Positions 1 through 64,000 of a stretch of DNA of 64,000 nt are shown one piece after another. A model generated the notes under the pieces. It searched no databases, was not told where the DNA came from, and saw only the letters and a program-made list of their open reading frames with translations. Both the position numbers and the translations under genes were made by a program. This DNA is from Candidatus Hydrogenedentota bacterium. Its GTDB lineage: Bacteria; Hydrogenedentota; Hydrogenedentia; Hydrogenedentales; JAEUWI01. Each line of letters starts with the position of its first letter. Within the stretch, counting starts at the first letter, position 1. The DNA lies in assembly GCA_016791475.1 (NCBI GenBank), contig JAEUWI010000047.1:1-64000 (forward strand). Direction: 5' to 3'.

Positions 1-73
1 GGAAAGCCGGATGCGGGAAATCTGCACGTCCGGTTTGACGAGGGGGTGGGGCTACGGCCCCACCCTACTCTAC
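1..73 (+). mobile_element. 3' end of a group II intron (domains V and VI)
   Basis: Positions 3-37 fold like intron domain V: AGCCGGA pairs with TCCGGTT through the catalytic AGC/GUU pairing, with a GAAA tetraloop at 17-20 and a small bulge on the 3' side. Positions 46-63 form the next hairpin, GTGGGGC / GCCCCAC, as expected for domain VI. The following CCCTACTCTAC ends in AC, matching the AY 3' end of group II introns. The rest of the intron, including any reverse transcriptase/maturase gene, would lie left of the window. The subclass cannot be assigned from this fragment. Confidence 0.7.
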
Positions 74-89
74 TGGTCACGATTCATTT

Positions 90-120
90 TTGACCACGGA
101 AGGGCACGGGATTTCACGGA
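90..120 (+). repeat. Dispersed 31-nt intergenic repeat, copy 1
   Basis: A phrase containing TTGACCACGGAAGG and ATTTCACGGA. It matches 53240-53270 at 29 of 31 positions, in the same orientation. It lies between the intron end and the first gene and does not form an obvious hairpin. Confidence 0.6.
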
Positions 121-191
121 AGAAGATGCGCTTGCGGTACTATGGTTGCTCCTCCTCTTCCCTATTCGCTTTGACAAACAGAGGTTGAGCC

Positions 192-1433
192 TTGTCCTAC
201 AGCCGTACATCCCTGATCGTCCTTGCATCGCTTTTGCTCTTGGCGCTGCTCCTCGCCGCCTTGCCCGGCACCGCGGATGTCAACGTGTGGAAGATGTGGG
301 TCGATAATCTGAATCGGCTGGGCTTCGTGCAGGGCTTCACCACCGGCGAAGGACACATTCTCCAGCCGCCGCTGGGCATGCTGCTGCTGGTCCTCGCGCA
401 CAATGCTTCCGCCTGGATTGGACTGCCCGACCACGTGTGGCCCGCGTGGGGACTCACGAGCTTTGATTTGAGTCTGTGGCTGGCGCTGGTGGCCAGTGCG
501 CTGGCCGTGCGCCACGTGACGCGAAGCCCCTGGCTCGCCGTGGCTTTCGTCGCGGCATTCCTGCTGAATGGCGTGGTCTATGGCTATTTCGACATCTACT
601 GCGTGCCCTTCTGGCTCCTGGGCATGCACGCCAGCACCGAAGAAAAGCCGGGGCGCGCGGCCTTCCTGTTGCTCATCGCGGTGTTGATCAAATGGCAATT
701 CCTGGTCTTCGTCCCCTTTGTTGGGCTGCATTTTCTGCGTGGGCTTTTCCAGTCGCCGATGGAGATCCGCGCCATCGCAAGACGCGCGATGCCGTACCTT
801 CCCGCCGTGTTGCTGCTGGCCGTCGTGCTGCTCCTGCTCGGGCGCGGTTCCATGCTCTCCCTCGCGCGGGGCGCGGCCCACGACACCCTCAGCGGCTACG
901 CCATGAACCTGGGCTGGCTCCTCACCTGGGCCATGCACGTCGTCTGGCCGGATAGCTACGGCCCGCTGCAAAACGGCTACATCGACGTGATTCGCACACA
1001 GGACACGCGGGTGCTGGGCCTGTTGAAGGTGCTTTTCTATTCGACCTTCGCGCTGGCCCTCTGGCGACAATGGCGCGCGCCTTCGACGCCGGAAAACTTG
1101 TGGCGTTTCATGCTCGCGGGTTATCTGTCCTATTTTCTCTTCAACAAAGGCGCCCACGAGAATCACCTCGTGCCCACGATGCTGGTGGCCGGCTACCTGG
1201 CCTGGCGGGAGAGGAAATGGCTTTCAGTAGCGGTTGCCTTCGCGGTGCTTACGAACCTGAACATGTACTTCTTCTATGGGCTGGATGGCGTGGATCGGGG
1301 GAATGCTCGGGTCGTGTGGGGTATGGACTGGTCGCTGCCGCTGGCGGTGGTGTATGTGGTCGTGGTGGGGCAGATCTATCTGAAACTGTTGGGGCCGTGG
1401 CCAGGGTTCCAGGGACGGCGGCGACGACATTAG
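192..1433 (+). CDS. Multi-pass membrane protein, probable GT-C type glycosyltransferase
   Basis: 413 residues starting with TTG, with about ten hydrophobic segments through the chain. The first extracytoplasmic loop after the N-terminal helix begins ADVNVWKMW. An acidic residue there is typical of polyprenol-phosphate-sugar-dependent GT-C transferases (mannosyltransferase/DUF2029-like). It would move a sugar from a lipid carrier to an acceptor on the outer face of the inner membrane; donor and acceptor are unknown. It converges with the next gene and their stops overlap by a few bases. The family call rests on topology and one motif, so it is only moderately certain. A start further downstream is possible because no clear Shine-Dalgarno precedes the TTG. 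Confidence 0.6.
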   Translation: MSYSRTSLIVLASLLLLALLLAALPGTADVNVWKMWVDNLNRLGFVQGFTTGEGHILQPPLGMLLLVLAHNASAWIGLPDHVWPAWGLTSFDLSLWLALVASALAVRHVTRSPWLAVAFVAAFLLNGVVYGYFDIYCVPFWLLGMHASTEEKPGRAAFLLLIAVLIKWQFLVFVPFVGLHFLRGLFQSPMEIRAIARRAMPYLPAVLLLAVVLLLLGRGSMLSLARGAAHDTLSGYAMNLGWLLTWAMHVVWPDSYGPLQNGYIDVIRTQDTRVLGLLKVLFYSTFALALWRQWRAPSTPENLWRFMLAGYLSYFLFNKGAHENHLVPTMLVAGYLAWRERKWLSVAVAFAVLTNLNMYFFYGLDGVDRGNARVVWGMDWSLPLAVVYVVVVGQIYLKLLGPWPGFQGRRRRH

Positions 1434-3100
1434 TGCGCCCACACGGGCAGGCGGTAGATCGTGAACTGCGTTGACGCGAAGACCTCCTCCAGATCGCTGA
1501 ATTCGGATTGGGCCGCCCAGTCCCGTTGTTCCCCTTCCGCGAGCACATAGGCCACGCGCCAGGCCTTCGCCGCTTCTTTGAAGGTCTTTTCATCTTTTTC
1601 CCGCAGTGCGGTCCACAAGAGCTCCCGGGCCTCCGCCCGTGGGGCATAAGGTACATAGAGGCTGGAAAAGTAGGGGTCATTCGCAACCACGCGTCTGCCC
1701 GCGGCGGCCACGCAGTAGAGCCCAGGCCGATCATTGCTGAGGAACACGGCGCCGGGTTTGGTGTTCTCCACGATCCAGTAGTAAGGCGCGAAACTGTCCA
1801 ACTGATCCAGGCGACGCAGGGCCACGCCGTGATCCCGGGTGAAGCCGTGCCACACGCGAAAGTCTCTGTAGTTCGTTGCGAACAAGACGGCGGCAAGCGC
1901 GACGACGCCGAGCACGCGGACCAACGACATCATTTTCTTGCGCTCGCCCGAGAGCGAACCTGTCAGAATGCGTTCCACGATCCAGACGAGTCCCAGCGCA
2001 AAGAGAAGGTGCCCTATCGCGATGAGGTAGAGCACGTAGTGGTAGCCTGGATTGATCTGGGGCAGCGTCATGCCGTGCCGCGCGGCCCACTGGGCGAGCA
2101 GGCTGTACAGCAGAAAGGCGGAAGCGACGGCGAGCCATGTCGGGACAACCTCCTTGACGAAACGTGGTAGCGCGCGGAAGAAGATCGCGATCAGGCCGAC
2201 GACCATGAAGGCGCTCTTGAAGCTGATCAGGTCTGTAAGAATGCTCGGCAGGTTTTCCAGCGCGGCGCCTTCCCAAACCCATTCGGTGGGCCTGGGATTG
2301 ACGACGTGAAGGTGGTATCGATAGAGAATCGAGATGGTGAAGGGAAGACTGACAACGAAAGCGACAACCAATGCGACGCCGAGGCGGGTTGAGCGCGCCA
2401 GCGCGGAAGAGCGCTGTCCCGCGCGCGCTTCCCGCAGCGTGGACAAGGTCGCAGTGATGACCATAATCGCGCCGAGGAGCACGGCGGGCGCGGTGTGGCC
2501 CAGAAAGGTGAGTCCGAGGAGGCATCCCGCCGCGAGGGCGGAGCGCAGGGACGCGCTGCGCAGGTGAACGACCCAGGCGAGGAGGGTGGCGTAGAAAAGC
2601 GCCTGGGAAAGGTGGGGCGCGAGGAGCCAGGGGGAATAGCCGGCCGAAACGAAACTGGGCCTGTCCTGCGGCAGAAGGAACAGGAATGACACCAGAGCGA
2701 GCAGCGCGATCCACGCGTCGGTGAGATACCAGACCAGAACAAAGAACGCGATGGGTACGATGAGATTGAGCCAGGGGGCCATACGCACGTTGGCCAGGGG
2801 CGGCGGCACATCCGCGGCCCAGGCTCCCGCCGCGATGAGTGCGCCGGTGAGGGGGTTGTACCACAGCCATTCGTCCGCGTAGAGGTAGTCGGCCGGATAG
2901 TCGCCGTCGAGGATGATTTGGGCGAGGGCGATATCGCGATAGGCGTCGTTGCCGGGGTGCCACTGCAAGTCGCGGGTGGTGCGCAGCCCGTGAAACAGGG
3001 CCACGGCGAGAAAGAAACCCGCGATCGCGAGGGGCGCGAAAGGCGCGACGCGGGACATGCGGGGCGAAGTTTCTACTTGATCAGCGGGCATGCGCGCCAC
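1430..3100 (-). CDS. Large multi-pass membrane protein, glycosyltransferase-39-like
   Basis: 556 residues, with one N-terminal membrane helix followed by a polar loop and then about ten more helices. The loop carries WHPGNDAYRDIALAQIIL, resembling the acidic first loop of GT-C or ArnT-like enzymes. The last ~130 residues form a soluble domain with patterns such as NTKPGAVFLSNDRPG, often seen in the extracytoplasmic tail of such proteins. AAGGTGG lies just upstream of the ATG and supports this start. Its 3' end overlaps that of the convergent membrane protein. The two could serve one surface-glycan pathway, but convergent orientation means they are not an operon. Substrate unknown. Confidence 0.55.
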   Translation of the reverse strand: MARMPADQVETSPRMSRVAPFAPLAIAGFFLAVALFHGLRTTRDLQWHPGNDAYRDIALAQIILDGDYPADYLYADEWLWYNPLTGALIAAGAWAADVPPPLANVRMAPWLNLIVPIAFFVLVWYLTDAWIALLALVSFLFLLPQDRPSFVSAGYSPWLLAPHLSQALFYATLLAWVVHLRSASLRSALAAGCLLGLTFLGHTAPAVLLGAIMVITATLSTLREARAGQRSSALARSTRLGVALVVAFVVSLPFTISILYRYHLHVVNPRPTEWVWEGAALENLPSILTDLISFKSAFMVVGLIAIFFRALPRFVKEVVPTWLAVASAFLLYSLLAQWAARHGMTLPQINPGYHYVLYLIAIGHLLFALGLVWIVERILTGSLSGERKKMMSLVRVLGVVALAAVLFATNYRDFRVWHGFTRDHGVALRRLDQLDSFAPYYWIVENTKPGAVFLSNDRPGLYCVAAAGRRVVANDPYFSSLYVPYAPRAEARELLWTALREKDEKTFKEAAKAWRVAYVLAEGEQRDWAAQSEFSDLEEVFASTQFTIYRLPVWAH

Positions 3101-3202
3101 CTTACGTGGTGGCGCGAAGGGGATGCAACTTGCGTTGGAGATGCGGGGAAAGCCCCCGGTTGCACTTCCCCACCACCCCGCGCTGCTGGTCCGGTCCGTT
3201 TT

Positions 3203-3574
3203 TCAGCCGCCGAAGGCATCGCGGAAGAGGGTGATTGTGGGTGCGCCCTGGTCGGGCATGATCACGCTGACGATGTCGAAGCGGTAGTAGACTGTGGGGT
3301 CGTCGGCCTGGTCGATGTAGCGCTGGGCCGCGCTTCGGATGTGCTGTTGCTTGCGCGGGCCGACGGAATCCTCCGGGGGAAAATCGTCCAGCACTTTGCG
3401 TGTTCGAACCTCCACGAAAGCAATGGTGTCGCCCTCGCGGGCGATGATGTCGATTTCGTACTTGCCCAGGAAGCGGTTGCGCTCCAGGATGCGGTAGCCC
3501 TGCTTCTTCAGGAAGCGCGCGGCGGCGTCTTCCCCCCGCCGGCCGAGGGGCTTGGGCTCACGCCTCCACCACAT
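3203..3574 (-). CDS. YraN family protein (UPF0102), predicted endonuclease-like
   Basis: About 123 residues from the ATG at 3574 (MWWRREPKPLG). The frame stays open to 3667, but the shorter form fits the usual ~120-residue family length. Family marks are GRRGEDAAARFLKKQGYRIL near the N-terminus, then KYEIDIIAREGDTIAFVEVR with the D..E.K/R nuclease-like core, then a C-terminal RFDIVSV strand. YraN proteins have a restriction-endonuclease-like fold and a poorly defined role in DNA processing. The start overlaps the end of scpA by 17 bases, implying translational coupling. Confidence 0.85.
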   Translation of the reverse strand: MWWRREPKPLGRRGEDAAARFLKKQGYRILERNRFLGKYEIDIIAREGDTIAFVEVRTRKVLDDFPPEDSVGPRKQQHIRSAAQRYIDQADDPTVYYRFDIVSVIMPDQGAPTITLFRDAFGG

Positions 3575-4535
3575 CGGCCCCGGCTCTTGCTTCCTGCTCC
3601 TCGTCGTAGGAGTCCTCGCCATAATCCGCGTCGGTGCGCTCGCGCGCGAAGAGGCGGATTTCGCCATAGGTACTGTGCTGGTGGCAGCGGATGCGGCGCA
3701 TGCGACACAGTTCCAGGATGGCCAGGAGGCAGCACACGAGATGGACCTTCTGGGTATTGTCCGCCTTCAGGTCGGCCCAGGACAGGCTCTCCCGATCCTG
3801 GAGCAACTCCTGGATATAGGCGATTTTTTCATCCACGGAAGCGCCTTCCAGTTCCACTTCGTGGAAGGGCTTGGCGGACACGTAGCGGAGGATCGCGCGG
3901 ATGGCTTTCATGAGGTCGTAGAGGGTGATGTCCAGCAGACCGTCGTCCTCGTCGGGATCGGCCTCCACCTTGGGCTTGGCGGAGCGGGGGAAGTAGTCTT
4001 CGGCGATTTCACCGCGGCGCGCGAGGGCCAGGGACAGATCACGGTACTTCCGGTACTCCAGCAGCTTTTCGACCAGCTCGAGGCGCGGATCGTCCTCCTC
4101 GATCTCTTCCTCTTCCTCCTCCACCACGTCGACGGGAAGGATCATCTTCGATTTGATCTGGATCAGGGTGGCGGCCATCACCAGGAAATCGCCCGCCGCG
4201 TCCAGGTTGTCGTAGGTCATCATTTCCAGGAAGCGGAGGTACTGCTCCGTTACCTTGACGATGGGGATGTCGAAGATATCGATTTCCTGGGACTTAATCA
4301 GGTACAGGAGCACCTCGAAGGGCCCCTCGAACTTTTCCAGCTCCAGGCGCAGGACTTCATCGGGAATTTCGTCCTCGATGCCCTCGATGATGATGGGGCC
4401 GTCCTTCTCCAGATCATGGGGATCGGCGGCCTCGGGCTTGCTGCCCGCTTCTTTTTTGGGTGCTTTGCTCAAACGAAATGCCTGGGGTTGTATGAAACGA
4501 CAACCCGCACCAGCGCTGGAAATGAGGGATGGCAC
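3558..4535 (-). CDS. scpA: Segregation and condensation protein A
   Basis: 325 residues. The kleisin core starts at about residue 62 with LELEKFEGPFEVLLYLIKSQ, followed by EIDIFDIPIVKVTEQYL and then GDFLVMAATLIQIKSKMLLP-like text, all standard ScpA. The middle is highly acidic (EEEEEEIEEDD). The C-terminal winged-helix part (KVHLVCCLLAILELCR...) would bind the SMC head. ScpA bridges SMC and ScpB in the chromosome condensation complex. ScpB is not next to it here; yraN is. The long N-terminal leader is not conserved, and a TTG at 4472 is an alternative start. Confidence 0.93.
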   Translation of the reverse strand: MPSLISSAGAGCRFIQPQAFRLSKAPKKEAGSKPEAADPHDLEKDGPIIIEGIEDEIPDEVLRLELEKFEGPFEVLLYLIKSQEIDIFDIPIVKVTEQYLRFLEMMTYDNLDAAGDFLVMAATLIQIKSKMILPVDVVEEEEEEIEEDDPRLELVEKLLEYRKYRDLSLALARRGEIAEDYFPRSAKPKVEADPDEDDGLLDITLYDLMKAIRAILRYVSAKPFHEVELEGASVDEKIAYIQELLQDRESLSWADLKADNTQKVHLVCCLLAILELCRMRRIRCHQHSTYGEIRLFARERTDADYGEDSYDEEQEARAGADVVEA

Positions 4536-4652
4536 GGGGAAGGCGGTCTAAGTGGGTTGTGTAGCGGCCTGACGACCACGGGCATGATCGTAGCGCGTTG
4601 GCCGGGCCGATAGCAACCGGGCGGGAAATGGACCTATTGGCCGTTTCGCGGT

Positions 4653-4955
4653 CTAAGCGCCCTTGCGCTGAGCGAATCGCCGTTCACGGCTTCTCGCCAG
4701 GCGGTAGGTGGATTCGAGATTCAGCCAGTAGTGTGCGTCCAAGCCGAGGGTCTCTTCGAGTTGAAGTGCGATGTCCGCGGTAAGCTGCGCCTTGCCGTGG
4801 AGGAGGCGGTTCAGGTTCTCTGGATCGCGGCCTATCGCGACGGCGAATTCGGCCAGGGACAGCCCTCGGGCGTCAAGCTCATCTTGGAGATACTCTCCCG
4901 GCGGAAAAGCCTCGGCGGGGATTCGCCTCGCCACGCCTGTCTCTTGTGCTCGCAT
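4653..4955 (-). CDS. higA: HigA-type antitoxin, XRE-family DNA-binding protein
   Basis: 100 residues. A helix-turn-helix spans about residues 33-60 (LSLAEFAVAIGRDPENLNRL), preceded by FPPGEYLQDELDARG, the standard opening of HigA/VapI antitoxins. The tail LGLDAHYWLNLESTYRLAR is also typical. It should neutralise the toxin encoded just upstream and repress the shared promoter. Its ATG overlaps the toxin stop (TAATG), so the pair is translationally coupled in the usual higB-higA order. Confidence 0.87.
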   Translation of the reverse strand: MRAQETGVARRIPAEAFPPGEYLQDELDARGLSLAEFAVAIGRDPENLNRLLHGKAQLTADIALQLEETLGLDAHYWLNLESTYRLARSRERRFAQRKGA

Positions 4956-5272
4956 TAGTGATAGTCCTCGATGGCCATTACGACAACGACTTTTTGCTCC
5001 AGGGAGCCTTCGAGCCGGAGGATCAGTCGAAACTGGCTGTTGAGTCGCATGGAATGCTGACCCTCGCGGTTGCCCTTAAGTTTTTCAAAGTGCAACCCCT
5101 TGCTCAACCGGAAGATCCGTTCGTCGGGGGCATTTCGAATCATGTTCAGGCATTTTCGAAAGGCTCTGACGACGCCGGGTGAGAGCCCCGCGTCGAATTC
5201 CGGATCCACTTCCAGGCGATCCAAGTCATCGTCCTCGAATTCCACATTCATCGTCGTTACAGTATATCCCAT
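4955..5272 (-). CDS. higB: HigB/RelE-like toxin, putative mRNA interferase
   Basis: 105 residues; an internal ATG at residue 8 is an equally good start. The pattern FRKCLNMIRNAPDERIFRLSKGLHFEKLKG followed by SMRLNSQFRLILRLEG and IEDYH matches the small RelE/HigB fold, which cleaves mRNA on the ribosome. The family's basic catalytic residues are plausible (R and K in FEKLKG and RLNSQFR), and the C-terminal His is retained. It is the first gene of the toxin-antitoxin operon; the promoter should lie in 5273-5457. Confidence 0.83.
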   Translation of the reverse strand: MGYTVTTMNVEFEDDDLDRLEVDPEFDAGLSPGVVRAFRKCLNMIRNAPDERIFRLSKGLHFEKLKGNREGQHSMRLNSQFRLILRLEGSLEQKVVVVMAIEDYH

Positions 5273-5457
5273 GATCCGGGAAGTGGCAACCGCCCGATTA
5301 TTCCCCGTATTTGCCTTCTCCCAGGGGCTCCTGTTAGTATCAAAGCCAGATTACCATGGGATACATGCGGCGGGACCATTCGGACGCTGCGGGTTGGCCG
5401 TGAAATACAAGTGTCATTCGGTGCGCGGGCCGCCCGGATTGACTGGAGAATACTTGG

Positions 5458-6459
5458 ATGGATTTGCGTAAGCGCATTGCCCTCATGGGCTTGTTGGTCC
5501 TCAGCCTTGGCAGCCTGGACGCTTTTGCCCAGTGGACCTGGACGCCCCAGACGGGCCGCTGGGTCAACTTGAAGCGCCTGCCGAAGGAAACGCCCCAGCT
5601 CCAGTTGGAGTATGCCCGCAGCCTCCTGCTGGAGGGAAAATACGACAACGCCTGGCGCGAGACCCGCAAGTTCACCCAGTTCTACGAGGACAGCGAGTTC
5701 CGGGACGACAACCAGTTCCTCCGGGGCGAGATCCGCGTGGCCCAGGGCAAGTGGCTGGAAGGGGCGAAGGAGTTTCAGACGCTGATCGCCACCTATCCGG
5801 AAACGGATCACTACGACGAAGCCATCGCCAAGCAATACGAGATCGGCGATTTATATTTCGAGCGCGGCCAGAGGAAAATGGACGAGAAGTGGACCCTGTG
5901 GAAGAAGCGCCCGCTGAAGCGCGCGGTGGAGGTCTACTCCATGGTGGTGGAAAACCAGCCCTTCACCTCGGAAGCCGCTCGGGCCCAGTACCAGATTGGC
6001 CTGTGCCGCTATACCACGGAAAACTATCTTGAAGCGGCCTTCGACTACCGCCGCGTGATCGAAGACTACGCCGGTTCCGACTGGGTGGACGAGGCGAGCT
6101 ATGGTCTGGCCATGTGCTACTACGACATGTCCCTGCCGGCGGACTATGACCAGACCCCGAGCCAGCTCACCATCGACGCGGTGGAGAGTTTCGCCAGCCG
6201 CTACCCCGACGATGAGCGCCTGCCCGACCTGCGCGTGAAACAGGCGGAGATGCAGGAGCGCATCGCCCAGCAGCAACTGCTGACAGCGAAGTTCTACGAG
6301 AAGCGCCGCAAGTTCGGCTCGGCGAAGATCTACTATGAAGTGGTGGTGGACAAGTATCCGGACAGCGAAGCGGCCCAGACGGCCTCCGCCTGGCTGGAGG
6401 CCCACCAGGGCGTGGAACACATCGGCAGTCCCGCCGCCGCCACGGTAACGCTTCAATGA
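5458..6459 (+). CDS. BamD-like TPR protein with signal peptide
   Basis: 333 residues. A signal peptide covers about residues 1-24 (hydrophobic core ALMGLLVLSLGSL, then DAFAQ). The rest is TPR-type helical pairs: YARSLLLEGKYDNAWRETRKF, QYQIGLCRYTTENYLEAAFDYRRVIEDY, and YYEVVVDKYPDSEAAQTA near the C-terminus. This matches the BamD/YfiO outer-membrane assembly family or YbgF-like periplasmic TPR proteins. Unlike classical BamD there is no lipobox cysteine, so it would be soluble and periplasmic. GGAG lies about 11 bases before the ATG. It overlaps the next gene (an LptE-like lipoprotein) by four bases, placing it in an outer-membrane biogenesis operon. Confidence 0.75.
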   Translation: MDLRKRIALMGLLVLSLGSLDAFAQWTWTPQTGRWVNLKRLPKETPQLQLEYARSLLLEGKYDNAWRETRKFTQFYEDSEFRDDNQFLRGEIRVAQGKWLEGAKEFQTLIATYPETDHYDEAIAKQYEIGDLYFERGQRKMDEKWTLWKKRPLKRAVEVYSMVVENQPFTSEAARAQYQIGLCRYTTENYLEAAFDYRRVIEDYAGSDWVDEASYGLAMCYYDMSLPADYDQTPSQLTIDAVESFASRYPDDERLPDLRVKQAEMQERIAQQQLLTAKFYEKRRKFGSAKIYYEVVVDKYPDSEAAQTASAWLEAHQGVEHIGSPAAATVTLQ

Positions 6460-7031
6460 GCAGGTGGATTACACGTACCGCGATGACCCTGGTGGTTGGC
6501 GCGATTCTCGCGGGCTGTGGCTATACCACCCAAAGCTCGCTGGACCCCCAATATCAAACCATCGCCGTGTCGCCCTTTTATGACAAGACGCGGGAGTACG
6601 ATCTCCAGGCGCCCCTGACCAACGCCGTGACCCGCAAGTTTATCAACGACAGCCGACTCGACGTGGTGGCGCCCGATCAGGCGGATCTGCTGCTGGAGGG
6701 CGTGATTCTCAACTACCAGCTCAAGGGTCTTACCTTCGATCAGAACGACGAAGTGACCCAGTACCTTCTCGTAATCACGGCGGGTGTGCGCTTGACCGAT
6801 GTTCAGAAGGGCGAGGTGCTGTGGGAAGAGAAACTCATGGCCGGCGAGACCAGCTACTACACCCGCGCGGCGGGCCAGTCTTCCGATCGGCTCCGGGGCA
6901 ATGCGGAGGTCTTCCTTCCGCCCGTCCGCTCTTTCGCCACCGACGAGGAAAACCGGGCCGCCGCCGAAGCGCTGGAGCAGTTGGCATCGGACATTTTCTA
7001 CCGCACCGTCGAGCCCTGGCCGGAATCCTGA
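6456..7031 (+). CDS. lptE: LptE-like outer-membrane LPS-assembly lipoprotein
   Basis: 191 residues. A lipoprotein signal ends in LAGC at about residues 18-21, followed directly by GYTT, the standard start of mature LptE. The next stretch, TIAVSPFYDKTREYDLQAPLTNAVTRKF, is the family pattern, with a C-terminal helix AAAEALEQLASDIFYRTVEPW. LptE plugs the LptD barrel that places LPS in the outer leaflet; lptD is not in the window. It is coupled to the upstream TPR gene by an ATGA overlap and followed by holA, an order common in diderms. Confidence 0.85.
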   Translation: MSRWITRTAMTLVVGAILAGCGYTTQSSLDPQYQTIAVSPFYDKTREYDLQAPLTNAVTRKFINDSRLDVVAPDQADLLLEGVILNYQLKGLTFDQNDEVTQYLLVITAGVRLTDVQKGEVLWEEKLMAGETSYYTRAAGQSSDRLRGNAEVFLPPVRSFATDEENRAAAEALEQLASDIFYRTVEPWPES

Positions 7032-7065
7032 GAATATCCGGACCCGCGCACCTGACTTGAATTCA

Positions 7066-7136
7066 CAGGGACATCAGGGACGGCAGAGACTGCAGAACCT
7101 CTTAACCTGCCGTCCCTGTCGTCCCTGATGTCCCTG
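7066..7136. repeat. Family A dispersed hairpin repeat, copy 1
   Basis: Arms at 7066-7086 (starting CAGGGACATCAGGGACGG) and 7107-7136 (ending GTCCCTGATGTCCCTG) form a long hairpin between lptE and holA. Related copies lie at 35611-35682 and 47731-47804. The hairpin lacks a terminal T-run, so it looks like a REP-type element rather than a simple terminator. Confidence 0.75.
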
Positions 7137-7179
7137 CAACATTGTCGGCGCAACGTCGCCGCCCACAGGCCTTCGCCCC

Positions 7180-8220
7180 ATGCACGCCAACGAACTGCTT
7201 GAACAAATCGGGAAGAAGCCTCTGCCGCCCGTGCTCCTGTTTGCGCCGGGCGCCGCGGCCTTTGGCAAGGAGCCCTGGGAACCGGCCCTGGCGGAGCGCG
7301 CCGTGGAGCGGATTATCGCCACCCACGTGGATCCGGGCATGCGCGACATGTGCCTGGGCGTGTACCACGCCGACGAAAGCAAGCCGGGCGAGATCGTGCT
7401 GGAGGCCCAGACGCTGCCTTTCCTGGTGGAGCGGCGCGTGCTCATCGTGCGCAACGCCGCGCGCTACAACGCCATGTCCGGCGAAAAGGGCTCCCCCCTT
7501 CTGCCCTTGATTGAATATATCGAGTCCCCCTCGGAAACCACGCTTCTCATCCTCATCGCGGAAACGGTGGACAAGCGCAAGAAGCTCTACAAGGCCTGCC
7601 AGAAGGGCGGGGCCATCGTGGAGTGCCCCCAACTCGATGATCGCGCCCTGACCATGTGGATCCGCGCCGAAGTCCAGAACCGCGGCAAGGATATCGACGG
7701 CGGCGCCATCAACGAACTGATCCACCGGGGCGGCAGCCGCCTGGGCGACATCAACAACGCCATCAACCTCGTCACCACTTACGTGGGCGAGGCGCCGAAA
7801 GTGACCCAGGACGATGTGGTCGCCGCCTGTGCCGATGTGGCCGAGGAGACGGTCTGGGCGCTGACCGACGCGATCGCGGCGTCGAACCCCGACAAGGCCC
7901 TGAGCACGCTGTTTCAACTGGAAGATATGGGCAAGTCGCCCGACGAAATCATGGGCCTGATCAACTGGCTCCTCGACAGCGCCTATCGCGCCATGCCGCA
8001 GACACAGGCGACCATCAAGAGTAATTTTCAAGCCCAGAAGGTGATGCCCCTGGCCAATAAGCTCGGGCTTGAAAAGCTCAAGCGGGCATTCGCATTGTGC
8101 ACCGAAACCCACCTGGCCATCCGCAGCACGGGCACCGATCAGATGCTCGCGCTGGAGCTGCTGGTGATCAAACTCTCCGCACCCCGGGGCGGTGCGAAGC
8201 GACCCGTCGCCCGGGCGTAG
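7180..8220 (+). CDS. holA: DNA polymerase III delta subunit
   Basis: 346 residues, the usual HolA length. The N-terminal part carries LPPVLLFAPGAAAFGKEPW, where HolA normally has its degenerate nucleotide-binding loop. It continues with TLPFLVERRVLIVRNAARYN, LLILIAETVDKRKKLYKAC and VVAACADVAEETVWALTDAIAASNPDKALSTLF, all standard for this clamp-loader subunit. The C-terminal collar domain ends with LAIRSTGTDQMLALELLVIKL. It opens the beta clamp during loading. It follows lptE after a 148-base gap holding a hairpin repeat. Confidence 0.9.
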   Translation: MHANELLEQIGKKPLPPVLLFAPGAAAFGKEPWEPALAERAVERIIATHVDPGMRDMCLGVYHADESKPGEIVLEAQTLPFLVERRVLIVRNAARYNAMSGEKGSPLLPLIEYIESPSETTLLILIAETVDKRKKLYKACQKGGAIVECPQLDDRALTMWIRAEVQNRGKDIDGGAINELIHRGGSRLGDINNAINLVTTYVGEAPKVTQDDVVAACADVAEETVWALTDAIAASNPDKALSTLFQLEDMGKSPDEIMGLINWLLDSAYRAMPQTQATIKSNFQAQKVMPLANKLGLEKLKRAFALCTETHLAIRSTGTDQMLALELLVIKLSAPRGGAKRPVARA

Positions 8221-8286
8221 AAGTCGCGGGTGGCGCTGGACTCCGGATTGCGAAGAAGATTTCCGGCAATCCTCGGGACTCCAAGT

Positions 8287-8321
8287 CGTGCCACGCGATT
8301 CGGTAACGCCGATTCGTGTGC
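8287..8321 (+). repeat. Family B REP-like element, left copy of pair 1
   Basis: A 35-nt unit starting CGTGCCACGCGATTCGG. Its reverse complement matches 8480-8514 at 33 of 35 positions and closely resembles the pair at 50193-50227 and 50382-50416. Confidence 0.8.
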
Positions 8322-8479
8322 TCAGTGAGACCAAGGCCCGATGCCGCAATCAAGAGTATGAAAGAGCGGCTCGATTCTCTTGTGGCGTCCAGAAGGTGTC
8401 GGCTGGAAGAGCGGTACCGGATCGGAATCCCGCCGTGCGGATCCGTAGTCGTTCATGGGCCGCACTTACTTGGTGACTG

Positions 8480-8514
8480 GCACACGAATCGGCGTTGCCA
8501 AATCGCGTGGCACG
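8480..8514 (-). repeat. Family B REP-like element, right copy of pair 1
   Basis: Inverted partner of 8287-8321, starting GCACACGAATCGGCGTTGCC. The GGC-GTT-GCC core is a small internal hairpin. Confidence 0.8.
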
Positions 8515-8678
8515 GCCCAGGGTGATCGGATTCGCGCGCCGTGTGCTTCGCGAATTTAGAACCCCGTCACCCACAACCTTGTTTGTTGCGCGGTTCCATT
8601 CGCGCTGGTACCCCGAGTTCAATTTTGATACCCTTGCTGTTCTCGGAAGAATCTGCAATCGCGGGGAGAAACCTCAGC

Positions 8679-9764
8679 ATGGTAAAGCTCGACAAGCAGT
8701 TTGAATGCGGCCAGTGCGGCGCCTCGCTGGAATTCAACCCCGGCGCCAATCAGTTGACCTGCCCGTACTGCGGCCATGAGAATCCTATCGCCGCGCTCGA
8801 CGTTGCCGTGGAAGAGCAGGACTACCACGCCGCGCTGGAAAACCTCGCCGTTACGGAGGATATGGAAGAGCGCATGGAGGTCAAGTGCGGCTCCTGCGGC
8901 GCCTCTTCCACGCTGGGGGCGAATGTGGCGGCCGACGAGTGTCCCTTCTGCGGCACGCCCATCGTGCAGGCGGCCGTAGCAAAGCGCGTATTCAAACCTC
9001 GGGGACTACTCTCGTTCAAAATTCGCCGGGAAGACGCCCAGACGGCCTTCCGCGACTGGATCCACAGCCTCTGGTTTGCCCCCAACGCGCTGAAGCAACG
9101 TGCAAAGCAGGTGGAGCGCCTTCAGGGTGTATACATGCCCTACTGGACCTTCGACTGCCAGGCTGACACGCAGTACACCGGTCAGCGCGGCGAGCACTAC
9201 TGGGAAACCGAGACCTATACGGTCAATGTCAACGGCCGCAACCAGACCCAGACCCGCATGGTGCAGAAGACGCGCTGGTATCCCGCCAGTGGCCGCGTGC
9301 GCAACGGCTTCGACGATGTACTCGTCCTCGCGAGCGACTCCCTGCCCAAGGAAAAGACCGACGCCCTGGAGCCCTGGGACCTGTCCAATATTTCGCCCTA
9401 CCAGGACGAGTACCTCAGTGGCTTCAAGGCCGAGAGCTACCACGTCACGCTGGAGTCGGGCTTCGAGTATGCCAAGTACCGGATGGACCCCGTCATCCGC
9501 GACACCATCCGCCACGATATTGGCGGTGACGTGCAGTTGATCCATCAGGTGTCCACGCAATACAGCCGCATCACCTTCAAGCACATCCTCCTGCCCATCT
9601 GGATCAGTGCCTACCGCTACCACAACAATATCTACCGCTTCCTCGTGAACGGACGCACCGGCGAGGTTCAGGGCGAACGTCCCTGGAGCTGGATCAAGAT
9701 CACTTTCGCCGTGCTTTTCGCAGCCCTCGCCCTGGGTGGTATGTATTACGCCACGCAGATGTAA
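8679..9764 (+). CDS. Double zinc-ribbon protein with a C-terminal membrane anchor
   Basis: 361 residues from the ATG at 8679, preceded by GGGGAG. Two zinc ribbons open the protein: CGQCG...CPYCG at about residues 10-31 and CGSCG...CPFCG at about 69-91. A central domain follows (KIRREDAQTAFRDWIHSLWFAPN and LQGVYMPYWTFDCQADTQYTG), then a terminal hydrophobic helix (FAVLFAALALGGMYYATQM). This matches a widespread uncharacterised family sometimes annotated as PriA- or TFIIB-like zinc-ribbon protein. The label reflects only the ribbons; nothing here suggests helicase activity. Likely membrane-tethered; function unknown. The frame extends upstream to 8541, but that part lacks a Shine-Dalgarno. Confidence 0.75.
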   Translation: MVKLDKQFECGQCGASLEFNPGANQLTCPYCGHENPIAALDVAVEEQDYHAALENLAVTEDMEERMEVKCGSCGASSTLGANVAADECPFCGTPIVQAAVAKRVFKPRGLLSFKIRREDAQTAFRDWIHSLWFAPNALKQRAKQVERLQGVYMPYWTFDCQADTQYTGQRGEHYWETETYTVNVNGRNQTQTRMVQKTRWYPASGRVRNGFDDVLVLASDSLPKEKTDALEPWDLSNISPYQDEYLSGFKAESYHVTLESGFEYAKYRMDPVIRDTIRHDIGGDVQLIHQVSTQYSRITFKHILLPIWISAYRYHNNIYRFLVNGRTGEVQGERPWSWIKITFAVLFAALALGGMYYATQM

Positions 9765-10006
9765 CCGGTCCGTCCCGCGCTCTCAAAACGGGAGACGGTC
9801 CCGCACGCATGGGCGCGTTCCCCTGGTCCGGCGGTGATTGGTACCACCGATCCCTTGATCTGTTCTGGAGGCCTTCCGTGCAGGACAGTCCCCGTTCAGG
9901 GAACCTTTTCGACTCCCAGGGCATTCTACTCCTACGGTGCAGTGAAGCCGTGCCTACCACATATTGTGGCCGTGCGCGGCAAATCAACTACAAAGGAGAA
10001 GATCCA

Positions 10007-10906
10007 ATGTTGCGTAAGTCACTGGCAATCATCGCCTTATCGGCCACCGCCGCCCTGCCCGCCCTCGCGGGTCCGCCCCAGCCCGAGTCCATCATTTCGG
10101 CCCTGGAAAATGCCTACAACGTCCCGAAAATTTTCTTTACGGCCAATACTACGGAAAATGTCACCCCGCTTGGCTCCGATGTGGCCGCCCAGCCCCAGAA
10201 TTACGTCCAGCGCTATTGTCGCGACGGCAAAAAACTGGATGTGAGCGCAGGGGTCGCGCCGACGCTCGCCGCCGATGCCGCGATGCAATACGAGCGACTG
10301 GTGCTGACGCCCACGGCCCGGGTGGCGCTTCGCACGGGTGAAGAATCGGATTCGGTGCCCGTGGCCAAGCCTGCGGCGGAGCATGAAGCCCGCGCCTTTG
10401 CGCTGGACCTGCTCCATGGCGGCGAAGCGCTGGATGGTTACCTTGCGGGCGACCTGCAACCCCTGCCCCAGGTGCTGCGCGAAGCGAAGAGCGTAAAGGT
10501 GCGTCCGGAAACCGAAGTGGTGGGCGACACACCGTGCGTGGTGGTTGAGGCGACGTCGAAGCACGGTCTTTACACGCTGTGGCTCGATGAGAGCGACGAC
10601 GCGACCCTGCGCAAAGCCGAAGTGGTGAAGAACAATGGCGACCAGTACAAGGATCTGCCGAAGCTGGGCAAAATGACCGTGGACGGCGCGCCGGTGCGGC
10701 GCACACACTTCACGATGGACAACGTGGCGGTGGAGAAGATCAACGGCAAGTCGGTGCCGGTGAGCGCGCGGATGGAAACGACCTACACCCTGAACGATGG
10801 TCGCACGCAGACAATCCGCCGCGAACACACGCGCAGCGGCATGGATCTGGATCCCGACTTTGTGGCCATCGGCGCCTTCGATCTGGAGCCCGGCGCGGGC
10901 CGGTGA
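10007..10906 (+). CDS. Secreted protein, possible outer-membrane lipoprotein-sorting-like fold
   Basis: 299 residues starting at the ATG at 10007, preceded by AAAGGAGAAGATCCA. A clear signal peptide (MLRKSLAIIALSATAALPALAG) lacks a lipobox. The later part alternates strands (DTPCVVVEATSKHGLYTLWLD, MTVDGAPVRRTHFTMDN, GKSVPVSARMETTYTL) in a way reminiscent of LolA/LolB or RseB-type half-barrels. That assignment is inferred from pattern only. It is monocistronic, with a 240-base gap before it and the minus-strand peptide gene after it. No catalytic motif seen. Confidence 0.6.
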   Translation: MLRKSLAIIALSATAALPALAGPPQPESIISALENAYNVPKIFFTANTTENVTPLGSDVAAQPQNYVQRYCRDGKKLDVSAGVAPTLAADAAMQYERLVLTPTARVALRTGEESDSVPVAKPAAEHEARAFALDLLHGGEALDGYLAGDLQPLPQVLREAKSVKVRPETEVVGDTPCVVVEATSKHGLYTLWLDESDDATLRKAEVVKNNGDQYKDLPKLGKMTVDGAPVRRTHFTMDNVAVEKINGKSVPVSARMETTYTLNDGRTQTIRREHTRSGMDLDPDFVAIGAFDLEPGAGR

Positions 10907-10975
10907 ATCACTTGCAACACGCCGGAAATATTATGCGCTCTCCCGCAAGGGGAACACAACACTACCTGGGTGTTA

Positions 10976-11152
10976 TTAATATTGATACATGGAGCTGCCC
11001 CATCCGCCCACGAACGCGACCGCACTGTAACGTGAGTCGGTAGCTTCGCCCTTGATATCGCCCAGTTTCATGTAGGCCGGGCCACCCTTCACATCGGCAG
11101 CTTCCTGAACGTTCACTTCGGTTTCGTTGGTCAGATCGTTCAACGTAATCAT
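10976..11152 (-). CDS. 58-residue peptide with leader-like N-terminus and double glycine
   Basis: The ATG at 11152 is preceded by GGAGG at good spacing and the frame runs to TAA at 10976. The first 25 residues are acidic and leader-like (MITLNDLTNETEVNVQEAAD, then VKGG). The remaining ~34 begin PAYMKLGDIKGEATDS and end GGWGSSMYQY. AYMKLGDIKGEATD resembles the first strand of Hcp-type T6SS tube proteins, but the protein is far too short for a full Hcp (~160 residues). The -GG break and small, Tyr-rich tail also resemble precursor peptides of ribosomally made natural products. No maturation enzyme or transporter is adjacent. It sits downstream of the rfbB terminator, so it probably has its own promoter. 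The gene is well supported; the function is not. Confidence 0.6.
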   Translation of the reverse strand: MITLNDLTNETEVNVQEAADVKGGPAYMKLGDIKGEATDSRYSAVAFVGGWGSSMYQY

Positions 11153-11467
11153 GGCACTATCCTCCGCCCCTGCATGGGGCCTGCTCTCTCCTCACGCCGT
11201 CCACCGGCGCTTGAGCAAACGAAGCCGATTCCGTGCCAGAAATGGACGTTGCGCGTAAGATGTTGATTAAACACGCGTTTACGCGGGGAACGTATCGTAG
11301 AGTACATTCGATGGCATTCACGTGTTGGTGTAGAAACGAGACCGGGGCCTCGATTTGATGCCGTAATGCCCCAATCGCAGAAGTCCCTTTTCCAATTCCA
11401 AAAGAATAACGCCAGGATCGGGGTGCCCGATCCTGGCGTGTGAGTCTGCTCAACTTCAGGTTCGAAT
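11153..11467. other. Intergenic region upstream of the 58-residue peptide gene
   Basis: 315 bases between rfbB and the peptide gene, both on the minus strand. It holds the rfbB terminator at 11411-11439 and, at about 11276-11287, a short palindrome CGCGTTTACGCG. That palindrome could lie in the promoter or leader of the peptide gene. No other gene seen. Confidence 0.4.
11411..11439 (-). terminator. Rho-independent terminator after rfbB
   Basis: A perfect 13-bp stem (CGCCAGGATCGGG with its complement) and a 3-nt loop. Read on the minus strand it is followed by TTATTCTTTT. It lies 30 bases beyond the rfbB stop. Confidence 0.85.
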
Positions 11468-12478
11468 TTATGCGCCCTTCAGCGCCGCATACTGGCGCGC
11501 GTAGTATTCCTTGAACTCGCCGGACTTGATCTTGCGCCACCAGCCTTCGTTTTCCTGGTACCACTTTACGGTCGTGGCCATGCCGTCTTCCCAGGGCATG
11601 GCGGGCTGCCAGCCGAGGGCCTTGAGCTTGCTTGCGTCGATGGAGTAGCGGCGGTCGTGGCCGGGGCGATCGGGGACCCACTGAATGAGGGATTCGTCGC
11701 GGTCGGTGAGTTCGAGAATCTTGCGGGTGAGCTCGATGTTCTCGCGCTCGTTGCCACCGGCGACATTGTAGATTTCGCCGGGCTGACCGTTGCGCAGGGC
11801 GCAGTCGATGCCGGACGCGTGATCGTCGACGTAGAGCCAGTCGCGGACGTTGTGCTCGCCGCCTTTGTAAAGGGGGAGGGACTGGCGGTCGATGGCGTTG
11901 GTGGTGAAGAGGGGCAGGACCTTTTCAGGGTACTGGTGGGGACCGTAGGTGTTGGAGCCGCGGGTGATGATGACGGGCACGTCGAAGGTGTGGAAGTAGG
12001 ACATGCCGATGAGTTCGCCGCCGGCCTTGGCCGCGCTGTAGGGGTTGCGCGGGGTGACGGGGTCGCTTTCCTTGAAGGAGCCCTCGGGGATGCTGCCATA
12101 GACTTCGTCGGTGGAGACGAAGACGACCCGGGCGGTGCCGAGCTGCTTGGCGCATTCGGCCAGGTTCCACACGCCATCCACATTGGTGCGGAGGAATTCC
12201 GCCGCACCGAGGATGCTTCGGTCCACGTGGGTCTCGGCGGCGAAATTCACCACCGCGTCGCAACCTTCCATCGCCTTCAGCATCGCGTCTTTATCGGCGA
12301 TGTCGCCCTGGATGAAGGTGTGGCGCGCGGGGTCTACCCCGGCCACGTTCTCCAGATTGCCCGCATAGGTGAGCTTGTCCACGTTGACGACGTGGACATC
12401 GGGGTAATTCGCGAGCTGCCAGCGGACAAAAGCGGAGCCGATGAATCCGGCGCCGCCGGTGACCATAATGCGTTTCAT
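11468..12478 (-). CDS. rfbB: dTDP-glucose 4,6-dehydratase
   Basis: 336 residues. The Rossmann nucleotide-binding motif GGAGFIGSAF is at residues 8-17, the catalytic TDE in FVSTDEVYGS, and the YxxxK motif in NPYSAAKAGG. TRGSNTYGPHQYPEK and the GEHNVRDWLYVDDH motif are specific to RmlB. It makes dTDP-4-keto-6-deoxyglucose, a precursor of L-rhamnose and other deoxysugars for surface glycans. It follows rfbD with a 4-base overlap; rfbA and rfbC are not in this cluster. A terminator follows. Confidence 0.95.
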   Translation of the reverse strand: MKRIMVTGGAGFIGSAFVRWQLANYPDVHVVNVDKLTYAGNLENVAGVDPARHTFIQGDIADKDAMLKAMEGCDAVVNFAAETHVDRSILGAAEFLRTNVDGVWNLAECAKQLGTARVVFVSTDEVYGSIPEGSFKESDPVTPRNPYSAAKAGGELIGMSYFHTFDVPVIITRGSNTYGPHQYPEKVLPLFTTNAIDRQSLPLYKGGEHNVRDWLYVDDHASGIDCALRNGQPGEIYNVAGGNERENIELTRKILELTDRDESLIQWVPDRPGHDRRYSIDASKLKALGWQPAMPWEDGMATTVKWYQENEGWWRKIKSGEFKEYYARQYAALKGA

Positions 12479-13323
12479 GAATGGTGATTCCTTCGTTCCA
12501 TGTAGTGGGCCAGGGCTTCGCGCCAGGGGCGCATGACATAGTTGGAGGCCGCGGTGAGGTCGGCCGTATCGAGGACAGAGTAGGCGGGCCGTGCGGCCTT
12601 CGAGGGGTAGTCGGCGGCCTTGCAGGGGCGCACGGGGATGGTGACCCCGGCCATTTCCAGGAAGGCCCGGGCAAATTCCAGGCGGTTGCAGGCGCCCGTG
12701 TTCACGGCGTGGTAGGTACCGTAGTTCTGGGTCTTCGCCAGGGCGAGGACGGCCTCCGCCAGATCCAGGGTGTGGGTGGGCGACCCGAATTCGTCGTCCA
12801 CCACGCTGAGCTCGGGGCGGGTCTCCGCCGCACGGAGGACCTTCTCCACGAAGTTGTTGCCGCCGGGGCCATAGAGCCAGGCGGTGCGCAGGATGAAGTG
12901 GCGCGGATTGGCCACGATGGTGGCGTGCTCTCCGGCGGCCTTGGTCTTGCCATAAACACCCAGGGGCGCCATGGGATCCGAAGGCAGGTAGGGCGTTCCC
13001 TTGGTGCCATCGAAGACGTAGTCCGTACTGATATACACCACGGGGATCTGGTGGTAGGCCGCGAGTTCGGCCACGTTGCGCGCACCCGTCTCATTGGCCA
13101 GGAAAGCGGTGGCCACGTCGTCTTCCGCGCCGTCCACATTGGTATAGGCGGCGGCATTGACGAGGAGGTCGGGCCCGAAGGCTTCCACGATGGGCTGGAG
13201 CGCCACTTCGTCGGCGATGTCCACCTCGGGCAAATCATGGCCGACGACTTCACATTCCCGTTGAAACACGGAAATGAGGTCGCGTCCCAACTGGCCCTTG
13301 GCCCCGAAAATAAGTGTGCGCAT
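12475..13323 (-). CDS. rfbD: dTDP-4-dehydrorhamnose reductase
   Basis: 282 residues. N-terminal GAKGQLGRDL is the NADPH-binding glycine motif. NAAAYTNVDGAEDD and ISTDYVFDGTKGTPY are RmlD family marks, and the active-site Tyr/Lys pair appears as GVYGKTKAAGE. It catalyses the last step of dTDP-L-rhamnose synthesis. GGAAGGAT precedes the ATG. First gene of the rfbD-rfbB operon; the promoter should lie in 13324-13656. Confidence 0.93.
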   Translation of the reverse strand: MRTLIFGAKGQLGRDLISVFQRECEVVGHDLPEVDIADEVALQPIVEAFGPDLLVNAAAYTNVDGAEDDVATAFLANETGARNVAELAAYHQIPVVYISTDYVFDGTKGTPYLPSDPMAPLGVYGKTKAAGEHATIVANPRHFILRTAWLYGPGGNNFVEKVLRAAETRPELSVVDDEFGSPTHTLDLAEAVLALAKTQNYGTYHAVNTGACNRLEFARAFLEMAGVTIPVRPCKAADYPSKAARPAYSVLDTADLTAASNYVMRPWREALAHYMERRNHHS

Positions 13324-13656
13324 GGCTGTATCCTTCCAGAGGGTTGGCTATTCTAGCAAGTAAACAGGCATGGTGCAAAAGTGGAACGGCCCGGGCTAAA
13401 GGATCGGTCACGGCTGCCGATAGATAAAGCACGAGGCCGAAACAAGGATGTTGAGGCGACGAGTAAGACACGGAAGTCACCCAAACGTGGAATGCGACAG
13501 TCCAAATGACCACGGTGTTTGTCCCAGCACCTGAAGTTATTGTCGCAGGACACAATTCCTCCAAGAGTGCGCCATGACGAGTCCCATTGTCGTGGCGTTT
13601 CTTCTTTTGCCCCGGCGAATACGAGAATCCGACCGGTCGCCTGCTATACTGCCCGA
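13324..13656. other. Divergent intergenic region, no gene seen
   Basis: 333 bases between the divergently transcribed rfbD (minus) and HAD phosphatase (plus) genes. It should hold both promoters. I see no convincing -35/-10 pair, hairpin or small gene. Confidence 0.5.
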
Positions 13657-14295
13657 ATGCCCTCACGCGTAATACTCTTTGATTTCGACGGCGTCATCGC
13701 CGATTCCCTCGCGGCGTACTTTCCCGTGTTCGTGGAGAGCTGTCGCGATCTGGGCTTTGAAGGTCCGACCACGCTGGAGGCCTTTCTGGATGTCTTCGAT
13801 ACCAACGCCATCAAAGGCCTGATCCAGGCCGGCGTGCCCATCCTCAAGCTCCGGCGCCTCGGCAAGACCCTGGCGCCCCGAGTCTCCGAGTTGAATCGCC
13901 AGGTGCTCCCTTTTCCCGGCATGCCCGAACTGGTCAACCGCCTCACCGCCCGATTCCCGGTCTACGTGGTCACATCCAATGTCACCTCGGCCACGGAGGA
14001 ATTCCTGGCGCGCCACGGCATCGCCGGACTGAGCGGCGTGGTCGGTTCAGACCAGGAGGCCAGCAAGGTGAAAAAGATCCGGCGGATCCACCGGGCCCAC
14101 CGAGGCGCGACGCCCTGGTACATCGGCGATACTCGGGGCGACATGATCGAGGGGCACGCGGCCCATGCGGTGACCGTGGCTGTCACCTGGGGCTGGCATG
14201 ATCGGGCGCGGCTGGAATCGGGAAAGCCCGACCACATCGTGGAATCCGTGGACGCGCTGGCCCGGCTCCTCCACGGGGAAGACACTGCTTTTTAG
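13657..14295 (+). CDS. HAD-superfamily phosphatase, phosphoglycolate phosphatase-like
   Basis: 212 residues from the ATG at 13657. HAD motif I is FDFDGVIADS (residues 8-17), motif II is VVTSN, motif III is a Lys in the SKVKKI stretch, and motif IV is YIGDTRGDM. A helical C1 cap lies between motifs I and II. This is the phosphoglycolate phosphatase/Gph-like subclass, hydrolysing a small phosphorylated metabolite in the cytoplasm; the substrate cannot be assigned. The upstream part of the open frame is not needed for the domain. Confidence 0.8.
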   Translation: MPSRVILFDFDGVIADSLAAYFPVFVESCRDLGFEGPTTLEAFLDVFDTNAIKGLIQAGVPILKLRRLGKTLAPRVSELNRQVLPFPGMPELVNRLTARFPVYVVTSNVTSATEEFLARHGIAGLSGVVGSDQEASKVKKIRRIHRAHRGATPWYIGDTRGDMIEGHAAHAVTVAVTWGWHDRARLESGKPDHIVESVDALARLLHGEDTAF

Positions 14296-14384
14296 TTGGC
14301 TATTCCCATGCCGTCCTGCTATAACGAAGGGGTGCCGGGCAAGGGATACGGGGTGGCCAGTCTGCAGCAACGAGGAACAAATCC

Positions 14385-14843
14385 ATGGGAACCCAGGAAC
14401 AGTATCAGATGTATGCCAAGAAGATCCGTATATTCAACGGACTTCAGCCCAGCGAGGTCGAGTTCATCCTCAAGAGCGGCACCATCGTCCACTTTCGCGA
14501 AGGCCAGACCGTCTTCCACGAGGGGATGCTCGGCAGCAACCTCTTTATCGTCCTGAGCGGGAAAGTATCCATCTACAATAAGAAGCGCCAGATCGCCATC
14601 TGCGACGTGGGCGACGCCTTCGGCGAGATGGCCGTGCTCAACCGCAAGCCCCGCTCGGCCACGGCGGCCGCCAAGAGCGACGTGAAACTCTTCACACTGG
14701 ACGAGCGCCAGATTAACCAAATCCTGGACAAGGGCGTGGCGGCGAAGCTGCTGCTCAACGTGATTCACGTGCTCAGCGAGCGCCTGGAGCAGGCCAACGC
14801 GACGGTTGCGAAATTGCGCGACGCCACGAGCAAGTTCGAGTAG
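14385..14843 (+). CDS. Cyclic nucleotide-binding domain protein
   Basis: 152 residues. A single cNMP-binding beta-roll spans about residues 15-125: FNGLQPSEVEFIL, FREGQTVFHEGMLGSNLFIVLSGKVSIY, then the phosphate-binding-cassette-like GDAFGEMAVLNRKPRSATAAA. It keeps the FGEMA and R-S-A elements of ligand-binding members. No DNA-binding domain follows; the C-terminus is a short helix (RLEQANATVAKLRDATSKFE). It may therefore act as a stand-alone sensor or regulatory subunit. GAGGA sits 8 bases before the ATG. The downstream gene is convergent. Confidence 0.82.
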   Translation: MGTQEQYQMYAKKIRIFNGLQPSEVEFILKSGTIVHFREGQTVFHEGMLGSNLFIVLSGKVSIYNKKRQIAICDVGDAFGEMAVLNRKPRSATAAAKSDVKLFTLDERQINQILDKGVAAKLLLNVIHVLSERLEQANATVAKLRDATSKFE

Positions 14844-14846
14844 ACT

Positions 14847-15713
14847 CTACGCGTCGCAAATCTGGACGGCATGGCGCAGGGAGGTCACGGGGTCGTTCTT
14901 CGGGATGAACTCCTGGGCAATGAAGCCCCTGTAGCCCGTTTCCACGATGGCCTGGCAGATCCGGGTATAGTTCAGTTCCTGCGATTCATCAATCTCCGCA
15001 CGACCGGGCACGCCGCCCGTGTGGAAGTGGCCGATATGCTGGATGTTGCTCTGGATCGTGGCGATGATGTCCCCCTCCATGATTTGCATGTGGTAGATGT
15101 CGTAGAGCAGCTTGAAGCGCTCCGAACCCACCTCATTCACCAGGGCCACACCCCAGGCCGTCTTGTCGCACTGGTAGTCCTTGTGGTTCACCTTGCTGTT
15201 GAGCAGCTCCATGCAAATGGTCACACCGAGTTGCTCCGCCAGCGGCGTGATGCGCTTGAGGCCCGCCGCGCAGTTCTTGATGCCCTCCGCGTCCGGAAGG
15301 CCGTTTCGGTTGCCGGAAAACACGATCATGTTGGGCAGACCCGCCGCCGCGATGGCCGGCAGCATCTCCTCCGATTTCTTCACCAGATCATCGTGCAGGG
15401 CCGGGTTGTTCCACCCCTCCTTGATGCTGCCCGGACCCGCCGCCATGGGGCACGTGAGACCGTGCTTCTGAATGGTGGGCCAATCCTCCGCGCCCAGCAG
15501 ATCGATGCCCAGAATGCCCATCGCCTTCGCCTGGACCGCAAGCTCGTCCAGCGTCATGTCCTTGTAGCACCACTTGCACACCGAATGCTTCAGGTTGCCC
15601 TTCAGGGGCTGAGGCGCGTCTTCCGCAACGGCGGACGCGCCCAGGAGCAAGCCCGTGGGCGCGGCGGCCAGGGCGCCAAGGGCGGATCGGCGGGTAAGGG
15701 AAGAAGAGGACAT
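14847..15713 (-). CDS. Tat-exported TIM-barrel protein, hydroxypyruvate isomerase-like
   Basis: 288 residues from the ATG at 15713, with GGAG just upstream. An in-frame ATG at 15728 is also possible. The N-terminus has a twin-arginine signal (LTRRSALGALAAAPTGLLLG). The rest is an AP-endonuclease-2/xylose isomerase-like barrel: MELLNSKVNHKDYQCD, LLYDIYHMQIMEGD, HIGHFHTGGVPGRAEIDESQ and FIAQEFIP carry the Glu/Asp/His metal ligands of hydroxypyruvate isomerase-type enzymes. Such Tat-exported isomerases are abundant in planctomycetes and relatives. The substrate is probably a sugar or sugar acid in the periplasm. Confidence 0.82.
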   Translation of the reverse strand: MSSSSLTRRSALGALAAAPTGLLLGASAVAEDAPQPLKGNLKHSVCKWCYKDMTLDELAVQAKAMGILGIDLLGAEDWPTIQKHGLTCPMAAGPGSIKEGWNNPALHDDLVKKSEEMLPAIAAAGLPNMIVFSGNRNGLPDAEGIKNCAAGLKRITPLAEQLGVTICMELLNSKVNHKDYQCDKTAWGVALVNEVGSERFKLLYDIYHMQIMEGDIIATIQSNIQHIGHFHTGGVPGRAEIDESQELNYTRICQAIVETGYRGFIAQEFIPKNDPVTSLRHAVQICDA

Positions 15714-15801
15714 GGCGACATGCTCCATAGGGTTTGGGTTGAGCCGCCATGATGGAGGATTTCACCGGGGGTTTACAAGCGTGCGTGGAGGGACAGCGCC
15801 G

Positions 15802-16701
15802 CTACCTCACGTCCGTTCCCACCTGCGCCACCACATTCACAATACCCCGGCAACGCGGATAGCCCGAACAACCCCAGAACCGGCCGCCCGCATTCGCCCC
15901 CTGGCGCGCCGTGCGGATGACCATCACCCCGCCACACTTCGGGCACGCGGGCGTAAGCGTGTCGGGCGCAGCCACCGGCGTAACCACCGGGGCTACCGGA
16001 CTTGCTGATGCCGTCGCCATCGTCGCTTGGGGCCTGCGCTGCACCGCGCGAATCATCAGCAGTAGCTCCTCGCCGTCCACCAGCCGGATGCCGCTCGCCC
16101 GCGCGAAATCCACCGCATCCCCGCTGAACTTGCCCGACGTCACCACGATGCCGCCATCCGCGCCCTCGCTCGACATCACACCCCGAAGCTCCCGCACAAT
16201 CTTCACGCCCACCTTCCACACCTTCCAATGCTTGCACTGGACCAGAATCAACCGGCCCTCCCGAAACAAGCGAAGATCCACGCCGCCATCCGGCGCACTA
16301 CCCCCGCCCGGTTCCACCCTATAACCCTCCCGACGAAAGGCTTCCGCCAGCAAGCGCTCAAACTCCAGCCAAGTCAACTCCCGCAAACTCTCCGCGCCGG
16401 TCTGGGTGTCGAGGGCGCGGCCGGTAGCCCAGCGCTTCAGCGGGGAGGCCGCACCCACGAGCAGGATTATCCCCGCGGCCAACGGCGCAACACTGACCGA
16501 GACCTTGGAGAAAACACCAAAGGGGAGCGAAGTTACCGGGGAATCAGTCGCATTTGCCATAAAGATCGCCGGTACGATCATGGCCAGGAAGACGTATACC
16601 AACGCGGCGACAAGCGGTCCGCCCCACCACGGAAGGACGGTGACGAGGGTGAGAATTTCTTCGAAAAGGGATTCGTTGTTTTTTCGACTGAGTCTTGGCA
16701 T
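15802..16701 (-). CDS. Mrr-like restriction endonuclease domain with topoisomerase-type zinc finger
   Basis: 299 residues. Two N-terminal membrane helices (about 18-45 and 62-85) precede a nuclease domain (~110-215): LTWLEFERLLAEAFRREGY, then GGVDLRLFREGRLILVQCKHWK, holding the D...QCK core of Mrr-type enzymes. The C-terminus (~250-295) has CPKCGG...GCSGYPRCRG, a topoisomerase-I type C4 zinc finger. It probably acts as membrane-anchored defence or DNA-quality nuclease. No methyltransferase is adjacent, so a classical restriction pair is absent. The GGVDL and QCK residues are intact. Confidence 0.82.
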   Translation of the reverse strand: MPRLSRKNNESLFEEILTLVTVLPWWGGPLVAALVYVFLAMIVPAIFMANATDSPVTSLPFGVFSKVSVSVAPLAAGIILLVGAASPLKRWATGRALDTQTGAESLRELTWLEFERLLAEAFRREGYRVEPGGGSAPDGGVDLRLFREGRLILVQCKHWKVWKVGVKIVRELRGVMSSEGADGGIVVTSGKFSGDAVDFARASGIRLVDGEELLLMIRAVQRRPQATMATASASPVAPVVTPVAAPDTLTPACPKCGGVMVIRTARQGANAGGRFWGCSGYPRCRGIVNVVAQVGTDVR

Positions 16702-17188
16702 TTCTTTAAGCCCCTTGCCCTTGGCTCATGTGCTCAACTTTTTTGTAGTCGAGACCATCAAATTGTAGTCAAAAGTTAACCAAACGATCCGCGACGTGTT
16801 TGGCCAGTATTGATTACGAATGTTCCTAAGGTCATTATCTTTCGGCCATAGAAAATGGACATGCCCGAAACGGCGTGCGTGCGCCACTGCACCCTCACGA
16901 TAACGCCTTTCGGCCCGAAGGGCCAGCGCAGCCTCCAGCCCTGGGCAACGCCCAGGGAAATTTCGCCCCGCAAATTTCAGCCCTGTAAGGGCGGCGCAGG
17001 AGCGTGTCTTATCTCATACAGGTCATTTCGCCCGATTCGAAGAGTCTCTTCGGCGAGTATTTATAGGTCGTCTGGCGTACCAGCGAAGGGTAGGACTCTA
17101 GTTTCCAGAAAAGCCGCAGGGACTTTCAAGCCCTTATGGATACATGTATCTAATGAACTGGAAGCACTTTCCTCTTAGGAACCGCTTG
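16702..17188. other. 487-bp intergenic region with one copy of the family C repeat
   Basis: Between two minus-strand genes. It holds the family C element at 16907-16994. The remaining sequence is AT-richer towards 17.1 kb and shows no convincing gene. Confidence 0.5.
16907..16994 (-). repeat. Family C dispersed repeat, left copy
   Basis: Contains the palindrome CCTGGGCAACGCCCAGG in a 24-nt core (16935-16958) that is the exact reverse complement of 21371-21394. Similarity extends on both sides: AGCCCTGTAAGGGCG here matches its reverse complement at 21338-21352, and a GGCC hairpin on the other flank is also shared. Confidence 0.8.
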
Positions 17189-20100
17189 TCACGTCTTTAA
17201 AAGTCCAGTAAATGACGCAACAAGAAGCGTGGTTAAGACCCACCCGGCAGTAATCTGAAACCGCTGCCAAAGCCAAAGCCCCTGCCATTCAGTCCACCAT
17301 ATCGAAGCCCAATTCCTCACACCCGGCCATTTCCATTCCAACAGCCACTTCCACTGCCAAGGTGGAAGATTGCCACTTGCAGGTATCCAGTATGTGCTCT
17401 GCTGGAGGTCAATAATGGGCAGGAAGAGGTCGATAGAATAGACGAGCGAATTGTATCGGGGATAATATCGCGGAGACCCGCTCTTCAAAGAGTCCTCAAA
17501 CGCTTGAGGGTCACTTGGCACCATTCTCCCCTTTTGGTGTCCAAATGAGAATATTAAAAGTCCAATCGCACATACCAACAAAGACCACCCCACGGAATTC
17601 CAAGGTTTATAGCCATAGGCGATAGCGCGATAAAGGAAACTGTCCCAAACCTTTCTGTACCACGATGAAGGTTGCCGACTTTGTTCTCGCTCTCGCTCAA
17701 TTCGGACTTCACGTGCCTCTGAAGCCTGCCCTGTTTTCTCCAGGACCTCTGCAAGCTGTGTATATGGGCCCGGTTGAAAGCTCCCGTTGAGCTGTCCTCC
17801 TTTGAGCCAATGTAGCCTGCTTGCGACATCTCGTGGAGAGCTGCTTGCAATTCTATCATAAGAGAATTCTCCGAGGTCATACTTGCTGCAAACGGCCCAG
17901 CTTTCCATATCGTCACTCAATGTTCCGATGGACATATGTTGAAGGTCCAAGCTGAAATCATTGCGATCTCCACTCCTGCCCACGGAAAATATGAAGTGCT
18001 TTCTTACTACCGAGGCGAGTAGACTTACGTGGCCTTGGAACGAGGCATCTTTCCCAACAACCATGGACCCGTCAATTGTAGTCATTTCGGCACTGAGAGC
18101 TCTCCCATGAGGGTTGCTCAGATCGGCTTGCGATATTTTCACATCGCCGCCAACCGTTGCTGCGTTCAAGTCCACTTGTCCTTTCGATGAAAATCCGCCG
18201 ATCAACAGAACCTCTCTACCAATATTCGCCCCTCCGACGTTCAATGCATGCCCTGATGGGTTGTCGAGAATTGCTCCGCCGCACTCAACATTTACCGCTA
18301 TATTCGCCGCGAGAAATCGGACTTCACCCTCGGCATGAAATCCATCGATTAAGAATAAGGCTCCTCCGATTGTTGCGCTATCTGCTGCAAGGGCGGTGCC
18401 TCCTGGATTACTTAGCATAGCCCCAGGGCAAGCTAGGCTGCCATCAATTTTTGTTCCGTTTAGAGCGACCTCTCCTTTGGCCTGAAACCCCTTATTTAGG
18501 AACACCCAACCTTTCACTACGACCCCATTGGCACTCAATGCACGACTCCCGGAGTTATTTAGCGCAGCACTTCCGAACTCCAGATTCGCCCCAATCTCGG
18601 CATGGTTCAGACGGATCTCCCCATTACATGTGAATCCATTGTTTAGAAATACTGTGTCGCCTGCGTACAACCTGTCCCCGTCGATCGCGCAACCATTCGG
18701 AGCATCAATGTGAGCTCCACTACAATCAACTTTTCCACCTATCCGCGCATTCCGAAGTCGAACCTGTCCTTTCGCGGTAAAGCCTTTGCTGAGAACCAAA
18801 TTTCCGGCCACCGTGGCGGATTCTGCGAGGAGCGAAAAGCCAGCAGAATTTTCAAGCGCAGAACCGAGGCACTCGAAATTCCCATCAATAGTAGCCCCGA
18901 AGAACCTGACCTCACCTTCGGCCCTAAATCCCTTCCGAAAGAAAACAGAACCGGAAACTGTTGAGCCTTCAACCACCAGAGCGAAACCGCCGGGATTGCG
19001 AAGCGTAGAGTCCATGCATTCGATATTGGACCCCACTTCTACGTTTGAAAGGATTATTGCGCCATCAACAAGCGAACGGTTCTTAATCGTGAAGGCCCCT
19101 TTTATATCCGCGCGCTCTGCGTTGAGTGCCTTACCATTCTTGCTGCTCATTGTTGCCGAGCTGCATTCCAAATTCCCTCCGATAGCCGCACCATGTAAGC
19201 GAATTGATCCCTCTGAAAGGAAGTTCTCCTTGAAGAATACACTTCCCGCTACCTCCAAGTTGTCGGCAACAATCGCATTCTCTTTTTCAGTTTTGAAGCT
19301 GGCTCCATCACAGTAGAGATTGCCACCGACTTTCGTACCGAGGAGCCTTACTTCCCCGTCTGCAACTATTCCATCGAAAAGCAAACTCGATCCGATTGTT
19401 GCCCCCTCCGCATCAAGCGCTCTACCCTCACTGTTTTTCAAAGTTGCCCCAGCGCAATTGAGGAAATTGCCCATTACTGTCCTTACCAACTGGACTTCGC
19501 CGTCCGCGGTAAAGCCAGCGTTCAGGAGTACAAGACCCTGAATCCTTGCCCCAGGAGCGCTTAACGCCTTACCGTTGGCGTTCGTCAATGAAGCGCCGGT
19601 GCAGCGCAACGAGCCGCCGATTTCCGCAGTAGCAAAGTCTACGGAACCGTTTGCAGCAAAGCCACTGTCTAAGAATACGCTACCTTTGATAGTCGCCTGA
19701 ACCGCTTTCAAAGCTTCCTTGTTGCGGTTGCTTAGTGCTGTTCCAGTGCATACAAGATCACTGCCCAAACTGACGCCATCCAAATTTAGGTTCGCTTTTC
19801 CGTCTGCTATGGTGTCTACCTCGGGTGATTTGTTCTGATCGAGCTTTGCGTTATTGTCGCTTGGAGGGTGCTCTCCCGAAAACCTGAATGTTGATCGAAT
19901 TGCCTCCAGCCTGTTTCCTATATACGCACCTACAAAGCGAACTTCACCATCGGCGTTGACGCCATTCAGAAAAGCGGCTCCCGCAATATTAGCCCGGTCT
20001 GCATTAAGGGCGAAGCCGGCAGGGTTACAGAATACGGATCCATCGCACATTAGGTCACCACCAATTCTTGACGCGCCAAGACAGACCTCACCTTTTGCGG

Positions 20101-20671
20101 CGAAGCCTCGATTCAGTTGAAGACTGTCTCGAATGGTAGTGCCTACTACCTTTAATGAGAGATTTGTTCCGGGTATCGGGCCGACATGCGACCCGGAAAG
20201 CGCTACTATTCTCAGGTCCGCGCTTGTTAAATCTACTCCTTCTGGAATTGAGCATGAGAGAATTACCACTGGAAAAGGCACGTTTGAGAAGGCCAGATTT
20301 AATGTCCCCTGAATTTGCGCTCCCTGAACTTGCACACCATGACGGGTAACCAGTTTGATGGCAGCAGGGTCGGTAAGAAGCCACTCCAAATGTTTCGCTG
20401 ATAGTGTGTCGCTCGTACTCCAATTCGAGTCAGTAGAGGTTGCGCTTAGCTGTTCCCCGGTCCGATTGCTAAAGACCGCCATCTGGCTCTTCTCGACCTT
20501 ACTGATGAGTTTCCGAAAAGGATGGTTAGAATCCAGCGAACCAAACTCATTTTCAGCAAGTTGAACTAAAGGCGACAATTCTTTCATCGATTGAGTGTCC
20601 TCTGCAAAGCCGTTAGGTATGGATACGGTGACGAGACCAAGAAGGAAGACAACAGTTGCCGCTATACGCAT
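17189..20671 (-). CDS. Large repeat protein with signal peptide and C-terminal membrane anchor
   Basis: 1160 residues. A signal peptide (MRIAATVVFLLGLVTVSIPNG) is followed by a variable region. From about residue 190 to 900 come about fifteen imperfect repeats of 48-49 residues. Their core is [AS]-[DEK]-G-E-V-R-L-x-G-A-x-I-G-G-x-L-x-C-x-G-A, then N-x-x-G-x-A-L-x-A. These resemble pentapeptide/beta-helix-like repeats in actinobacterial and cyanobacterial proteins often mis-named membrane oxidoreductases. The last ~150 residues hold two membrane helices (WSLLVCAIGLLIFSF and WVLTTLLVASFTGLL) and a Trp-rich stretch between them. GAGAGG precedes the ATG. It is AT-richer than its neighbours and bracketed by inverted repeats, suggesting transfer. 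No catalytic motif; probably a long rod-like surface or periplasmic structure. Confidence 0.75.
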   Translation of the reverse strand: MRIAATVVFLLGLVTVSIPNGFAEDTQSMKELSPLVQLAENEFGSLDSNHPFRKLISKVEKSQMAVFSNRTGEQLSATSTDSNWSTSDTLSAKHLEWLLTDPAAIKLVTRHGVQVQGAQIQGTLNLAFSNVPFPVVILSCSIPEGVDLTSADLRIVALSGSHVGPIPGTNLSLKVVGTTIRDSLQLNRGFAAKGEVCLGASRIGGDLMCDGSVFCNPAGFALNADRANIAGAAFLNGVNADGEVRFVGAYIGNRLEAIRSTFRFSGEHPPSDNNAKLDQNKSPEVDTIADGKANLNLDGVSLGSDLVCTGTALSNRNKEALKAVQATIKGSVFLDSGFAANGSVDFATAEIGGSLRCTGASLTNANGKALSAPGARIQGLVLLNAGFTADGEVQLVRTVMGNFLNCAGATLKNSEGRALDAEGATIGSSLLFDGIVADGEVRLLGTKVGGNLYCDGASFKTEKENAIVADNLEVAGSVFFKENFLSEGSIRLHGAAIGGNLECSSATMSSKNGKALNAERADIKGAFTIKNRSLVDGAIILSNVEVGSNIECMDSTLRNPGGFALVVEGSTVSGSVFFRKGFRAEGEVRFFGATIDGNFECLGSALENSAGFSLLAESATVAGNLVLSKGFTAKGQVRLRNARIGGKVDCSGAHIDAPNGCAIDGDRLYAGDTVFLNNGFTCNGEIRLNHAEIGANLEFGSAALNNSGSRALSANGVVVKGWVFLNKGFQAKGEVALNGTKIDGSLACPGAMLSNPGGTALAADSATIGGALFLIDGFHAEGEVRFLAANIAVNVECGGAILDNPSGHALNVGGANIGREVLLIGGFSSKGQVDLNAATVGGDVKISQADLSNPHGRALSAEMTTIDGSMVVGKDASFQGHVSLLASVVRKHFIFSVGRSGDRNDFSLDLQHMSIGTLSDDMESWAVCSKYDLGEFSYDRIASSSPRDVASRLHWLKGGQLNGSFQPGPYTQLAEVLEKTGQASEAREVRIEREREQSRQPSSWYRKVWDSFLYRAIAYGYKPWNSVGWSLLVCAIGLLIFSFGHQKGRMVPSDPQAFEDSLKSGSPRYYPRYNSLVYSIDLFLPIIDLQQSTYWIPASGNLPPWQWKWLLEWKWPGVRNWASIWWTEWQGLWLWQRFQITAGWVLTTLLVASFTGLLKT

Positions 20672-21337
20672 TGTAGTTGAACCTCTCTGTGCACCATAGT
20701 CGCTGATCGCGAAACCCGATTCTAGGTCATCAGTGAGTCGACTGCCATTGAAGTCCTAGATACTCAGCCACTGCTTTAACTCTACAATCCACTCCCAATG
20801 AATCCCAGTCTATGCGCGAACGGGAGATCTGTAAACCACTTCAGCCCTGAGTCATATACTCCGCAGGCTATACCAATATTCAATTGAACAGAATCCAAAA
20901 TTGTTGAGGTCCGCTTCAATTCTAGAGACGGATCTATTGCCTTGACGGCATGTTCTTTTAGAAAAGTATACACGCCAAGTGCCGCATCACCCCTACCGGA
21001 CAGTGCCGTAGCGGGCGGGCTGGGGGATTCTTCTTGGCATAGGGGGATGGAAGAGGAGGCCCCGAATTTTTACTGCCAGAATCGGAGCGCCACGCTCTTG
21101 GCGGTGGTCCCCTCATTGTTTTGGGGTGGCCACCATTCCCCCGGAACACCTCACCCGGATTGTAGGGGCATAATAGCGCAATGGCGGGATGAAGTCTACT
21201 GGATTATTTTGGTGGGGGAACTCGTGTTAACATGTGCAATCGGGGGAGAGTTCTTTGAGGCTGGGTCTCGCTTTTGGGGGCTTTTGAGTGGAGGATTATC
21301 GAGAGCTTGCTGGATTGTGGATGCCGCATTATTGTGT

Positions 21338-21422
21338 CGCCCTTACAGGGCTCTGCAGTGGGGGTGCCATTCCCTGGGCGTTGCCCAGGGCTGGAAGCTG
21401 TGATGGCCTTTCAGGCCGGAAG
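21338..21422 (+). repeat. Family C dispersed repeat, right copy
   Basis: Inverted relative to 16907-16994. The 24-nt core at 21371-21394 is identical after reverse complementing and the flanks are similar. The two copies bracket the AT-richer 1160-residue repeat-protein gene. Confidence 0.8.
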
Positions 21423-21665
21423 AGGGTTTGGCGTCCTTCGGTTTTCCCCCGTCGCGCCGGAGGCGCAATGCAGGCGGAGACGCCTGTCCGTCGCGGCGCA
21501 TCTCCGACGCTCCCAGCCTTGCCGGGTTCCGATTCGAGCGCCAACGGGGGTTAGGCATTCCTGCCTGACCGGACGCCCGCTTGAGGCTGGAGATAACTTT
21601 TTTTATTGCGCATGTCGTTGGTCGTGAAAGGACGGTGAAGGGCCTGTCGGCGGCAAGCGCGTGCT

Positions 21666-22065
21666 TTGTGTCAGGCAGGAATGCCTAACCCCCTTTGGAC
21701 CGCCTTAACAAGGGAAGTTCGTATACGCGGCGTGGTGCCGTTGGAGGACTTGGGCGTGCTTTGTGTCAGGCAGGAATGCCTAACCCCCTTTGGCCCGCCT
21801 TCATGAGGGAAGTTCGTATATTCGGCGTGGTGCCGTTGGAGGACTTGGGCTTGCTTTGTGTCAGGCAGGAATGCCTAACCCCCTTTGGCCCGCCTTCATA
21901 AGGGAAGTTCGTATACGCGGCGTGGTGCCGTTGGAGGACTTGGGCTTGCTTTTTGTCAGGCAGGAATGCCTAACCCCCTTTGGCCCGCCTTCATAAGGGA
22001 AGTTCGTATATGCGGCGTGGTGCCGTTGGAGGACTTGGGCGGGCTTTGCCGCAGACAGGAATGAC
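21666..22065 (+). repeat. Tandem array of a 95-bp unit (four full copies plus a decayed fifth)
   Basis: TCAGGCAGGAATGCCTAACC recurs at 21671, 21766, 21861 and 21956, exactly 95 bases apart. A diverged copy (GCAGACAGGAATGACTGC) falls in phase at 22051. Each unit holds the palindromic core AGGCAGGAATGCCT and the shared phrase GGCGTGGTGCCGTTGGAGGA. Full units differ at only a few positions. An inverted copy of the core lies at 21547-21573. Open frames in the array are by-products of the repeat. Confidence 0.9.
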
Positions 22066-22111
22066 TGCGCCCCTCGGGCCGACGATACGCCGAGGGGCTC
22101 AACAACAAAAC

Positions 22112-22140
22112 GCGGCCCCGGAGGCATCCTCCGGGGCCGC
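22112..22140 (-). terminator. Rho-independent terminator after the transketolase gene
   Basis: A perfect 13-bp GC-rich stem (GCGGCCCCGGAGG with its complement) and a 3-nt loop. On the minus strand it is followed by GTTTTGTTGTT. It lies 26 bases past the transketolase stop. Confidence 0.88.
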
Positions 22141-22165
22141 GCTTTAACGTGCTTGTCTTGTTGTC

Positions 22166-24064
22166 TTACTTCGCCAGCGTCTTGATCTTGGCCAGGATGC
22201 TGTCGGGGTCGAGGCCCTGGTGGGCGATGTGTTCGGGGATGCCGCCTTCGCCGGGCTTGGTGACGGCCATGACGCCGAGTTTGGGGGCGAGGCCGCGTTC
22301 GAGGAGCCAGGTGCCGTAGCGGCTGCCGAGGCCGTTGTTGGCGTTTTGCGCTTCAACCACGAGGGCGAAGGGCGATCCACCGACTTTCTTCATCATGTCT
22401 TCGTCGATGACGTTGAGCGTGGGCTTGTTGATGAGGCCGACGTCGATGCCTTCGGCGCGGGCGCGGTCGACGGCGTCTATGGCGCGGTAGAGCATTTCGC
22501 CGTAGCTGACGACGTAGCCGGCTTTGCCTTCGCGGATGACTTCATCTTTGCCCGCGACGAACTGGTAGCTGTCGTCGTAGAACTTGGAGCCGTCTTCCTT
22601 CGCGATGAAGGGGACTTTGCTGCGGGTGGTGAAGACGTAGCGGATGCCGTTGTCGTTCCAGATGGTGTTGACGAGGCTCTTGAGCTGGCCGGCGTCGGCG
22701 GCGAAGTAGAGGCGGGTGGTGTCGCCTTCCTGGATGCCGCTGTGGGCGAGCCACACGTTGATGCCGTAGTGGCAGGTGTTGTCGGCGATTTCGTCCACGC
22801 CCGCGTGGGAGAAGTGGCAGATGACGTTGGCGTTGTTCAGGCGGGCCATGGTGGCCTCGGAGATGATCATCTCCAGGAAGGCGGAGAAGGTGCTGAAGAT
22901 GCCCTGCTTGCCGGGGAGGGAGCCGAAGCCGGCGGCGGCGGAGAAGTTGCCGCGCTCCTGGACGCCGCCATTGATGCAGACGTTGGGATGGGCAACGCGG
23001 ATGCCCTTGAGGCCCGTGGAGCCTTCGAGGTCGGAGTCGACCACGAGCACTTTGCTGGCGCGCTCGTCGGCGGGGATGGTGTCGAGGATGGCGTTGACGA
23101 TGGTGCCGAATTCCGTGCGGTTGCTGGCGGATTCCTTGGTGGAGCCCACATAGGAAACGCTGGTGGCGGTCTTCGGGATGTTGTTGAGGTAGTCAATCGC
23201 CGCGGTGTGGCCCTTGAGGGTCAGGTAGTTGATGGCGGAGGCCTTGTCGATCACGTCGTGGCCGGCGTGGGTGCCTTCGATGCCCGGGATGCCGGGGGCC
23301 ATCTTGCGCTTGTTGATGAGGGCGACCGGGCCGCTGGTGTTCACGGCCATGAGCATGCGGGCGTAGAGCGCGTCGAAGTCTTCGCCGTCGCCCGTGTCGA
23401 CCGTGAGGCCGTGGCCGGCGAGGGTCTTGCCCACGTCATAGCCGGGAAGGTAGTCCGCTGGGTGGCCGGAAATGGTCACGTTGTTGTCGTCGACGGCGAG
23501 CTTCACGTTGAGCTGCTGGGCCACGGCCAGGCGCGCGGCCTCGGCGTCGTTGCCTTCCATCTGGGAGCCGTCGGAGCCAAACATGAAGACCACGCCGTTC
23601 GGGTGGGCCTTGGCGACGCCGTTGACGAAGGGCCACATGTGGCCCAGGCGACCGGAGGCGAATTTGATGCCCAGGTGGGGATCCACTTCGGGGTGGCCGT
23701 AGAGGCCCTCGCCCGCCGCGCGATACTGGAGGAGCTTCTCGAAGGGCATCTCGCCGTTGAAGGCGCTCATGGCGTACTGGATGGCAACGCGGTGGCCGCC
23801 TTCATCGAAGTAGGCCGGGTAAACGCGGTCGCTGCCCTTCATGAAGCTGTCGGCGATGAGCACTTCCGGGACGATGCTGTAGGCGCCGCCGGTGTGGCCG
23901 CCGAAGCCGCGCACGCCGGCCACCGCCGTGAAGAACACGATGGTGTCGCGCACGATTTCGATGTTGGCGAGGAGCTGGGCCTTCTGTTCCGGCGTCAGGG
24001 GCGCATTCTTGAAGGGGTCAATGGCAACCGGCTTGTAGTTGCTGGTGTCGATGGAAAAAGACAT
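22166..24064 (-). CDS. Atypical transketolase-like thiamine diphosphate enzyme
   Basis: 632 residues. AAGGAG lies six bases before the ATG. The ThDP-binding motif is GSDGSQMEGND...VDDNN (about residues 163-194), the catalytic Glu is in GGVQERGNFSAAAG, and a pyrimidine-binding domain and C-terminal transketolase domain (EAQNANNGLGSRYG) follow. The N-terminal landmarks differ from classical TktA: FGGHTGGAYS replaces SGHPGAPMG, EGGH replaces NGHA, and SGRLGHM replaces GPLGQG. It is probably still a ketol-transferring enzyme of the pentose phosphate or a related pathway, but from a divergent branch, so sugar specificity is uncertain. It stands alone with its own terminator. Confidence 0.8.
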   Translation of the reverse strand: MSFSIDTSNYKPVAIDPFKNAPLTPEQKAQLLANIEIVRDTIVFFTAVAGVRGFGGHTGGAYSIVPEVLIADSFMKGSDRVYPAYFDEGGHRVAIQYAMSAFNGEMPFEKLLQYRAAGEGLYGHPEVDPHLGIKFASGRLGHMWPFVNGVAKAHPNGVVFMFGSDGSQMEGNDAEAARLAVAQQLNVKLAVDDNNVTISGHPADYLPGYDVGKTLAGHGLTVDTGDGEDFDALYARMLMAVNTSGPVALINKRKMAPGIPGIEGTHAGHDVIDKASAINYLTLKGHTAAIDYLNNIPKTATSVSYVGSTKESASNRTEFGTIVNAILDTIPADERASKVLVVDSDLEGSTGLKGIRVAHPNVCINGGVQERGNFSAAAGFGSLPGKQGIFSTFSAFLEMIISEATMARLNNANVICHFSHAGVDEIADNTCHYGINVWLAHSGIQEGDTTRLYFAADAGQLKSLVNTIWNDNGIRYVFTTRSKVPFIAKEDGSKFYDDSYQFVAGKDEVIREGKAGYVVSYGEMLYRAIDAVDRARAEGIDVGLINKPTLNVIDEDMMKKVGGSPFALVVEAQNANNGLGSRYGTWLLERGLAPKLGVMAVTKPGEGGIPEHIAHQGLDPDSILAKIKTLAK

Positions 24065-24436
24065 GGGTTCTCCTTTGTTTCCATGGCCGGGACTGCCCAG
24101 GCAGGGCGGCTCGCCGGTTGAGTCCAGACTTCGAATGTTGGGAAGGGCGTATGCGGCGCGGCCCCGGCGTAACGCCCGATCACGTTACGGTGGCCCTCAG
24201 CACCCGGCGGAATGGCGGGACGGGCTTGAGGACCGTGCCAGCAAGACGAGGCAGTATAGCAGAGCCCCGCAGGCAGTTGACAATTGACCGCTTACAATGG
24301 ACAGCGAGAGGACGGATAAGTCGGACGGGTCCGATATAATGTATCGGTCCTATCGGCCCCAACGTGGTCCATTGTCCATTGTCAATTGCCAATTTGGATC
24401 TGTACAATGGCCCCTTGTCTCGATGAGGAGTATCAA
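24065..24436. other. Divergent intergenic region with repeats, between transketolase and the PP2C gene
   Basis: 372 bases. An imperfect inverted repeat joins about 24278-24304 (TTGACAATTGACCGC...) to 24367-24390 (GTCCATTGTCCATTGTCAAT). Inside it, 24310-24325 shares 16 bases with the terminator region at 60556-60571 in inverted orientation, and a palindrome GGTCCGATA...TATCGGTCC surrounds a TATAAT at 24335-24340. No -35 box sits at the right distance, so a promoter is not claimed. Confidence 0.45.
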
Positions 24437-26131
24437 GTGCTTCGGGGATTTCTCATAGTCGATGCTGACGGGCGCAAAGTGCCGGTCGACGATTCTCTGG
24501 TCATTGGCCGCACGGCGGACAGCGGCCTGATGATCGACGACAATGCGGCGTCGCGTCGTCACATGGAAATCAAGGCCCGACCGGACCGGTTTATCTGGAA
24601 GGATCTGGGCAGCACCAACGGCACGATCCTCAATGGGGCGAAAATGCTGGCGGGCGAGCTGAAGAACGGGGACAAGATCCAGATCGGCGAGACGACCCTC
24701 TCTTTCGTGGTGACGGGGCATGCGGAAAGCCGCGACGGCGCACCGGAACCCATCGTGGAAGAGGGGCGCCTGTTCACGGAAACCATCATGGATCATCAGG
24801 GGATGGTGAAGAAGCCCCATGAGGGCCCGTCCAAGACCACCAAGCTTCTGGAAGCGGTCTATTCCGTGGCCAACGAGATTGCCACGAACTACGACACCTG
24901 CAGCCTGATGGACGGGGTGCTCAAGAAGACCTTGAAGGCCATCAACGCCCAGCGCGGCGCCATTTTCCTCGCGAGTCTGGATGCCGAGCTCCTGCCCTGC
25001 TCCGAATGCGGTTTTGTGCACAGCATCGCCAACGGGCAACTGCGCCCGGCCCAGATCGGCGATATTCTCATCAGCAGCACGGTGGCCAGCCGCGTGATCC
25101 GCGACGGCGAGAGCGTGCTGTATCAGGATACCGACAGCGACATGGAGTTGAATGCTTCCGAGAGCATCATGTCGCTCCAGTTGCGTTCCATCATCTGCGT
25201 GCCGCTCCGCGCGAAGCACGGCATTCTGGGCATCCTGTATATCGACACGGATCGCCAGGATCAGAATTATTCTCATGACGACCTGCTGCTCGCGGCCTCG
25301 GTGGGCAACAGTGCGGGTTTGGCGCTGGAAAATGCCCAGATGCACCAGCAGATCCTGGAAAAACAGCGGATCGAGCAGGATCTGGCCACGGCCTGGACCA
25401 TCCAGGAAGGCTTCCTGGTCAAGGAATGGCCGAACGACCCCCGATTCGAGGTCTATGGCGAGACGCGGCCCGCAAAGACCGTGGGGGGCGATTTCTACGA
25501 CTATGTGCGGCGCGGGCGCGACAGCGTGGGCATTCTCATTGGCGATGTGAGCGGGAAGGGCGTGCCCGCGGCGCTGACCATGGCCCAGTTGCTGGCGCAA
25601 TTTCGCCTGCTCTGCCGCGATCTGGAAAGTCCCCTGGAAGTGCTGCGGGAATTGAATCGCGGCCTGGTGAAGCGGAGCCAGCGGGGCATGTTCTGCACGA
25701 TGTGCTATCTTATGATCGATTTAAACACCGGGCACGTGGTCTGCTGCAACGCGGGCCACCATCCCGTGGTCCAGATCGGGCGAAACGGCGTAACGACCTT
25801 TGGCGACGCCACGGGCCCGCCGGCGGGTATTTTGCCCGAGGGGCCCTGGGTGGAGACGCGCTCCATGATCGCGCCGGGGGACAGCCTGCTGCTGTACACC
25901 GATGGCATCGTGGAGGCCCGGTCTACGACGACCCTGCTGGAGGGGGCGACGCCATCGCCTCCGGTGGAGTACGAAGAGGAAGGATTGCGCCGGTGCACGG
26001 GGCGCCTTTACGGCGAATCGGCCCAGGCGCTCATCGAAGCGGTCATCTACGATGTGCAGCGTTTTACGGCGCCCGCCGCGCCCCACGACGACTGCACGAT
26101 GATGGCGATGAGGTATATCGGTGCACGATAA
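24437..26131 (+). CDS. FHA-GAF-PP2C serine phosphatase (RsbU/SpoIIE type)
   Basis: 564 residues from the GTG at 24437, six bases after GAGGAG. An ATG at 24407 and the frame start at 24386 lack such a site. An FHA domain (1-95) has VIGRTADSG, SRRHMEI and GSTNGT. A GAF domain (~140-300) has LRSIICVPLRAKHGILGILYIDT. The PP2C domain (~340-560) has KTVGGDFYDY, GDVSGKGVPAAL and LLYTDGIVEARS with metal-binding aspartates intact. It would dephosphorylate a STAS antagonist in response to signals sensed by FHA and GAF. The next genes are its kinase and a STAS partner, so this is a complete partner-switching module, continuing into the Mla operon. Confidence 0.9.
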   Translation: MLRGFLIVDADGRKVPVDDSLVIGRTADSGLMIDDNAASRRHMEIKARPDRFIWKDLGSTNGTILNGAKMLAGELKNGDKIQIGETTLSFVVTGHAESRDGAPEPIVEEGRLFTETIMDHQGMVKKPHEGPSKTTKLLEAVYSVANEIATNYDTCSLMDGVLKKTLKAINAQRGAIFLASLDAELLPCSECGFVHSIANGQLRPAQIGDILISSTVASRVIRDGESVLYQDTDSDMELNASESIMSLQLRSIICVPLRAKHGILGILYIDTDRQDQNYSHDDLLLAASVGNSAGLALENAQMHQQILEKQRIEQDLATAWTIQEGFLVKEWPNDPRFEVYGETRPAKTVGGDFYDYVRRGRDSVGILIGDVSGKGVPAALTMAQLLAQFRLLCRDLESPLEVLRELNRGLVKRSQRGMFCTMCYLMIDLNTGHVVCCNAGHHPVVQIGRNGVTTFGDATGPPAGILPEGPWVETRSMIAPGDSLLLYTDGIVEARSTTTLLEGATPSPPVEYEEEGLRRCTGRLYGESAQALIEAVIYDVQRFTAPAAPHDDCTMMAMRYIGAR

Positions 26132-26546
26132 AGACCTGTCCATAGTATTCCGGTCCTCCCCGAAACTCCTGTGCGATGTCCGGGCCATGATCCGCAGTTA
26201 TCTCATCAACCAGGGGGTCCAGGACGACAAAGTGCAGGAATTGGTGCTGGCGGTGGACGAAGCCTGCACCAACGCCATCCGCCACGCCTACCGGGGCGCT
26301 CCGGACCAGTTTCTGGAACTTTCCATGGATTCGCGGGATGGATGGATAGAACTGGTGGTGCATGACGACGGGATTCCCGCGCCCTACGACCGGGTGCGGC
26401 GCAAGTCGGAGGAGGATATACTGGCGGAGGCGTTGACCCCCGGGGGGCTGGGGATGCATCTCATTTATAACGTCTTTGACGACGTGGAGTTTATGCCGGG
26501 CGATGGTCAGGGCAATACCATCGTAATGCGGCTGCGGAAAGTGTAA
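26121..26546 (+). CDS. RsbW/SpoIIAB-type anti-sigma factor serine kinase
   Basis: 141 residues starting with GTG, overlapping the phosphatase gene by 11 bases. The GHKL ATPase fold is clear: the N-box VDEACTNAIRHAYRG with Glu47 and Asn51, then HDDGIPAP (G1 box) and GGLGMHLIYNVFDD (G2 box). In known systems this kinase phosphorylates a STAS antagonist and binds a sigma factor or other client. No sigma factor gene is nearby, so the client may be the next gene's STAS protein in a non-sigma role. Confidence 0.9.
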   Translation: MHDKDLSIVFRSSPKLLCDVRAMIRSYLINQGVQDDKVQELVLAVDEACTNAIRHAYRGAPDQFLELSMDSRDGWIELVVHDDGIPAPYDRVRRKSEEDILAEALTPGGLGMHLIYNVFDDVEFMPGDGQGNTIVMRLRKV

Positions 26547-26648
26547 CATGAGGGGGGAATTTTACTCGGGATCATCCGCCACGGCCGGCGGCGGGAGCGT
26601 ATGGGAGCTTGCCCGCCCGGCGGTGGAGATACATAAAGGTCTAATCGC

Positions 26649-26963
26649 ATGGCACTTGAGTTGAAACAGGTGGAGCAGGACGGCAACTGCATCGTGGAGG
26701 CGAAGGGCGAGATCGATCTGTATTCGTCGCCCCAGCTTCGCGAGGCAATTCTGAAGGCCTGCAAGAGCACCAAGCAGAAGGTGGGCGTCCGCCTGACGGA
26801 CGTGGCCTATATGGACTCCTCCGGCGTGGCCACGCTGGTGGAGGGCCTGCAGGCGGCGGGCGGCGCGGCGTCTTTCCTGCTGCTGGCGCCTTCTCAATCG
26901 GTCATGAAAGTTCTCCAGCTTTCCCGCCTGGATTCCGTGTTCAGCATCGTGGAGCAGATGTAA
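26649..26963 (+). CDS. STAS-domain protein: anti-sigma antagonist or MlaB-like subunit
   Basis: 104 residues, all one STAS domain. The switch site is YMDSSGVATLVEGLQ, with Ser57 and Ser58 in the DSSG motif that the kinase phosphorylates in SpoIIAA/RsbV. AAGG precedes the ATG. It lies between the kinase gene and mlaE, only six bases before mlaE. In E. coli the STAS protein MlaB binds the ATPase MlaF and activates the MlaFEDB transporter. The protein could be RsbV-like, MlaB-like or both; the phosphorylatable serine and the position support both roles. Confidence 0.88.
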   Translation: MALELKQVEQDGNCIVEAKGEIDLYSSPQLREAILKACKSTKQKVGVRLTDVAYMDSSGVATLVEGLQAAGGAASFLLLAPSQSVMKVLQLSRLDSVFSIVEQM

Positions 26964-26969
26964 CCGGCC

Positions 26970-27758
26970 ATGTCCGCCCTACTGGGACACACAGGCCGCG
27001 CCACGCTGAACGGCCTCTTTGCCGCGGCCACGGTCTGCGTGTTGATGGTGGACACCGTCAATTGGCTCCTGTGGCAGCCCCTGCGGGGCAAGGGCCTGCG
27101 CGTGCGGAGTACCGTGGAGCATTTCGTGGAGTTCGGCGTGCGCTCCCTGCCCATCGTGGGGCTCATCTGCGGGCTGATCGGCATCATCATGGCCCTGCAG
27201 GCGGCCTACACGCTGGAGAAGTGGGGGGCGACCCAGCTCATCGCCGATCTGGTGGGCATTTCGGCCCTGCGGGAGCTGGCGCCGCTCATGACCGCCATCC
27301 TGATTACCGGCCGCTGCGGCTCGGCGATCACGGCCGAAATCGGCACCATGAAGGTGTCCGAAGAGATCGATGCCCTCAACGTCATGGGTCTCAATCCCAC
27401 CAAGTTTCTGATCGTTCCCAAGTTCCTGGCCATGATGATCGCGGTGCCCTGCGTGACGGTGCTGGCCATGCTCATCATGATCCTGGGCGGCTTCTTTGCC
27501 GGCGTGGTGCTGGTGGGCGTGGACCCCGGCATCTACTTCCGCCAGACGGCCGAAGCCCTGACCCGCATGGATCTCGTCTCCGGCCTGGTCAAGAGTTTCT
27601 TCTTCGGCATTACCATCTGCTGGGTGGGCGTGTATCGCGGATTTCGCGTGGACGGCGGCGCCGAGGGCGTGGGCCGTGAAACCACCTCGTCCGTGGTGAC
27701 GTCCATTCTGATCATTATCGTCGTGGACCTGGTCTGGACGGCCCTGTTCTTCTCCTGA
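26970..27758 (+). CDS. mlaE: MlaE-type ABC transporter permease
   Basis: 262 residues with about six membrane segments and the MlaE signatures: VGLICGLIGIIMALQAAYTLEKWGA, PLMTAILITGRCGSAITAEIGTMKVSEEIDAL and the terminal GVGRETTSSVVTSILIIIVVDL. It is the inner-membrane permease of the Mla system, moving phospholipids between inner and outer membrane. It is followed after seven bases by the ATPase and preceded by a STAS gene. Complete. Confidence 0.95.
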   Translation: MSALLGHTGRATLNGLFAAATVCVLMVDTVNWLLWQPLRGKGLRVRSTVEHFVEFGVRSLPIVGLICGLIGIIMALQAAYTLEKWGATQLIADLVGISALRELAPLMTAILITGRCGSAITAEIGTMKVSEEIDALNVMGLNPTKFLIVPKFLAMMIAVPCVTVLAMLIMILGGFFAGVVLVGVDPGIYFRQTAEALTRMDLVSGLVKSFFFGITICWVGVYRGFRVDGGAEGVGRETTSSVVTSILIIIVVDLVWTALFFS

Positions 27759-27765
27759 GGACCCC

Positions 27766-28566
27766 ATGAGCGTCGAACCCGACAATATCATCGAAGTGCA
27801 CGATCTCCGCGTGAAATACGGCGATCGCACCGTGCTCGATGGCGTGAACCTCACCGTGAAGCGCGGCGAGGTCTTCGTCATACTCGGGGGATCCGGTTGC
27901 GGCAAGAGCACGCTGCTCAGGAATCTTGTGGGCCTGATGCGGCCCCATTCGGGGAAGATTCTGTTCAAGGGGCAGGATTTTACCGCCATGAACGACGAGG
28001 AGCGGGTGGAGGCGCGCAAGCAGATGGGCATGTGCTTCCAGGGTTCGGCCCTGTTCAATTCCCTCACCATCGGCGAAAACGTGGCCCTGCCGCTCAAAGA
28101 GCACACGCGCCTTGAGTCGTCCACAATTGATATCATGACCAAGATCAAACTGGAGTTGGTGGGTCTGGGTGGTTTCGAGCGATTCATGCCCTCGGAATTG
28201 AGCGGCGGCATGAAAAAGCGCGCGGGCCTGGCCCGGGCCATGGCGATGGATCCGGAGATCATCTTTTACGACGAGCCCTCCGCCGGCCTGGACCCCATCG
28301 TGGGCGCGGGCCTGGACATGCTCATCCGCAAGATGCAGAGCACCTTCAACCTGACCAGTGTGGTGGTGACCCACGAGATGGAGAGCGTGAAACTCATTGC
28401 CGATCGTGTGGTCATGCTTGACAAGGGCAAGGTCATCGGCCTGGGCACGCTGGAAGAAATACAGAGAATCGATCACCCTTTTATTGAACAGTTTTTCGCG
28501 CGACGACCCGATGCGGAAGGCGAAGACACGGCGAAGTACCTCCAGTCGCTCACGAGCACGGAGTAG
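27766..28566 (+). CDS. mlaF: MlaF-type ABC transporter ATPase
   Basis: 266 residues. Walker A is GGSGCGKST (41-49), the Q-loop is [22 protein letters not shown] (a hallmark of Mla ATPases), the signature is LSGGM, and Walker B is [13 protein letters not shown] followed by the H-loop THEM. It powers the MlaE permease. The C-terminal extension [16 protein letters not shown] resembles the E. coli MlaF tail that helps dimerise and contact MlaB. Confidence 0.95.
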
Positions 28567-28616
28567 CGGAAAGCGCCGTTGTCCGCGCGATCGAAATGAA
28601 GCGGAGCGAACAGGCT

Positions 28617-29858
28617 ATGGCCAGTAAGAAGTACAATTTCACCCGGACCGAGTTCACGGCGGGCCTGATGGTGATTGCCAGCGTGGCGGTGCTCGCGGGC
28701 TTCGTGGTGGTGATAGAGAATCTCCGCGCCGAGCCGGAATATAAGACGCTCTATGCGCGCTTTACCAGCACGGTGGGGCTGAACGCCAACGCGATGATCC
28801 GCTTCGGCGGCCTGGAAGTGGGCACGGTCGCATCGGTGACCTATGATCCGGAGGACCAGTCCCAGATCCTGCTGGAATTGAAAGTGGACCCCAAGACTCC
28901 GGTGAACGAATCGAGCCGGGCGACCATCGAGCAGACCACGCTCACCGCGGAGAAGCATCTGGAAATCTCCACGGGCACGAAAGATGCCGCGCTGGTTCCG
29001 GCGGGTGGCGATGTGCAGGTAATCAACAGCGGCTATGGTTTCATTGATATCCCCAATGTGGATGGTCTCGTGGGCGGCAGCGAAATGCTCATCGCGGATC
29101 TGCGCGATTTCATCGGCGTGGAAGCGGCCAAGAAGGGCGAGGCCGAGGGCAAGGGCGAGCTCGCCAGCATCGAGCGCCTTGCCGGCGATGTTCGCGCGCT
29201 GCTCGGTGTGCGGGAGGCCCTCGAGCGGCACAAGGCCGACGGCTCCGAGCCGATTAATGTGGCGAAACTCACCGAAGACCTCGCCAAGCTGCTCGGAGTG
29301 GAAGAGGCGGAGAAAGAAGCGGCGGCCGGGGGCGATCCCCTGCCCAGCGTCACGCGGATCACGGGGGATGTGCGCGATCTTCTCGGTGTGAAACAGGCGA
29401 AGGCGGAAGCGGTGGCGGGCGGCGCGGACCCGGCCAATGTGGAAAACATCATCGGCAATGTGGATGGCATGCTGGAGAAGTACGATCCCCAGATCGGGAC
29501 CATACTGGAGAAGGTTCCGCCGCTTCAGGATTCGGCGACCCGCGTGATGACGGGCGTGGCCACCACGCTGGAAGACAACAAGGAAAACATCGACAAGATC
29601 GCGACGGACGTGAGCGGTGTTACCGCCACGTTGAATCAGGAGTTGGAGAAAACCATTGCGGCGCTCACCGCCACGCTGGAACATGTCCAGTCGCTCAGCG
29701 GCGAGACCGAGGAGCTGGTGCACCAGAACCGGCCTGCGATTGAAGATCTGATGGGCGATCTGGGCCACCTGATACAGAATTTGAACGTGCTGCTGGAGGA
29801 CCTGAAGGCCCATCCGCAGGCGATAATCTTTGGCAAGCCCGAAAGCGGGCGGAAATAA
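28617..29858 (+). CDS. mlaD: MlaD/MCE-domain lipid transport protein with a 4 x 30-residue repeat
   Basis: 413 residues from the ATG at 28617 (GGAG upstream; an ATG at 28596 is less supported). A membrane anchor (~16-34) is followed by the MCE domain (~40-140): YKTLYARFTSTVGLNANAMIRFGGLEVGTVASV. From residue 161 to 280 come four exact 30-residue repeats, each opening with [DN]-[LV]-x-x-[LF]-[LI]-G-V. The last part is predicted coiled coil (ENKENIDKIATDVSGV...). MlaD forms hexameric rings in the periplasm that pass phospholipids. The repeat is unusual for MlaD and may extend the ring as a needle-like stalk. Confidence 0.9.
   Translation: MASKKYNFTRTEFTAGLMVIASVAVLAGFVVVIENLRAEPEYKTLYARFTSTVGLNANAMIRFGGLEVGTVASVTYDPEDQSQILLELKVDPKTPVNESSRATIEQTTLTAEKHLEISTGTKDAALVPAGGDVQVINSGYGFIDIPNVDGLVGGSEMLIADLRDFIGVEAAKKGEAEGKGELASIERLAGDVRALLGVREALERHKADGSEPINVAKLTEDLAKLLGVEEAEKEAAAGGDPLPSVTRITGDVRDLLGVKQAKAEAVAGGADPANVENIIGNVDGMLEKYDPQIGTILEKVPPLQDSATRVMTGVATTLEDNKENIDKIATDVSGVTATLNQELEKTIAALTATLEHVQSLSGETEELVHQNRPAIEDLMGDLGHLIQNLNVLLEDLKAHPQAIIFGKPESGRK
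29097..29456 (+). repeat. Four in-frame 90-bp (30-residue) repeats inside mlaD
   Basis: Units begin at residues 161, 191, 221 and 251. Starts are DLRDFIGV, DVRALLGV, DLAKLLGV and DVRDLLGV; each then has ~11 charged, alanine-rich residues and ends near a glycine or glutamate. Confidence 0.88.
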
Positions 29859-29938
29859 CAGTACGGGCATGATGCCGCAACACCGAATGGGCCTTACGGG
29901 TCGCAAGAGCCGCCCAGGGTCGCACCAGGAATACTGAA

Positions 29939-30505
29939 ATGAACGTCACTCACTTCAAGCATATTTGCCTCGCGCTGGCTGTGGTGGGCCTCGCGGCGGG
30001 TTGCGCCACGGCCCCCGGCCCCAATCTGTACACGCTGAACATGACCCCCGCGTCGGGAGACAGCGGCGGGGTCCAGATCGCCGTAGGTCGCCTGCGCATT
30101 TCGGAAGCGCTGCAGAACAAGCGTATCCTGATCAAGAAAAGCCCGACCGAGATTGAGTACTACGCGGCGGCGCAATGGGCCGCCGGACTCGATGAACTGC
30201 TCGCGGAGAAGCTCGGCGCGGAATTTGGTCAGCCGGACCCCGCTGGAGCCACCTGCGTGCTCTCCGGCACCTTGCTGGCCTTCGAGCAGATCGACGGGGC
30301 CACCGGGGCCGAGGCCCACGTGCGCTTCGCGGTCGAGATCCGCAAAGAGGGCACCAGCTACTATTCGCCGCCCGCGCTGGCGAAGACCTATGACGTGCGG
30401 CTGCCCGTGGCGGAGCCCACGGCGGGCGGCGTGGTGCGGTCCCTCTCCGAATGTCTGGAGCAAGTCGCGCGGGAAATCGTGGCGGACACGTCCGCCCTCG
30501 GATAA
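29939..30505 (+). CDS. PqiC/YmbA-like ABC-transport auxiliary lipoprotein
   Basis: 188 residues. A lipoprotein signal ends in LAAGC at residues 18-22. AGGAA sits 8 bases before the ATG. The mature part opens NLYTLNMTP, then VQIAVGRLRISEALQNKRILIKKSPTEIEYYAAAQWAAGLDELL, the pattern of the PqiC/DUF330 family. Such lipoproteins sit at the outer membrane and receive MCE-mediated lipid flow. It directly follows mlaD and belongs to the same operon. Confidence 0.85.
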   Translation: MNVTHFKHICLALAVVGLAAGCATAPGPNLYTLNMTPASGDSGGVQIAVGRLRISEALQNKRILIKKSPTEIEYYAAAQWAAGLDELLAEKLGAEFGQPDPAGATCVLSGTLLAFEQIDGATGAEAHVRFAVEIRKEGTSYYSPPALAKTYDVRLPVAEPTAGGVVRSLSECLEQVAREIVADTSALG

Positions 30506-30529
30506 CGGGCCTGGCCCAGGGAACAGAGG

Positions 30530-31327
30530 ATGACGGCAAACGGCAAGCTGCAGGAACACCTCTCCGACTACGAGCGGGTCGTGTGTTACCACACCCTTCC
30601 GCGGACGAATCATCCGCTGACGCTGGGTCTTATCGTTGCCTATGCGGTTTGCCTGCTCGAGGCGGTGGCGGCGATTGGGGTGGGCGTGTATCTTGAACGC
30701 CCGAACTGGCTGCGTATAGGCTCCATTTGCTTTGTCGGCCTTATCCTCTTTGGCATCGTGGTCTTCACCATCCGCGCCTTTCTCAATGAGCTCCGCTCGC
30801 GCAAAGCGCTGGCGGCGGCGGAAGGCGTGCCCGACGCCCGGGAATCCGCCCAGGATTTTCCCGATCCCTTCGAAAGTCATATCCTCCTGCACCATCCCTC
30901 CCATACCCGGGGTACGCTGTTCAGCCTGACGGACAATCACGACACGAGCGGCTATATCGTGGAGATCGCGCCGAGCCATAAGGGCTGGAAGATACGCGAC
31001 ATGGAGTCGGGACATCAGATCCGCGTCCAGATGGAAAAGGGGGGGCGGAGCTTCCGCTTTGGCGGCGTTCTGCCGGCCGTGGCCCGGGTCTTCCGCGAGG
31101 GGGAGGAGGTGGCCATTCTCCGGCGCCCCTTCACCCTGAGCGATCTGGAGGTGCAGATTGAATCCACGCGACCTTCCGGCCCCGTGCTCCAGTTGCGAAA
31201 CAAAGGCTTTTTCGCCGATAATCGGCTGGTGGGCCGCGTGTATAACCTTCGGGGTTCCTGCTACCTCGATATCGATCAGGCCTATTTCAATGAGGGCGTG
31301 CTCGCCTATTTTGTGACGATGTCCTGA
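30530..31327 (+). CDS. Membrane protein of unknown function in the Mla operon
   Basis: 265 residues, with AGGGA at suitable spacing. Two helices near the N-terminus (about 30-55 and 65-85) are followed by a soluble C-terminal half of alternating strands (GYIVEIAPSHKGWKIRDMES, LEVQIESTRPSGPVLQLRNKG, LVGRVYNLRGSCYLDID). The strand pattern is faintly reminiscent of tubby/scramblase-like folds, but this is weak. Cotranscription with MCE genes suggests a role in envelope lipid handling. Confidence 0.55.
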   Translation: MTANGKLQEHLSDYERVVCYHTLPRTNHPLTLGLIVAYAVCLLEAVAAIGVGVYLERPNWLRIGSICFVGLILFGIVVFTIRAFLNELRSRKALAAAEGVPDARESAQDFPDPFESHILLHHPSHTRGTLFSLTDNHDTSGYIVEIAPSHKGWKIRDMESGHQIRVQMEKGGRSFRFGGVLPAVARVFREGEEVAILRRPFTLSDLEVQIESTRPSGPVLQLRNKGFFADNRLVGRVYNLRGSCYLDIDQAYFNEGVLAYFVTMS

Positions 31328-31417
31328 CCGCGCGGTACCGTAGGCGGGTAGGCGCGAAAGGTACGGATTCGGATCGTATTCGCAATGGCAACATGAGACA
31401 GGGGAGTTTCCCGCACA

Positions 31418-32020
31418 ATGAAATGTTCTTTTTTTCTTTCGATGATGGTCGCGGGCGCGGCGCTGCTGCTGTCCGCAACTCCCGCCAGCGCCGGCCTCGA
31501 TATGAAATCGGGCATGTGGCGCCTGGAATTGAACAACGACTTTGGCGTCCACCAGGGCAGCCAGGATCGCTCCGGCGACTACACGATTAACGGTATCGTG
31601 GAGTATGAGGTGCCCGCAACGCCCCGAACCACGCTCGGGTTGCGCATGATGCCTCTCTTCGTTTATTCCCAGGATGGGGACGACGACTACCGCCGCTTTC
31701 GGGAGATTTTCGAAGATGACAACGACGATGACGGCGACACGGTCTGGGGCGGCGGATTCGGGCTTGCCGGTCGTGTCTATCAGGTGAAGGACGAGTACCG
31801 CGGCTGGTACGGGGAGGCCAGTGTGAGCACCCTGATACACAGCAATGAGTTTAACGGGAACAACTCCAACATCAACTTTGTCACGGGCCTGGGCGTGGGC
31901 TATCAGTTCAAATCGGACTGGCACGTGCAACTCCACTATCAGCACATCTCCAATGCCAGCCTGGGCACGAAGAACTCCGGCGCCAATTCCCTGGGCATCG
32001 GCGTGGGCTACCGCTTCTAG
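31418..32020 (+). CDS. PagL-like lipid A 3-O-deacylase (acyloxyacyl hydrolase)
   Basis: 200 residues with a signal peptide (to about residue 25, ending PASA). The mature part forms an eight-stranded outer-membrane barrel. The last segment, HYQHISNASLGTKNSGANSL, carries the His-x-Ser pair (HIS) and the following Asn-Ser-Gly region of PagL active sites. The chain ends in Phe, typical of outer-membrane barrels. PagL removes the 3-O-acyl chain of lipid A and alters outer-leaflet properties. A long acidic insert (DDYRRFREIFEDDNDDDGD) is unusual. It closes the lipid-transport gene run. Confidence 0.78.
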   Translation: MKCSFFLSMMVAGAALLLSATPASAGLDMKSGMWRLELNNDFGVHQGSQDRSGDYTINGIVEYEVPATPRTTLGLRMMPLFVYSQDGDDDYRRFREIFEDDNDDDGDTVWGGGFGLAGRVYQVKDEYRGWYGEASVSTLIHSNEFNGNNSNINFVTGLGVGYQFKSDWHVQLHYQHISNASLGTKNSGANSLGIGVGYRF

Positions 32021-32372
32021 CCATCGCGCACGGATAGGGCGCGCCGCGCTCGGCGTTGATTCTCCTTGTGACGCGTTCTTCAGTTCACGTTGCGCACCCA
32101 CCCGTCGTTACGTGCCCGGCCCCGGTAGCCTTTTTGCAGCGGTCCGCACATAAAGCATCCGTGTCGTGCATTAATCGATTTTCACATAAAGCGGACTGCG
32201 GGCGTATTTCGTGGCATTTGACCACTAAATACCCATATGTTGTGGTTGGCACTTTTGGGCTAAGTTACATTTAGTGTTTTTGGCCGGATCAAGCACAATA
32301 TTTAGTTGCAAGACCACAGGTTCTCTGTTACCATAGCCCTACATTAATGCTGACTGTGATCGGATTTCCGCT
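32021..32372. other. Intergenic region upstream of ftsK, AT-rich promoter zone
   Basis: 352 bases, AT-richer than the coding sequence. It holds the candidate promoter at 32306-32334 and no obvious gene. Confidence 0.45.
32306..32334 (+). promoter_or_regulatory. Candidate promoter for ftsK
   Basis: TTGCAA (32306-32311) and TACCAT (32329-32334) are separated by 17 bases, four of six matches in each box. It lies 39 bases before the start codon. Confidence 0.3.
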
Positions 32373-35045
32373 GTGGCCTCTTCCATGAACCTTCCCGTCG
32401 AACGAAAATCGGAATATATGGGGATTGTGGTCCTCGCGCTGACAGGATTGCTCTTCCTGGCCCTGGTCAGCGATGGGTATCAGGTCCGCGATCAGGTCAC
32501 CCGGCCATTTGATGAGATCCTGAGTGTTTCCAATGGGTTAGGGGCTCCAGGGGCCTTGGTGGCCGGCATATTCGCCATTCTGGTCGGCGATGCGCGGCAT
32601 GTAACCTACTCGCTCACGTTCATCTGGGCACTGATGTTGATCAGTCGCCATCCTCTGGGGCACTTGTTACCCCGCATGCTCGGCGCCGGTCTGGCCATTG
32701 TGGCGGTCGCCGGCTTTCTCCAGCTCAATTTCCGGGCGGGCACCTCCAATATTTATCCGGGCGGCGCCATTGGCGCCTTCGTGGTGGACAAGCTCAACTA
32801 CTACCACTTCGGTTATGCGGGCTCCAACGTAATCATCTGCTCCCTGATTCTGGTGGGGCTGCTCCTGGCCACGGAGTATATGTTCCTCTACCTCTACGTC
32901 GTGGTCCGACATGTCAGTGTATTTGCCTACCGCACGTTTGTCATGGTGCGTGAGGCCCGTGCACGCGCCGCGCTCGAATCGCCGGCGACGCAGCTTCCGA
33001 AGTCCCGCCGGGTCGGCCGGATACCCCGGCAGGAGTCCCTGCCCCTGGTGGAAGCCGCGCCCGCGCCGCTGGGCTACGAGTCCACCGATCCCGGGTTTGA
33101 TGAAGAGGAAGAGGTGGAGCCCGTGGCGGTTCCCACGCCGGATCGCCATGCCCGGATTAACGTGCGCGTCGCGCCGGAAGTCCCGGTTGCCGTGGACGAT
33201 GAAGCGCCCTTTGATGCGGTGCCGGATATTACCGATGACGGCTACGACGACGAGGAAGACGAGGTCTTTGCGGGCGAATCGCTGGCTTTCGACCTGGATC
33301 CGCTGGAAGACGACGTGGTTGCTCCGGATTCAACAGACGACGAATACGGCTACGAAGAGGAGGAGACGGAGGATTCCGCTCCCTTCGATCTGGAAGAGGA
33401 AGAAGAAGCCGAAGAAGAGGCGCCCGTGGTGCTTGCGCCTCCCGCCCGGGTTGCCCGGGCCGCCGCTGCAACCCCTGCGGCCACGGAGAGCGCCGCACCG
33501 GCCCCGAAGGTGCGCCGCCCCCGCCGGAAGGTGGTGGAGAACGAAGAACTGCCTCCCGGATACGAGTATCCGCGCCACTACACGCGCCCGCCCATGGACC
33601 TGCTGGACGAGCCCGAGGAGCGGGTGGTGGAGAATCTGGCCGAGACCCTCCGGGCCACCAGCATTCTATTGGAAGACACCCTCCAGACCTTTGGGATTGA
33701 GGCCCGCGTGACCGATGTGACCCGTGGCCCGACCATTACGCGCTACGAGCTGGAGCCCGCGCCGGGCATCAAAGTGGCCCGTTTCCTGGCCCTGGCCGAC
33801 GATATTGCGCTGGCGCTGAAGGCCCACCGCATTCGCGTGGAGGCGCCCATCCCCGGCAAGGGCCGCGTGGGTATTGAAGCGCCGAATACGGAGCGCGATC
33901 AGGTGCTGATCCGTGAGTTGCTGGAATCCCAGGGCTTCAAGCGGGGCAAGGGCAAGCTTAACCTTGTGCTGGGCAAGGACATCACGGGCGAAGTGAAGAT
34001 CGCCGATCTGGCGACCATGCCCCATCTGCTGGTGGCGGGCGCCACGGGCGCGGGCAAGACGGTCTGCGTGAAGGCGCTGCTGGCCAGCCTGCTCTTCAAG
34101 CATACGCCGGACGATCTCCAGCTTATCCTCATCGATCCGAAAATGGTGGAATTGTCCATCTTCAACGACATTCCCCACCTCATCACGCCCGTAGTGATCG
34201 ATCCGAAGAAGGCCTCGCTCGCGCTGACCTGGCTGATCAACGAAATGGAAGAGCGCTATCGCCTCTTTGCCGATCTGCGGGTCCGCAATATCGAAGTATA
34301 CAACCAGAGCGTGGAGAACGGTGAAATCGAGCTGGACGGCGACGAGGACGACAACGACGCCCAGTCGCTCCACATCGTGCGCCGCCTGCCCTATATTGTT
34401 TGTGTAATCGACGAGCTGGCCGACCTCATGATGCTGGCCCGTTCCGAGGTGGAAGACTGCATCGCGCGCCTGGCCCAGTTGGCCCGGGCCGTGGGCATCC
34501 ACCTGATCATCGCGACGCAGCGCCCCTCTGTGGACGTGCTGACCGGTGTGATCAAGGCCAACTTCCCATCGCGCATCTCCTTCCAGGTGTCGTCCCGGGT
34601 GGACTCGCGCTGTATTCTGGATGAAATCGGCGCGGAACGGCTCATCGGCATGGGCGACATGCTGTATCTGCCGGCGGGCCAGTCCAAGCCCACACGCATT
34701 CAGGGCGCCTTCGTGAGCGACGAAGAGATGAACGGTCTAATCAATTACTTGAAGCGGCAAGCGCCGCCTCAGTATAAGGATGAAATAGAGAATTTCGGGA
34801 AAAGTAAGGAAAAAGCGGACGATATCACCGACGAGCCCGATGATCTTTTTGAAGATGCCGTACAGGTGGTGATGGATACCGGACAGGCCTCCATTTCCAT
34901 GGTGCAACGGCGCCTTCGAGTAGGGTACACTAGGGCTGCGCGGTTGATTGACATGATGGAACGCAAGGGCATTGTGGGGCCCCATACGGGGAGCAAGGCC
35001 CGCGAAATCTTGGTTGATGCGGTGCATATAGAAGAAAGCTCATGA
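32373..35045 (+). CDS. ftsK: DNA translocase FtsK/SpoIIIE
   Basis: 890 residues from GTG (an ATG at 32385 is an alternative). Four or five N-terminal membrane helices (~20-195) are followed by a long, very acidic linker (~215-400, EEEETEDSAPF). The motor starts at about 410 with VVENLAETLRATSILLEDTL. Walker A is GATGAGKT (about 555-562), Walker B is LQLILIDPKMVELS, and the C-terminal gamma winged helix is SISMVQRRLRVGYTRAARLIDMMERKGIVGP. FtsK pumps DNA at the septum and coordinates dimer resolution. Its stop overlaps the start of the RodZ-like gene by four bases. Confidence 0.95.
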   Translation: MASSMNLPVERKSEYMGIVVLALTGLLFLALVSDGYQVRDQVTRPFDEILSVSNGLGAPGALVAGIFAILVGDARHVTYSLTFIWALMLISRHPLGHLLPRMLGAGLAIVAVAGFLQLNFRAGTSNIYPGGAIGAFVVDKLNYYHFGYAGSNVIICSLILVGLLLATEYMFLYLYVVVRHVSVFAYRTFVMVREARARAALESPATQLPKSRRVGRIPRQESLPLVEAAPAPLGYESTDPGFDEEEEVEPVAVPTPDRHARINVRVAPEVPVAVDDEAPFDAVPDITDDGYDDEEDEVFAGESLAFDLDPLEDDVVAPDSTDDEYGYEEEETEDSAPFDLEEEEEAEEEAPVVLAPPARVARAAAATPAATESAAPAPKVRRPRRKVVENEELPPGYEYPRHYTRPPMDLLDEPEERVVENLAETLRATSILLEDTLQTFGIEARVTDVTRGPTITRYELEPAPGIKVARFLALADDIALALKAHRIRVEAPIPGKGRVGIEAPNTERDQVLIRELLESQGFKRGKGKLNLVLGKDITGEVKIADLATMPHLLVAGATGAGKTVCVKALLASLLFKHTPDDLQLILIDPKMVELSIFNDIPHLITPVVIDPKKASLALTWLINEMEERYRLFADLRVRNIEVYNQSVENGEIELDGDEDDNDAQSLHIVRRLPYIVCVIDELADLMMLARSEVEDCIARLAQLARAVGIHLIIATQRPSVDVLTGVIKANFPSRISFQVSSRVDSRCILDEIGAERLIGMGDMLYLPAGQSKPTRIQGAFVSDEEMNGLINYLKRQAPPQYKDEIENFGKSKEKADDITDEPDDLFEDAVQVVMDTGQASISMVQRRLRVGYTRAARLIDMMERKGIVGPHTGSKAREILVDAVHIEESS

Positions 35046-35509
35046 ACCAGTACGATTTTCCAGGACATAGGCTACGGGAACAGCGGGAAGCATTGGGACT
35101 TTCCCTGCTGGACGCGTACCATGAGACTCACGTGCCGATCGAGTACCTGACCCATCTCGAAAACGGGCGACTCAACGAGTTGCCCGCGACGACGTATACG
35201 GTCGGGTTCCTGAACACCTATTGCCAGGTGCTTCAGCTTTCGGCGGAACCCTTCATTGTCGCCCTGCGGTCCTGCCGCGCGGCGGCGCCGGAGCCGGTGT
35301 ATTTCAGCCGGGGCGGCCTTGTGAGTCCGCCCGGGGCGCGCCCGCTCTGGGTGAGCGACGCCCTGACCTGGGGGGCCATCTGCGCCATCCTCTTGCTGGG
35401 CTGGGTTTCGTACTCGGTGGTGGTCAAACCTTTCGCCGAAAGTGGCGAAAAGCGCGTGGACGCCGGCACCATCGCCGTCGAGCCGCCCGCCCGTTTCGAC
35501 GCGGAATAA
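35042..35509 (+). CDS. RodZ-like helix-turn-helix membrane protein
   Basis: 155 residues, ATGA overlap with ftsK. The HTH_25 domain (about residues 9-72) has LREQREALGLSLLDAYHETHVPIEYLTHLENGR and LPATTYTVGFLNTYCQVLQL, the RodZ pattern. One membrane helix (~104-124) is followed by a short periplasmic tail, whereas classical RodZ has a large C-terminal domain. It probably links MreB cytoskeleton or division proteins to the membrane. Direct coupling to ftsK is notable. Confidence 0.78.
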   Translation: MNQYDFPGHRLREQREALGLSLLDAYHETHVPIEYLTHLENGRLNELPATTYTVGFLNTYCQVLQLSAEPFIVALRSCRAAAPEPVYFSRGGLVSPPGARPLWVSDALTWGAICAILLLGWVSYSVVVKPFAESGEKRVDAGTIAVEPPARFDAE

Positions 35510-35610
35510 GTTCTCACTTCTGGTCGCTCGCGCCGTTCCGGTGCGGGAGACGTTTTCCCTTTTTTCCCCCTTCCAAGTCTGTCGCCGGGTTTCCATGCGC
35601 GCTCACCATC

Positions 35611-35682
35611 GCAAGGACATCGGCGATGGGAGGGACGGCAGAAAAACACGTCCCTGTAGTCGCTGTCGTCCCTGATGTCCCG
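35611..35682. repeat. Family A dispersed hairpin repeat, copy 2
   Basis: The left arm carries GGGAGGGACGGCAG and the right arm CTGTCGTCCCTGATGTCCC. The right arm is shared with copy 1 at 7107-7136, but the left arm is more decayed. Confidence 0.6.
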
Positions 35683-35764
35683 CTAATCCGCAGGGGTCAC
35701 GCCTGAACAGACGCCCCGCCCGGCAGGTGAATCCCGCGCTTCGGGATGGTACAATGCGGGGGCT

Positions 35765-36379
35765 ATGAATCTTCCCAACCAACTTACCGTGGCGCGGTGC
35801 ATCATGACCGCGTTCTTTGTCGCGCTGTTTTCCTTCGACAACGTCGTGTGCTATGCCGTCGGCTACGTTATTTTCGTGGTTGCCGCCATTACCGATTACT
35901 ACGACGGCAAGATCGCCCGCGAGCGAAACCTGGTCACCAATTTCGGCAAGCTGCTGGATCCCGTGGCGGACAAGGTGCTGGTCGTTTCGGCCTTTGTCAT
36001 GTTGCTGGGGATCCCGGCCATGAACGTGCCCGCGTGGAGCGTGGTGATGATACTGGCGCGCGAGTTTCTGGTGACCGGCGCGCGGGCCCTGGCGGCGGCC
36101 GACGGCACGGTTATCGCCGCAAACAAGCAGGGCAAGACGAAGACACTCCTTCAGATGATCTACGTGTGCACCTTCCTCTTCTTCGCCGTGGTCCTTCAGG
36201 GGCTGACCCAGTTTCCTGCGGCGCTCTCCGTGTTGCCGGGCGGCGTGGACCCCTGGATCCGCGGAATCGGCGTGGCGTCCCAGTGGTCGATAATATTTGT
36301 GGCCGTGTACACGGTCTACTCCGGCATCGTCTTCGCCCGTGAAAACTGGAAGGTGCTGGGACTCGACGAAGTGTCATGA
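35765..36379 (+). CDS. pgsA: CDP-diacylglycerol-glycerol-3-phosphate 3-phosphatidyltransferase
   Basis: 204 residues with several membrane helices. The CDP-alcohol phosphotransferase motif is ITDYYDGKIARERNLVTNFGKLLDPVADK, satisfying D-G-x2-A-R-x8-G-x3-D-x3-D. It joins CDP-diacylglycerol with glycerol-3-phosphate, the committed step to phosphatidylglycerol and cardiolipin. It overlaps alr by four bases. It follows the RodZ-like gene after a 255-base gap containing a hairpin repeat. Confidence 0.93.
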   Translation: MNLPNQLTVARCIMTAFFVALFSFDNVVCYAVGYVIFVVAAITDYYDGKIARERNLVTNFGKLLDPVADKVLVVSAFVMLLGIPAMNVPAWSVVMILAREFLVTGARALAAADGTVIAANKQGKTKTLLQMIYVCTFLFFAVVLQGLTQFPAALSVLPGGVDPWIRGIGVASQWSIIFVAVYTVYSGIVFARENWKVLGLDEVS

Positions 36380-37500
36380 GCGCGGGCATCCACGCATCGC
36401 GCGCGATAGTCGATCTGGGCGCGTATGCCCATAATCTTGGCGTGGCGCGACGATATGCGGGAGCCCGTCGCGCGTTCATGGCGGTAATCAAGGCCAACGG
36501 CTATGGCCTGGGCGCCCTTCCGCTGGCCCGCCGCGCGCTGGACGCGGGCGCGTCGATGCTCGGCGTGGCCACCCTGGACGAAGGGGTCGAACTGCGCCAG
36601 GGCGGCATAGAAGAGCCCATCCTCATACTGATGCAGCCCGCCCCCGAGACCCTCCACGTGGCGGTATCCCACGCCCTCACGCTCACGCTATGCGACGTCG
36701 AGGCCGGTCGGCTGCTCGGCGATCTGGCGCGGAAGGCGGGGCGTGTGGTGCCCGTCCACTGCATGGTGGATACCGGCATGAACCGCCAGGGCTTCTCCCT
36801 CGAATCCGCCGTGCGTGATATTCCCGTGCTGGCCCGCATCGCCCATTTGAATATTGAAGGCATCGCCACCCACTTTCCCATCGCGGAGCGGGCGCAAGAT
36901 CCCTTTACGCTGGGCCAGGTCGAGGCGCTCCGGGGTGTGCTGGCGCGATTGGACGAGGCGGGCGTCCCCTATGACATGGTGCACGGCGCCAACAGCGCCG
37001 GCGTGATTAACTACGGCGACAGCCTGTTTACACTGGTTCGCCCCGGCATCATGAGCTACGGAGTTTGGCCCACCGATGCGCGCCCGGAAAATAATCCCCT
37101 GCGCCCGGTACTGCGCTGGATCACGCAGGTGTCCCAGATTCGCACGATGGAGCCCGGCGCCACGGTGAGCTATGGCCGGACCTATACCGCCGAAGAGGGT
37201 ATGGTCGCGGCCATGCTGCCGGTGGGTTATGCGGACGGCTATCGGCTGGCCCTGTCGAACAAGGCGGAGGTGTTGATTCGCGGTCGACGCTGTCCCGTTC
37301 GCGGGCGCGTTTGCATGGATCAGATGGTGGTGGATGTGAGTCATGTCCCCGGTGTGGTCTCGGGCGACGAGGCGGTGCTGGTGGGGAAGCAGGGCGAAGA
37401 CGAGGTCACGGTGGAGGCGCTGGCGGAATGGGCCGGCACGATCCCCTATGAGATATTGACTGGGATAGGCCGGCGCGTGCATCGAGAGTATGTCGGGTAG
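36376..37500 (+). CDS. alr: Alanine racemase
   Basis: 374 residues. The PLP lysine is Lys39 in MAVIKANGYGLG. MVDTGMNRQGF, IEGIATHFPIAE, HGANSAG and LVRPGIMSYG follow the fold type III barrel, and the second active-site Tyr is in TVSYGRTYTAEEG near residue 259. The C-terminal RGRVCMDQMVVDVS is standard. It makes D-alanine for peptidoglycan. It overlaps pgsA by four bases. Confidence 0.95.
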   Translation: MSAGIHASRAIVDLGAYAHNLGVARRYAGARRAFMAVIKANGYGLGALPLARRALDAGASMLGVATLDEGVELRQGGIEEPILILMQPAPETLHVAVSHALTLTLCDVEAGRLLGDLARKAGRVVPVHCMVDTGMNRQGFSLESAVRDIPVLARIAHLNIEGIATHFPIAERAQDPFTLGQVEALRGVLARLDEAGVPYDMVHGANSAGVINYGDSLFTLVRPGIMSYGVWPTDARPENNPLRPVLRWITQVSQIRTMEPGATVSYGRTYTAEEGMVAAMLPVGYADGYRLALSNKAEVLIRGRRCPVRGRVCMDQMVVDVSHVPGVVSGDEAVLVGKQGEDEVTVEALAEWAGTIPYEILTGIGRRVHREYVG

Positions 37501-37598
37501 GGACAGCGTTGCTTGATCGCGGTGGCGCCCGACGTCACTGATTCAGGTCCGCATAGATTCTCTCGTTCTTGTGCCCTGCAATTTGGAGACTACCAACC

Positions 37599-38117
37599 AT
37601 GGCGGAAGTACATCTGGTGGACGGCTACAACGTCCTGCACCAGTCGCAGAAGCTGCTTCACCTGGTTCGCCAGGACATGGAGACGGCGCGGGAAGCCTTT
37701 ATCGACAAGGTGGCCCATTTTTGTATCCAGACGGGAAAACACGTGGTGGTGGTCTTTGATGGCCGGGGGCCGCAGGTTATTCAGAAGGTGGCCCACAACC
37801 GCAGCGTGCCGTCGCTGGAGGTTTTGTATTCGCCGGGGCACCTGACGGCGGACGCGGTCATCGAGCGGATGGTGTACAAGACACCGAGAAAGATGGACGT
37901 GGTGGTGGTAACGAGTGACCGGGGCGTGCGGGATCTCTGCCGGGGCATGGGCGCTCTGGTGATGGACGCGTCGCATTTTCTAAGCAGCCTGGACGAGACG
38001 AAGTCGTCCATACGCGAAACGGTAACGCAGACGCGCAAGCCCGCACCCGCCCATCTGGAAGAGCGTCTCGATGCGGACTCGATAGCCCGGCTCCAAGCGC
38101 TGCGCAAAAAACTTTAA
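37599..38117 (+). CDS. YacP-like NYN-domain protein, predicted RNase
   Basis: 172 residues from the ATG at 37599. The NYN/PIN-like core has VHLVDGYNVLHQ, the acidic GKHVVVVFDGRGPQ and VVVVTSDRGVRDLCRGMGALVMDASHFL. This matches the YacP/Rae1 family; Rae1 cleaves mRNA on the ribosome in Bacillus. The acidic residues of the PIN-type site are intact. Last gene of the ftsK-pgsA-alr run. Confidence 0.83.
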   Translation: MAEVHLVDGYNVLHQSQKLLHLVRQDMETAREAFIDKVAHFCIQTGKHVVVVFDGRGPQVIQKVAHNRSVPSLEVLYSPGHLTADAVIERMVYKTPRKMDVVVVTSDRGVRDLCRGMGALVMDASHFLSSLDETKSSIRETVTQTRKPAPAHLEERLDADSIARLQALRKKL

Positions 38118-38121
38118 ACCC

Positions 38122-38150
38122 CCGCCGGGGGCATCGAGTTGCCCCGGCGA
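38122..38150 (-). terminator. Probable terminator after the 430-residue protein gene
   Basis: CGCCGGGG...CCCCGGCG hairpin with one bulged G and an 8-nt loop. On the minus strand it is followed by TTTAAAGTTTTTT. The T-rich tail overlaps the end of the convergent NYN gene. Confidence 0.5.
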
Positions 38151-38182
38151 GGGCGGAAAACAAGCCGTAAGGGCGGCGAGCA

Positions 38183-39475
38183 TCACGGCGGGCAGTTGCC
38201 CAGCGGGGCGGTGTTGCAGTACTCGTCCAGCATTCCAATGCATTGCCCGGGCGCAATGCAGATGAGGTTGTTCACCTTTTTCATCAGGGTGAGCTTCGCC
38301 TCGTGCTGGCGAATTCGCGTGGCGAGATCGGCGCGGGAGGCGGGAGAGCCTTCGGGCTCCGGCGGCGCGGTGTACAGGCCCTTCAGGTCCAGGTGCCCGT
38401 AGCGCTCGAGGAATACGTCGATGGCGTCGGCGGCGGCGGCATGATCGAAGTCGTGGAGCATGAAGGGGAGGCAGATCTCGGGCTTTACATCGAGTATGCG
38501 TTGGAAAGGCACGAGCACCTCCGGGGGTATGCCGGGATCCGAATAGACTTCCCGAAAACTGAGCGCCGAGGACGCCGGGTCCCGCAGCGCATCCAGAATC
38601 TGGTCGAGAGCGGCCACGATTCGATCCCGCTCCAGGGGGGTGAACCAGTAGTCCCGGTCGGCCAGCACCCGCGCCCGGAAGTGGGGCAGGACTTTTGGAT
38701 TGGTCATCGGCAGATCGAAGAAATCCCCGTAATTGAGGCCCGCCATGAGAAAAGCCATGGTGTTGATCTTGACGTGAACATCCTTGAATAGGAAGGCGTT
38801 TTCCGGCGGAACACAGGAGCGCACATCCCAGCGGTCATCGGCGGGATCGCTCACGTAGCCGGGGGCGGCGGGTTTGCAGATTCCCACCAGATCGATCAGG
38901 AGTCCCGCGCGTTTGGCGCGCACCATGACGCGGTTGAAGTTGGACTTAATCGCCGGGGCGGGGGACCGCTCGTAGAGGTCCGCGAGGGTATAGGTTGGTC
39001 CGATCAGGGCGAGGAGCTCGTCGAGACACGCCTTCGCCAGGGCGGGGTCGAAGCCGGGCTGTACAAAGGGAACGCAGATCCGCGGGGACACGGAATCCAG
39101 CTCCCTGAAAAGGGGAATCAAGGTCGGAAAATCGTCGCCGGGCCGCGTGCTCAGGTCGTGGAGTGTGACCGGATCGGGCAGGGCCTCAATCGCCCGCAGT
39201 ACCTGATCCAGCGCGCCCAGACAGGCGCCCTGTTCTCCTTTCGACAGGAGTTTTTCCGATACCATGGCCGGGCGCGCCAGATGGCCCAGCACGTCGGACA
39301 ACACGTCCAGCGCGGGCCGCCGATAAAGGGCTTCAAAGGTCATTCCGGCCGTGGCATTGGCCAGGACCGCCACCTTTCGATACGTGTCGCGAAAGCGGGT
39401 GTAGTGTCCTTCTCCCATGCGCAGGAGGGCGGGCTCGATATCCCAAACATCGTTTGCAGAAAAACAGGTTCCCAT
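38183..39475 (-). CDS. Uncharacterised 430-residue protein next to the WD40 kinase
   Basis: I do not recognise this family. It is mostly helical and has no signal peptide (starts MGTCFSANDVWDIEP). Two halves look internally related: SVSPRICVPFVQPGFDPALAKACLDELLALIG... matches DVKPEICLPFMLHDFDHAAAADAIDVFLERYG... in spacing, suggesting a duplicated domain. About seven cysteines are scattered and the tail is IAPGQCIGMLDEYCNTAPLGNC. AAAGG precedes the ATG. It starts 55 bases after the kinase stop on the same strand, so it may be its substrate or partner. Confidence 0.6.
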   Translation of the reverse strand: MGTCFSANDVWDIEPALLRMGEGHYTRFRDTYRKVAVLANATAGMTFEALYRRPALDVLSDVLGHLARPAMVSEKLLSKGEQGACLGALDQVLRAIEALPDPVTLHDLSTRPGDDFPTLIPLFRELDSVSPRICVPFVQPGFDPALAKACLDELLALIGPTYTLADLYERSPAPAIKSNFNRVMVRAKRAGLLIDLVGICKPAAPGYVSDPADDRWDVRSCVPPENAFLFKDVHVKINTMAFLMAGLNYGDFFDLPMTNPKVLPHFRARVLADRDYWFTPLERDRIVAALDQILDALRDPASSALSFREVYSDPGIPPEVLVPFQRILDVKPEICLPFMLHDFDHAAAADAIDVFLERYGHLDLKGLYTAPPEPEGSPASRADLATRIRQHEAKLTLMKKVNNLICIAPGQCIGMLDEYCNTAPLGNCPP

Positions 39476-39529
39476 GGTTCAGACCTTTCTTGGTTGCTCC
39501 CCTCCGCCCGCATACGTTGGACTGGTCCG

Positions 39530-42500
39530 TCACGAGATGGACCAGGTCAAGTCCAGTATTTGAAAGCGATCCCGAATCACCCGGACGCGTACTTCCCCGG
39601 TGAATCCCTTTTCCAGTGCTCCGGTTGCGCGCTCAACCCCCTCAAGCAACCGGGTATAGCTGGTGACGCCTTCGCCATTGATGGTCGCGATGCAGTCGCC
39701 CACGCCCAATCCAAGAGCCGCCAGGTCCCGCGTTTCTTGAAGGGTATCCGTCTCGGGCAGCCAGATGCCCTCCAGCGTATCCGGCCCGTCCAGGCCGGCG
39801 CCCAGGCCGTTGCTCAGTTGCTGGTTGTACAGCGACAGGAATTTCTGTTGACTGCGCAGCAGTTTGGCCGTGTTGGTCAATGCGGTGAGGGCGCGATCCC
39901 GAGTCACCTCGATGGTTCTGGCAAAGGATACCACCTCCGTCCACCAGTGCTCGATATTGATCTCGGCTCCCGCCCGCGCGAGGGACAGCGTAAGGGAGTC
40001 TCCGGTGGATCCGGCGAAAGCGTGGAGCCCCGCCATGAGGACATTGGCATTGGCGCAGGGCGCGCCGTTAAGTTTTGTGACGGAATCGCCGGGGAGCAGC
40101 CCCAGCCGAGCCAGGGGGTTGGTGCTCCTTTCAATATAGATCTCGCCGTCGCTGTTTCCCCCGCCCTTCGCGAGGCGCTGAATCGCTTCTTCCACAACGT
40201 GGGCGGGTGTGAAGGCGATGATGGGCTGCTGGTGAAGCGAGTAGTCCCACGTGGTCTGGGAACGGGAGCGCTTGTATCGGTTCAGGACTTCAGCGGGCAC
40301 ACCGTCGGAGGCCGAGATAGATTTCGGGAAAACCGGCAGCGCCGATATGGCGTCCACCTGATTGCCAACGAGAATGCGGTTGTGGTCCGGGTCCAGAAGC
40401 AGGGATGCCGTTCGGTAGTCTTCCGACGGTGAAGGCGCGGCAATTTGCTGTCCGGATTCCGTATCCCACATCATGAACCCGCCCGACCTCGCGAGACCGA
40501 GCAAGCGTTTACCGTCCCGGCCAAAGCCAAGCGAGGTCAGCGTCACGTTGGACGCACTCAAGGGAAGGGAGTCCGGTGGCGTCTTTACGGCGAAAATCGC
40601 GGCGGATTCACCCTCAAGAGACGCGGCCACCAATTCGCCATCGGGACTGCAGACCAGCGCGGCAACGGGGGAGCCCGCCGTGCGAATTTCCCGCTGGATG
40701 GAGCCGGAGCGGCTGTCCCAGAGAAGGATTCGGCCCGCGCGATCCCCGGTGGCGATCATGGCGCCCTCCGGCATGACGGCGAGGGCCAGAACACGCTCCG
40801 CATGGCCGTCGAATCGCAATACCTCCCGGCCCGAGGCGCTGTCCCAGAGATATACCGATGAATCGCCGCCCAGCGCCGCCACCACCTTTCCGTCCCGGCA
40901 GTATTCAAGTGCGCGGATAGGGCCCGGGCTACCCGTCCACTGCGTCAGTACTGCCCCATCGGGTAAATGGAGCACCCTGGCCGTTTTCGGGCCCAATGTC
41001 GCCACAGCCTTATCGCCCGCCGGGCTGATGGCGAGCTCCATGCCGAGGTTGGGCTCGAAGGACGCCACGGTCAATATGGGCTCCAGGGAAGAGGCATCCA
41101 GAAAGCGCGCCATACCGTTCGAACTGCCCGCCCCGATGAGGGGAAGCGCTTCGGAGCGGGCCAGATCCACAATTCGGTGCGGGGACGCGCCCACCGCCGC
41201 GCCGCCCGGCGCGGGGACCTGCCATGCCTTGACCGCCGCTTCGCCCGCGCAGGAATAGAACATCGCGCCGTCTTCGTCGAAGACCCCGGCGCGCACCCAG
41301 TGCGAATGGCCTCTCAGTGCGGCTACCGTCACCCCGTCTTTCGTCTGGTAAATCCGTATCTCATTGGGCGTGGCGGCGAGGGCAATCCGCTCGCTGTCCG
41401 GGCTGAAGGCCAGAATGCGGGAAAGGGAACTGTCTTGCACCGTGGCCACCGGCCTGCCCGTCGCTACATCGAAGACCCGCAGTACCCCATCTTCCGCGAG
41501 CGCGGCGACGTGCCGGCCGGCGGGGCTGAGGACGGGTTGCCCGGGTTCGGCTGGAAGTTCGGGGCTCTCGAAGAGGAGCGCGCCCGACTCCAGTTCGCGT
41601 ACTTCGATCACCCGCCCGCTCCGCAGGGCGAAACGCTCGCGGTCTTTGCTGAGGGAAGGTCCGTAACCGATGAACTCCTGTTTCGCCTGGCCATTGGTCA
41701 CGTCCCACAGGACGGTACGTCCGCCCCGGTCCGAAGTGATGGCCAGGTTGCCGCTGCGACTCATCCCGAAAACCTGACACGCGGCGTCGTGGGCCTCAAT
41801 CCGCCGTACCAGGGCGCCGCTACCGCAATTCCAGACCAGCAGGGCCCCCTCACTGGTGCCCGAGGCCAGCAGGGTGCTGTCGCCGCTGAACACCACACTG
41901 TCGAAAGAGGCCCCGGTCAGGGTGAATTCCTGGGCGAGACGGTAATTCTGAAAATCATATAGCTGCAACACGCCGTCCACCCGCCCTATGGCCAGCCAGG
42001 CGCCGTCCGGGGAGACCGCCGCCGTGGCGCCCATCACGTTGGTGAGGGGGATGCGGTGCAAAGGATTGAGGTCGGGACGCGCCCGAACCACCAGCTCATC
42101 CTGGATGCTCAACGTGAGGAGTCGCCCGCCCGGCGCGGCCCACAGACGGTCCACATCTTCTTCCTGATCCACATTGGTGGCGTAGTCCTGGTTGCACTGC
42201 TCGAAAAGCAGGCCCCACTCCAGATTGCGCTGGGCGGCGGGCTGTTCGAGCAGCAGGTCCGCCGCCATATCGAAGGCCTGGCTCTCGATATAGTTTGCCG
42301 CAAGCTGAATACTGGCGCGGTAGGCGCTCTGCTCCGCTTCCGCGCGGGCGCTTTCCGCGGCCACGCGCTGCAGCCGCTCCCGGTGGTTTGCCTCGAGTAT
42401 ATTGATATAGGCGGCAATCGCAACGACCAGCGTGACGGCGGCGGCCGTCATGGCCGTGTTGCAGAGGGCCCGGTTCCGCCGGTAGTAGTGGCGTATCAGT

Positions 42501-43801
42501 TCTCCGGTGGTATATTCGTAGCCCTGGACGAGCGCGCCGGTGGTGAATCGGGTGAGCTCGTCCGCCAGTTCACCGGCGGAGGCATAGCGCCGGGCGGGAT
42601 CGCGGGCCATGGCTTTGGAGCAGATTGCGGCGAGGGCGCGGGGAATATCGGGCTCGTGGGTGTGCACGCTCGGGGGGGTGTCCGTGCGTACTTTCTGGAG
42701 CACCACGCGGCTGGTGGTGCCGGTGAAGGGCGTCTTCCCGGTGATTACCTCATAGAGAACGACGCCGAGGGAATACACGTCCGAAGGGGGCCCCACATCG
42801 TTCATGCGCCCCTCGGCCTGCTCCGGGGCCATATAGTGGGGCGTTCCGACGGGCACGCCCGCCGCGGTCAGGCGTGGGTCTTCGGGCCGGGCCGCAAGCT
42901 GCGCCTCGGTGAAGGTCGCCAGGTCGGCGGCGAAGGGGTCTTCCTGATTGAGGACCCGGGCGAGCCCCCAGTCGATGACGACGGTTTCGCCGAAGGCGCC
43001 CACCATGACATTGGAGGGTTTGATGTCCCGGTGGATGATTCCCTTGTCGTGGGCGTAGGCGATGGCCTGGCACAAATTGATGACATGGGGCAGGAGCTTG
43101 AGGCGCTCGCCGAGGTGTCGACATTCGCGGATCGCGTGATACAGCGACTGACCGCGCACGAGCTTCATGGTGTAGTAGTGAGCGCCGTCCGCGCGGCGGC
43201 CGAGCTCATAGACGGGCACGATGGAGGGATGTTCCAGACTGCCCGTGATCCGCGCTTCCCGCAGGAAGCGCTGCACATCGAACGCCGAGATTTGCCGGTC
43301 CCTTCCGCCCGGCACGGTCGCGTCGCCCGTGCCGAGGGCCGGCGCGAGTTCTTTCATGGCGATGGTGCGATTCATGCGCTCATCGCGCACGATAAGGATG
43401 CGGCCCATTCCGCCGCGATCATGTTCCACCGGATCGACATAGCGCGCCGCCGCATCCTCGGAGTCCAGATCCACGGATTCCGACAGGGTGCGCCACGCCG
43501 CCGGGGGGCCGGCCAGCGTGTCCATCTGGTGGAGTTCGGTGTCCTCCCCGCCGCCGCGTCCTTCGAGCTCCGCCAGGGCGCTCGCGGCGTCTCCGTCGTG
43601 GCTTTCGAGGAGGCGTGCTACGACGGCGCGTATGCGGGCGGAGTCGAGTTCGGAGAGGAGGTCGGCCCGAACGAGGGCTCGTGCGAATTCTTCCTCGGAG
43701 GTATCGCGGTGATGCTGGAGTATGGGATCCACGACGTCGCCGGCCACGAGTTGGAGGTCCACCGCGACGCGTCCGAACAAGAAATTGATACCATTGGCCA
43801 T
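39530..43801 (-). CDS. Membrane Ser/Thr protein kinase with WD40 repeats and C-terminal PDZ-like domains
   Basis: 1423 residues from the ATG at 43801; the frame is open to 43882. The kinase domain spans ~120-425: glycine loop DRGGMGRI, Lys150 in IAMKEL, HRDIKPSN with Asp259, DWG at 277 in place of DFG, then GTPHYMAPEQAEGRM and DVYSLGVVLYEVITG. One membrane helix (~447-468, AMTAAAVTLVVAIAAYINIL) separates it from an extracytoplasmic WD40-like propeller of ~700 residues (repeated VWNC.../LWDSASGREVL patterns). Two PDZ-like units close the chain (LARLGLLPGDSVTKLNG and LAALGLGVGDCIATINGEGV). It likely senses outside or peptide ligands and phosphorylates cytoplasmic targets. Planctomycete-type architecture. 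Confidence 0.87.
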   Translation of the reverse strand: MANGINFLFGRVAVDLQLVAGDVVDPILQHHRDTSEEEFARALVRADLLSELDSARIRAVVARLLESHDGDAASALAELEGRGGGEDTELHQMDTLAGPPAAWRTLSESVDLDSEDAAARYVDPVEHDRGGMGRILIVRDERMNRTIAMKELAPALGTGDATVPGGRDRQISAFDVQRFLREARITGSLEHPSIVPVYELGRRADGAHYYTMKLVRGQSLYHAIRECRHLGERLKLLPHVINLCQAIAYAHDKGIIHRDIKPSNVMVGAFGETVVIDWGLARVLNQEDPFAADLATFTEAQLAARPEDPRLTAAGVPVGTPHYMAPEQAEGRMNDVGPPSDVYSLGVVLYEVITGKTPFTGTTSRVVLQKVRTDTPPSVHTHEPDIPRALAAICSKAMARDPARRYASAGELADELTRFTTGALVQGYEYTTGELIRHYYRRNRALCNTAMTAAAVTLVVAIAAYINILEANHRERLQRVAAESARAEAEQSAYRASIQLAANYIESQAFDMAADLLLEQPAAQRNLEWGLLFEQCNQDYATNVDQEEDVDRLWAAPGGRLLTLSIQDELVVRARPDLNPLHRIPLTNVMGATAAVSPDGAWLAIGRVDGVLQLYDFQNYRLAQEFTLTGASFDSVVFSGDSTLLASGTSEGALLVWNCGSGALVRRIEAHDAACQVFGMSRSGNLAITSDRGGRTVLWDVTNGQAKQEFIGYGPSLSKDRERFALRSGRVIEVRELESGALLFESPELPAEPGQPVLSPAGRHVAALAEDGVLRVFDVATGRPVATVQDSSLSRILAFSPDSERIALAATPNEIRIYQTKDGVTVAALRGHSHWVRAGVFDEDGAMFYSCAGEAAVKAWQVPAPGGAAVGASPHRIVDLARSEALPLIGAGSSNGMARFLDASSLEPILTVASFEPNLGMELAISPAGDKAVATLGPKTARVLHLPDGAVLTQWTGSPGPIRALEYCRDGKVVAALGGDSSVYLWDSASGREVLRFDGHAERVLALAVMPEGAMIATGDRAGRILLWDSRSGSIQREIRTAGSPVAALVCSPDGELVAASLEGESAAIFAVKTPPDSLPLSASNVTLTSLGFGRDGKRLLGLARSGGFMMWDTESGQQIAAPSPSEDYRTASLLLDPDHNRILVGNQVDAISALPVFPKSISASDGVPAEVLNRYKRSRSQTTWDYSLHQQPIIAFTPAHVVEEAIQRLAKGGGNSDGEIYIERSTNPLARLGLLPGDSVTKLNGAPCANANVLMAGLHAFAGSTGDSLTLSLARAGAEINIEHWWTEVVSFARTIEVTRDRALTALTNTAKLLRSQQKFLSLYNQQLSNGLGAGLDGPDTLEGIWLPETDTLQETRDLAALGLGVGDCIATINGEGVTSYTRLLEGVERATGALEKGFTGEVRVRVIRDRFQILDLTWSIS

Positions 43802-44003
43802 GCGTTTATCCCGATCGGTCGCACCCGACGGCTGCCAGTGAGGCCCCGAGTATTCACCGGCGCACCCACCGGAGGCGTCCAAGGGGTTTCATGGACACGC
43901 ATGGGATGGGCGGGCCGACCGCGCCTTCATTGCGCACTGTAGTACCCGGTATGCCTTATTATAGTGGGCGTGTCATGCGGCTGGCAATCATGACGGGCGG
44001 GAA

Positions 44004-45368
44004 TCAAGAACTTTCGGCGGCATGGAGGGTTGGCGTGGGCAGCTTGAGGGCCATCACCAGGGGGACGAGGACAAACAGTCCGCCCAGGCAATAGGCGAAG
44101 ACGGGCCCGAGCCACCAGTAGAGCGCGGCCGCGAAAAGGGGGCCGATGGCCCGGGCGAGGGCCCCGAGGGAGCGGAAGATACCGAGGACGCGCCCCTGCT
44201 CCTCGGCGGGGGCATAAGCGCTGGCCAGGGCAGTGAGGCAGGGGGTGGCCTGGGCCGAGCCGGCGGCCAGCAGGGCCAGGCCGAAGTAGAGGACGAGCTG
44301 GCTGCGCATGCCGCCGGCGGCGCCAATGACGAAGAGGGCGGGCACGACCATGACCAGCCCGTGGAGCGTCATGCGGCGTGGCCCCACCGTGTTGGAGCGC
44401 CTGCGCACATAGCCGCCCTGGATGAGCACCAGGATGCCCCCGACAAAGAGGAACATGAGGGCGTTCTGCTTCGGGCCGTAGTCCAGCCGCTCGTGGGCGA
44501 GGAAGGTGAGGGAAAACTCCATGCCGGAGAAGGCGAGGAGAAAGAGGAAATAGGTGAGGTTGGTGCGGGTCACGCCGGGGTAATCCACGGTGCGCAGCAG
44601 CGCAAAGGGATTGGCGCTCCGCTCGGGCCGGGGTCCTGTGGCCAGGCGGCGGGTTTCGGGAAGGCGCAGCCCCGCGAAGACCAGGTTGAATGCGGTGAGG
44701 ACCAGGGCGATAAGGGCCGGCATGGAGAAGGGGTTTACGCCGTAGTCCGCCAGGGCGGGGTACATGGCGGAGAGGTCGATAGAGGCCGAAATACCGCCCA
44801 CGGCCGGTCCGATGACAAAGCCGAGGCCGAAGGCAATGCCGATCACCGCCATGCCCCGGGAACGCTCCTTGAGGTCGGTGATATCGGCCACGATGGCGGT
44901 GGCGGTGCTGATATTGGCGCTCATTATGCCGCCCAGGAGCCGCGCGGCCACCAGGAGCTCGAAGCTGCCCGCGAGGAACCATATTACGTAGGACACGAGG
45001 ATCCCGACGAGGGAAATGATGAGGACGGGGCGGCGCCCGATCTTATCCGACAGGGCGCCGAAGAGTGGGGCGCCCAGGAATTGGAGGAGCGAATAGAGAG
45101 AGCCCAGCAGCCCGCCGAAGAGGACGATGATCCCCCAGTGTCCGCCGCCCAGCCCGATGTAGTCGGTGATGGACTGCAATGAACCATAGAAGGCGGCGAA
45201 TAGAGGAGACGGGGGAGACTGGGTGCTGTAGTACTCAAGCATACCCGGGAAGAGGGGGAAAATGATGGAGAAACCGATGAGATCGACGAAAAGCGTCACG
45301 AAGACGATCTGGAGCGTCGATTTCCGGTTTAACGGCGCCATGGGCGTGGAATCAGAATGAGCGGTCAT
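44004..45368 (-). CDS. Major facilitator superfamily transporter, TetA-like
   Basis: 454 residues with twelve membrane helices. The loop 2-3 motif is FGALSDKIGRRPVLIIS, and the antiporter-type motif C region is GFVIGPAVGGI. This is the drug:H+ antiporter-1 (TetA/Bcr-like) layout. An insert at ~230 (ETRRLATGPRPERSANPF) marks the central loop. The substrate is unknown; efflux is the usual role. Monocistronic and divergent from ftsH. Confidence 0.82.
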   Translation of the reverse strand: MTAHSDSTPMAPLNRKSTLQIVFVTLFVDLIGFSIIFPLFPGMLEYYSTQSPPSPLFAAFYGSLQSITDYIGLGGGHWGIIVLFGGLLGSLYSLLQFLGAPLFGALSDKIGRRPVLIISLVGILVSYVIWFLAGSFELLVAARLLGGIMSANISTATAIVADITDLKERSRGMAVIGIAFGLGFVIGPAVGGISASIDLSAMYPALADYGVNPFSMPALIALVLTAFNLVFAGLRLPETRRLATGPRPERSANPFALLRTVDYPGVTRTNLTYFLFLLAFSGMEFSLTFLAHERLDYGPKQNALMFLFVGGILVLIQGGYVRRRSNTVGPRRMTLHGLVMVVPALFVIGAAGGMRSQLVLYFGLALLAAGSAQATPCLTALASAYAPAEEQGRVLGIFRSLGALARAIGPLFAAALYWWLGPVFAYCLGGLFVLVPLVMALKLPTPTLHAAESS

Positions 45369-45684
45369 GGAAAAAGCACTTCAGGGCCTGGGGGAAGTCG
45401 CTGATCGGGCCGGCGCCCGGAGCGCGTGATCATACTCCCACGTCGGCGGACTTCGCAAAGGCGCATCCGGGGCCCGGCGAACTTACATTGTTTGGGTCGG
45501 TTGCCTGTGTTATGATGAGAATTGAGTTCAAGTGGTTGAACCTGTGGAAGTTGCCCACTACGCTGCCGGGTGCTGGTCTTTGGCGTGTGTCCCCGGCCCC
45601 GGCCGAATCCGTAGATCTCTTTCTTGTTTCGTAGCGGGCACGAAACGGCTGCCAATTGCCTAAGATAAGGTATTTGACTTACTT
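45369..45684. other. Divergent intergenic region between the MFS gene and ftsH
   Basis: 316 bases. It contains the candidate ftsH promoter at 45488-45516 and leaves a leader of about 170 bases. No small gene seen. Confidence 0.4.
45488..45516 (+). promoter_or_regulatory. Candidate promoter upstream of ftsH
   Basis: TTGTTT and TATGAT are separated by 17 bases; the -10 box matches five of six consensus bases. It lies about 170 bases before the start codon. Confidence 0.3.
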
Positions 45685-47667
45685 ATGAATGGTTTGTTCA
45701 AGCAAGTTTCCCTGTGGATCGTCCTGGGCATCATTGTTGTGCTCGTGCTCACGCGATTCTCCGATCTGAACCCGAAACCCGCCATGAAGGGCCAGGCGGA
45801 CTTCGTCGAGCAGATGGAGGCCAACAATATCGCCGATCCGGTGAAGGTTTCCATCGGCGAGAAGAGTGTCCGGATCTACGCCAAGTTCAAAGAGCCCGTC
45901 GGCGAGGCCAAGCAGACCGATTTTACCTTTACCGTTCCGGAGTTTCGCCCCGAATGGGAGAAGAAACTCGATGAGCAGAAGGTTAAGGTCGATTTCTCGG
46001 AAGAGAACAACATGTTTGTCAACATGGTGTTCCAGATTGTACTTCTCCTTTTGATTATTGGCGCGTTCTGGTTTTTCATGATCCGCCAGATGCAGGGCGG
46101 CAACAACAAAGCCATGTCTTTCGGCAAGAGCCGCGCCCGCATGGTCAATCAGGGCGACAAGACGGTCACCTTTGCGGACGTGGCCGGTGTGGATGAGGCC
46201 AAAGAGGAGCTTCACGAGATTATCGAGTTCCTGAAGGAACCGAAGAAGTTCACCCGCCTGGGCGGCAAGATCCCCCGGGGTGTTCTCCTCGTGGGCCCTC
46301 CCGGATCGGGCAAGACCCTGCTGGCCCGTGCGGTGGCGGGTGAGGCGAGCGTACCTTTTTTCAGCATCAGCGGTTCTGATTTCGTGGAGATGTTTGTCGG
46401 CGTGGGCGCGAGCCGTGTGCGCGATCTGTTCCAGCAGGGCCACAAGCACGCGCCGTGCATCATCTTTATCGACGAAATCGATGCGGTGGGTCGGCAGCGC
46501 GGCGCCGGTCTGGGTGGCGGTCACGATGAACGCGAACAGACGCTGAACCAGCTCCTGGTGGAGATGGACGGGTTTAACACGAACGATGGCGTGATTCTGA
46601 TCGCGGCGACGAACCGTCCCGACGTTCTGGATCGCGCGCTGCTTCGTCCGGGGCGTTTTGACCGGCAGGTGGTGGTGGCGAACCCCGACATAAACGGGCG
46701 CAAACAGATATTGGATATTCACATCAAGAACCAGAAAGTGCCCATGGATCCCGACGTGGACACGTCGATCCTGGCGCGGGGTACCCCCGGTTTCTCCGGC
46801 GCGGACCTGGCCAACATGGTGAACGAGTCCGCTCTGCTGGCGGCCCGGCGCAATCAGGACAAGGTCACGATGATTGACTTTGAGGACGCGAAGGATCGGG
46901 TCATGATGGGCCCGGCGCGCAACAGCCTGGTGATGAGTCCGGAGCAGAAACTTGCGACGGCCTACCACGAAGCGGGCCACGCCCTGCTGTGCCAGCTTCT
47001 GCCGGATGCGGATCCCATGCACAAGGTGACGGTTATTCCGCGCGGGCCCGCGCTGGGCGTAACCAGCAGCCTGCCCACGGAGGACAAGTACTGCGTGAGC
47101 AAGAAGTGGTGCCTGGCAAACATGATCATGACCATGGGCGGTCGCGCGGCCGAAGAGATTATCTACGGTGAGTTTAACAGCGGCGCGTCCAACGACCTGA
47201 AGCAGGCCACGCACCGTGCCCACGCCATGGTGTGCGACTGGGGCATGAGCGAGCTCGGGCCCATCAGTTTCAGCAGCAGCGACGAGATTTTTCTGGGCCG
47301 CGACTTCAGCAAGACGCGCGATTACAGCGACGAGACCGCGGCGGCCGTGGATCGTGAAGTGCACCGCCTGCTGGAGGAGGCCTACAGCGCCGCGAAGAGT
47401 CTGCTCCTGAAGCATGTGGACGTGCTCAAGGCGCTGGGCGACGCGTTGTACGAGCGTGAAACGCTGGATGCGAAGGAGGTGAACGCCATCATCCGCAAGG
47501 TGGGCGGCCCCGACTTGATTCCGCCGGATCCCGAGCCCAAGTCGTCGGCGAAGGAAGGGGTGGACATCGCCCCGGAGTCGACGGACGCGCTGCAGGAAGC
47601 GAAGCCGGAAGAGGAGAAGTCATCCGACTCGGTTTCTCCGGGCGGGATCCTTCCGGACACCATCTGA
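45685..47667 (+). CDS. ftsH: ATP-dependent zinc metalloprotease FtsH
   Basis: 660 residues. Two membrane helices (~6-22 and ~114-134) flank a small periplasmic domain. Walker A is GPPGSGKT (204-211), Walker B is [12 protein letters not shown], the pore motif is [15 protein letters not shown], the arginine finger region is [21 protein letters not shown], and the zinc site is HEAGH (428-432). It degrades misfolded and regulatory membrane proteins, including LPS-synthesis enzymes in other bacteria. The C-terminus adds an acidic tail. Complete and the usual size. Confidence 0.97.
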
Positions 47668-47730
47668 TTTCGGCGTGTTCTCTGATTGTATTGAGATGCG
47701 TGTTGAGCGCGTCTTTTGCGCAGCATTATT

Positions 47731-47804
47731 GCAGGGACAGCAGGGACGGCAGGGACTTCAGGCGAGCGCGTTGTCGCCGTCTCTGGAGGCCCTGATGTCC
47801 CTGC
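47731..47804. repeat. Family A dispersed hairpin repeat, copy 3
   Basis: The left arm opens GCAGGGACAGCAGGGACGGC and the right arm ends GGCCCTGATGTCCCTGC. Related to 7066-7136 and 35611-35682. It lies between ftsH and folP. Confidence 0.7.
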
Positions 47805-47878
47805 GGTCATAAGCGCCGACTAAGCAGTCTTAAATTTTGCCCTGGCGCGCAACGTTTCCGAGAGTCTTCCCGCCCCCT

Positions 47879-48715
47879 ATGAATCGTTATTCACCGCTCT
47901 ATGCCTCCTCCGTGCTCAACCGGGGTTCCGCTCTGATCATGGGCATCGTGAACCTGACACCCGATTCGTTCTACGACGGCGGGCGGCTGGGCGACGTGGC
48001 GGCGGCGCGGGATCATGCCCTGTCGCTGGTGGCCGATGGCGCGGATATCCTCGATCTGGGTGCGGAATCGGCACGGCCCGGCGCGGAGCCTGTGACGGCC
48101 GCAGAGGAGCTGGCCCGGCTCCTGCCGGTGCTGGAGGCGCTTTCGGAATGCCCGGTGCCCATCTCGGTGGACACCTACCACGCGGCTACGGCCCGGGCGG
48201 CGCTGGCGCGGGGCGCGGCCATGATCAACGATATCAGCGCGTTGCGCCATGATCCGGCAATGGCCGAGGTCATTGCGGAGTCGGGCTGTCCCTGTGTGCT
48301 GATGCACATGCAGGGGACGCCGCGGAACATGCAACAGAATCCGCGCTACGGCAATGTGGTGGAGGAGATAGGTGCTTTTTTCGAGGAGCGCCTGGCGGCG
48401 GCGATGGCGGCGGGGATCACCCGTGAGCAGATTTGGCTGGATCCCGGTTTTGGATTCGGCAAGACGGTGGCGCATAATCTGACCTTGTTGAAGGAACTCG
48501 CCGCGTTCCGCCGTTTTGGATTGCCCGTACTGATCGGCACGTCGAACAAGTCGACCATCGGCGCGGTGCTGGGCGCGGAGGTGCATGATCGAAGCGAGGG
48601 AACCGCGGCCACCGTGGCGGTATCCATCGTGGCGGGCGCCCACTGTGTTCGGGTTCACGATGTGCGGGCCATGGGCCGGGTGGTGCGGATGACCGAGGCG
48701 ATACAGCGGGCGTAG
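47879..48715 (+). CDS. folP: Dihydropteroate synthase
   Basis: 278 residues from the ATG at 47879. Diagnostic motifs: IMGIVNLTPDSFYDGGRL, LDLGAESARPGAEPV, VSVDTYHAATARAAL, MINDISAL, LMHMQGTPRNMQQ, and WLDPGFGFGKTVAHNLTLLKEL with the C-terminal R.HDVRAM. It joins p-aminobenzoate with the pterin diphosphate in folate synthesis. Followed 48 bases later by glmM. Confidence 0.95.
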   Translation: MNRYSPLYASSVLNRGSALIMGIVNLTPDSFYDGGRLGDVAAARDHALSLVADGADILDLGAESARPGAEPVTAAEELARLLPVLEALSECPVPISVDTYHAATARAALARGAAMINDISALRHDPAMAEVIAESGCPCVLMHMQGTPRNMQQNPRYGNVVEEIGAFFEERLAAAMAAGITREQIWLDPGFGFGKTVAHNLTLLKELAAFRRFGLPVLIGTSNKSTIGAVLGAEVHDRSEGTAATVAVSIVAGAHCVRVHDVRAMGRVVRMTEAIQRA

Positions 48716-48763
48716 GTCCCCGCCCGGCGCGGTTTTAGAGCAGGAACTTAAGGAGAGAGAGGC

Positions 48764-50107
48764 ATGCCCGATCGATTGTTTGGCACCGATGGAATCCGCG
48801 GGAAGGCGAATATCCACCCGATGACGGCGGAGATGGCGCTCAAGGTGGGCCGCGCGGCGGGTCACCTGTTCCAGAACGGCAGCGGCCGCCACACCATACT
48901 TATCGGCAAGGACACGCGCCGCTCCTGCTACATGCTTGAAAACGCCCTCACGGCGGGATTGTGCTCCGTCGGCATCAACGTGCTCTTGACGGGTCCTCTG
49001 CCCACGCCGGGTGTTTCGTACATCATGCGGAGCCTTCGCTGCGACGGGGCCATCATGATTTCCGCCTCCCACAATCACTACGCCGACAACGGCATCAAAC
49101 TTTTTGGCCGGGACGGCTACAAGATCCCCGACGAAGCCGAAGACGAGATCGAGCGCCTGATCGTCACAGGCGAAGTGGACAAACTCCGACCGACGGGCAA
49201 TGACATTGGCGTGGCCCGGCGTATTGATGACGCGGTGGGCCGCTACATCGAATTTGTGAAGGCCTCCTTTCCGAAGGGCATGCGGCTGGACGGTCTCCGC
49301 ATCGTGGTGGACTGTTCCAACGGCGCGACCTACAAGGCGGGCCCGAACACCCTGCGCGAGCTGGGCGCGGAAGTGATTGCCATCGGCGATCGCCCGGACG
49401 GCAGCAATATCAACGAGGACGTGGGATCGGTGCACCCCGAAGAAATGCGCGCCACGGTGATCCGCGAACGGGCCGATCTCGGCATTGCCTTTGACGGCGA
49501 TGGGGATCGCCTGGTTATGGCCGATGGGAATGGCAGGCTGCTTGATGGCAATGCCTTGTTGGCGATTCTGGGAATTGATCGCCTGGAGCGCGACGAACTG
49601 CCCGAGAAGACCATTGCCACGACGATCATGGCCAACGGCGGGCTGGCCCGGGCGCTGGCGCCGCTGGGCGGTCGGGTGGTCCACACGCAGGTGGGTGATC
49701 GCTATGTGGTGGAGGCCATGCGCGAGCAGGGCCTCGCTATTGGCGGCGAGTCTTCCGGCCACATGATTATTCTGGACCACAACACCACGGGCGACGCCAT
49801 CATCGCGGCGTTGCAGGTGCTGGCGATCATCGTGCGCAAGGAGCAGCCCCTCACGGACCTGGCCCACGCCTATCAGGAAATGCCGGAGAGCCACCAGAAG
49901 ATTCCGCTCAATGGCCGTCCGAAACCCTCGCAGGAATCGCTGGACGCCCTGGTGGAAGAAATCCGCGACGAACTCGAAGGCAAGGGCCGGGTGGTGATCC
50001 GGCCTTCGGGGACGGAGCCCATCGTGCGTATCATGGTGCAGCACCAGGACGCCCGCGCCGCCCAGACTTTGACGAAGCAACTGGCCGACCGCGTCGCGGC
50101 GATGTAA
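48764..50107 (+). CDS. glmM: Phosphoglucosamine mutase
   Basis: 447 residues; AGGAG precedes the ATG. The N-terminus LFGTDGIRGKAN is diagnostic. The phosphoserine is Ser102 in ISASHNHYADNGIKLFG, the metal loop is AFDGDGDRLVMAD, and the sugar-specificity loop is GGESSGHMI. The phosphate loop RPSGTEPIVRIMV is near the C-terminus. It converts GlcN-6-P to GlcN-1-P for peptidoglycan and LPS. The His after SASHN (usually Pro) is a minor variant. Confidence 0.95.
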   Translation: MPDRLFGTDGIRGKANIHPMTAEMALKVGRAAGHLFQNGSGRHTILIGKDTRRSCYMLENALTAGLCSVGINVLLTGPLPTPGVSYIMRSLRCDGAIMISASHNHYADNGIKLFGRDGYKIPDEAEDEIERLIVTGEVDKLRPTGNDIGVARRIDDAVGRYIEFVKASFPKGMRLDGLRIVVDCSNGATYKAGPNTLRELGAEVIAIGDRPDGSNINEDVGSVHPEEMRATVIRERADLGIAFDGDGDRLVMADGNGRLLDGNALLAILGIDRLERDELPEKTIATTIMANGGLARALAPLGGRVVHTQVGDRYVVEAMREQGLAIGGESSGHMIILDHNTTGDAIIAALQVLAIIVRKEQPLTDLAHAYQEMPESHQKIPLNGRPKPSQESLDALVEEIRDELEGKGRVVIRPSGTEPIVRIMVQHQDARAAQTLTKQLADRVAAM

Positions 50108-50192
50108 CGATGCGCATGGCGGTGGGGGACTGCATCGGTGTGGACTTGGTGGACTGAGCGCGGCCTTTGGCTGCAACCAGGATCACCACGGA

Positions 50193-50227
50193 CGTGCCCC
50201 GCGATCCGGCAACGCCGGTTCGTGTGC
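50193..50227 (+). repeat. Family B REP-like element, left copy of pair 2
   Basis: A 35-nt unit starting CGTGCCCCGCGATCCGG. Its reverse complement matches 50382-50416 at 34 of 35 positions. Confidence 0.82.
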
Positions 50228-50381
50228 CCATGGCGAGGTTTTCCTGGAGTCGTAGCGATAACTTGACCGGCCCTTTTGCGCCACTTCCCAACATGCCGAA
50301 GTCGAGCATCGCTCGTCAGCCCCAGGTAGACCAGCCGCCCGGTCATGACATGTATTATTGCCCTTGCGTGCGAGGCTCTTG

Positions 50382-50416
50382 GCACACGAACCGGCGTTGC
50401 CGGATCGCGTGGCACG
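50382..50416 (-). repeat. Family B REP-like element, right copy of pair 2
   Basis: Starts GCACACGAACCGGCGTTGCC and holds the perfect internal hairpin CCGGC-GTT-GCCGG. Three differences from 8480-8514, some keeping the pairing. Confidence 0.82.
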
Positions 50417-50514
50417 CCCGTCGTTTTCTTGTACAACAAAAAGTGTTGAGGGATCGTGTCCAGGACCCCTCCTGCAGATGACTGATAGGTAGCAGCAATA
50501 AAGGAGTGCCTCTC

Positions 50515-51231
50515 TTGATCGAACTCGGTGTCAATATTGACCATATCGCCACGCTCCGCGAGGCGCGCAAGGGCGTCGTTCCCAGTGTGCTGGAAGCGGC
50601 GGCCATTTGCGAGGCGGCCGGCGCGCATCAGATCACGGTCCATCTCCGGCAGGACCGGCGCCATATCCAGGATCACGATGTCCATGCCCTTGCCGAGTCG
50701 CTCACGACGCGCATGAATTTTGAAATGGCCGCGGTGGACGAGATCATCGCCATTGCCCACGAGGTGAGGCCCTACACCGTGTGCCTGGTGCCGGAAAGCC
50801 GGGAAGAAATCACGACCGAGGGCGGGCTGGATGTGTTCGCTCAGCAGGCCTGGCTCACGGAAGTGGTGGCGGGCATGCATGAACACGGTATTAAAGTGAG
50901 CCTTTTCATCGATCCCGAAATTCCCCAGATCGAGGCGAGTGCGGCCACGGGCGCGGACTTCGTGGAGTTGCATACGGGGGCCTACGCCAATGCGCGTGAC
51001 GTGGCGAAAGAGATTCGCCGCCTCCAAGTATCGGCCGAGGCCATCGCCCAGACCAACCTGCGCTTCCATGCGGGGCACGGACTTACCGCGCGAAACCTGG
51101 CGCCCGTCGCGGCGCTGCCGGGCCTGCGCGAGGTGAATATCGGCCACGACATTGTGGCGCGCGCGCTGTTCATCGGGTTGGACGCCGCCGTGAAGGAAAT
51201 ATTGGAAGCGCTGAAGCCCGCGGGGATGTGA
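50515..51231 (+). CDS. pdxJ: Pyridoxine 5'-phosphate synthase
   Basis: 238 residues. AAGGAG (50501-50506) points to a TTG start at 50515; a GTG at 50506 would overlap the ribosome site. LGVNIDHIATLREARK opens the protein, then HQITVHLRQDRRHIQDHDV, CLVPESREEITTEGGLDV, VELHTGAYAN and LRFHAGHGLTARNL, and NIGHDIVARALF closes it. It condenses 1-deoxyxylulose-5-phosphate with 3-amino-1-hydroxyacetone phosphate to give pyridoxine phosphate. Confidence 0.95.
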   Translation: MIELGVNIDHIATLREARKGVVPSVLEAAAICEAAGAHQITVHLRQDRRHIQDHDVHALAESLTTRMNFEMAAVDEIIAIAHEVRPYTVCLVPESREEITTEGGLDVFAQQAWLTEVVAGMHEHGIKVSLFIDPEIPQIEASAATGADFVELHTGAYANARDVAKEIRRLQVSAEAIAQTNLRFHAGHGLTARNLAPVAALPGLREVNIGHDIVARALFIGLDAAVKEILEALKPAGM

Positions 51232-51611
51232 GGACGTGAGCAGGTTTTCGAGACGTTGGGACTGACGCGCGCAGGCGGACCTTCTCCGAGCGGAGTTTGC
51301 TAAAGTTGAACAGGACTTGGCGAAATCAACAGGCGCGCCAATGCGCGTGGCTGTCCCGTCGCAAGGGAAGTGCACGGGATGTGCCAACACTTACCCAGTC
51401 CGCAACACTGGCCCGGAATACGAGCCTTGTGATTTCAGCTAGTGCGCTCGGACCACGACGGGACAGCCACGGACCTTACAATCCGCCTCGCTCAAATACG
51501 GGCACTTTCAAATTAAGAGTGCTTCAGCTACCTTGGCACACGGGTCCGCGTCAGTCCCTGTGTGATTCCGTGAATGGTCAGTGATTTAAAGGTCATGCAC
51601 CCGGAACGCCA
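51232..51611. other. Intergenic region with a 15-bp inverted repeat
   Basis: 380 bases between pdxJ and tilS. GTGGCTGTCCCGTCG at 51347-51361 is perfectly inverted at 51456-51470, with 94 bases between the arms. A weaker resemblance to the family B element lies near 51535 (GGCACACGGGTCCGCG). No gene seen. Confidence 0.6.
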
Positions 51612-52979
51612 ATGACAACCCTGATCGACACCTTCAAGAAATCCATCGCCGCACTCAACCCCACAGGCGGTCCCGTGCTCGCCGCCGTGTCGGGCGGGGC
51701 CGATTCCGTGGCCCTCATGCACCTGTTCCATCGCGCAGCGGCGCCTTGCGCGGTCGCCTGTTTCGATCATCAGACGCGGCAGGGGGAAAGCGCCGAGGAC
51801 GGGCGCTTCGTTGCAGCGGCCGCACAGGCGCTGGGGTTGAAGTTCTATCTGGGTGGCGACAACGTTGCGGCGCTTGCGGAGGCCTCGGGCGAGAGTTTTG
51901 AAATGGCCGCCCGTCGCGCGCGCTATGCTTTTCTCCTCGACACCGCGCGAGCGCAAGGCTACACGGCCATCGCCACTGGACATCACGCCGACGACCAGGC
52001 GGAAACGGTGCTGTTGCGCCTGCTTCGGGGGGCGAGTCCCGCCGGACTTGGCGGCATCCCGCCCCGGCGGGAGGAAGGCGGCATTCAGATTATCCGGCCG
52101 CTCCTCGACGTCACCCGCCGGGAGATTCGCGCCTGGCTGGAATCTGAGAGAATTTCCTGGCGCGAGGACGCCACCAACGCCGAAGTTGATGTCCTGCGCA
52201 ACCGCGTCCGCCACGAATTGCTGCCGATTCTCGTGCGGGATTTCAACCCCGGTATTCAGGAGGCACTCAAGCGCCTGGCCACGCTGCAACGCCAGGACAG
52301 TGCGTTGCTCGACCGGCTTGCCGCAGCGGCACTGGATGAAACGGCGGACAAATCGGGCCGTCTCATCCGCGCCGTGTTTCGCACCCTCGATCCCGCCCTG
52401 CAATTTCGTTGTATGACGGACCAACTCCGTCGCGCCGCGGCCGAAGCGAACTTTGAAACGGTCAGTCGGGCCGTCGTGTTTGTCGCCGAGGGCCCCGCGG
52501 GCAAACAGATCGATCTGGGCAACGGTGTGGCACTCTACCTGAGCGCGGAGCATGCCGTTTTTGCCGCGCTGGCGATGGAAGAGCCGGTTGACGAAATCCA
52601 CCTGACTATTCCCGGCGTCGCAATGGGCTTTGACAAGCGCTTCGAGGCGCGCCGACCGGACGCTCTGCCCCCTGGACCCCTCGCAGTTTATTGCCATGCC
52701 GGGCGCCAGATTTTTGATGGCGACGCCCTCGGGGATACTTTTGTCATCCGGCGGCGGAGTGCGGGGGACCGGTTTCGTCCGCTCGGCATGGAAGGTACCC
52801 GGAAGCTCAAGGATGTATTCAACGATCAGGGCCTGACGCGGCCCGAGCGGGATCGGCAGCTTGTGGTGGAGAGCAGCGGACGGATCGTGTGGATTCCGGG
52901 GCACACGGTGAGCCGGGATGCCGCGGTGACGGAGCACACCCGGCGCTATGTGGAGCTGTGCGTCGAGATTCGGGCATAG
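51612..52979 (+). CDS. tilS: tRNA(Ile)-lysidine synthase
   Basis: 455 residues. The PP-loop is SGGADS (27-32) in VLAAVSGGADSVALMHLF. CFDHQTRQGESAEDGRFV and GHHADDQAETVLLRLLRGA follow. WREDATNAEVDVLRNRVRHELLP is the TilS-specific stretch, and the C-terminal domain has RPLGMEGTRKLKDVFNDQGLTRPERDRQLVVE. It makes lysidine at the wobble base of the CAU tRNA, an essential decoding step. Intact. Confidence 0.94.
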   Translation: MTTLIDTFKKSIAALNPTGGPVLAAVSGGADSVALMHLFHRAAAPCAVACFDHQTRQGESAEDGRFVAAAAQALGLKFYLGGDNVAALAEASGESFEMAARRARYAFLLDTARAQGYTAIATGHHADDQAETVLLRLLRGASPAGLGGIPPRREEGGIQIIRPLLDVTRREIRAWLESERISWREDATNAEVDVLRNRVRHELLPILVRDFNPGIQEALKRLATLQRQDSALLDRLAAAALDETADKSGRLIRAVFRTLDPALQFRCMTDQLRRAAAEANFETVSRAVVFVAEGPAGKQIDLGNGVALYLSAEHAVFAALAMEEPVDEIHLTIPGVAMGFDKRFEARRPDALPPGPLAVYCHAGRQIFDGDALGDTFVIRRRSAGDRFRPLGMEGTRKLKDVFNDQGLTRPERDRQLVVESSGRIVWIPGHTVSRDAAVTEHTRRYVELCVEIRA

Positions 52980-53448
52980 TGCCGGCGTCTCCCTGCGAGT
53001 TCAGGGGTGGTAAAGGAGATTGACCACGGAGGGGCTCAGGGCAGACGTTGGCCGCAACCAAGAGAGTTGAACCTAAAATTTGCGCAAATTCTCGCAAATT
53101 GAATTTGAAGAAAACGAAAGAGATTTGAAGCGCGAATGGACGCGAATTTACAGTTACCCTGAACGAATACGCATGGGCCATCCTTTCAACGCATTGAACG
53201 CGTTCGTTTCCTTGTCCTTCCGTTTTCAATCCTCTTCTGTTGACCACGGAAGGACACGGAATTTCACGGACGCTTCTCGCGCGGTGGTCGCGTCGCCAAC
53301 TCCAGGGCAGCAAATTGTCTGCGAGTCTACTGGACGAGAGGTAGTATCGAAAGAACACGCGCTTGTGGCTAATTGTCGGACGCGACCTATGGTATGGATG
53401 GTCACCAATAGCGGAATACACAATCGCAACGAAGCACGGAAGTTTCTC
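52980..53448. other. Intergenic region with dispersed intergenic phrases
   Basis: 469 bases between tilS and hpt. It contains TTGACCACGGAGGGG at 53021 and a full 31-nt repeat at 53240-53270. An AT-rich stretch around 53075-53150 repeats the word CGAATT/CAAATT. It can be read as an open frame upstream of hpt, but no recognised protein is encoded. Confidence 0.5.
53240..53270 (+). repeat. Dispersed 31-nt intergenic repeat, copy 2
   Basis: Matches 90-120 at 29 of 31 positions in the same orientation. A partial third occurrence starts at 53021. Confidence 0.6.
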
Positions 53449-53976
53449 ATGGACTTGAAATTGAGCGAGACGCCCCTGATAGACAGTGACCGCCTCTGTG
53501 CCCGAATCGGGGAGTTGGCGGAGGAGATGAACCGGCATTACGGGGATGCGTCCCTGCTGGTGCTGGTGGTGTTGAAGGGGGCGGTGCCGTTCAGCGTGGA
53601 TCTGCTGCGCCAATTGAAGATGCCGGTGGAGGTGGACTATATCCGTGCAAAAAGCTACGCGGGCACGGAGCGCGGGGGCGAGGTGGTTTTCTCCCACCTG
53701 CCGGAGGAGCCTATCCACGGGCGGCGGGTCCTGATCCTGGAGGATATTCTGGATACGGGGCACACGGTGGAGCGAATCCTGGAGGTGGTGCGGGCGCAGC
53801 ATCCGGAATCGGTCGACCTGGCGGTGCTCCTGGACAAGCCCTCGCGGCGTCTTCGACCGGTGGACGCCGATTTTACCGGATTTGTGATCGACGACCATTT
53901 TGTAGTGGGCTATGGGCTCGACTTCAACGAGCGATTCAGGGAGCTGGGGGCCATCCATACACTGGGCGCGGGGTGA
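53449..53976 (+). CDS. hpt: Hypoxanthine phosphoribosyltransferase
   Basis: 175 residues from the ATG at 53449 (GGAAG upstream), the usual length. VLVVLKGAVPFSVDLLRQL holds the PPi loop, and RVLILEDILDTGHTVERI is the PRPP-binding motif (acidic pair followed by T-G-x-T). FTGFVIDDHFVVGYGLDFNERFREL is the Hpt C-terminal signature. It salvages hypoxanthine and guanine. Monocistronic, or loosely linked to tilS; the tilS-hpt-ftsH neighbourhood is common in bacteria. Confidence 0.93.
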   Translation: MDLKLSETPLIDSDRLCARIGELAEEMNRHYGDASLLVLVVLKGAVPFSVDLLRQLKMPVEVDYIRAKSYAGTERGGEVVFSHLPEEPIHGRRVLILEDILDTGHTVERILEVVRAQHPESVDLAVLLDKPSRRLRPVDADFTGFVIDDHFVVGYGLDFNERFRELGAIHTLGAG

Positions 53977-54131
53977 GCCAGCGTTGAGGCGGGGGCATTG
54001 TGGCTGATTGGCGACCTTTCCCCGAGTCTGTTACAATGCCCGTCCCAGTAGAGAGAGAGCGGCCACTGCGGCGCGTGCCGGCGGTGATGCTTCTCCCTTT
54101 CTTGTGACACCAACCAAGGACCGGGTCTGCC

Positions 54132-55157
54132 ATGGGCCTAATGACCGCCGAGATATCCGCCAAACATCTGGTGCCGCTGTGCCGCCAGATGGCCACCAGC
54201 TATGATGCGGGACTCCCCATCATTCGCACGCTGGAAATGATGTCGGACAACGCGAAGGATTCCCGCGCCAAGCAGGTTTTTCGCGCCATGGCGGAAGATG
54301 CGAAGCAGGGCGCCACGCTGGGCGAGGCGGCGCGCCGCCAGAAGAAGTACCTGCCGAAGTTCTTTATTGAGTTGCTTCACTCGGGCGAGCTGGGCGGGCG
54401 GCTCGATGTGATGCTGCACGACCTGGCGAGCTACTACGAAGATCGTCTGGCCATGCAGCGGAAAATCGTGGGCGCGCTGGTGTACCCGGCGATCCAGCTT
54501 GGCGCGGCCTGGTATCTGGGCACCTTCTCCCTGGGGCTCATCGGGCGCATGAATCTCAACTCGGCCGAGCCGTTCAATCTTGGCGACTACTTCAACCAGT
54601 ACTTCCTGTTTCAGGGGTTTGCCACGGGCACCTTCGCGCTGGCGATCATTGCGACGATAGTGCTGTCGCGACTGGGCCTGATCAACTGGAGCTGGGGCCT
54701 GATTCTGAACTATATCTGGCCGCTGAACACGGTAAACAGGAAATTCGGTCTGGCCCGCTTTTTTCGGAGTTTCTCACTGCTCGTTGGCAGCGGCATGAAT
54801 ATCCAATCCTGTATTGCGAATGCGGCAGCGATTTCGGGCAATCCCTGGATCGAGAAAGACCTGAAAAAGGCGATTCCCATGGTTGCCGCGGGCCACAGCC
54901 TCGTGGAGTCCTTTGCGGGCTGCAAGAGCCTGACCCCGCTGGCGCGGGAAATGCTGGAAGTCGGGGAGCGCTCGGGCAATCTGGAAGTGAGCCTGCGCAA
55001 GGTGTCCGACTACCACCTCGAAGAGGGACGCCATGCCGTGGGCATCGCCACGAAGATTCTGGGCGTGCTGATCGTACTCGGGGTGGGTGCCGTGGTCGGC
55101 TATATTGTTATCTCTTTTTACACCGGTTTGTTCCATCTTGGCGACGGTATTATCTAA
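54132..55157 (+). CDS. Type II secretion/type IV pilus inner-membrane protein, GspF/PilC-like
   Basis: 341 residues. Two T2SSF domains: the first has FFIELLHSGELGGRLDVMLHDLASYYEDRLAMQRKIVGALVYPAIQL, the second SFSLLVGSGMNIQSCIANAAAISGNPWIEKDLKKAI...EMLEVGERSGNLEVSLRKVSDYH. Three membrane helices lie at ~115-135, ~160-180 and the C-terminus. It forms the platform for pilin or pseudopilin assembly. No ATPase or pilin gene is adjacent, so the apparatus is scattered. A foldase gene follows 34 bases later. Confidence 0.88.
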   Translation: MGLMTAEISAKHLVPLCRQMATSYDAGLPIIRTLEMMSDNAKDSRAKQVFRAMAEDAKQGATLGEAARRQKKYLPKFFIELLHSGELGGRLDVMLHDLASYYEDRLAMQRKIVGALVYPAIQLGAAWYLGTFSLGLIGRMNLNSAEPFNLGDYFNQYFLFQGFATGTFALAIIATIVLSRLGLINWSWGLILNYIWPLNTVNRKFGLARFFRSFSLLVGSGMNIQSCIANAAAISGNPWIEKDLKKAIPMVAAGHSLVESFAGCKSLTPLAREMLEVGERSGNLEVSLRKVSDYHLEEGRHAVGIATKILGVLIVLGVGAVVGYIVISFYTGLFHLGDGII

Positions 55158-55191
55158 ACATTCATCCGCACTTAATTGGAGGAAAAGCAGT

Positions 55192-55797
55192 ATGGCCCAA
55201 GTGAACGACGAGAATATCAACGAGCCGAAGGATTTTGCCCCCTATCTCTGGTGGGGCATTCTGGTCGTGGTGCTCATCATGGTCGGCCTGATCCTGGCCA
55301 TGGGCAAGCGCACGCCGGGCCGTTCGGAAGTTCGGGCGAAGCATATCCTGGTGAAATTCGATCAGGGCGACCCGGCGGACCGCTCCCGGGCGTTGCAGCT
55401 TATTCAGGAGATCCGCGGCCGGATTGAGAAGGGCGAGAGCTTCGAGAAGCTTGCCAAGGAATATTCGAACGACCCCGCCAGCGCCACCCGTGGCGGCGAC
55501 ATGGGCCCCATGGCCAAAGGACAGTACCAGGAACAGTTCGAGAATTATGTCTGGTCGGCTCCCCTGAATGAACTGAGCAACGTCGTGCAGACGAGCTACG
55601 GTTACCATCTCATTGTGGTGACCGAGCGCCATGTATCCGCCGGCGACGCTTATGAGCTGGAACTCGAACGGCGCGTCACCGAAGTGGGCAACGGAGGGGA
55701 CTCGGCCACGCCGCCGCCGGCTCCCCCGGAGGGGATCGCCGCTCCCCCGGCCGCGCCTGAAGCCGCCCCGGCTCCGGCGGCCGCACCCGCAAATTAA
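55192..55797 (+). CDS. Parvulin-type peptidyl-prolyl isomerase, membrane anchored
   Basis: 201 residues from the ATG at 55192, with GGAGGA upstream. One membrane helix (~20-38, LWWGILVVVLIMVGLILAMG) precedes a parvulin domain (~45-150): EVRAKHILVKFDQGD, AKEYSNDPASATRGGDMGPMAKGQ, TSYGYHLIVVTER. The C-terminus is Pro/Ala-rich. It would help periplasmic proteins fold (SurA/PpiC-like). It follows the GspF-like gene by 34 bases and precedes a strong terminator. Confidence 0.9.
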   Translation: MAQVNDENINEPKDFAPYLWWGILVVVLIMVGLILAMGKRTPGRSEVRAKHILVKFDQGDPADRSRALQLIQEIRGRIEKGESFEKLAKEYSNDPASATRGGDMGPMAKGQYQEQFENYVWSAPLNELSNVVQTSYGYHLIVVTERHVSAGDAYELELERRVTEVGNGGDSATPPPAPPEGIAAPPAAPEAAPAPAAAPAN

Positions 55798-55818
55798 GGG
55801 GCGAACAAGGCATTATCC

Positions 55819-55861
55819 GACCGGCACGCCGACATTCGGTTGGCGTGCCGGTCGTTTTTTT
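55819..55861 (+). terminator. Rho-independent terminator after the parvulin gene
   Basis: A perfect 12-bp stem GACCGGCACGCC / GGCGTGCCGGTC with an 11-nt loop, followed by GTTTTTTT. Confidence 0.93.
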
Positions 55862-55866
55862 CAGGC

Positions 55867-56034
55867 TCAGTCGGGGGTTTTCGCGTAGAACGCGGAGAGA
55901 TTCTGGATGACGGTCGGGCCGTTGGTCCAGGAACTGAAGAAGATGGTCAGAAAAGTAAGGATGGCCGATTCCAGGGGGGTGGTTACGCCCTGGGCCACCT
56001 GGGGGCGGCGGCTGATGGATTTGAGATGGTTCAT
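55867..56034 (-). CDS. 55-residue small protein, function unknown
   Basis: ATG at 56034 preceded by CACAGGAGCTTCACT (clear Shine-Dalgarno) and TGA at 55867. Residues include MNHLKSISRRPQVAQG, then a central hydrophobic run (LESAILTFLTIFFSSW) and a polar tail YAKTPD. One short membrane or amphipathic helix is likely. It is divergent from the ferredoxin gene and ends against the parvulin terminator. Unrecognised; the ribosome site makes a real gene plausible. Confidence 0.5.
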   Translation of the reverse strand: MNHLKSISRRPQVAQGVTTPLESAILTFLTIFFSSWTNGPTVIQNLSAFYAKTPD

Positions 56035-56173
56035 AGTGAAGCTCCTGTGTGGCGCGTGGGCCGAATTCGATCATTCCAGACCTGATTTTAGCCGTTGCGA
56101 TGGGGTACAATCCATCCGCCCGTGGCGCATTCCGGCCTGGGCGTAACAAAGCAACGAGGATCCGGGTAGTATC

Positions 56174-56428
56174 ATGGCACGCATAACGATTGATGGAAAG
56201 TACAGGGATTTGGAGGCGGGGGAGCCCATTCTGGCGGCGTGCGAAGAACTGGGGGTGCCCTTCGGCTGCCAGGCCGGAAGTTGCGGCACCTGCGTGATCA
56301 TCGTGGAATCGGGATTGGAAAATCTTCACGAACCGAACCATCTCGAAGAGGACCTGGGATTGCGTACCAACGAGCGACTGGCCTGTCAGGCCCGGATCCG
56401 ATCGGGCGAAGTGGTCGCGAGCTGGTAA
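56174..56428 (+). CDS. 2Fe-2S ferredoxin
   Basis: 84 residues. Cluster ligands are Cys32, Cys37 and Cys40 in GCQAGSCGTC, with Cys71 in RLACQ, the plant-type/adrenodoxin-like C-x4-C-x2-C...C arrangement. GAGGA precedes the ATG. It is a small cytoplasmic electron carrier; its partner is not adjacent. No N-terminal extension. Confidence 0.92.
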   Translation: MARITIDGKYRDLEAGEPILAACEELGVPFGCQAGSCGTCVIIVESGLENLHEPNHLEEDLGLRTNERLACQARIRSGEVVASW

Positions 56429-56648
56429 TAGTGCGTATTTCCCACGTGACGCCGTGAAATTGTATGCCATGGCGGGAACCTTTAGAATATCCGGGGGGAT
56501 GAAACCCTTACGGGCATTTTCATGCCTCAACATCAGCGTCGCACCCCCGGTGTGACCTTGTAACCGACGAGCCCCAGCAGGCGCCCCCGGGCGTCCGCCC
56601 CGGCTCCTCCCAGCCACAACAGGCCAGCCTTTTGAAGGGATGTTTTTC

Positions 56649-59600
56649 ATGGGACCTGTCAACGCACTTCAACCACTCCGCGCGGCCCTGCGCACCCTCA
56701 CTCTGCCGATGTTTGCGGCCACGCTCATCGCCCCGCCGGCGCCGGCGCAACCGGCGGATTTTGATTTTGGTGACGGGCGCCATGGGTCCTTTACGGTGCC
56801 CGCGGGCGAGACCACGATCCAGGATCTCTGGGCGCAGGTGCGCACGGCGTCGGATCTGCTGGCCTACGATCCCGAGCATGGGGACCAGGTGCCTCAACTG
56901 GAGAACTTGACGATTTCCTCGGGCGGCACCCTCACGGTGAGCCCCTACACGGGCAACGCCAGCGGTGCGGTGGACCCGACGCAGGGGGGAGTGCTTCGGC
57001 TGAAGGTGCGGGGCACGTTGACGATTCAAAACGGCGGCGCGATCTCGGCGACGGGCCGGGGCTATCGTGGCGGCACGCTGGAAGGCGGCAGTCCCGGCTT
57101 CATCGGCCAGCAGGGCGATAGTTGGGGCAACACGGGTGCGATCAGCAGCGCGGCCAATCGAGGTGGTGGTGGCGGCGGCTTCGGCGAGATCAACGGGAAT
57201 GCGAATCCGGGCAGCGGCGGCGGCGGCGGTCACCGCGAGGCGGGCGCGCGCGGCGCGACGGGCCAGGGCACGCAGACGGGCGGTCTGGGCGGCGAAGCCT
57301 TTGACACGGTGGCTACGGCGGCAGGCCAGGGCTTTCGCGACACCTATCTTTTCCCGCGTTTCGGCAGCGGCGGCGGTCGCGGCGGCCAGACATCGAACTT
57401 TGCGAACATAGGCGCCTACGGCGGTAATGGCGGCGGTGTGATTATCATCGAAGCGGAGCGGATTGTAAATAACGGTACGATTTCCGCCGATGGCGCCGTG
57501 GGCGGATCGGATCTTTCGGGCGGCGGCGGCGGCGCGGGTGGCAGCATCCTGATCCAGACCCTGTCCGAGTCAAACGGCACGGTGACGGTGGCCGGCGGCG
57601 CGGGCGGCGTGGGCACGGTGCTGGGGAACGTCGGCGGCACGGGCGCCTCGGGCATCCTGCTCTGGGATGGCCGCTACGCGCTGGAGACGGAAGTGGTGGG
57701 CGAGGGCGTGATCGAGTTGACCCCGGCGGGCGGGCGCTACGATGACAACACGGTAGTCTCCGCCGAAGCGATCGCGGACGAGGGCTGGATGTTTGCCGGC
57801 TGGTCCGGCGACCTTTCGGGGACGGACAATCCGGACGACGTGACCATGACGGGGGATCGTTCGATCACCGCGACCTTTGTGGAGCTGCCCACGCTGACGG
57901 TGGAGCCCGAGCAGCGCGACGTGAGCCCCTTTGGCGGCGATCTAAGCTTCGGCGTCACCGTGGCGGGCGGCACGGAGGACATTCACTGGACCACCACCGT
58001 CACGGATGGTGCGGAGTTTCTTTCAATCGCCAGTGGCGCCACCGGCACGAACGACGGGACGATCACGGTGACGGCGGCGCCAAACGCGCAGGAAAACCCG
58101 CGAATCGGGCGGCTGCTGGTGTCCTCCGAGGATGTGGGCAGCGACCCGGTGGTCATCACAATCACCCAGGGACCGTCGACACCCATGTTGTCGGTGACGC
58201 CGGCGGAGCAAACCGCGCTGGCTGAAGGGGAAGAACTGGTGATCCAGGTGCTCAACACGGGCACCGGCACCTTCGACTGGACGGCGGCGATTCTCGCGGG
58301 TCACAGCTATGCCTCCATTACCTCGGCGGCCACGGGTACGAACGACGGCACCTTTGTGGTCAGTGTGGCCCCGAATCTTACGCCCCTGCAGCGCACCATT
58401 CGCATCTCTGTATCCGCGCCGGGCGCTTTTGGTTCACCGGAAGAGGTGACGATCACGCAGTTGGCCGGTGTGCCCCTGCTCCAGGTTTCGCCCACGAGCC
58501 AATTGATTGGATCGGCTGCGGGCACGGCGTCGCTGAACGTCTCCAATGGCGGCAGCGGATCTCTGGGCTGGACGGCGGCGGTGATCGAGGGGGCGGGCTT
58601 TGCGACGATTACCAGTGGATCCAGCGGGGTGAACGCGGGCCAGGTAACGGTGGCCTTCCTGGGCAACGTGTCGATGAGCAACCGAACGGCGAAGATCCGG
58701 GTTGAAACGCCAGATGCCGCGAATTCGCCCATTGACGTGACCATAATCCAGACGGCGCAGGAGGCGGTGCTTCAGGTCTCGCCGGAATCTCAATCGATTG
58801 GCTCCAGTGCGGGCAGCGCGAGTTTCCAGGTGCTGAACGCGGGTTCGGGCACGATGAACTGGACCGCGGCGGTAGTCTCCGGCGCGAACTTCGTGAGTAT
58901 ATCCACCGGCATCTCGGGCACGAATGAAGGTGCGGTTGTGGTGGCGGCGACGGCGAATACCACGGGCCAGGAGCGGAGTGCGACGATCCGGATCAGTGCG
59001 CCGGGCGCGGCCAACAGCCCCACCGACGTAACGCTCACCCAGGCGGCGAGCGCGCCGGTGCTGCGCATCGCACCCACGGAGCAGTCCGTTGGCGCGGGCG
59101 GCGGCAACATCAGCATCACCGTGGAGAATGGCGGAACGGGTACGTTGAACTGGACGGCCTCGGTCGCCACGGGCGCGGAATTCCTGTCGCTTACACCGCC
59201 ATCGAACGGTGTGGAAGACGGGGTGGTTCAGGTTGCGGTGGCCGCGAATATTTCGGGCCGCTCGCGCACGGGCACGATCCGGGTGGAAGGCACGGGTGCG
59301 ACATCGAGCCCGCAGACGGCGACGATCATACAGTTGGGCTGCACGCCCCTTGACCCGCCGGCCAATCTGGCGGCGAGCGACGGCACGTCCCCCGATGGCG
59401 TGGATTTGATCTGGAGCGCGGTGCCCGGCGCGTCGGGCTACGAAATCTTCCGCAGCCCGGAGAGCGATCGCGATCACTTCGAACTGCTGGCCACGACGAC
59501 GGAGCCGCGCTATACGGACACGGCGACGGAGAAGCCCACCTACGAGCTGATTCGCGAGGGCTGCTTCAATCCCGGCGAGTTCGATATCGACTACACCCTT

Positions 59601-60494
59601 TATTACTATGAAGTGCGCGCGGTGAACCCCTGCGGCGCGAGTACGAGCAGCAACCGCACCACAGGCTACCGCGGACTGCCCCGGGACGACGACGACGACG
59701 GCGGCACGGATGGCGGCGAGGGTGAAGGAGAAGACCCCACCGATACCGCGACGAAGGCGCTGACGGAGGAGACACCCGTGGGGCAGGCAAGCCGTGTGGC
59801 GCTACTCCTGGCGAATGACGGCGGAATCGATCCGTCCACGATCGTGCTGAATGTCAACGGTGTGGTGGCCGACCTCGCGGACTACTTCTGGCGCCCGGCG
59901 GCGGAGGGCGACGATAGCCTCGGCTGGGTGGTCTACACGGGCGTGAGCGATTGGGTCGACGGAGCGCCCTATGTACTGGAGGCCGGCGCGCGCGCCCTGG
60001 ACGGCACGGTGCTCTCCGCGAGCGAGACCTTCGTGCGCGATTCCAGCGATGCAAATGTGGCGCTGGATGGGGTTCGGGTCGTGCCGTATATTCCAGAGGG
60101 TGAAGATACGGGCCTCTTCATGGAAGGGCTGGGCGTGGTCTTCCTGGCGACGCCGGTGGAGGTGTACGACGTGCCGGAGCGGATCACCATACCGGTGCCG
60201 GACTATGCGCGCGGCGCATCGCTGACGCTCTACTACCTGGAAAGCGAAGCAGACGGCCCCGTCTGGTACCCGGCGGATCAGGTACGCGGACTGCTGGCGG
60301 CGCCCCCCGCGCTCTCGGAAGACGGCGCGAGCGTGGAGGCGTGGCTGAACCATGGCGGCACGCTGCGCCTCGGCTATGTACCCGAGCGGGACACACCGGC
60401 GTCGATACCGGTGAACTACGGCACGGTGTTGTTGCTCGCGGGCACGGCGCTGACGCTGTGGGCAACCGGGTTCAAGCGGCGGGAAGCCCGCTGA
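56649..60494 (+). CDS. Large surface-anchored protein with Gly-rich region, five BACON-like repeats and FN3 domain
   Basis: 1281 residues from the ATG at 56649, nine bases after GAAGGG; an ATG at 56640 touches that site. The signal peptide ends near 32 (APPAPAQ). A Gly-rich region (~100-335) is followed by an InlB-like repeat (~345-410, GWMFAGWSGDLSGTDNPDD). Five BACON-like units of ~97 residues start at about 415, 512, 611, 707 and 804, each ending in an ITQ/LTQ strand. An FN3-like domain (~896-1010), an acidic Asp/Gly/Glu linker and a C-terminal helix with KRREAR follow. The end resembles sortable C-terminal anchors. Likely a cell-surface adhesin or polymer-binding protein. Confidence 0.85.
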   Translation: MGPVNALQPLRAALRTLTLPMFAATLIAPPAPAQPADFDFGDGRHGSFTVPAGETTIQDLWAQVRTASDLLAYDPEHGDQVPQLENLTISSGGTLTVSPYTGNASGAVDPTQGGVLRLKVRGTLTIQNGGAISATGRGYRGGTLEGGSPGFIGQQGDSWGNTGAISSAANRGGGGGGFGEINGNANPGSGGGGGHREAGARGATGQGTQTGGLGGEAFDTVATAAGQGFRDTYLFPRFGSGGGRGGQTSNFANIGAYGGNGGGVIIIEAERIVNNGTISADGAVGGSDLSGGGGGAGGSILIQTLSESNGTVTVAGGAGGVGTVLGNVGGTGASGILLWDGRYALETEVVGEGVIELTPAGGRYDDNTVVSAEAIADEGWMFAGWSGDLSGTDNPDDVTMTGDRSITATFVELPTLTVEPEQRDVSPFGGDLSFGVTVAGGTEDIHWTTTVTDGAEFLSIASGATGTNDGTITVTAAPNAQENPRIGRLLVSSEDVGSDPVVITITQGPSTPMLSVTPAEQTALAEGEELVIQVLNTGTGTFDWTAAILAGHSYASITSAATGTNDGTFVVSVAPNLTPLQRTIRISVSAPGAFGSPEEVTITQLAGVPLLQVSPTSQLIGSAAGTASLNVSNGGSGSLGWTAAVIEGAGFATITSGSSGVNAGQVTVAFLGNVSMSNRTAKIRVETPDAANSPIDVTIIQTAQEAVLQVSPESQSIGSSAGSASFQVLNAGSGTMNWTAAVVSGANFVSISTGISGTNEGAVVVAATANTTGQERSATIRISAPGAANSPTDVTLTQAASAPVLRIAPTEQSVGAGGGNISITVENGGTGTLNWTASVATGAEFLSLTPPSNGVEDGVVQVAVAANISGRSRTGTIRVEGTGATSSPQTATIIQLGCTPLDPPANLAASDGTSPDGVDLIWSAVPGASGYEIFRSPESDRDHFELLATTTEPRYTDTATEKPTYELIREGCFNPGEFDIDYTLYYYEVRAVNPCGASTSSNRTTGYRGLPRDDDDDGGTDGGEGEGEDPTDTATKALTEETPVGQASRVALLLANDGGIDPSTIVLNVNGVVADLADYFWRPAAEGDDSLGWVVYTGVSDWVDGAPYVLEAGARALDGTVLSASETFVRDSSDANVALDGVRVVPYIPEGEDTGLFMEGLGVVFLATPVEVYDVPERITIPVPDYARGASLTLYYLESEADGPVWYPADQVRGLLAAPPALSEDGASVEAWLNHGGTLRLGYVPERDTPASIPVNYGTVLLLAGTALTLWATGFKRREAR

Positions 60495-60509
60495 AGTCAG
60501 GGATTGCCG

Positions 60510-60579
60510 ACAGGACGGATTTGACGGATAGGACAGATTTAAGAAATCAGTCGTATCCGACTTATCCGTCCTGTTTTTT
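60510..60579 (+). terminator. Rho-independent-like terminator after the BACON protein
   Basis: ACAGGACGGAT (60510-60520) pairs with ATCCGTCCTGT (60564-60574) and is followed by TTTTTTT. The wide loop holds another partial hairpin. Part of the right arm is the shared 16-mer also seen at 24310-24325. Confidence 0.75.
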
Positions 60580-60629
60580 TCGCCCCGCGACGCCGGAGTG
60601 CTATCATACGCTTTTCAGGAGCACTTTAA

Positions 60630-61430
60630 ATGACCCCCGCCGAGCTTTATCAGGCAGCGATAGACGATACCCTGGCCTTGTTGCGCGCCCTGCCGCCTTC
60701 ACCGGGCAAGACCGTGCCTTTGTCGCCCGAAGTGGCCGAACTGCTTTCCCGCGCCGCGGCCACTCCTGCGGAGCAAGTCGCTCTTTCGGTGGATGAGGAA
60801 CCCGTCGCGAGGGTCCAGGCTCCCCCCGCCGCCGCGCCAGCGCTGGATTCCGGGGATGTGGCGGATGCGCTATCGGCGCTGGCCGCGGTTGTGCGGGGTT
60901 GCGAGAAATGCGCCCTGTGCAAGACCCGCACGCAGACGGTCTTCGGCGTGGGCAATATTCAGGCCGATCTGGTATTCGTGGGCGAAGCGCCGGGGGCGGA
61001 TGAAGACGCTCAGGGCGAGCCCTTCGTGGGCAAGGCGGGCCAGTTGCTGACCGACATCATTGTGAAGGGCATGAAGATGAAGCGGGAGGACGTATATATC
61101 TGCAACGTCCTCAAGTGCCGCCCGCCGAACAACCGAAATCCGAATCCGGAAGAAATGTCGCTCTGCGAGCCGTATCTGATCCGGCAGTTGTCGCTGATCC
61201 GGCCCAAGGTCATCTGTGCGCTGGGCGGCGTGGCCTCCAAGTGCCTCCTTCAGACCGAGGCGTCGGTGGGGCAGTTGCGCGGGCGCTGGCACAACTACCA
61301 GGGCATTCCCCTGCGCGTCACTTATCACCCGGCCTATCTCCTCCGCACACCCTCCGACAAGGGCAAGACGTGGGAGGACATTCAGGAAGTGATGAAGGTG
61401 CTCAGCGGCGAAGTCATTCCGGACGTATAA
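60630..61430 (+). CDS. Family 4 uracil-DNA glycosylase
   Basis: 266 residues; AGGAG nine bases before the ATG. After a Pro/Ala-rich N-terminal extension of ~80 residues the catalytic part begins at CEKCALCKTRTQTVFG, supplying two of four 4Fe-4S cysteines. FVGEAPGADEDAQGEPFVGKAGQLL is the active-site motif, NVLKCRPPNNRNPNPEEMSLCEPYL gives the other cysteines, and TYHPAYLLRTP is the DNA-binding motif. It removes uracil from DNA. The long extension is common in such proteins from this kind of organism. Confidence 0.92.
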   Translation: MTPAELYQAAIDDTLALLRALPPSPGKTVPLSPEVAELLSRAAATPAEQVALSVDEEPVARVQAPPAAAPALDSGDVADALSALAAVVRGCEKCALCKTRTQTVFGVGNIQADLVFVGEAPGADEDAQGEPFVGKAGQLLTDIIVKGMKMKREDVYICNVLKCRPPNNRNPNPEEMSLCEPYLIRQLSLIRPKVICALGGVASKCLLQTEASVGQLRGRWHNYQGIPLRVTYHPAYLLRTPSDKGKTWEDIQEVMKVLSGEVIPDV

Positions 61431-61434
61431 GGCT

Positions 61435-62838
61435 ATGGAGCTACCCGCGGTCATGAGCAAGACCTCCACGGCGCGACACGGGCGGTCACCGGTGAAGTGG
61501 CGTCATTCCATGTACTTTCGGGTGCTGGTGCTTTGTTGCGTGCTGCTGCTCTGTCTTTTCACCTCGATTTTCATCATTGTGCGGCACACCATCAGCGAGG
61601 CGATCCGAGAAGTGGAATCGGAGTCCCAGGCGATCCGCAAGGAAGTGCTCGACATGTTTGAAGGAGACGCCTCGCTCACCAGCGATCAGATCGAGGCGGC
61701 CATCATGAACGAGCGGGAAGACGCGGAGATCTTGATCGAGCCGCTGCCCGGCCCTATTCCGGAGTTGCGGACTTCGATCCAGTACCAGCCCGACGGCACG
61801 GTGCTCCGCGTGGTCCATGTGCCGCTGGAGCGTCTGGACATGCTGATGACGATCCACTACAGCACCCAGGCGTCCGTGGAGGTGCTTCGGGCGTTCAAGA
61901 ACCGCTATATCCTCCTGGTGACTTTTGTGTTTATCGTCACCCTGTGGATCATGATCTACACGATCCACCGGACGTTGCGGCCGCTGATGGATCTCTCCGA
62001 CACCTGCGCGGCCATCACGGAGGGCAATCTCCAGACCGTGAAGATTGCCCGCTCCTCCGGCGAAGTGCAGTTGCTCGAATCCAAGTTCAACGACATGGTG
62101 GAGTCGCTCCGCGAGAAGGAAGTGATGGAGGTGAAACTGCGCCAGGCCCAGCGTCTTTCGGCCCTGGGCAACCTGGCGGCGGGGGTGGCGCACGATGTGC
62201 GCAACCCGCTGAACGCGATCAAGCTGTTGTCGAGCCACGCCATCGACTCCATGGGGGGCGATGGGGCCACGCCCGGCGTGAAGCCTTTGATGACCATCCG
62301 CGATGAAGTGGATCGCCTGGAAGAGATCGTTTCGGGGTTTCTTTCGCTGGCGAAGGAGCGCGCGCTGGAGCCGGAGCCCACGAGCGTGGACGCCGTGCTG
62401 GAGGAGTGTGTGCGCCTTTTCCAAAAGGACGCGGAAGAGCGCGGGGTGGAGCTGATCAGCGAATTGAAAGCGGGCGGCACTCTCCTGCTGTTGGACGGTA
62501 AGCAATGGTCGCGGGCGGTGCTGAATGTGCTGCTGAACGCGCTGGAGGCCTGCAAGCCCGGCGGGCATGTGCGCCTCAGTTCCGCCATCCGCAACGACGC
62601 GTGCCAGATCCTGGTGGAAGACGACGGCCCCGGTTTGCCGGACAGCGTGATCGAGCAGGTTTTCGATCCGTATTACACGACGAAGCCGGGCGGCACGGGC
62701 CTGGGCCTGTCCATCACGCGGGGGATCGTGGAGGAGCATGGCGGCACCATCGAGTTGAGCAGCCGGGACGGTCAGGGCTGCCGCGTTTCGATCACCGTAC
62801 CGTTGAAGCAAAAGATCTCCCGCGCCAGGGCGCACTGA
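61435..62838 (+). CDS. NtrB-like membrane sensor histidine kinase
   Basis: 467 residues (an ATG at 61453 is also possible). Two membrane helices (~27-49 and ~160-181) flank a ~110-residue periplasmic sensor. A HAMP region follows, then HisKA with His253 in GVAHDVRNPLNAIKLLSSHA. The HATPase has NVLLNALEACKPGG (N-box), DDGPGLP, TTKPGGTGLGLSI. It starts four bases after the glycosylase gene and pairs with the response regulator next to it. The input signal is unknown. Confidence 0.92.
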   Translation: MELPAVMSKTSTARHGRSPVKWRHSMYFRVLVLCCVLLLCLFTSIFIIVRHTISEAIREVESESQAIRKEVLDMFEGDASLTSDQIEAAIMNEREDAEILIEPLPGPIPELRTSIQYQPDGTVLRVVHVPLERLDMLMTIHYSTQASVEVLRAFKNRYILLVTFVFIVTLWIMIYTIHRTLRPLMDLSDTCAAITEGNLQTVKIARSSGEVQLLESKFNDMVESLREKEVMEVKLRQAQRLSALGNLAAGVAHDVRNPLNAIKLLSSHAIDSMGGDGATPGVKPLMTIRDEVDRLEEIVSGFLSLAKERALEPEPTSVDAVLEECVRLFQKDAEERGVELISELKAGGTLLLLDGKQWSRAVLNVLLNALEACKPGGHVRLSSAIRNDACQILVEDDGPGLPDSVIEQVFDPYYTTKPGGTGLGLSITRGIVEEHGGTIELSSRDGQGCRVSITVPLKQKISRARAH

Positions 62839-62860
62839 GCGGGCAACGATAGGAGTATCC

Positions 62861-64000
62861 ATGGCACAGTCCATCCTCATCACCGAAGACGACCGCGTTC
62901 AGCGGGAGATTATCGGCGACATTCTTTCTCAATCGGGCTACGAGGTAACCGCAAGCGAGTCTGCGGAGAAGACGCTGGACATACTCAAAGAGCAGGGTTT
63001 CGAGTTGCTCCTGACGGACATGCGGATGCCGGGACTCGACGGCCTGGAATTGCTGCGCCGCGCGAAACGGCTGCGCCCGGAGCTGGAGGTGGTGGTGATG
63101 ACGGCCCACGCGACCATCCGCACGGCGGTGACGGCGATGAAGGAAGGGGCAATCGACTATCTGGAGAAGCCCTTCGACAAGGACACGCTCCTCCACGTGA
63201 TCAACCGAGCCTTGGAGCGCACCAGCCTTCAGAAAGAGAACCGGCAACTTCGTGAGCTTGTTACCCGGAGCGTTTCGCTGGGCAGCATCATTGGCGAAAG
63301 CCCCGCGATGCAGGCGGTGTTTGAGCGCACGGCGAAGGCGGCCCGGGTGAACAGCACGGTGCTGATCCTGGGCGAATCGGGCACGGGCAAGGAAATGATC
63401 GCCCGCCACATTCACTTCGAGGGCAGCCGCCAGAAGAAGCCCTTTGTGGTGGTGAATTGCGCGGCCATCCCCGACAATCTTGTGGAGTCCGAGTTGTTCG
63501 GCCACGAAAAGGGCGCATTTACCGGCGCCGATGCGAGCCGGCCCGGCAAGTTTGAGGACGCCAACACGGGGACGCTTTTTCTCGACGAAATCGGCGATAT
63601 GCATTTGGAGTCTCAGGCCAAGCTGTTGCGGGTGCTGCAGGACGGCGTGGTGGAGCGGGTCGGCAGCAGCAAGACGCGCCAGGTGGATGTGCGCGTGATT
63701 GCGGCGACCAATCGAGATTTGCGCGAGCGCGTGGAGCGGGGCGAGTTTCGTGAGGATCTCTATTTCAGGCTCGAAGTGCTGCCGGTTTATCTTCCGCCGC
63801 TCCGCGAGCGTATCGAGGATCTGCCGCTGCTGATCAAGCACTTCCGCGAGAAATTGAGCGCGAAGATCGGAATCGAAGCGCCGCAGGTGGGCCCCGAAGT
63901 GGTGGACGCCTTCCGCCGCTATCGCTGGCCGGGCAACGTGCGGGAGCTGGAGCATACGTTGGAGCAGTTGTTTATTCTCGCGAACGACGACGTAATCACA
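62861..64000 (+). CDS. Sigma-54-dependent response regulator (NtrC family), 3' part outside window
   Basis: 380 codons visible, cut off by the window end. AGGAG precedes the ATG at 62861. A receiver domain (1-120) has phosphoacceptor Asp53 in LLTDMRMPG. The AAA+ domain has Walker A GESGTGKE (171-178), ELFGHEKGAFTGAD with the GAFTGA sigma-54 loop, and a GTLFLDEIGDM Walker B. RRYRWPGNVRELEHT starts the last visible part; the DNA-binding HTH lies outside. It likely activates genes from -24/-12 promoters in response to the adjacent kinase. Confidence 0.95.
   Translation, partial: MAQSILITEDDRVQREIIGDILSQSGYEVTASESAEKTLDILKEQGFELLLTDMRMPGLDGLELLRRAKRLRPELEVVVMTAHATIRTAVTAMKEGAIDYLEKPFDKDTLLHVINRALERTSLQKENRQLRELVTRSVSLGSIIGESPAMQAVFERTAKAARVNSTVLILGESGTGKEMIARHIHFEGSRQKKPFVVVNCAAIPDNLVESELFGHEKGAFTGADASRPGKFEDANTGTLFLDEIGDMHLESQAKLLRVLQDGVVERVGSSKTRQVDVRVIAATNRDLRERVERGEFREDLYFRLEVLPVYLPPLRERIEDLPLLIKHFREKLSAKIGIEAPQVGPEVVDAFRRYRWPGNVRELEHTLEQLFILANDDVIT

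Follow-up and report, generated by a model that had tools for sequence, protein, structure and literature searches.

A predicted partner-switching module within an MlaE-family transporter operon of Hydrogenedentota

The window analysed here, a 64,000-nucleotide stretch from a Candidatus Hydrogenedentota bacterium, carries a series of forward-strand genes that, by open reading frames and Pfam/NCBIfam matches, encode a phosphatase, a GHKL kinase, a STAS protein, MlaE, MlaF, an MCE protein and an auxiliary lipoprotein. The first gene (24437..26131) encodes an RsbU-like phosphatase with Pfam FHA, GAF and SpoIIE (PP2C) domains at residues 39-101, 174-316 and 379-577, numbered from an upstream in-frame TTG at 24386 that is an alternative start; the GTG at 24437, with GAGGAG just 5' of it, is the likelier one. 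The phosphatase gene overlaps by 11 bp a gene beginning with GTG that encodes an RsbW/SpoIIAB-like GHKL serine kinase (26121..26546; HATPase_c_2, 3.9e-29). A STAS switch protein occupies the MlaB position (26649..26963; TIGR00377, 75 bits, over cut-off). The initial annotation had recognized an FHA-GAF-PP2C phosphatase, a kinase with an intact N-box and a STAS protein with a DSSG motif, and the domain searches agree. It also described these genes as running directly into the transporter genes, which holds for STAS and mlaE, spaced by exactly six bases, but not for kinase and STAS, which lie 102 bp apart.

The transporter genes follow. An MlaE-family permease (26970..27758; PF02405, 257 bits; TIGR00056, 253 bits, over cut-off) precedes an MlaF-like ATPase with a C-terminal extension (27766..28566) that matches ABC_tran and, by PDB sequence search, the MlaF-type ATPases of MlaFEDB entries. 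The operon extends past the end of mlaF at 28566. It continues with an MCE (MlaD-type) protein bearing a long C-terminal helical region (28596..29858; PF02470, 8.9e-16; Mtu_fam_mce and MlaD models below cut-off) and an ABC_trans_aux lipoprotein (29939..30505; PF03886, 3.8e-13) whose place is conserved in Hydrogenedentota. The next gene (30530..31327) encodes a conserved 265-aa protein and keeps this place behind the lipoprotein gene in most operons of the phylum; the protein has no Pfam or PDB match, even when searched as a 12-member family. The cluster probably ends with a PagL-like outer-membrane protein (31418..32020; PF09411, 1.8e-15) that is conserved in several relatives. A promoter-like site at 24379-24408 has 10 of 12 matches, a level that chance alone would be expected to produce; promoter and terminator scans likewise gave counts near chance expectation, and no tRNA was found in the window.

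The permease, MlaF-like ATPase and MCE protein within one operon identify an MlaE-family MCE transporter. Pfam MlaD and ABC_tran are over cut-off, and the NCBI equivalog models all score below theirs (MlaE 200/315, MlaF 221/441 and MlaD 61/135 bits). No MlaC occurs among the operon proteins scanned; it is present in two related kinase-linked operons (L139, from Alteromonadaceae bacterium M269, and L166). Because of these sub-equivalog scores and the missing MlaC, the "Mla phospholipid transport" of the initial annotation would apply by analogy only, with both the Mla identity and the lipid substrate taken from family membership. In combining MlaE and MlaF with an ABC_trans_aux lipoprotein, the operon mixes types in the manner of Mpc, the chimeric Mla-Pqi transporter of Brucella, which joins Mla-type and Pqi-type MCE transporter parts according to the portion of its description covered here; that portion, unlike our operon, makes no mention of a kinase module (PMC12436622).

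The surroundings of the STAS gene resemble those of MlaB in E. coli MlaFEDB, where the STAS gene also adjoins those for MlaF and MlaE. Residues Y258-x3-L262 of the MlaF C-terminal extension correspond to the "handshake" residues Tyr261 and Leu265 of E. coli MlaF, which, with Leu266, belong to the tail that grips MlaB (PMC7367683). This Y-x3-L tail is found in 55/64 kinase-linked operons versus 5/96 operons without STAS. The STAS protein nevertheless has no match to the NCBI MlaB model: its only hits at E ≤ 0.001 are the anti-sigma-antagonist model TIGR00377 and spore_II_AA. The window operon further differs from MlaFEDB in lacking MlaC and carrying the lipoprotein. The AlphaFold2 (AF2) model of the STAS protein resembles RsbV (6m36_H, Z 17.3) as well as MlaB chains (Z 11-14).

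STAS residues 54-59 read YMDSSG, which places the motif at D56-S57-S58-G59. Residue counting in TM1442 (DSAG, Ser59) and RsbV puts the acceptor at the first Ser after the Asp, as in the RsbV/SpoIIAA type; Ser57 is thus the predicted phospho-acceptor, and Ser58, considered at first, was rejected. DSSG is kept in all 69 STAS proteins of operons linked to both kinase and MlaE. The positional counterpart of Ser57 in E. coli MlaB is Thr52, a residue at the centre of the contact surface with MlaF (PMC7367683). The T52E variant binds MlaF more weakly, T52A retains binding while losing ATPase activity, and control of MlaB by phosphorylation has been raised as an open possibility (PMC7367683, PMC5016091). 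Since T52A binds yet loses ATPase activity, the acceptor residue is important for structure as well (PMC5016091), and the fact that it is conserved is by itself no proof of phosphorylation.

The initial annotation held that a separate MlaB-like STAS gene elsewhere would count against its reading. Such a protein exists in form only, as the genome encodes a second MlaE with its own fused STAS domain. The fused STAS domains of kinase-less paralogous MlaE proteins have Ser or Thr at the acceptor in 20/21 cases and the second Ser in 1/21, versus 69/69 for the second Ser in linked STAS proteins, a difference that is a correlate only. We considered loss of the second Ser as loss of the phosphorylation site and rejected it; the fused paralogues keep the first-Ser acceptor.

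Both enzymes retain the motifs expected of active partner-switch components. The kinase has N-box residues E47 and N51, G1 residues D82 and G84, and G2 residues G109 and G111; the N-box Glu and Asn are kept in 69/69 kinases of MlaE-linked operons, and the G boxes are conserved. Its AF2 model resembles SpoIIAB (1th8_A, Z 19.4). When kinase and STAS were modelled as a single chain with a 30-residue disordered linker (pTM 0.81), AlphaFold confidently predicted a complex with the STAS protein on the kinase, which is supportive of binding as a prediction. Relatives also carry gene fusions of PP2C to kinase (L097) and of kinase to STAS (L106). In the phosphatases, five motif Asp residues are Asp in 60/60 aligned sequences and the sixth in 58/60. 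The PP2C protein often carries sensor domains in relatives and represents the conserved input part of the operons; several kinase-linked operons have no PP2C gene within the stretch examined. A single-chain STAS-MlaE-MlaF model (pTM 0.51) is uninformative about relative placement and does not confirm STAS-MlaF docking; it contains a single MlaF, whereas the tail works in trans within an MlaF dimer.

The arrangement is deeply conserved, which excludes chance adjacency. In Hydrogenedentota, the kinase gene lies directly upstream of 36/37 MlaE genes of the operon's type, on the same strand and 293-576 bp away, and the 37th locus is split by contig ends. The module also occurs in Acidobacteriota, Nitrospirota, Verrucomicrobiota, KSB1, Calditrichota, Thermodesulfobacteriota and Gammaproteobacteria. 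Its order across phyla is mostly PP2C-kinase-STAS-MlaE-MlaF-MCE, with rearranged, divergent and MlaC-containing forms. Among the 80 best kinase relatives from named genomes, 47 have MlaE in the locus. Linkage to MlaE requires three changes on the kinase tree, compared with a mean of 23.8 after shuffling, and none of 500 shuffles gave as low a number. We also sampled 120 MlaE loci without regard to the kinase: it adjoins 6 of the 7 with an operon-type free STAS gene, the seventh lying at a contig end, and 0 of the 112 without STAS. The absence of conserved gene order, which would have undermined the initial reading, is therefore not what relatives display.

The best scores of the trio are to RsbW, SpoIIAB and ant_ant_sig models, as expected if it were an ordinary anti-sigma switch in which the kinase holds a sigma factor encoded elsewhere and STAS frees it; the Mla-type genes would then simply share the transcript or belong to the regulon. 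The genome's 44 Sigma70_r2 proteins are possible distant targets, and one 100% complete genome (G029) retains PP2C, kinase and STAS genes without an operon-type MlaE. However, an anti-sigma system has a cognate sigma-B/F/G-type factor, usually linked; here none of the 44 Sigma70_r2 matches is on the contig, in keeping with the initial annotation that no sigma factor gene is nearby, and none of 68 Hydrogenedentota genomes has a SigBFG-type sigma over cut-off. Sigma binding by the kinase, the initial annotation's other possible objection, thus finds no candidate of that type, although an atypical sigma factor encoded elsewhere is conceivable as a target. Linkage to MlaE moreover persists across many phyla and several gene orders, and the STAS-gripping MlaF tail is specific to kinase-linked operons. 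We consider an anti-sigma role quite unlikely.

The presence of kinase, phosphatase and target genes inside a transporter operon suggests that lipid traffic is switched by phosphorylation of a subunit. We think it likely that the trio works as a phospho-relay of the partner-switching kind, devoted to a lipid ABC transporter of the MlaE (MCE) family, with the STAS protein as an MlaB-type subunit through which Ser57 phosphorylation gates transport. Unphosphorylated STAS would dock onto MlaF's helical face, where the C-terminal extension of MlaF would hold it in place, and would thereby permit ATPase activity and transport. The GHKL kinase may bind the same STAS helix-alpha2 face and phosphorylate Ser57, upon which STAS would leave MlaF and the transporter would turn off. 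The FHA-GAF-PP2C phosphatase could strip the phosphate and restore transport, possibly in response to a phosphothreonine partner via FHA and a small ligand via GAF. Gene order, catalytic residues, phosphosite, MlaF tail and the kinase-STAS model all favour the regulatory half of the gating proposed in the initial annotation; its lipid-transport half keeps the analogical standing described above.

E. coli MlaB functions with no known kinase, and its acceptor residue is structurally important (PMC5016091), so the STAS protein might instead be a structural MlaB only, in a constitutive assembly with a phosphorylation cycle that is vestigial or slow housekeeping and has no regulatory output. This is very improbable given that the catalytic residues of both enzymes are almost invariably kept in 60-69 sequences from many phyla, and that kinase-less paralogous MlaE proteins with fused STAS have lost the second Ser. 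Alternatively, the STAS protein could be an MlaB subunit that also frees the kinase for another partner, making the transporter a sensor of envelope state rather than the target. Kinases of known partner switches do have a second partner, and some kinase family members lack MlaE or a linked STAS gene, but the operons contain no conserved second-partner gene and their conserved input part is the PP2C protein with its frequent sensor domains. This dual role appears improbable to us. The genome also encodes further GHKL kinases and STAS proteins, making crosstalk possible. Returning to gating by Ser57, we regard it as rather probable that a widespread, ancient branch of MCE transporters is controlled post-translationally in this way, a dedicated serine kinase and a sensor phosphatase switching an MlaB-type STAS protein on and off the ATPase.

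The module shares with the RsbU-RsbW-RsbV and SpoIIE-SpoIIAB-SpoIIAA systems of Bacillus three homologous components, intact motifs and a predicted kinase-STAS complex; unlike there, a sigma factor is neither linked nor of the right type, and the genes lie inside an ABC lipid-transporter operon. SiaABCD of Pseudomonas aeruginosa is a partner switch in which an anti-sigma-antagonist-like protein is phosphorylated by a kinase and dephosphorylated by a PP2C phosphatase; what it controls is no sigma factor but the enzyme diguanylate cyclase (PMC7647112, PMC8457831). In the present operon the output would instead be a membrane transporter, reached through a known complex subunit. Non-canonical STAS-kinase-phosphatase switches, SypA/SypE and BtrV/BtrW among them, likewise do not act on a known sigma factor (PMC8256260); their targets are either unknown or concern biofilm or secretion, and we found no lipid-transporter case among them. 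A full-text literature search returned no paper combining MlaE with RsbW or Hydrogenedentota with Mla, and no published description of the kinase-STAS-MlaE arrangement, which is weak evidence of novelty as most subscription papers fall outside its scope.

If correct, this reading would, for the first time to our knowledge, make an ABC transporter the output of a partner switch, and would extend partner switching past transcription and c-di-GMP to membrane transport. It would explain how MlaB is controlled in the kinase-linked MCE branch, and would mean that a signal can quickly halt the movement of lipids towards or away from the outer membrane. We know of no kinase or phosphatase for MlaB; the operons offer candidates for both beside the transporter in many phyla, which opens the question of MlaB phosphorylation to direct tests in vitro and in vivo.

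In at least one Alteromonadaceae isolate, the kinase-linked operon coexists with an ordinary, kinase-less Mla operon.

In the 7.7 Mb draft genome, the window operon sits on contig C47 and encodes, on the + strand, an FHA-GAF-PP2C/SpoIIE phosphatase, a GHKL kinase, a STAS protein, an MlaE permease, an MlaF-like ATPase, an MCE protein, an ABC_trans_aux lipoprotein, a conserved protein of unknown function and a PagL-like barrel. The phosphatase reading frame runs 11 bp into that of the kinase, and gaps of 102, 6 and 7 bp separate kinase from STAS, STAS from mlaE and mlaE from mlaF. ORF and domain matches bear out the initial annotation of this operon in all essentials. The FHA and GAF domains are likely the input domains of the phosphatase. 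By profile, the transporter is assigned to the MlaE family, but it scores below the equivalog cut-offs and is accompanied by a Pqi-like lipoprotein; 'Mla' and similar family names should thus be applied with care. Positions 30530-31327 (+) encode a conserved protein of 265 aa, probably with membrane helices near its N-terminus. In most Hydrogenedentota operons this gene again follows that of the lipoprotein. Its product has no counterpart in Pfam or the PDB, even in a search with a family of 12 members, and is a candidate for a new part of the transporter.

The kinase and MlaE were searched independently over the same 100 genomes and the results joined by coordinates. Linkage of kinase and MlaE, whose conservation the initial annotation had left to a survey of relatives, is retained in 36 of the 37 genomes with the window type of MlaE, counted within the single taxonomic order to which every sampled Hydrogenedentota genome belongs. 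In these 36, the kinase gene lies 293-576 bp upstream of MlaE on the same strand, leaving just enough space for a single STAS gene; in the remaining genome, G050, kinase and MlaE genes are both at contig ends. Full loci in the phylum read PP2C-kinase-STAS-MlaE-MlaF-MCE, in most cases with the lipoprotein gene and the gene of unknown function behind them. Two families (f10 and f11) lack both this MlaE type and a close kinase, save two weaker kinase matches whose neighbours differ. A single case speaks against strict coupling of the trio to MlaE: genome G029, rated 100% complete, keeps PP2C-kinase-STAS (L110, C37:1640-4155) without this MlaE type, and a PilZ protein gene comes next.

Outside the phylum, 120 MlaE loci were picked solely as high-scoring MlaE matches. 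A free STAS of the window kind adjoins MlaE in seven, six of which carry the kinase while the other is truncated where its contig ends. The kinase is found in none of the other 113, comprising one locus with a fused STAS and 112 with none detectable by a profile that may miss divergent MlaB proteins. This fits the reported sparse distribution of MlaB (PMC10665443).

The ATPase points to an MlaB-type subunit: E. coli MlaF clamps MlaB with an extension at its C-terminus (Tyr261, Leu265, Leu266; PMC7367683). The window MlaF has Y258-x3-L262 within its C-terminal 12 residues, and among the loci read this Y-x3-L motif occurs in 55/64 MlaF proteins from kinase+STAS operons versus 5/96 from operons without STAS. 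Tails of at least 18 residues occur in 63/64 and 19/96, respectively. Judged by its position and the MlaF tail, the window STAS is predicted to work like MlaB, yet it lies outside the MlaB model family, matching no NCBI MlaB model and scoring as an anti-sigma antagonist.

The window kinase is closest to that of L115 on the kinase tree, and its nearest relatives in named genomes are from Candidatus Hydrogenedentota MAGs. Among the 80 best relatives from a kinase profile scan of named genomes, 47 have MlaE within the fetched stretch. By record title, linked loci belong to Hydrogenedentota, Acidobacteriota, Nitrospirota, Verrucomicrobiota, KSB1, Calditrichota, Thermodesulfobacteriota and one Alteromonadaceae isolate; isolated MAGs with the titles Rhodothermota, Actinomycetota and Myxococcota deserve little weight. 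PP2C-KIN-STAS-MlaE-MlaF-MCE is the commonest order across phyla. Two Verrucomicrobiota loci read STAS-MlaE-MlaF-MCE-PP2C-KIN, the Alteromonadaceae locus reads KIN-STAS-MlaF-MlaE-MlaD-MlaC-PP2C, and a Desulfobacteraceae MAG has an mlaF-mlaE-mlaD-STAS-mlaC operon with PP2C-kinase transcribed divergently; MlaC was confirmed in the latter two. Retention of the linkage through such rearrangements points to function and not to frozen ancestry. The MlaE-linked label changes three times on a tree of 90 kinases versus 23.8 in shuffles. Natural fusions join PP2C to kinase (L097, 4854-6605, -) and kinase to STAS (L106, 5169-5861, -), each immediately preceding STAS or MlaE. At the L106 junction the kinase domain has lost its end, which makes a small deletion likely. 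In the Alteromonadaceae isolate's family, 6 of 148 genomes carry the kinase, each time adjoining STAS, MlaF and MlaE. The isolate carries an ordinary Mla operon as well, with DTAG at the motif of its MlaB. The association of a partner-switching module with an MlaE-family transporter, two known kinds of system, is real and deeply conserved, and no description of it was found in the open-access literature.

Across 69 aligned sequences (68 linked loci plus the window), the N-box Glu and Asn of the kinase and the Asp, both Ser and Gly of the STAS motif are invariant; the STAS counts include a few loci seen twice via two collections, with 62 distinct sequences. Five of six motif Asp residues are invariant in 60 phosphatases, and the sixth is Asp in 58. 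Counting residues from TM1442 and RsbV in PDB alignments, at their established phosphosites, makes the first Ser, Ser57, the predicted phospho-acceptor. Its position agrees with MlaB Thr52 (PMC7367683). Fused STAS domains of paralogous, kinase-free MlaE in the phylum have Ser/Thr at the acceptor in 20/21 and a following Ser in only 1/21. The draft genome that contains the window encodes a second MlaE operon (L114, C4:24202-27737) directly behind a DNA ligase gene, with STAS fused to the permease, an MCE protein, an auxiliary lipoprotein and a short-tailed MlaF; no kinase was found nearby.

Because the kinase and STAS genes share one frame, they were folded as a single chain with stop codons read through as Gly. 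The model (mean pLDDT 86.7, pTM 0.81 despite disordered residues 145-174) implies confident mutual placement, which is support and not proof since the artificial linker raises proximity. Linkage alone does not force a high pTM, as STAS-MlaE-MlaF of L115 in one chain, modelled without the MlaF dimer, gave only 0.51 and docking was not confirmed. In structure comparisons the kinase part resembles SpoIIAB as found in complex with SpoIIAA (1th8_A, Z 19.4, rmsd 2.5, 131 aligned), and the STAS part resembles RsbV (6m36_H, Z 17.3) and MlaB chains (Z 11-14). MlaF structures are the best matches of the ATPase part (7ch8_J, Z 34.1, 40% identity).

The helical face of MlaB binds MlaF with Thr52 central, and T52E lowers binding (PMC7367683), while T52A keeps binding and abolishes ATPase activity (PMC5016091). 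SpoIIAB binds SpoIIAA and lets go once a conserved serine is phosphorylated (reviewed in PMC8256260). If both behaviours hold here, kinase and MlaF would compete for the same STAS face, the kinase turning the transporter off and PP2C turning it on. SiaABCD is a close functional parallel, in which a PP2C/kinase pair controls an enzyme via an anti-sigma-antagonist-like protein (PMC7647112). The trio could conceivably act on an unlinked, atypical sigma factor instead, but none of 68 Hydrogenedentota genomes has a SigBFG match above the curated threshold and none of the genome's 44 Sigma70_r2 genes is on contig C47, in line with the earlier observation of no sigma factor gene nearby.

A sister kinase group, mostly from Bacteroidota and Ignavibacteriota (L140, L145, L156, L161, L162, L169, L173, L177, L188, L190, L191), is another module, with PP2C-STAS-kinase-PP2C order, an SSAG STAS motif and no MlaE. 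In Verrucomicrobiota, PP2C-kinase pairs whose kinases also belong to the window kinase's family (L137, L147, L151, L165, L184, L185, L193) have no STAS or MlaE gene within the fetched stretch. Elsewhere in the window, a 95-nt unit is repeated in tandem about six times in an apparently non-coding stretch (21564-22133), and 17189-20671 (-) encodes a 1160-aa protein with many imperfect repeats (GEV.L.GA.IGG.L.C.GA.L.N..G.AL) and a membrane C-terminus. The very start (2-73, +) matches the catalytic core of group II introns (RF00029, 50.6 bits).
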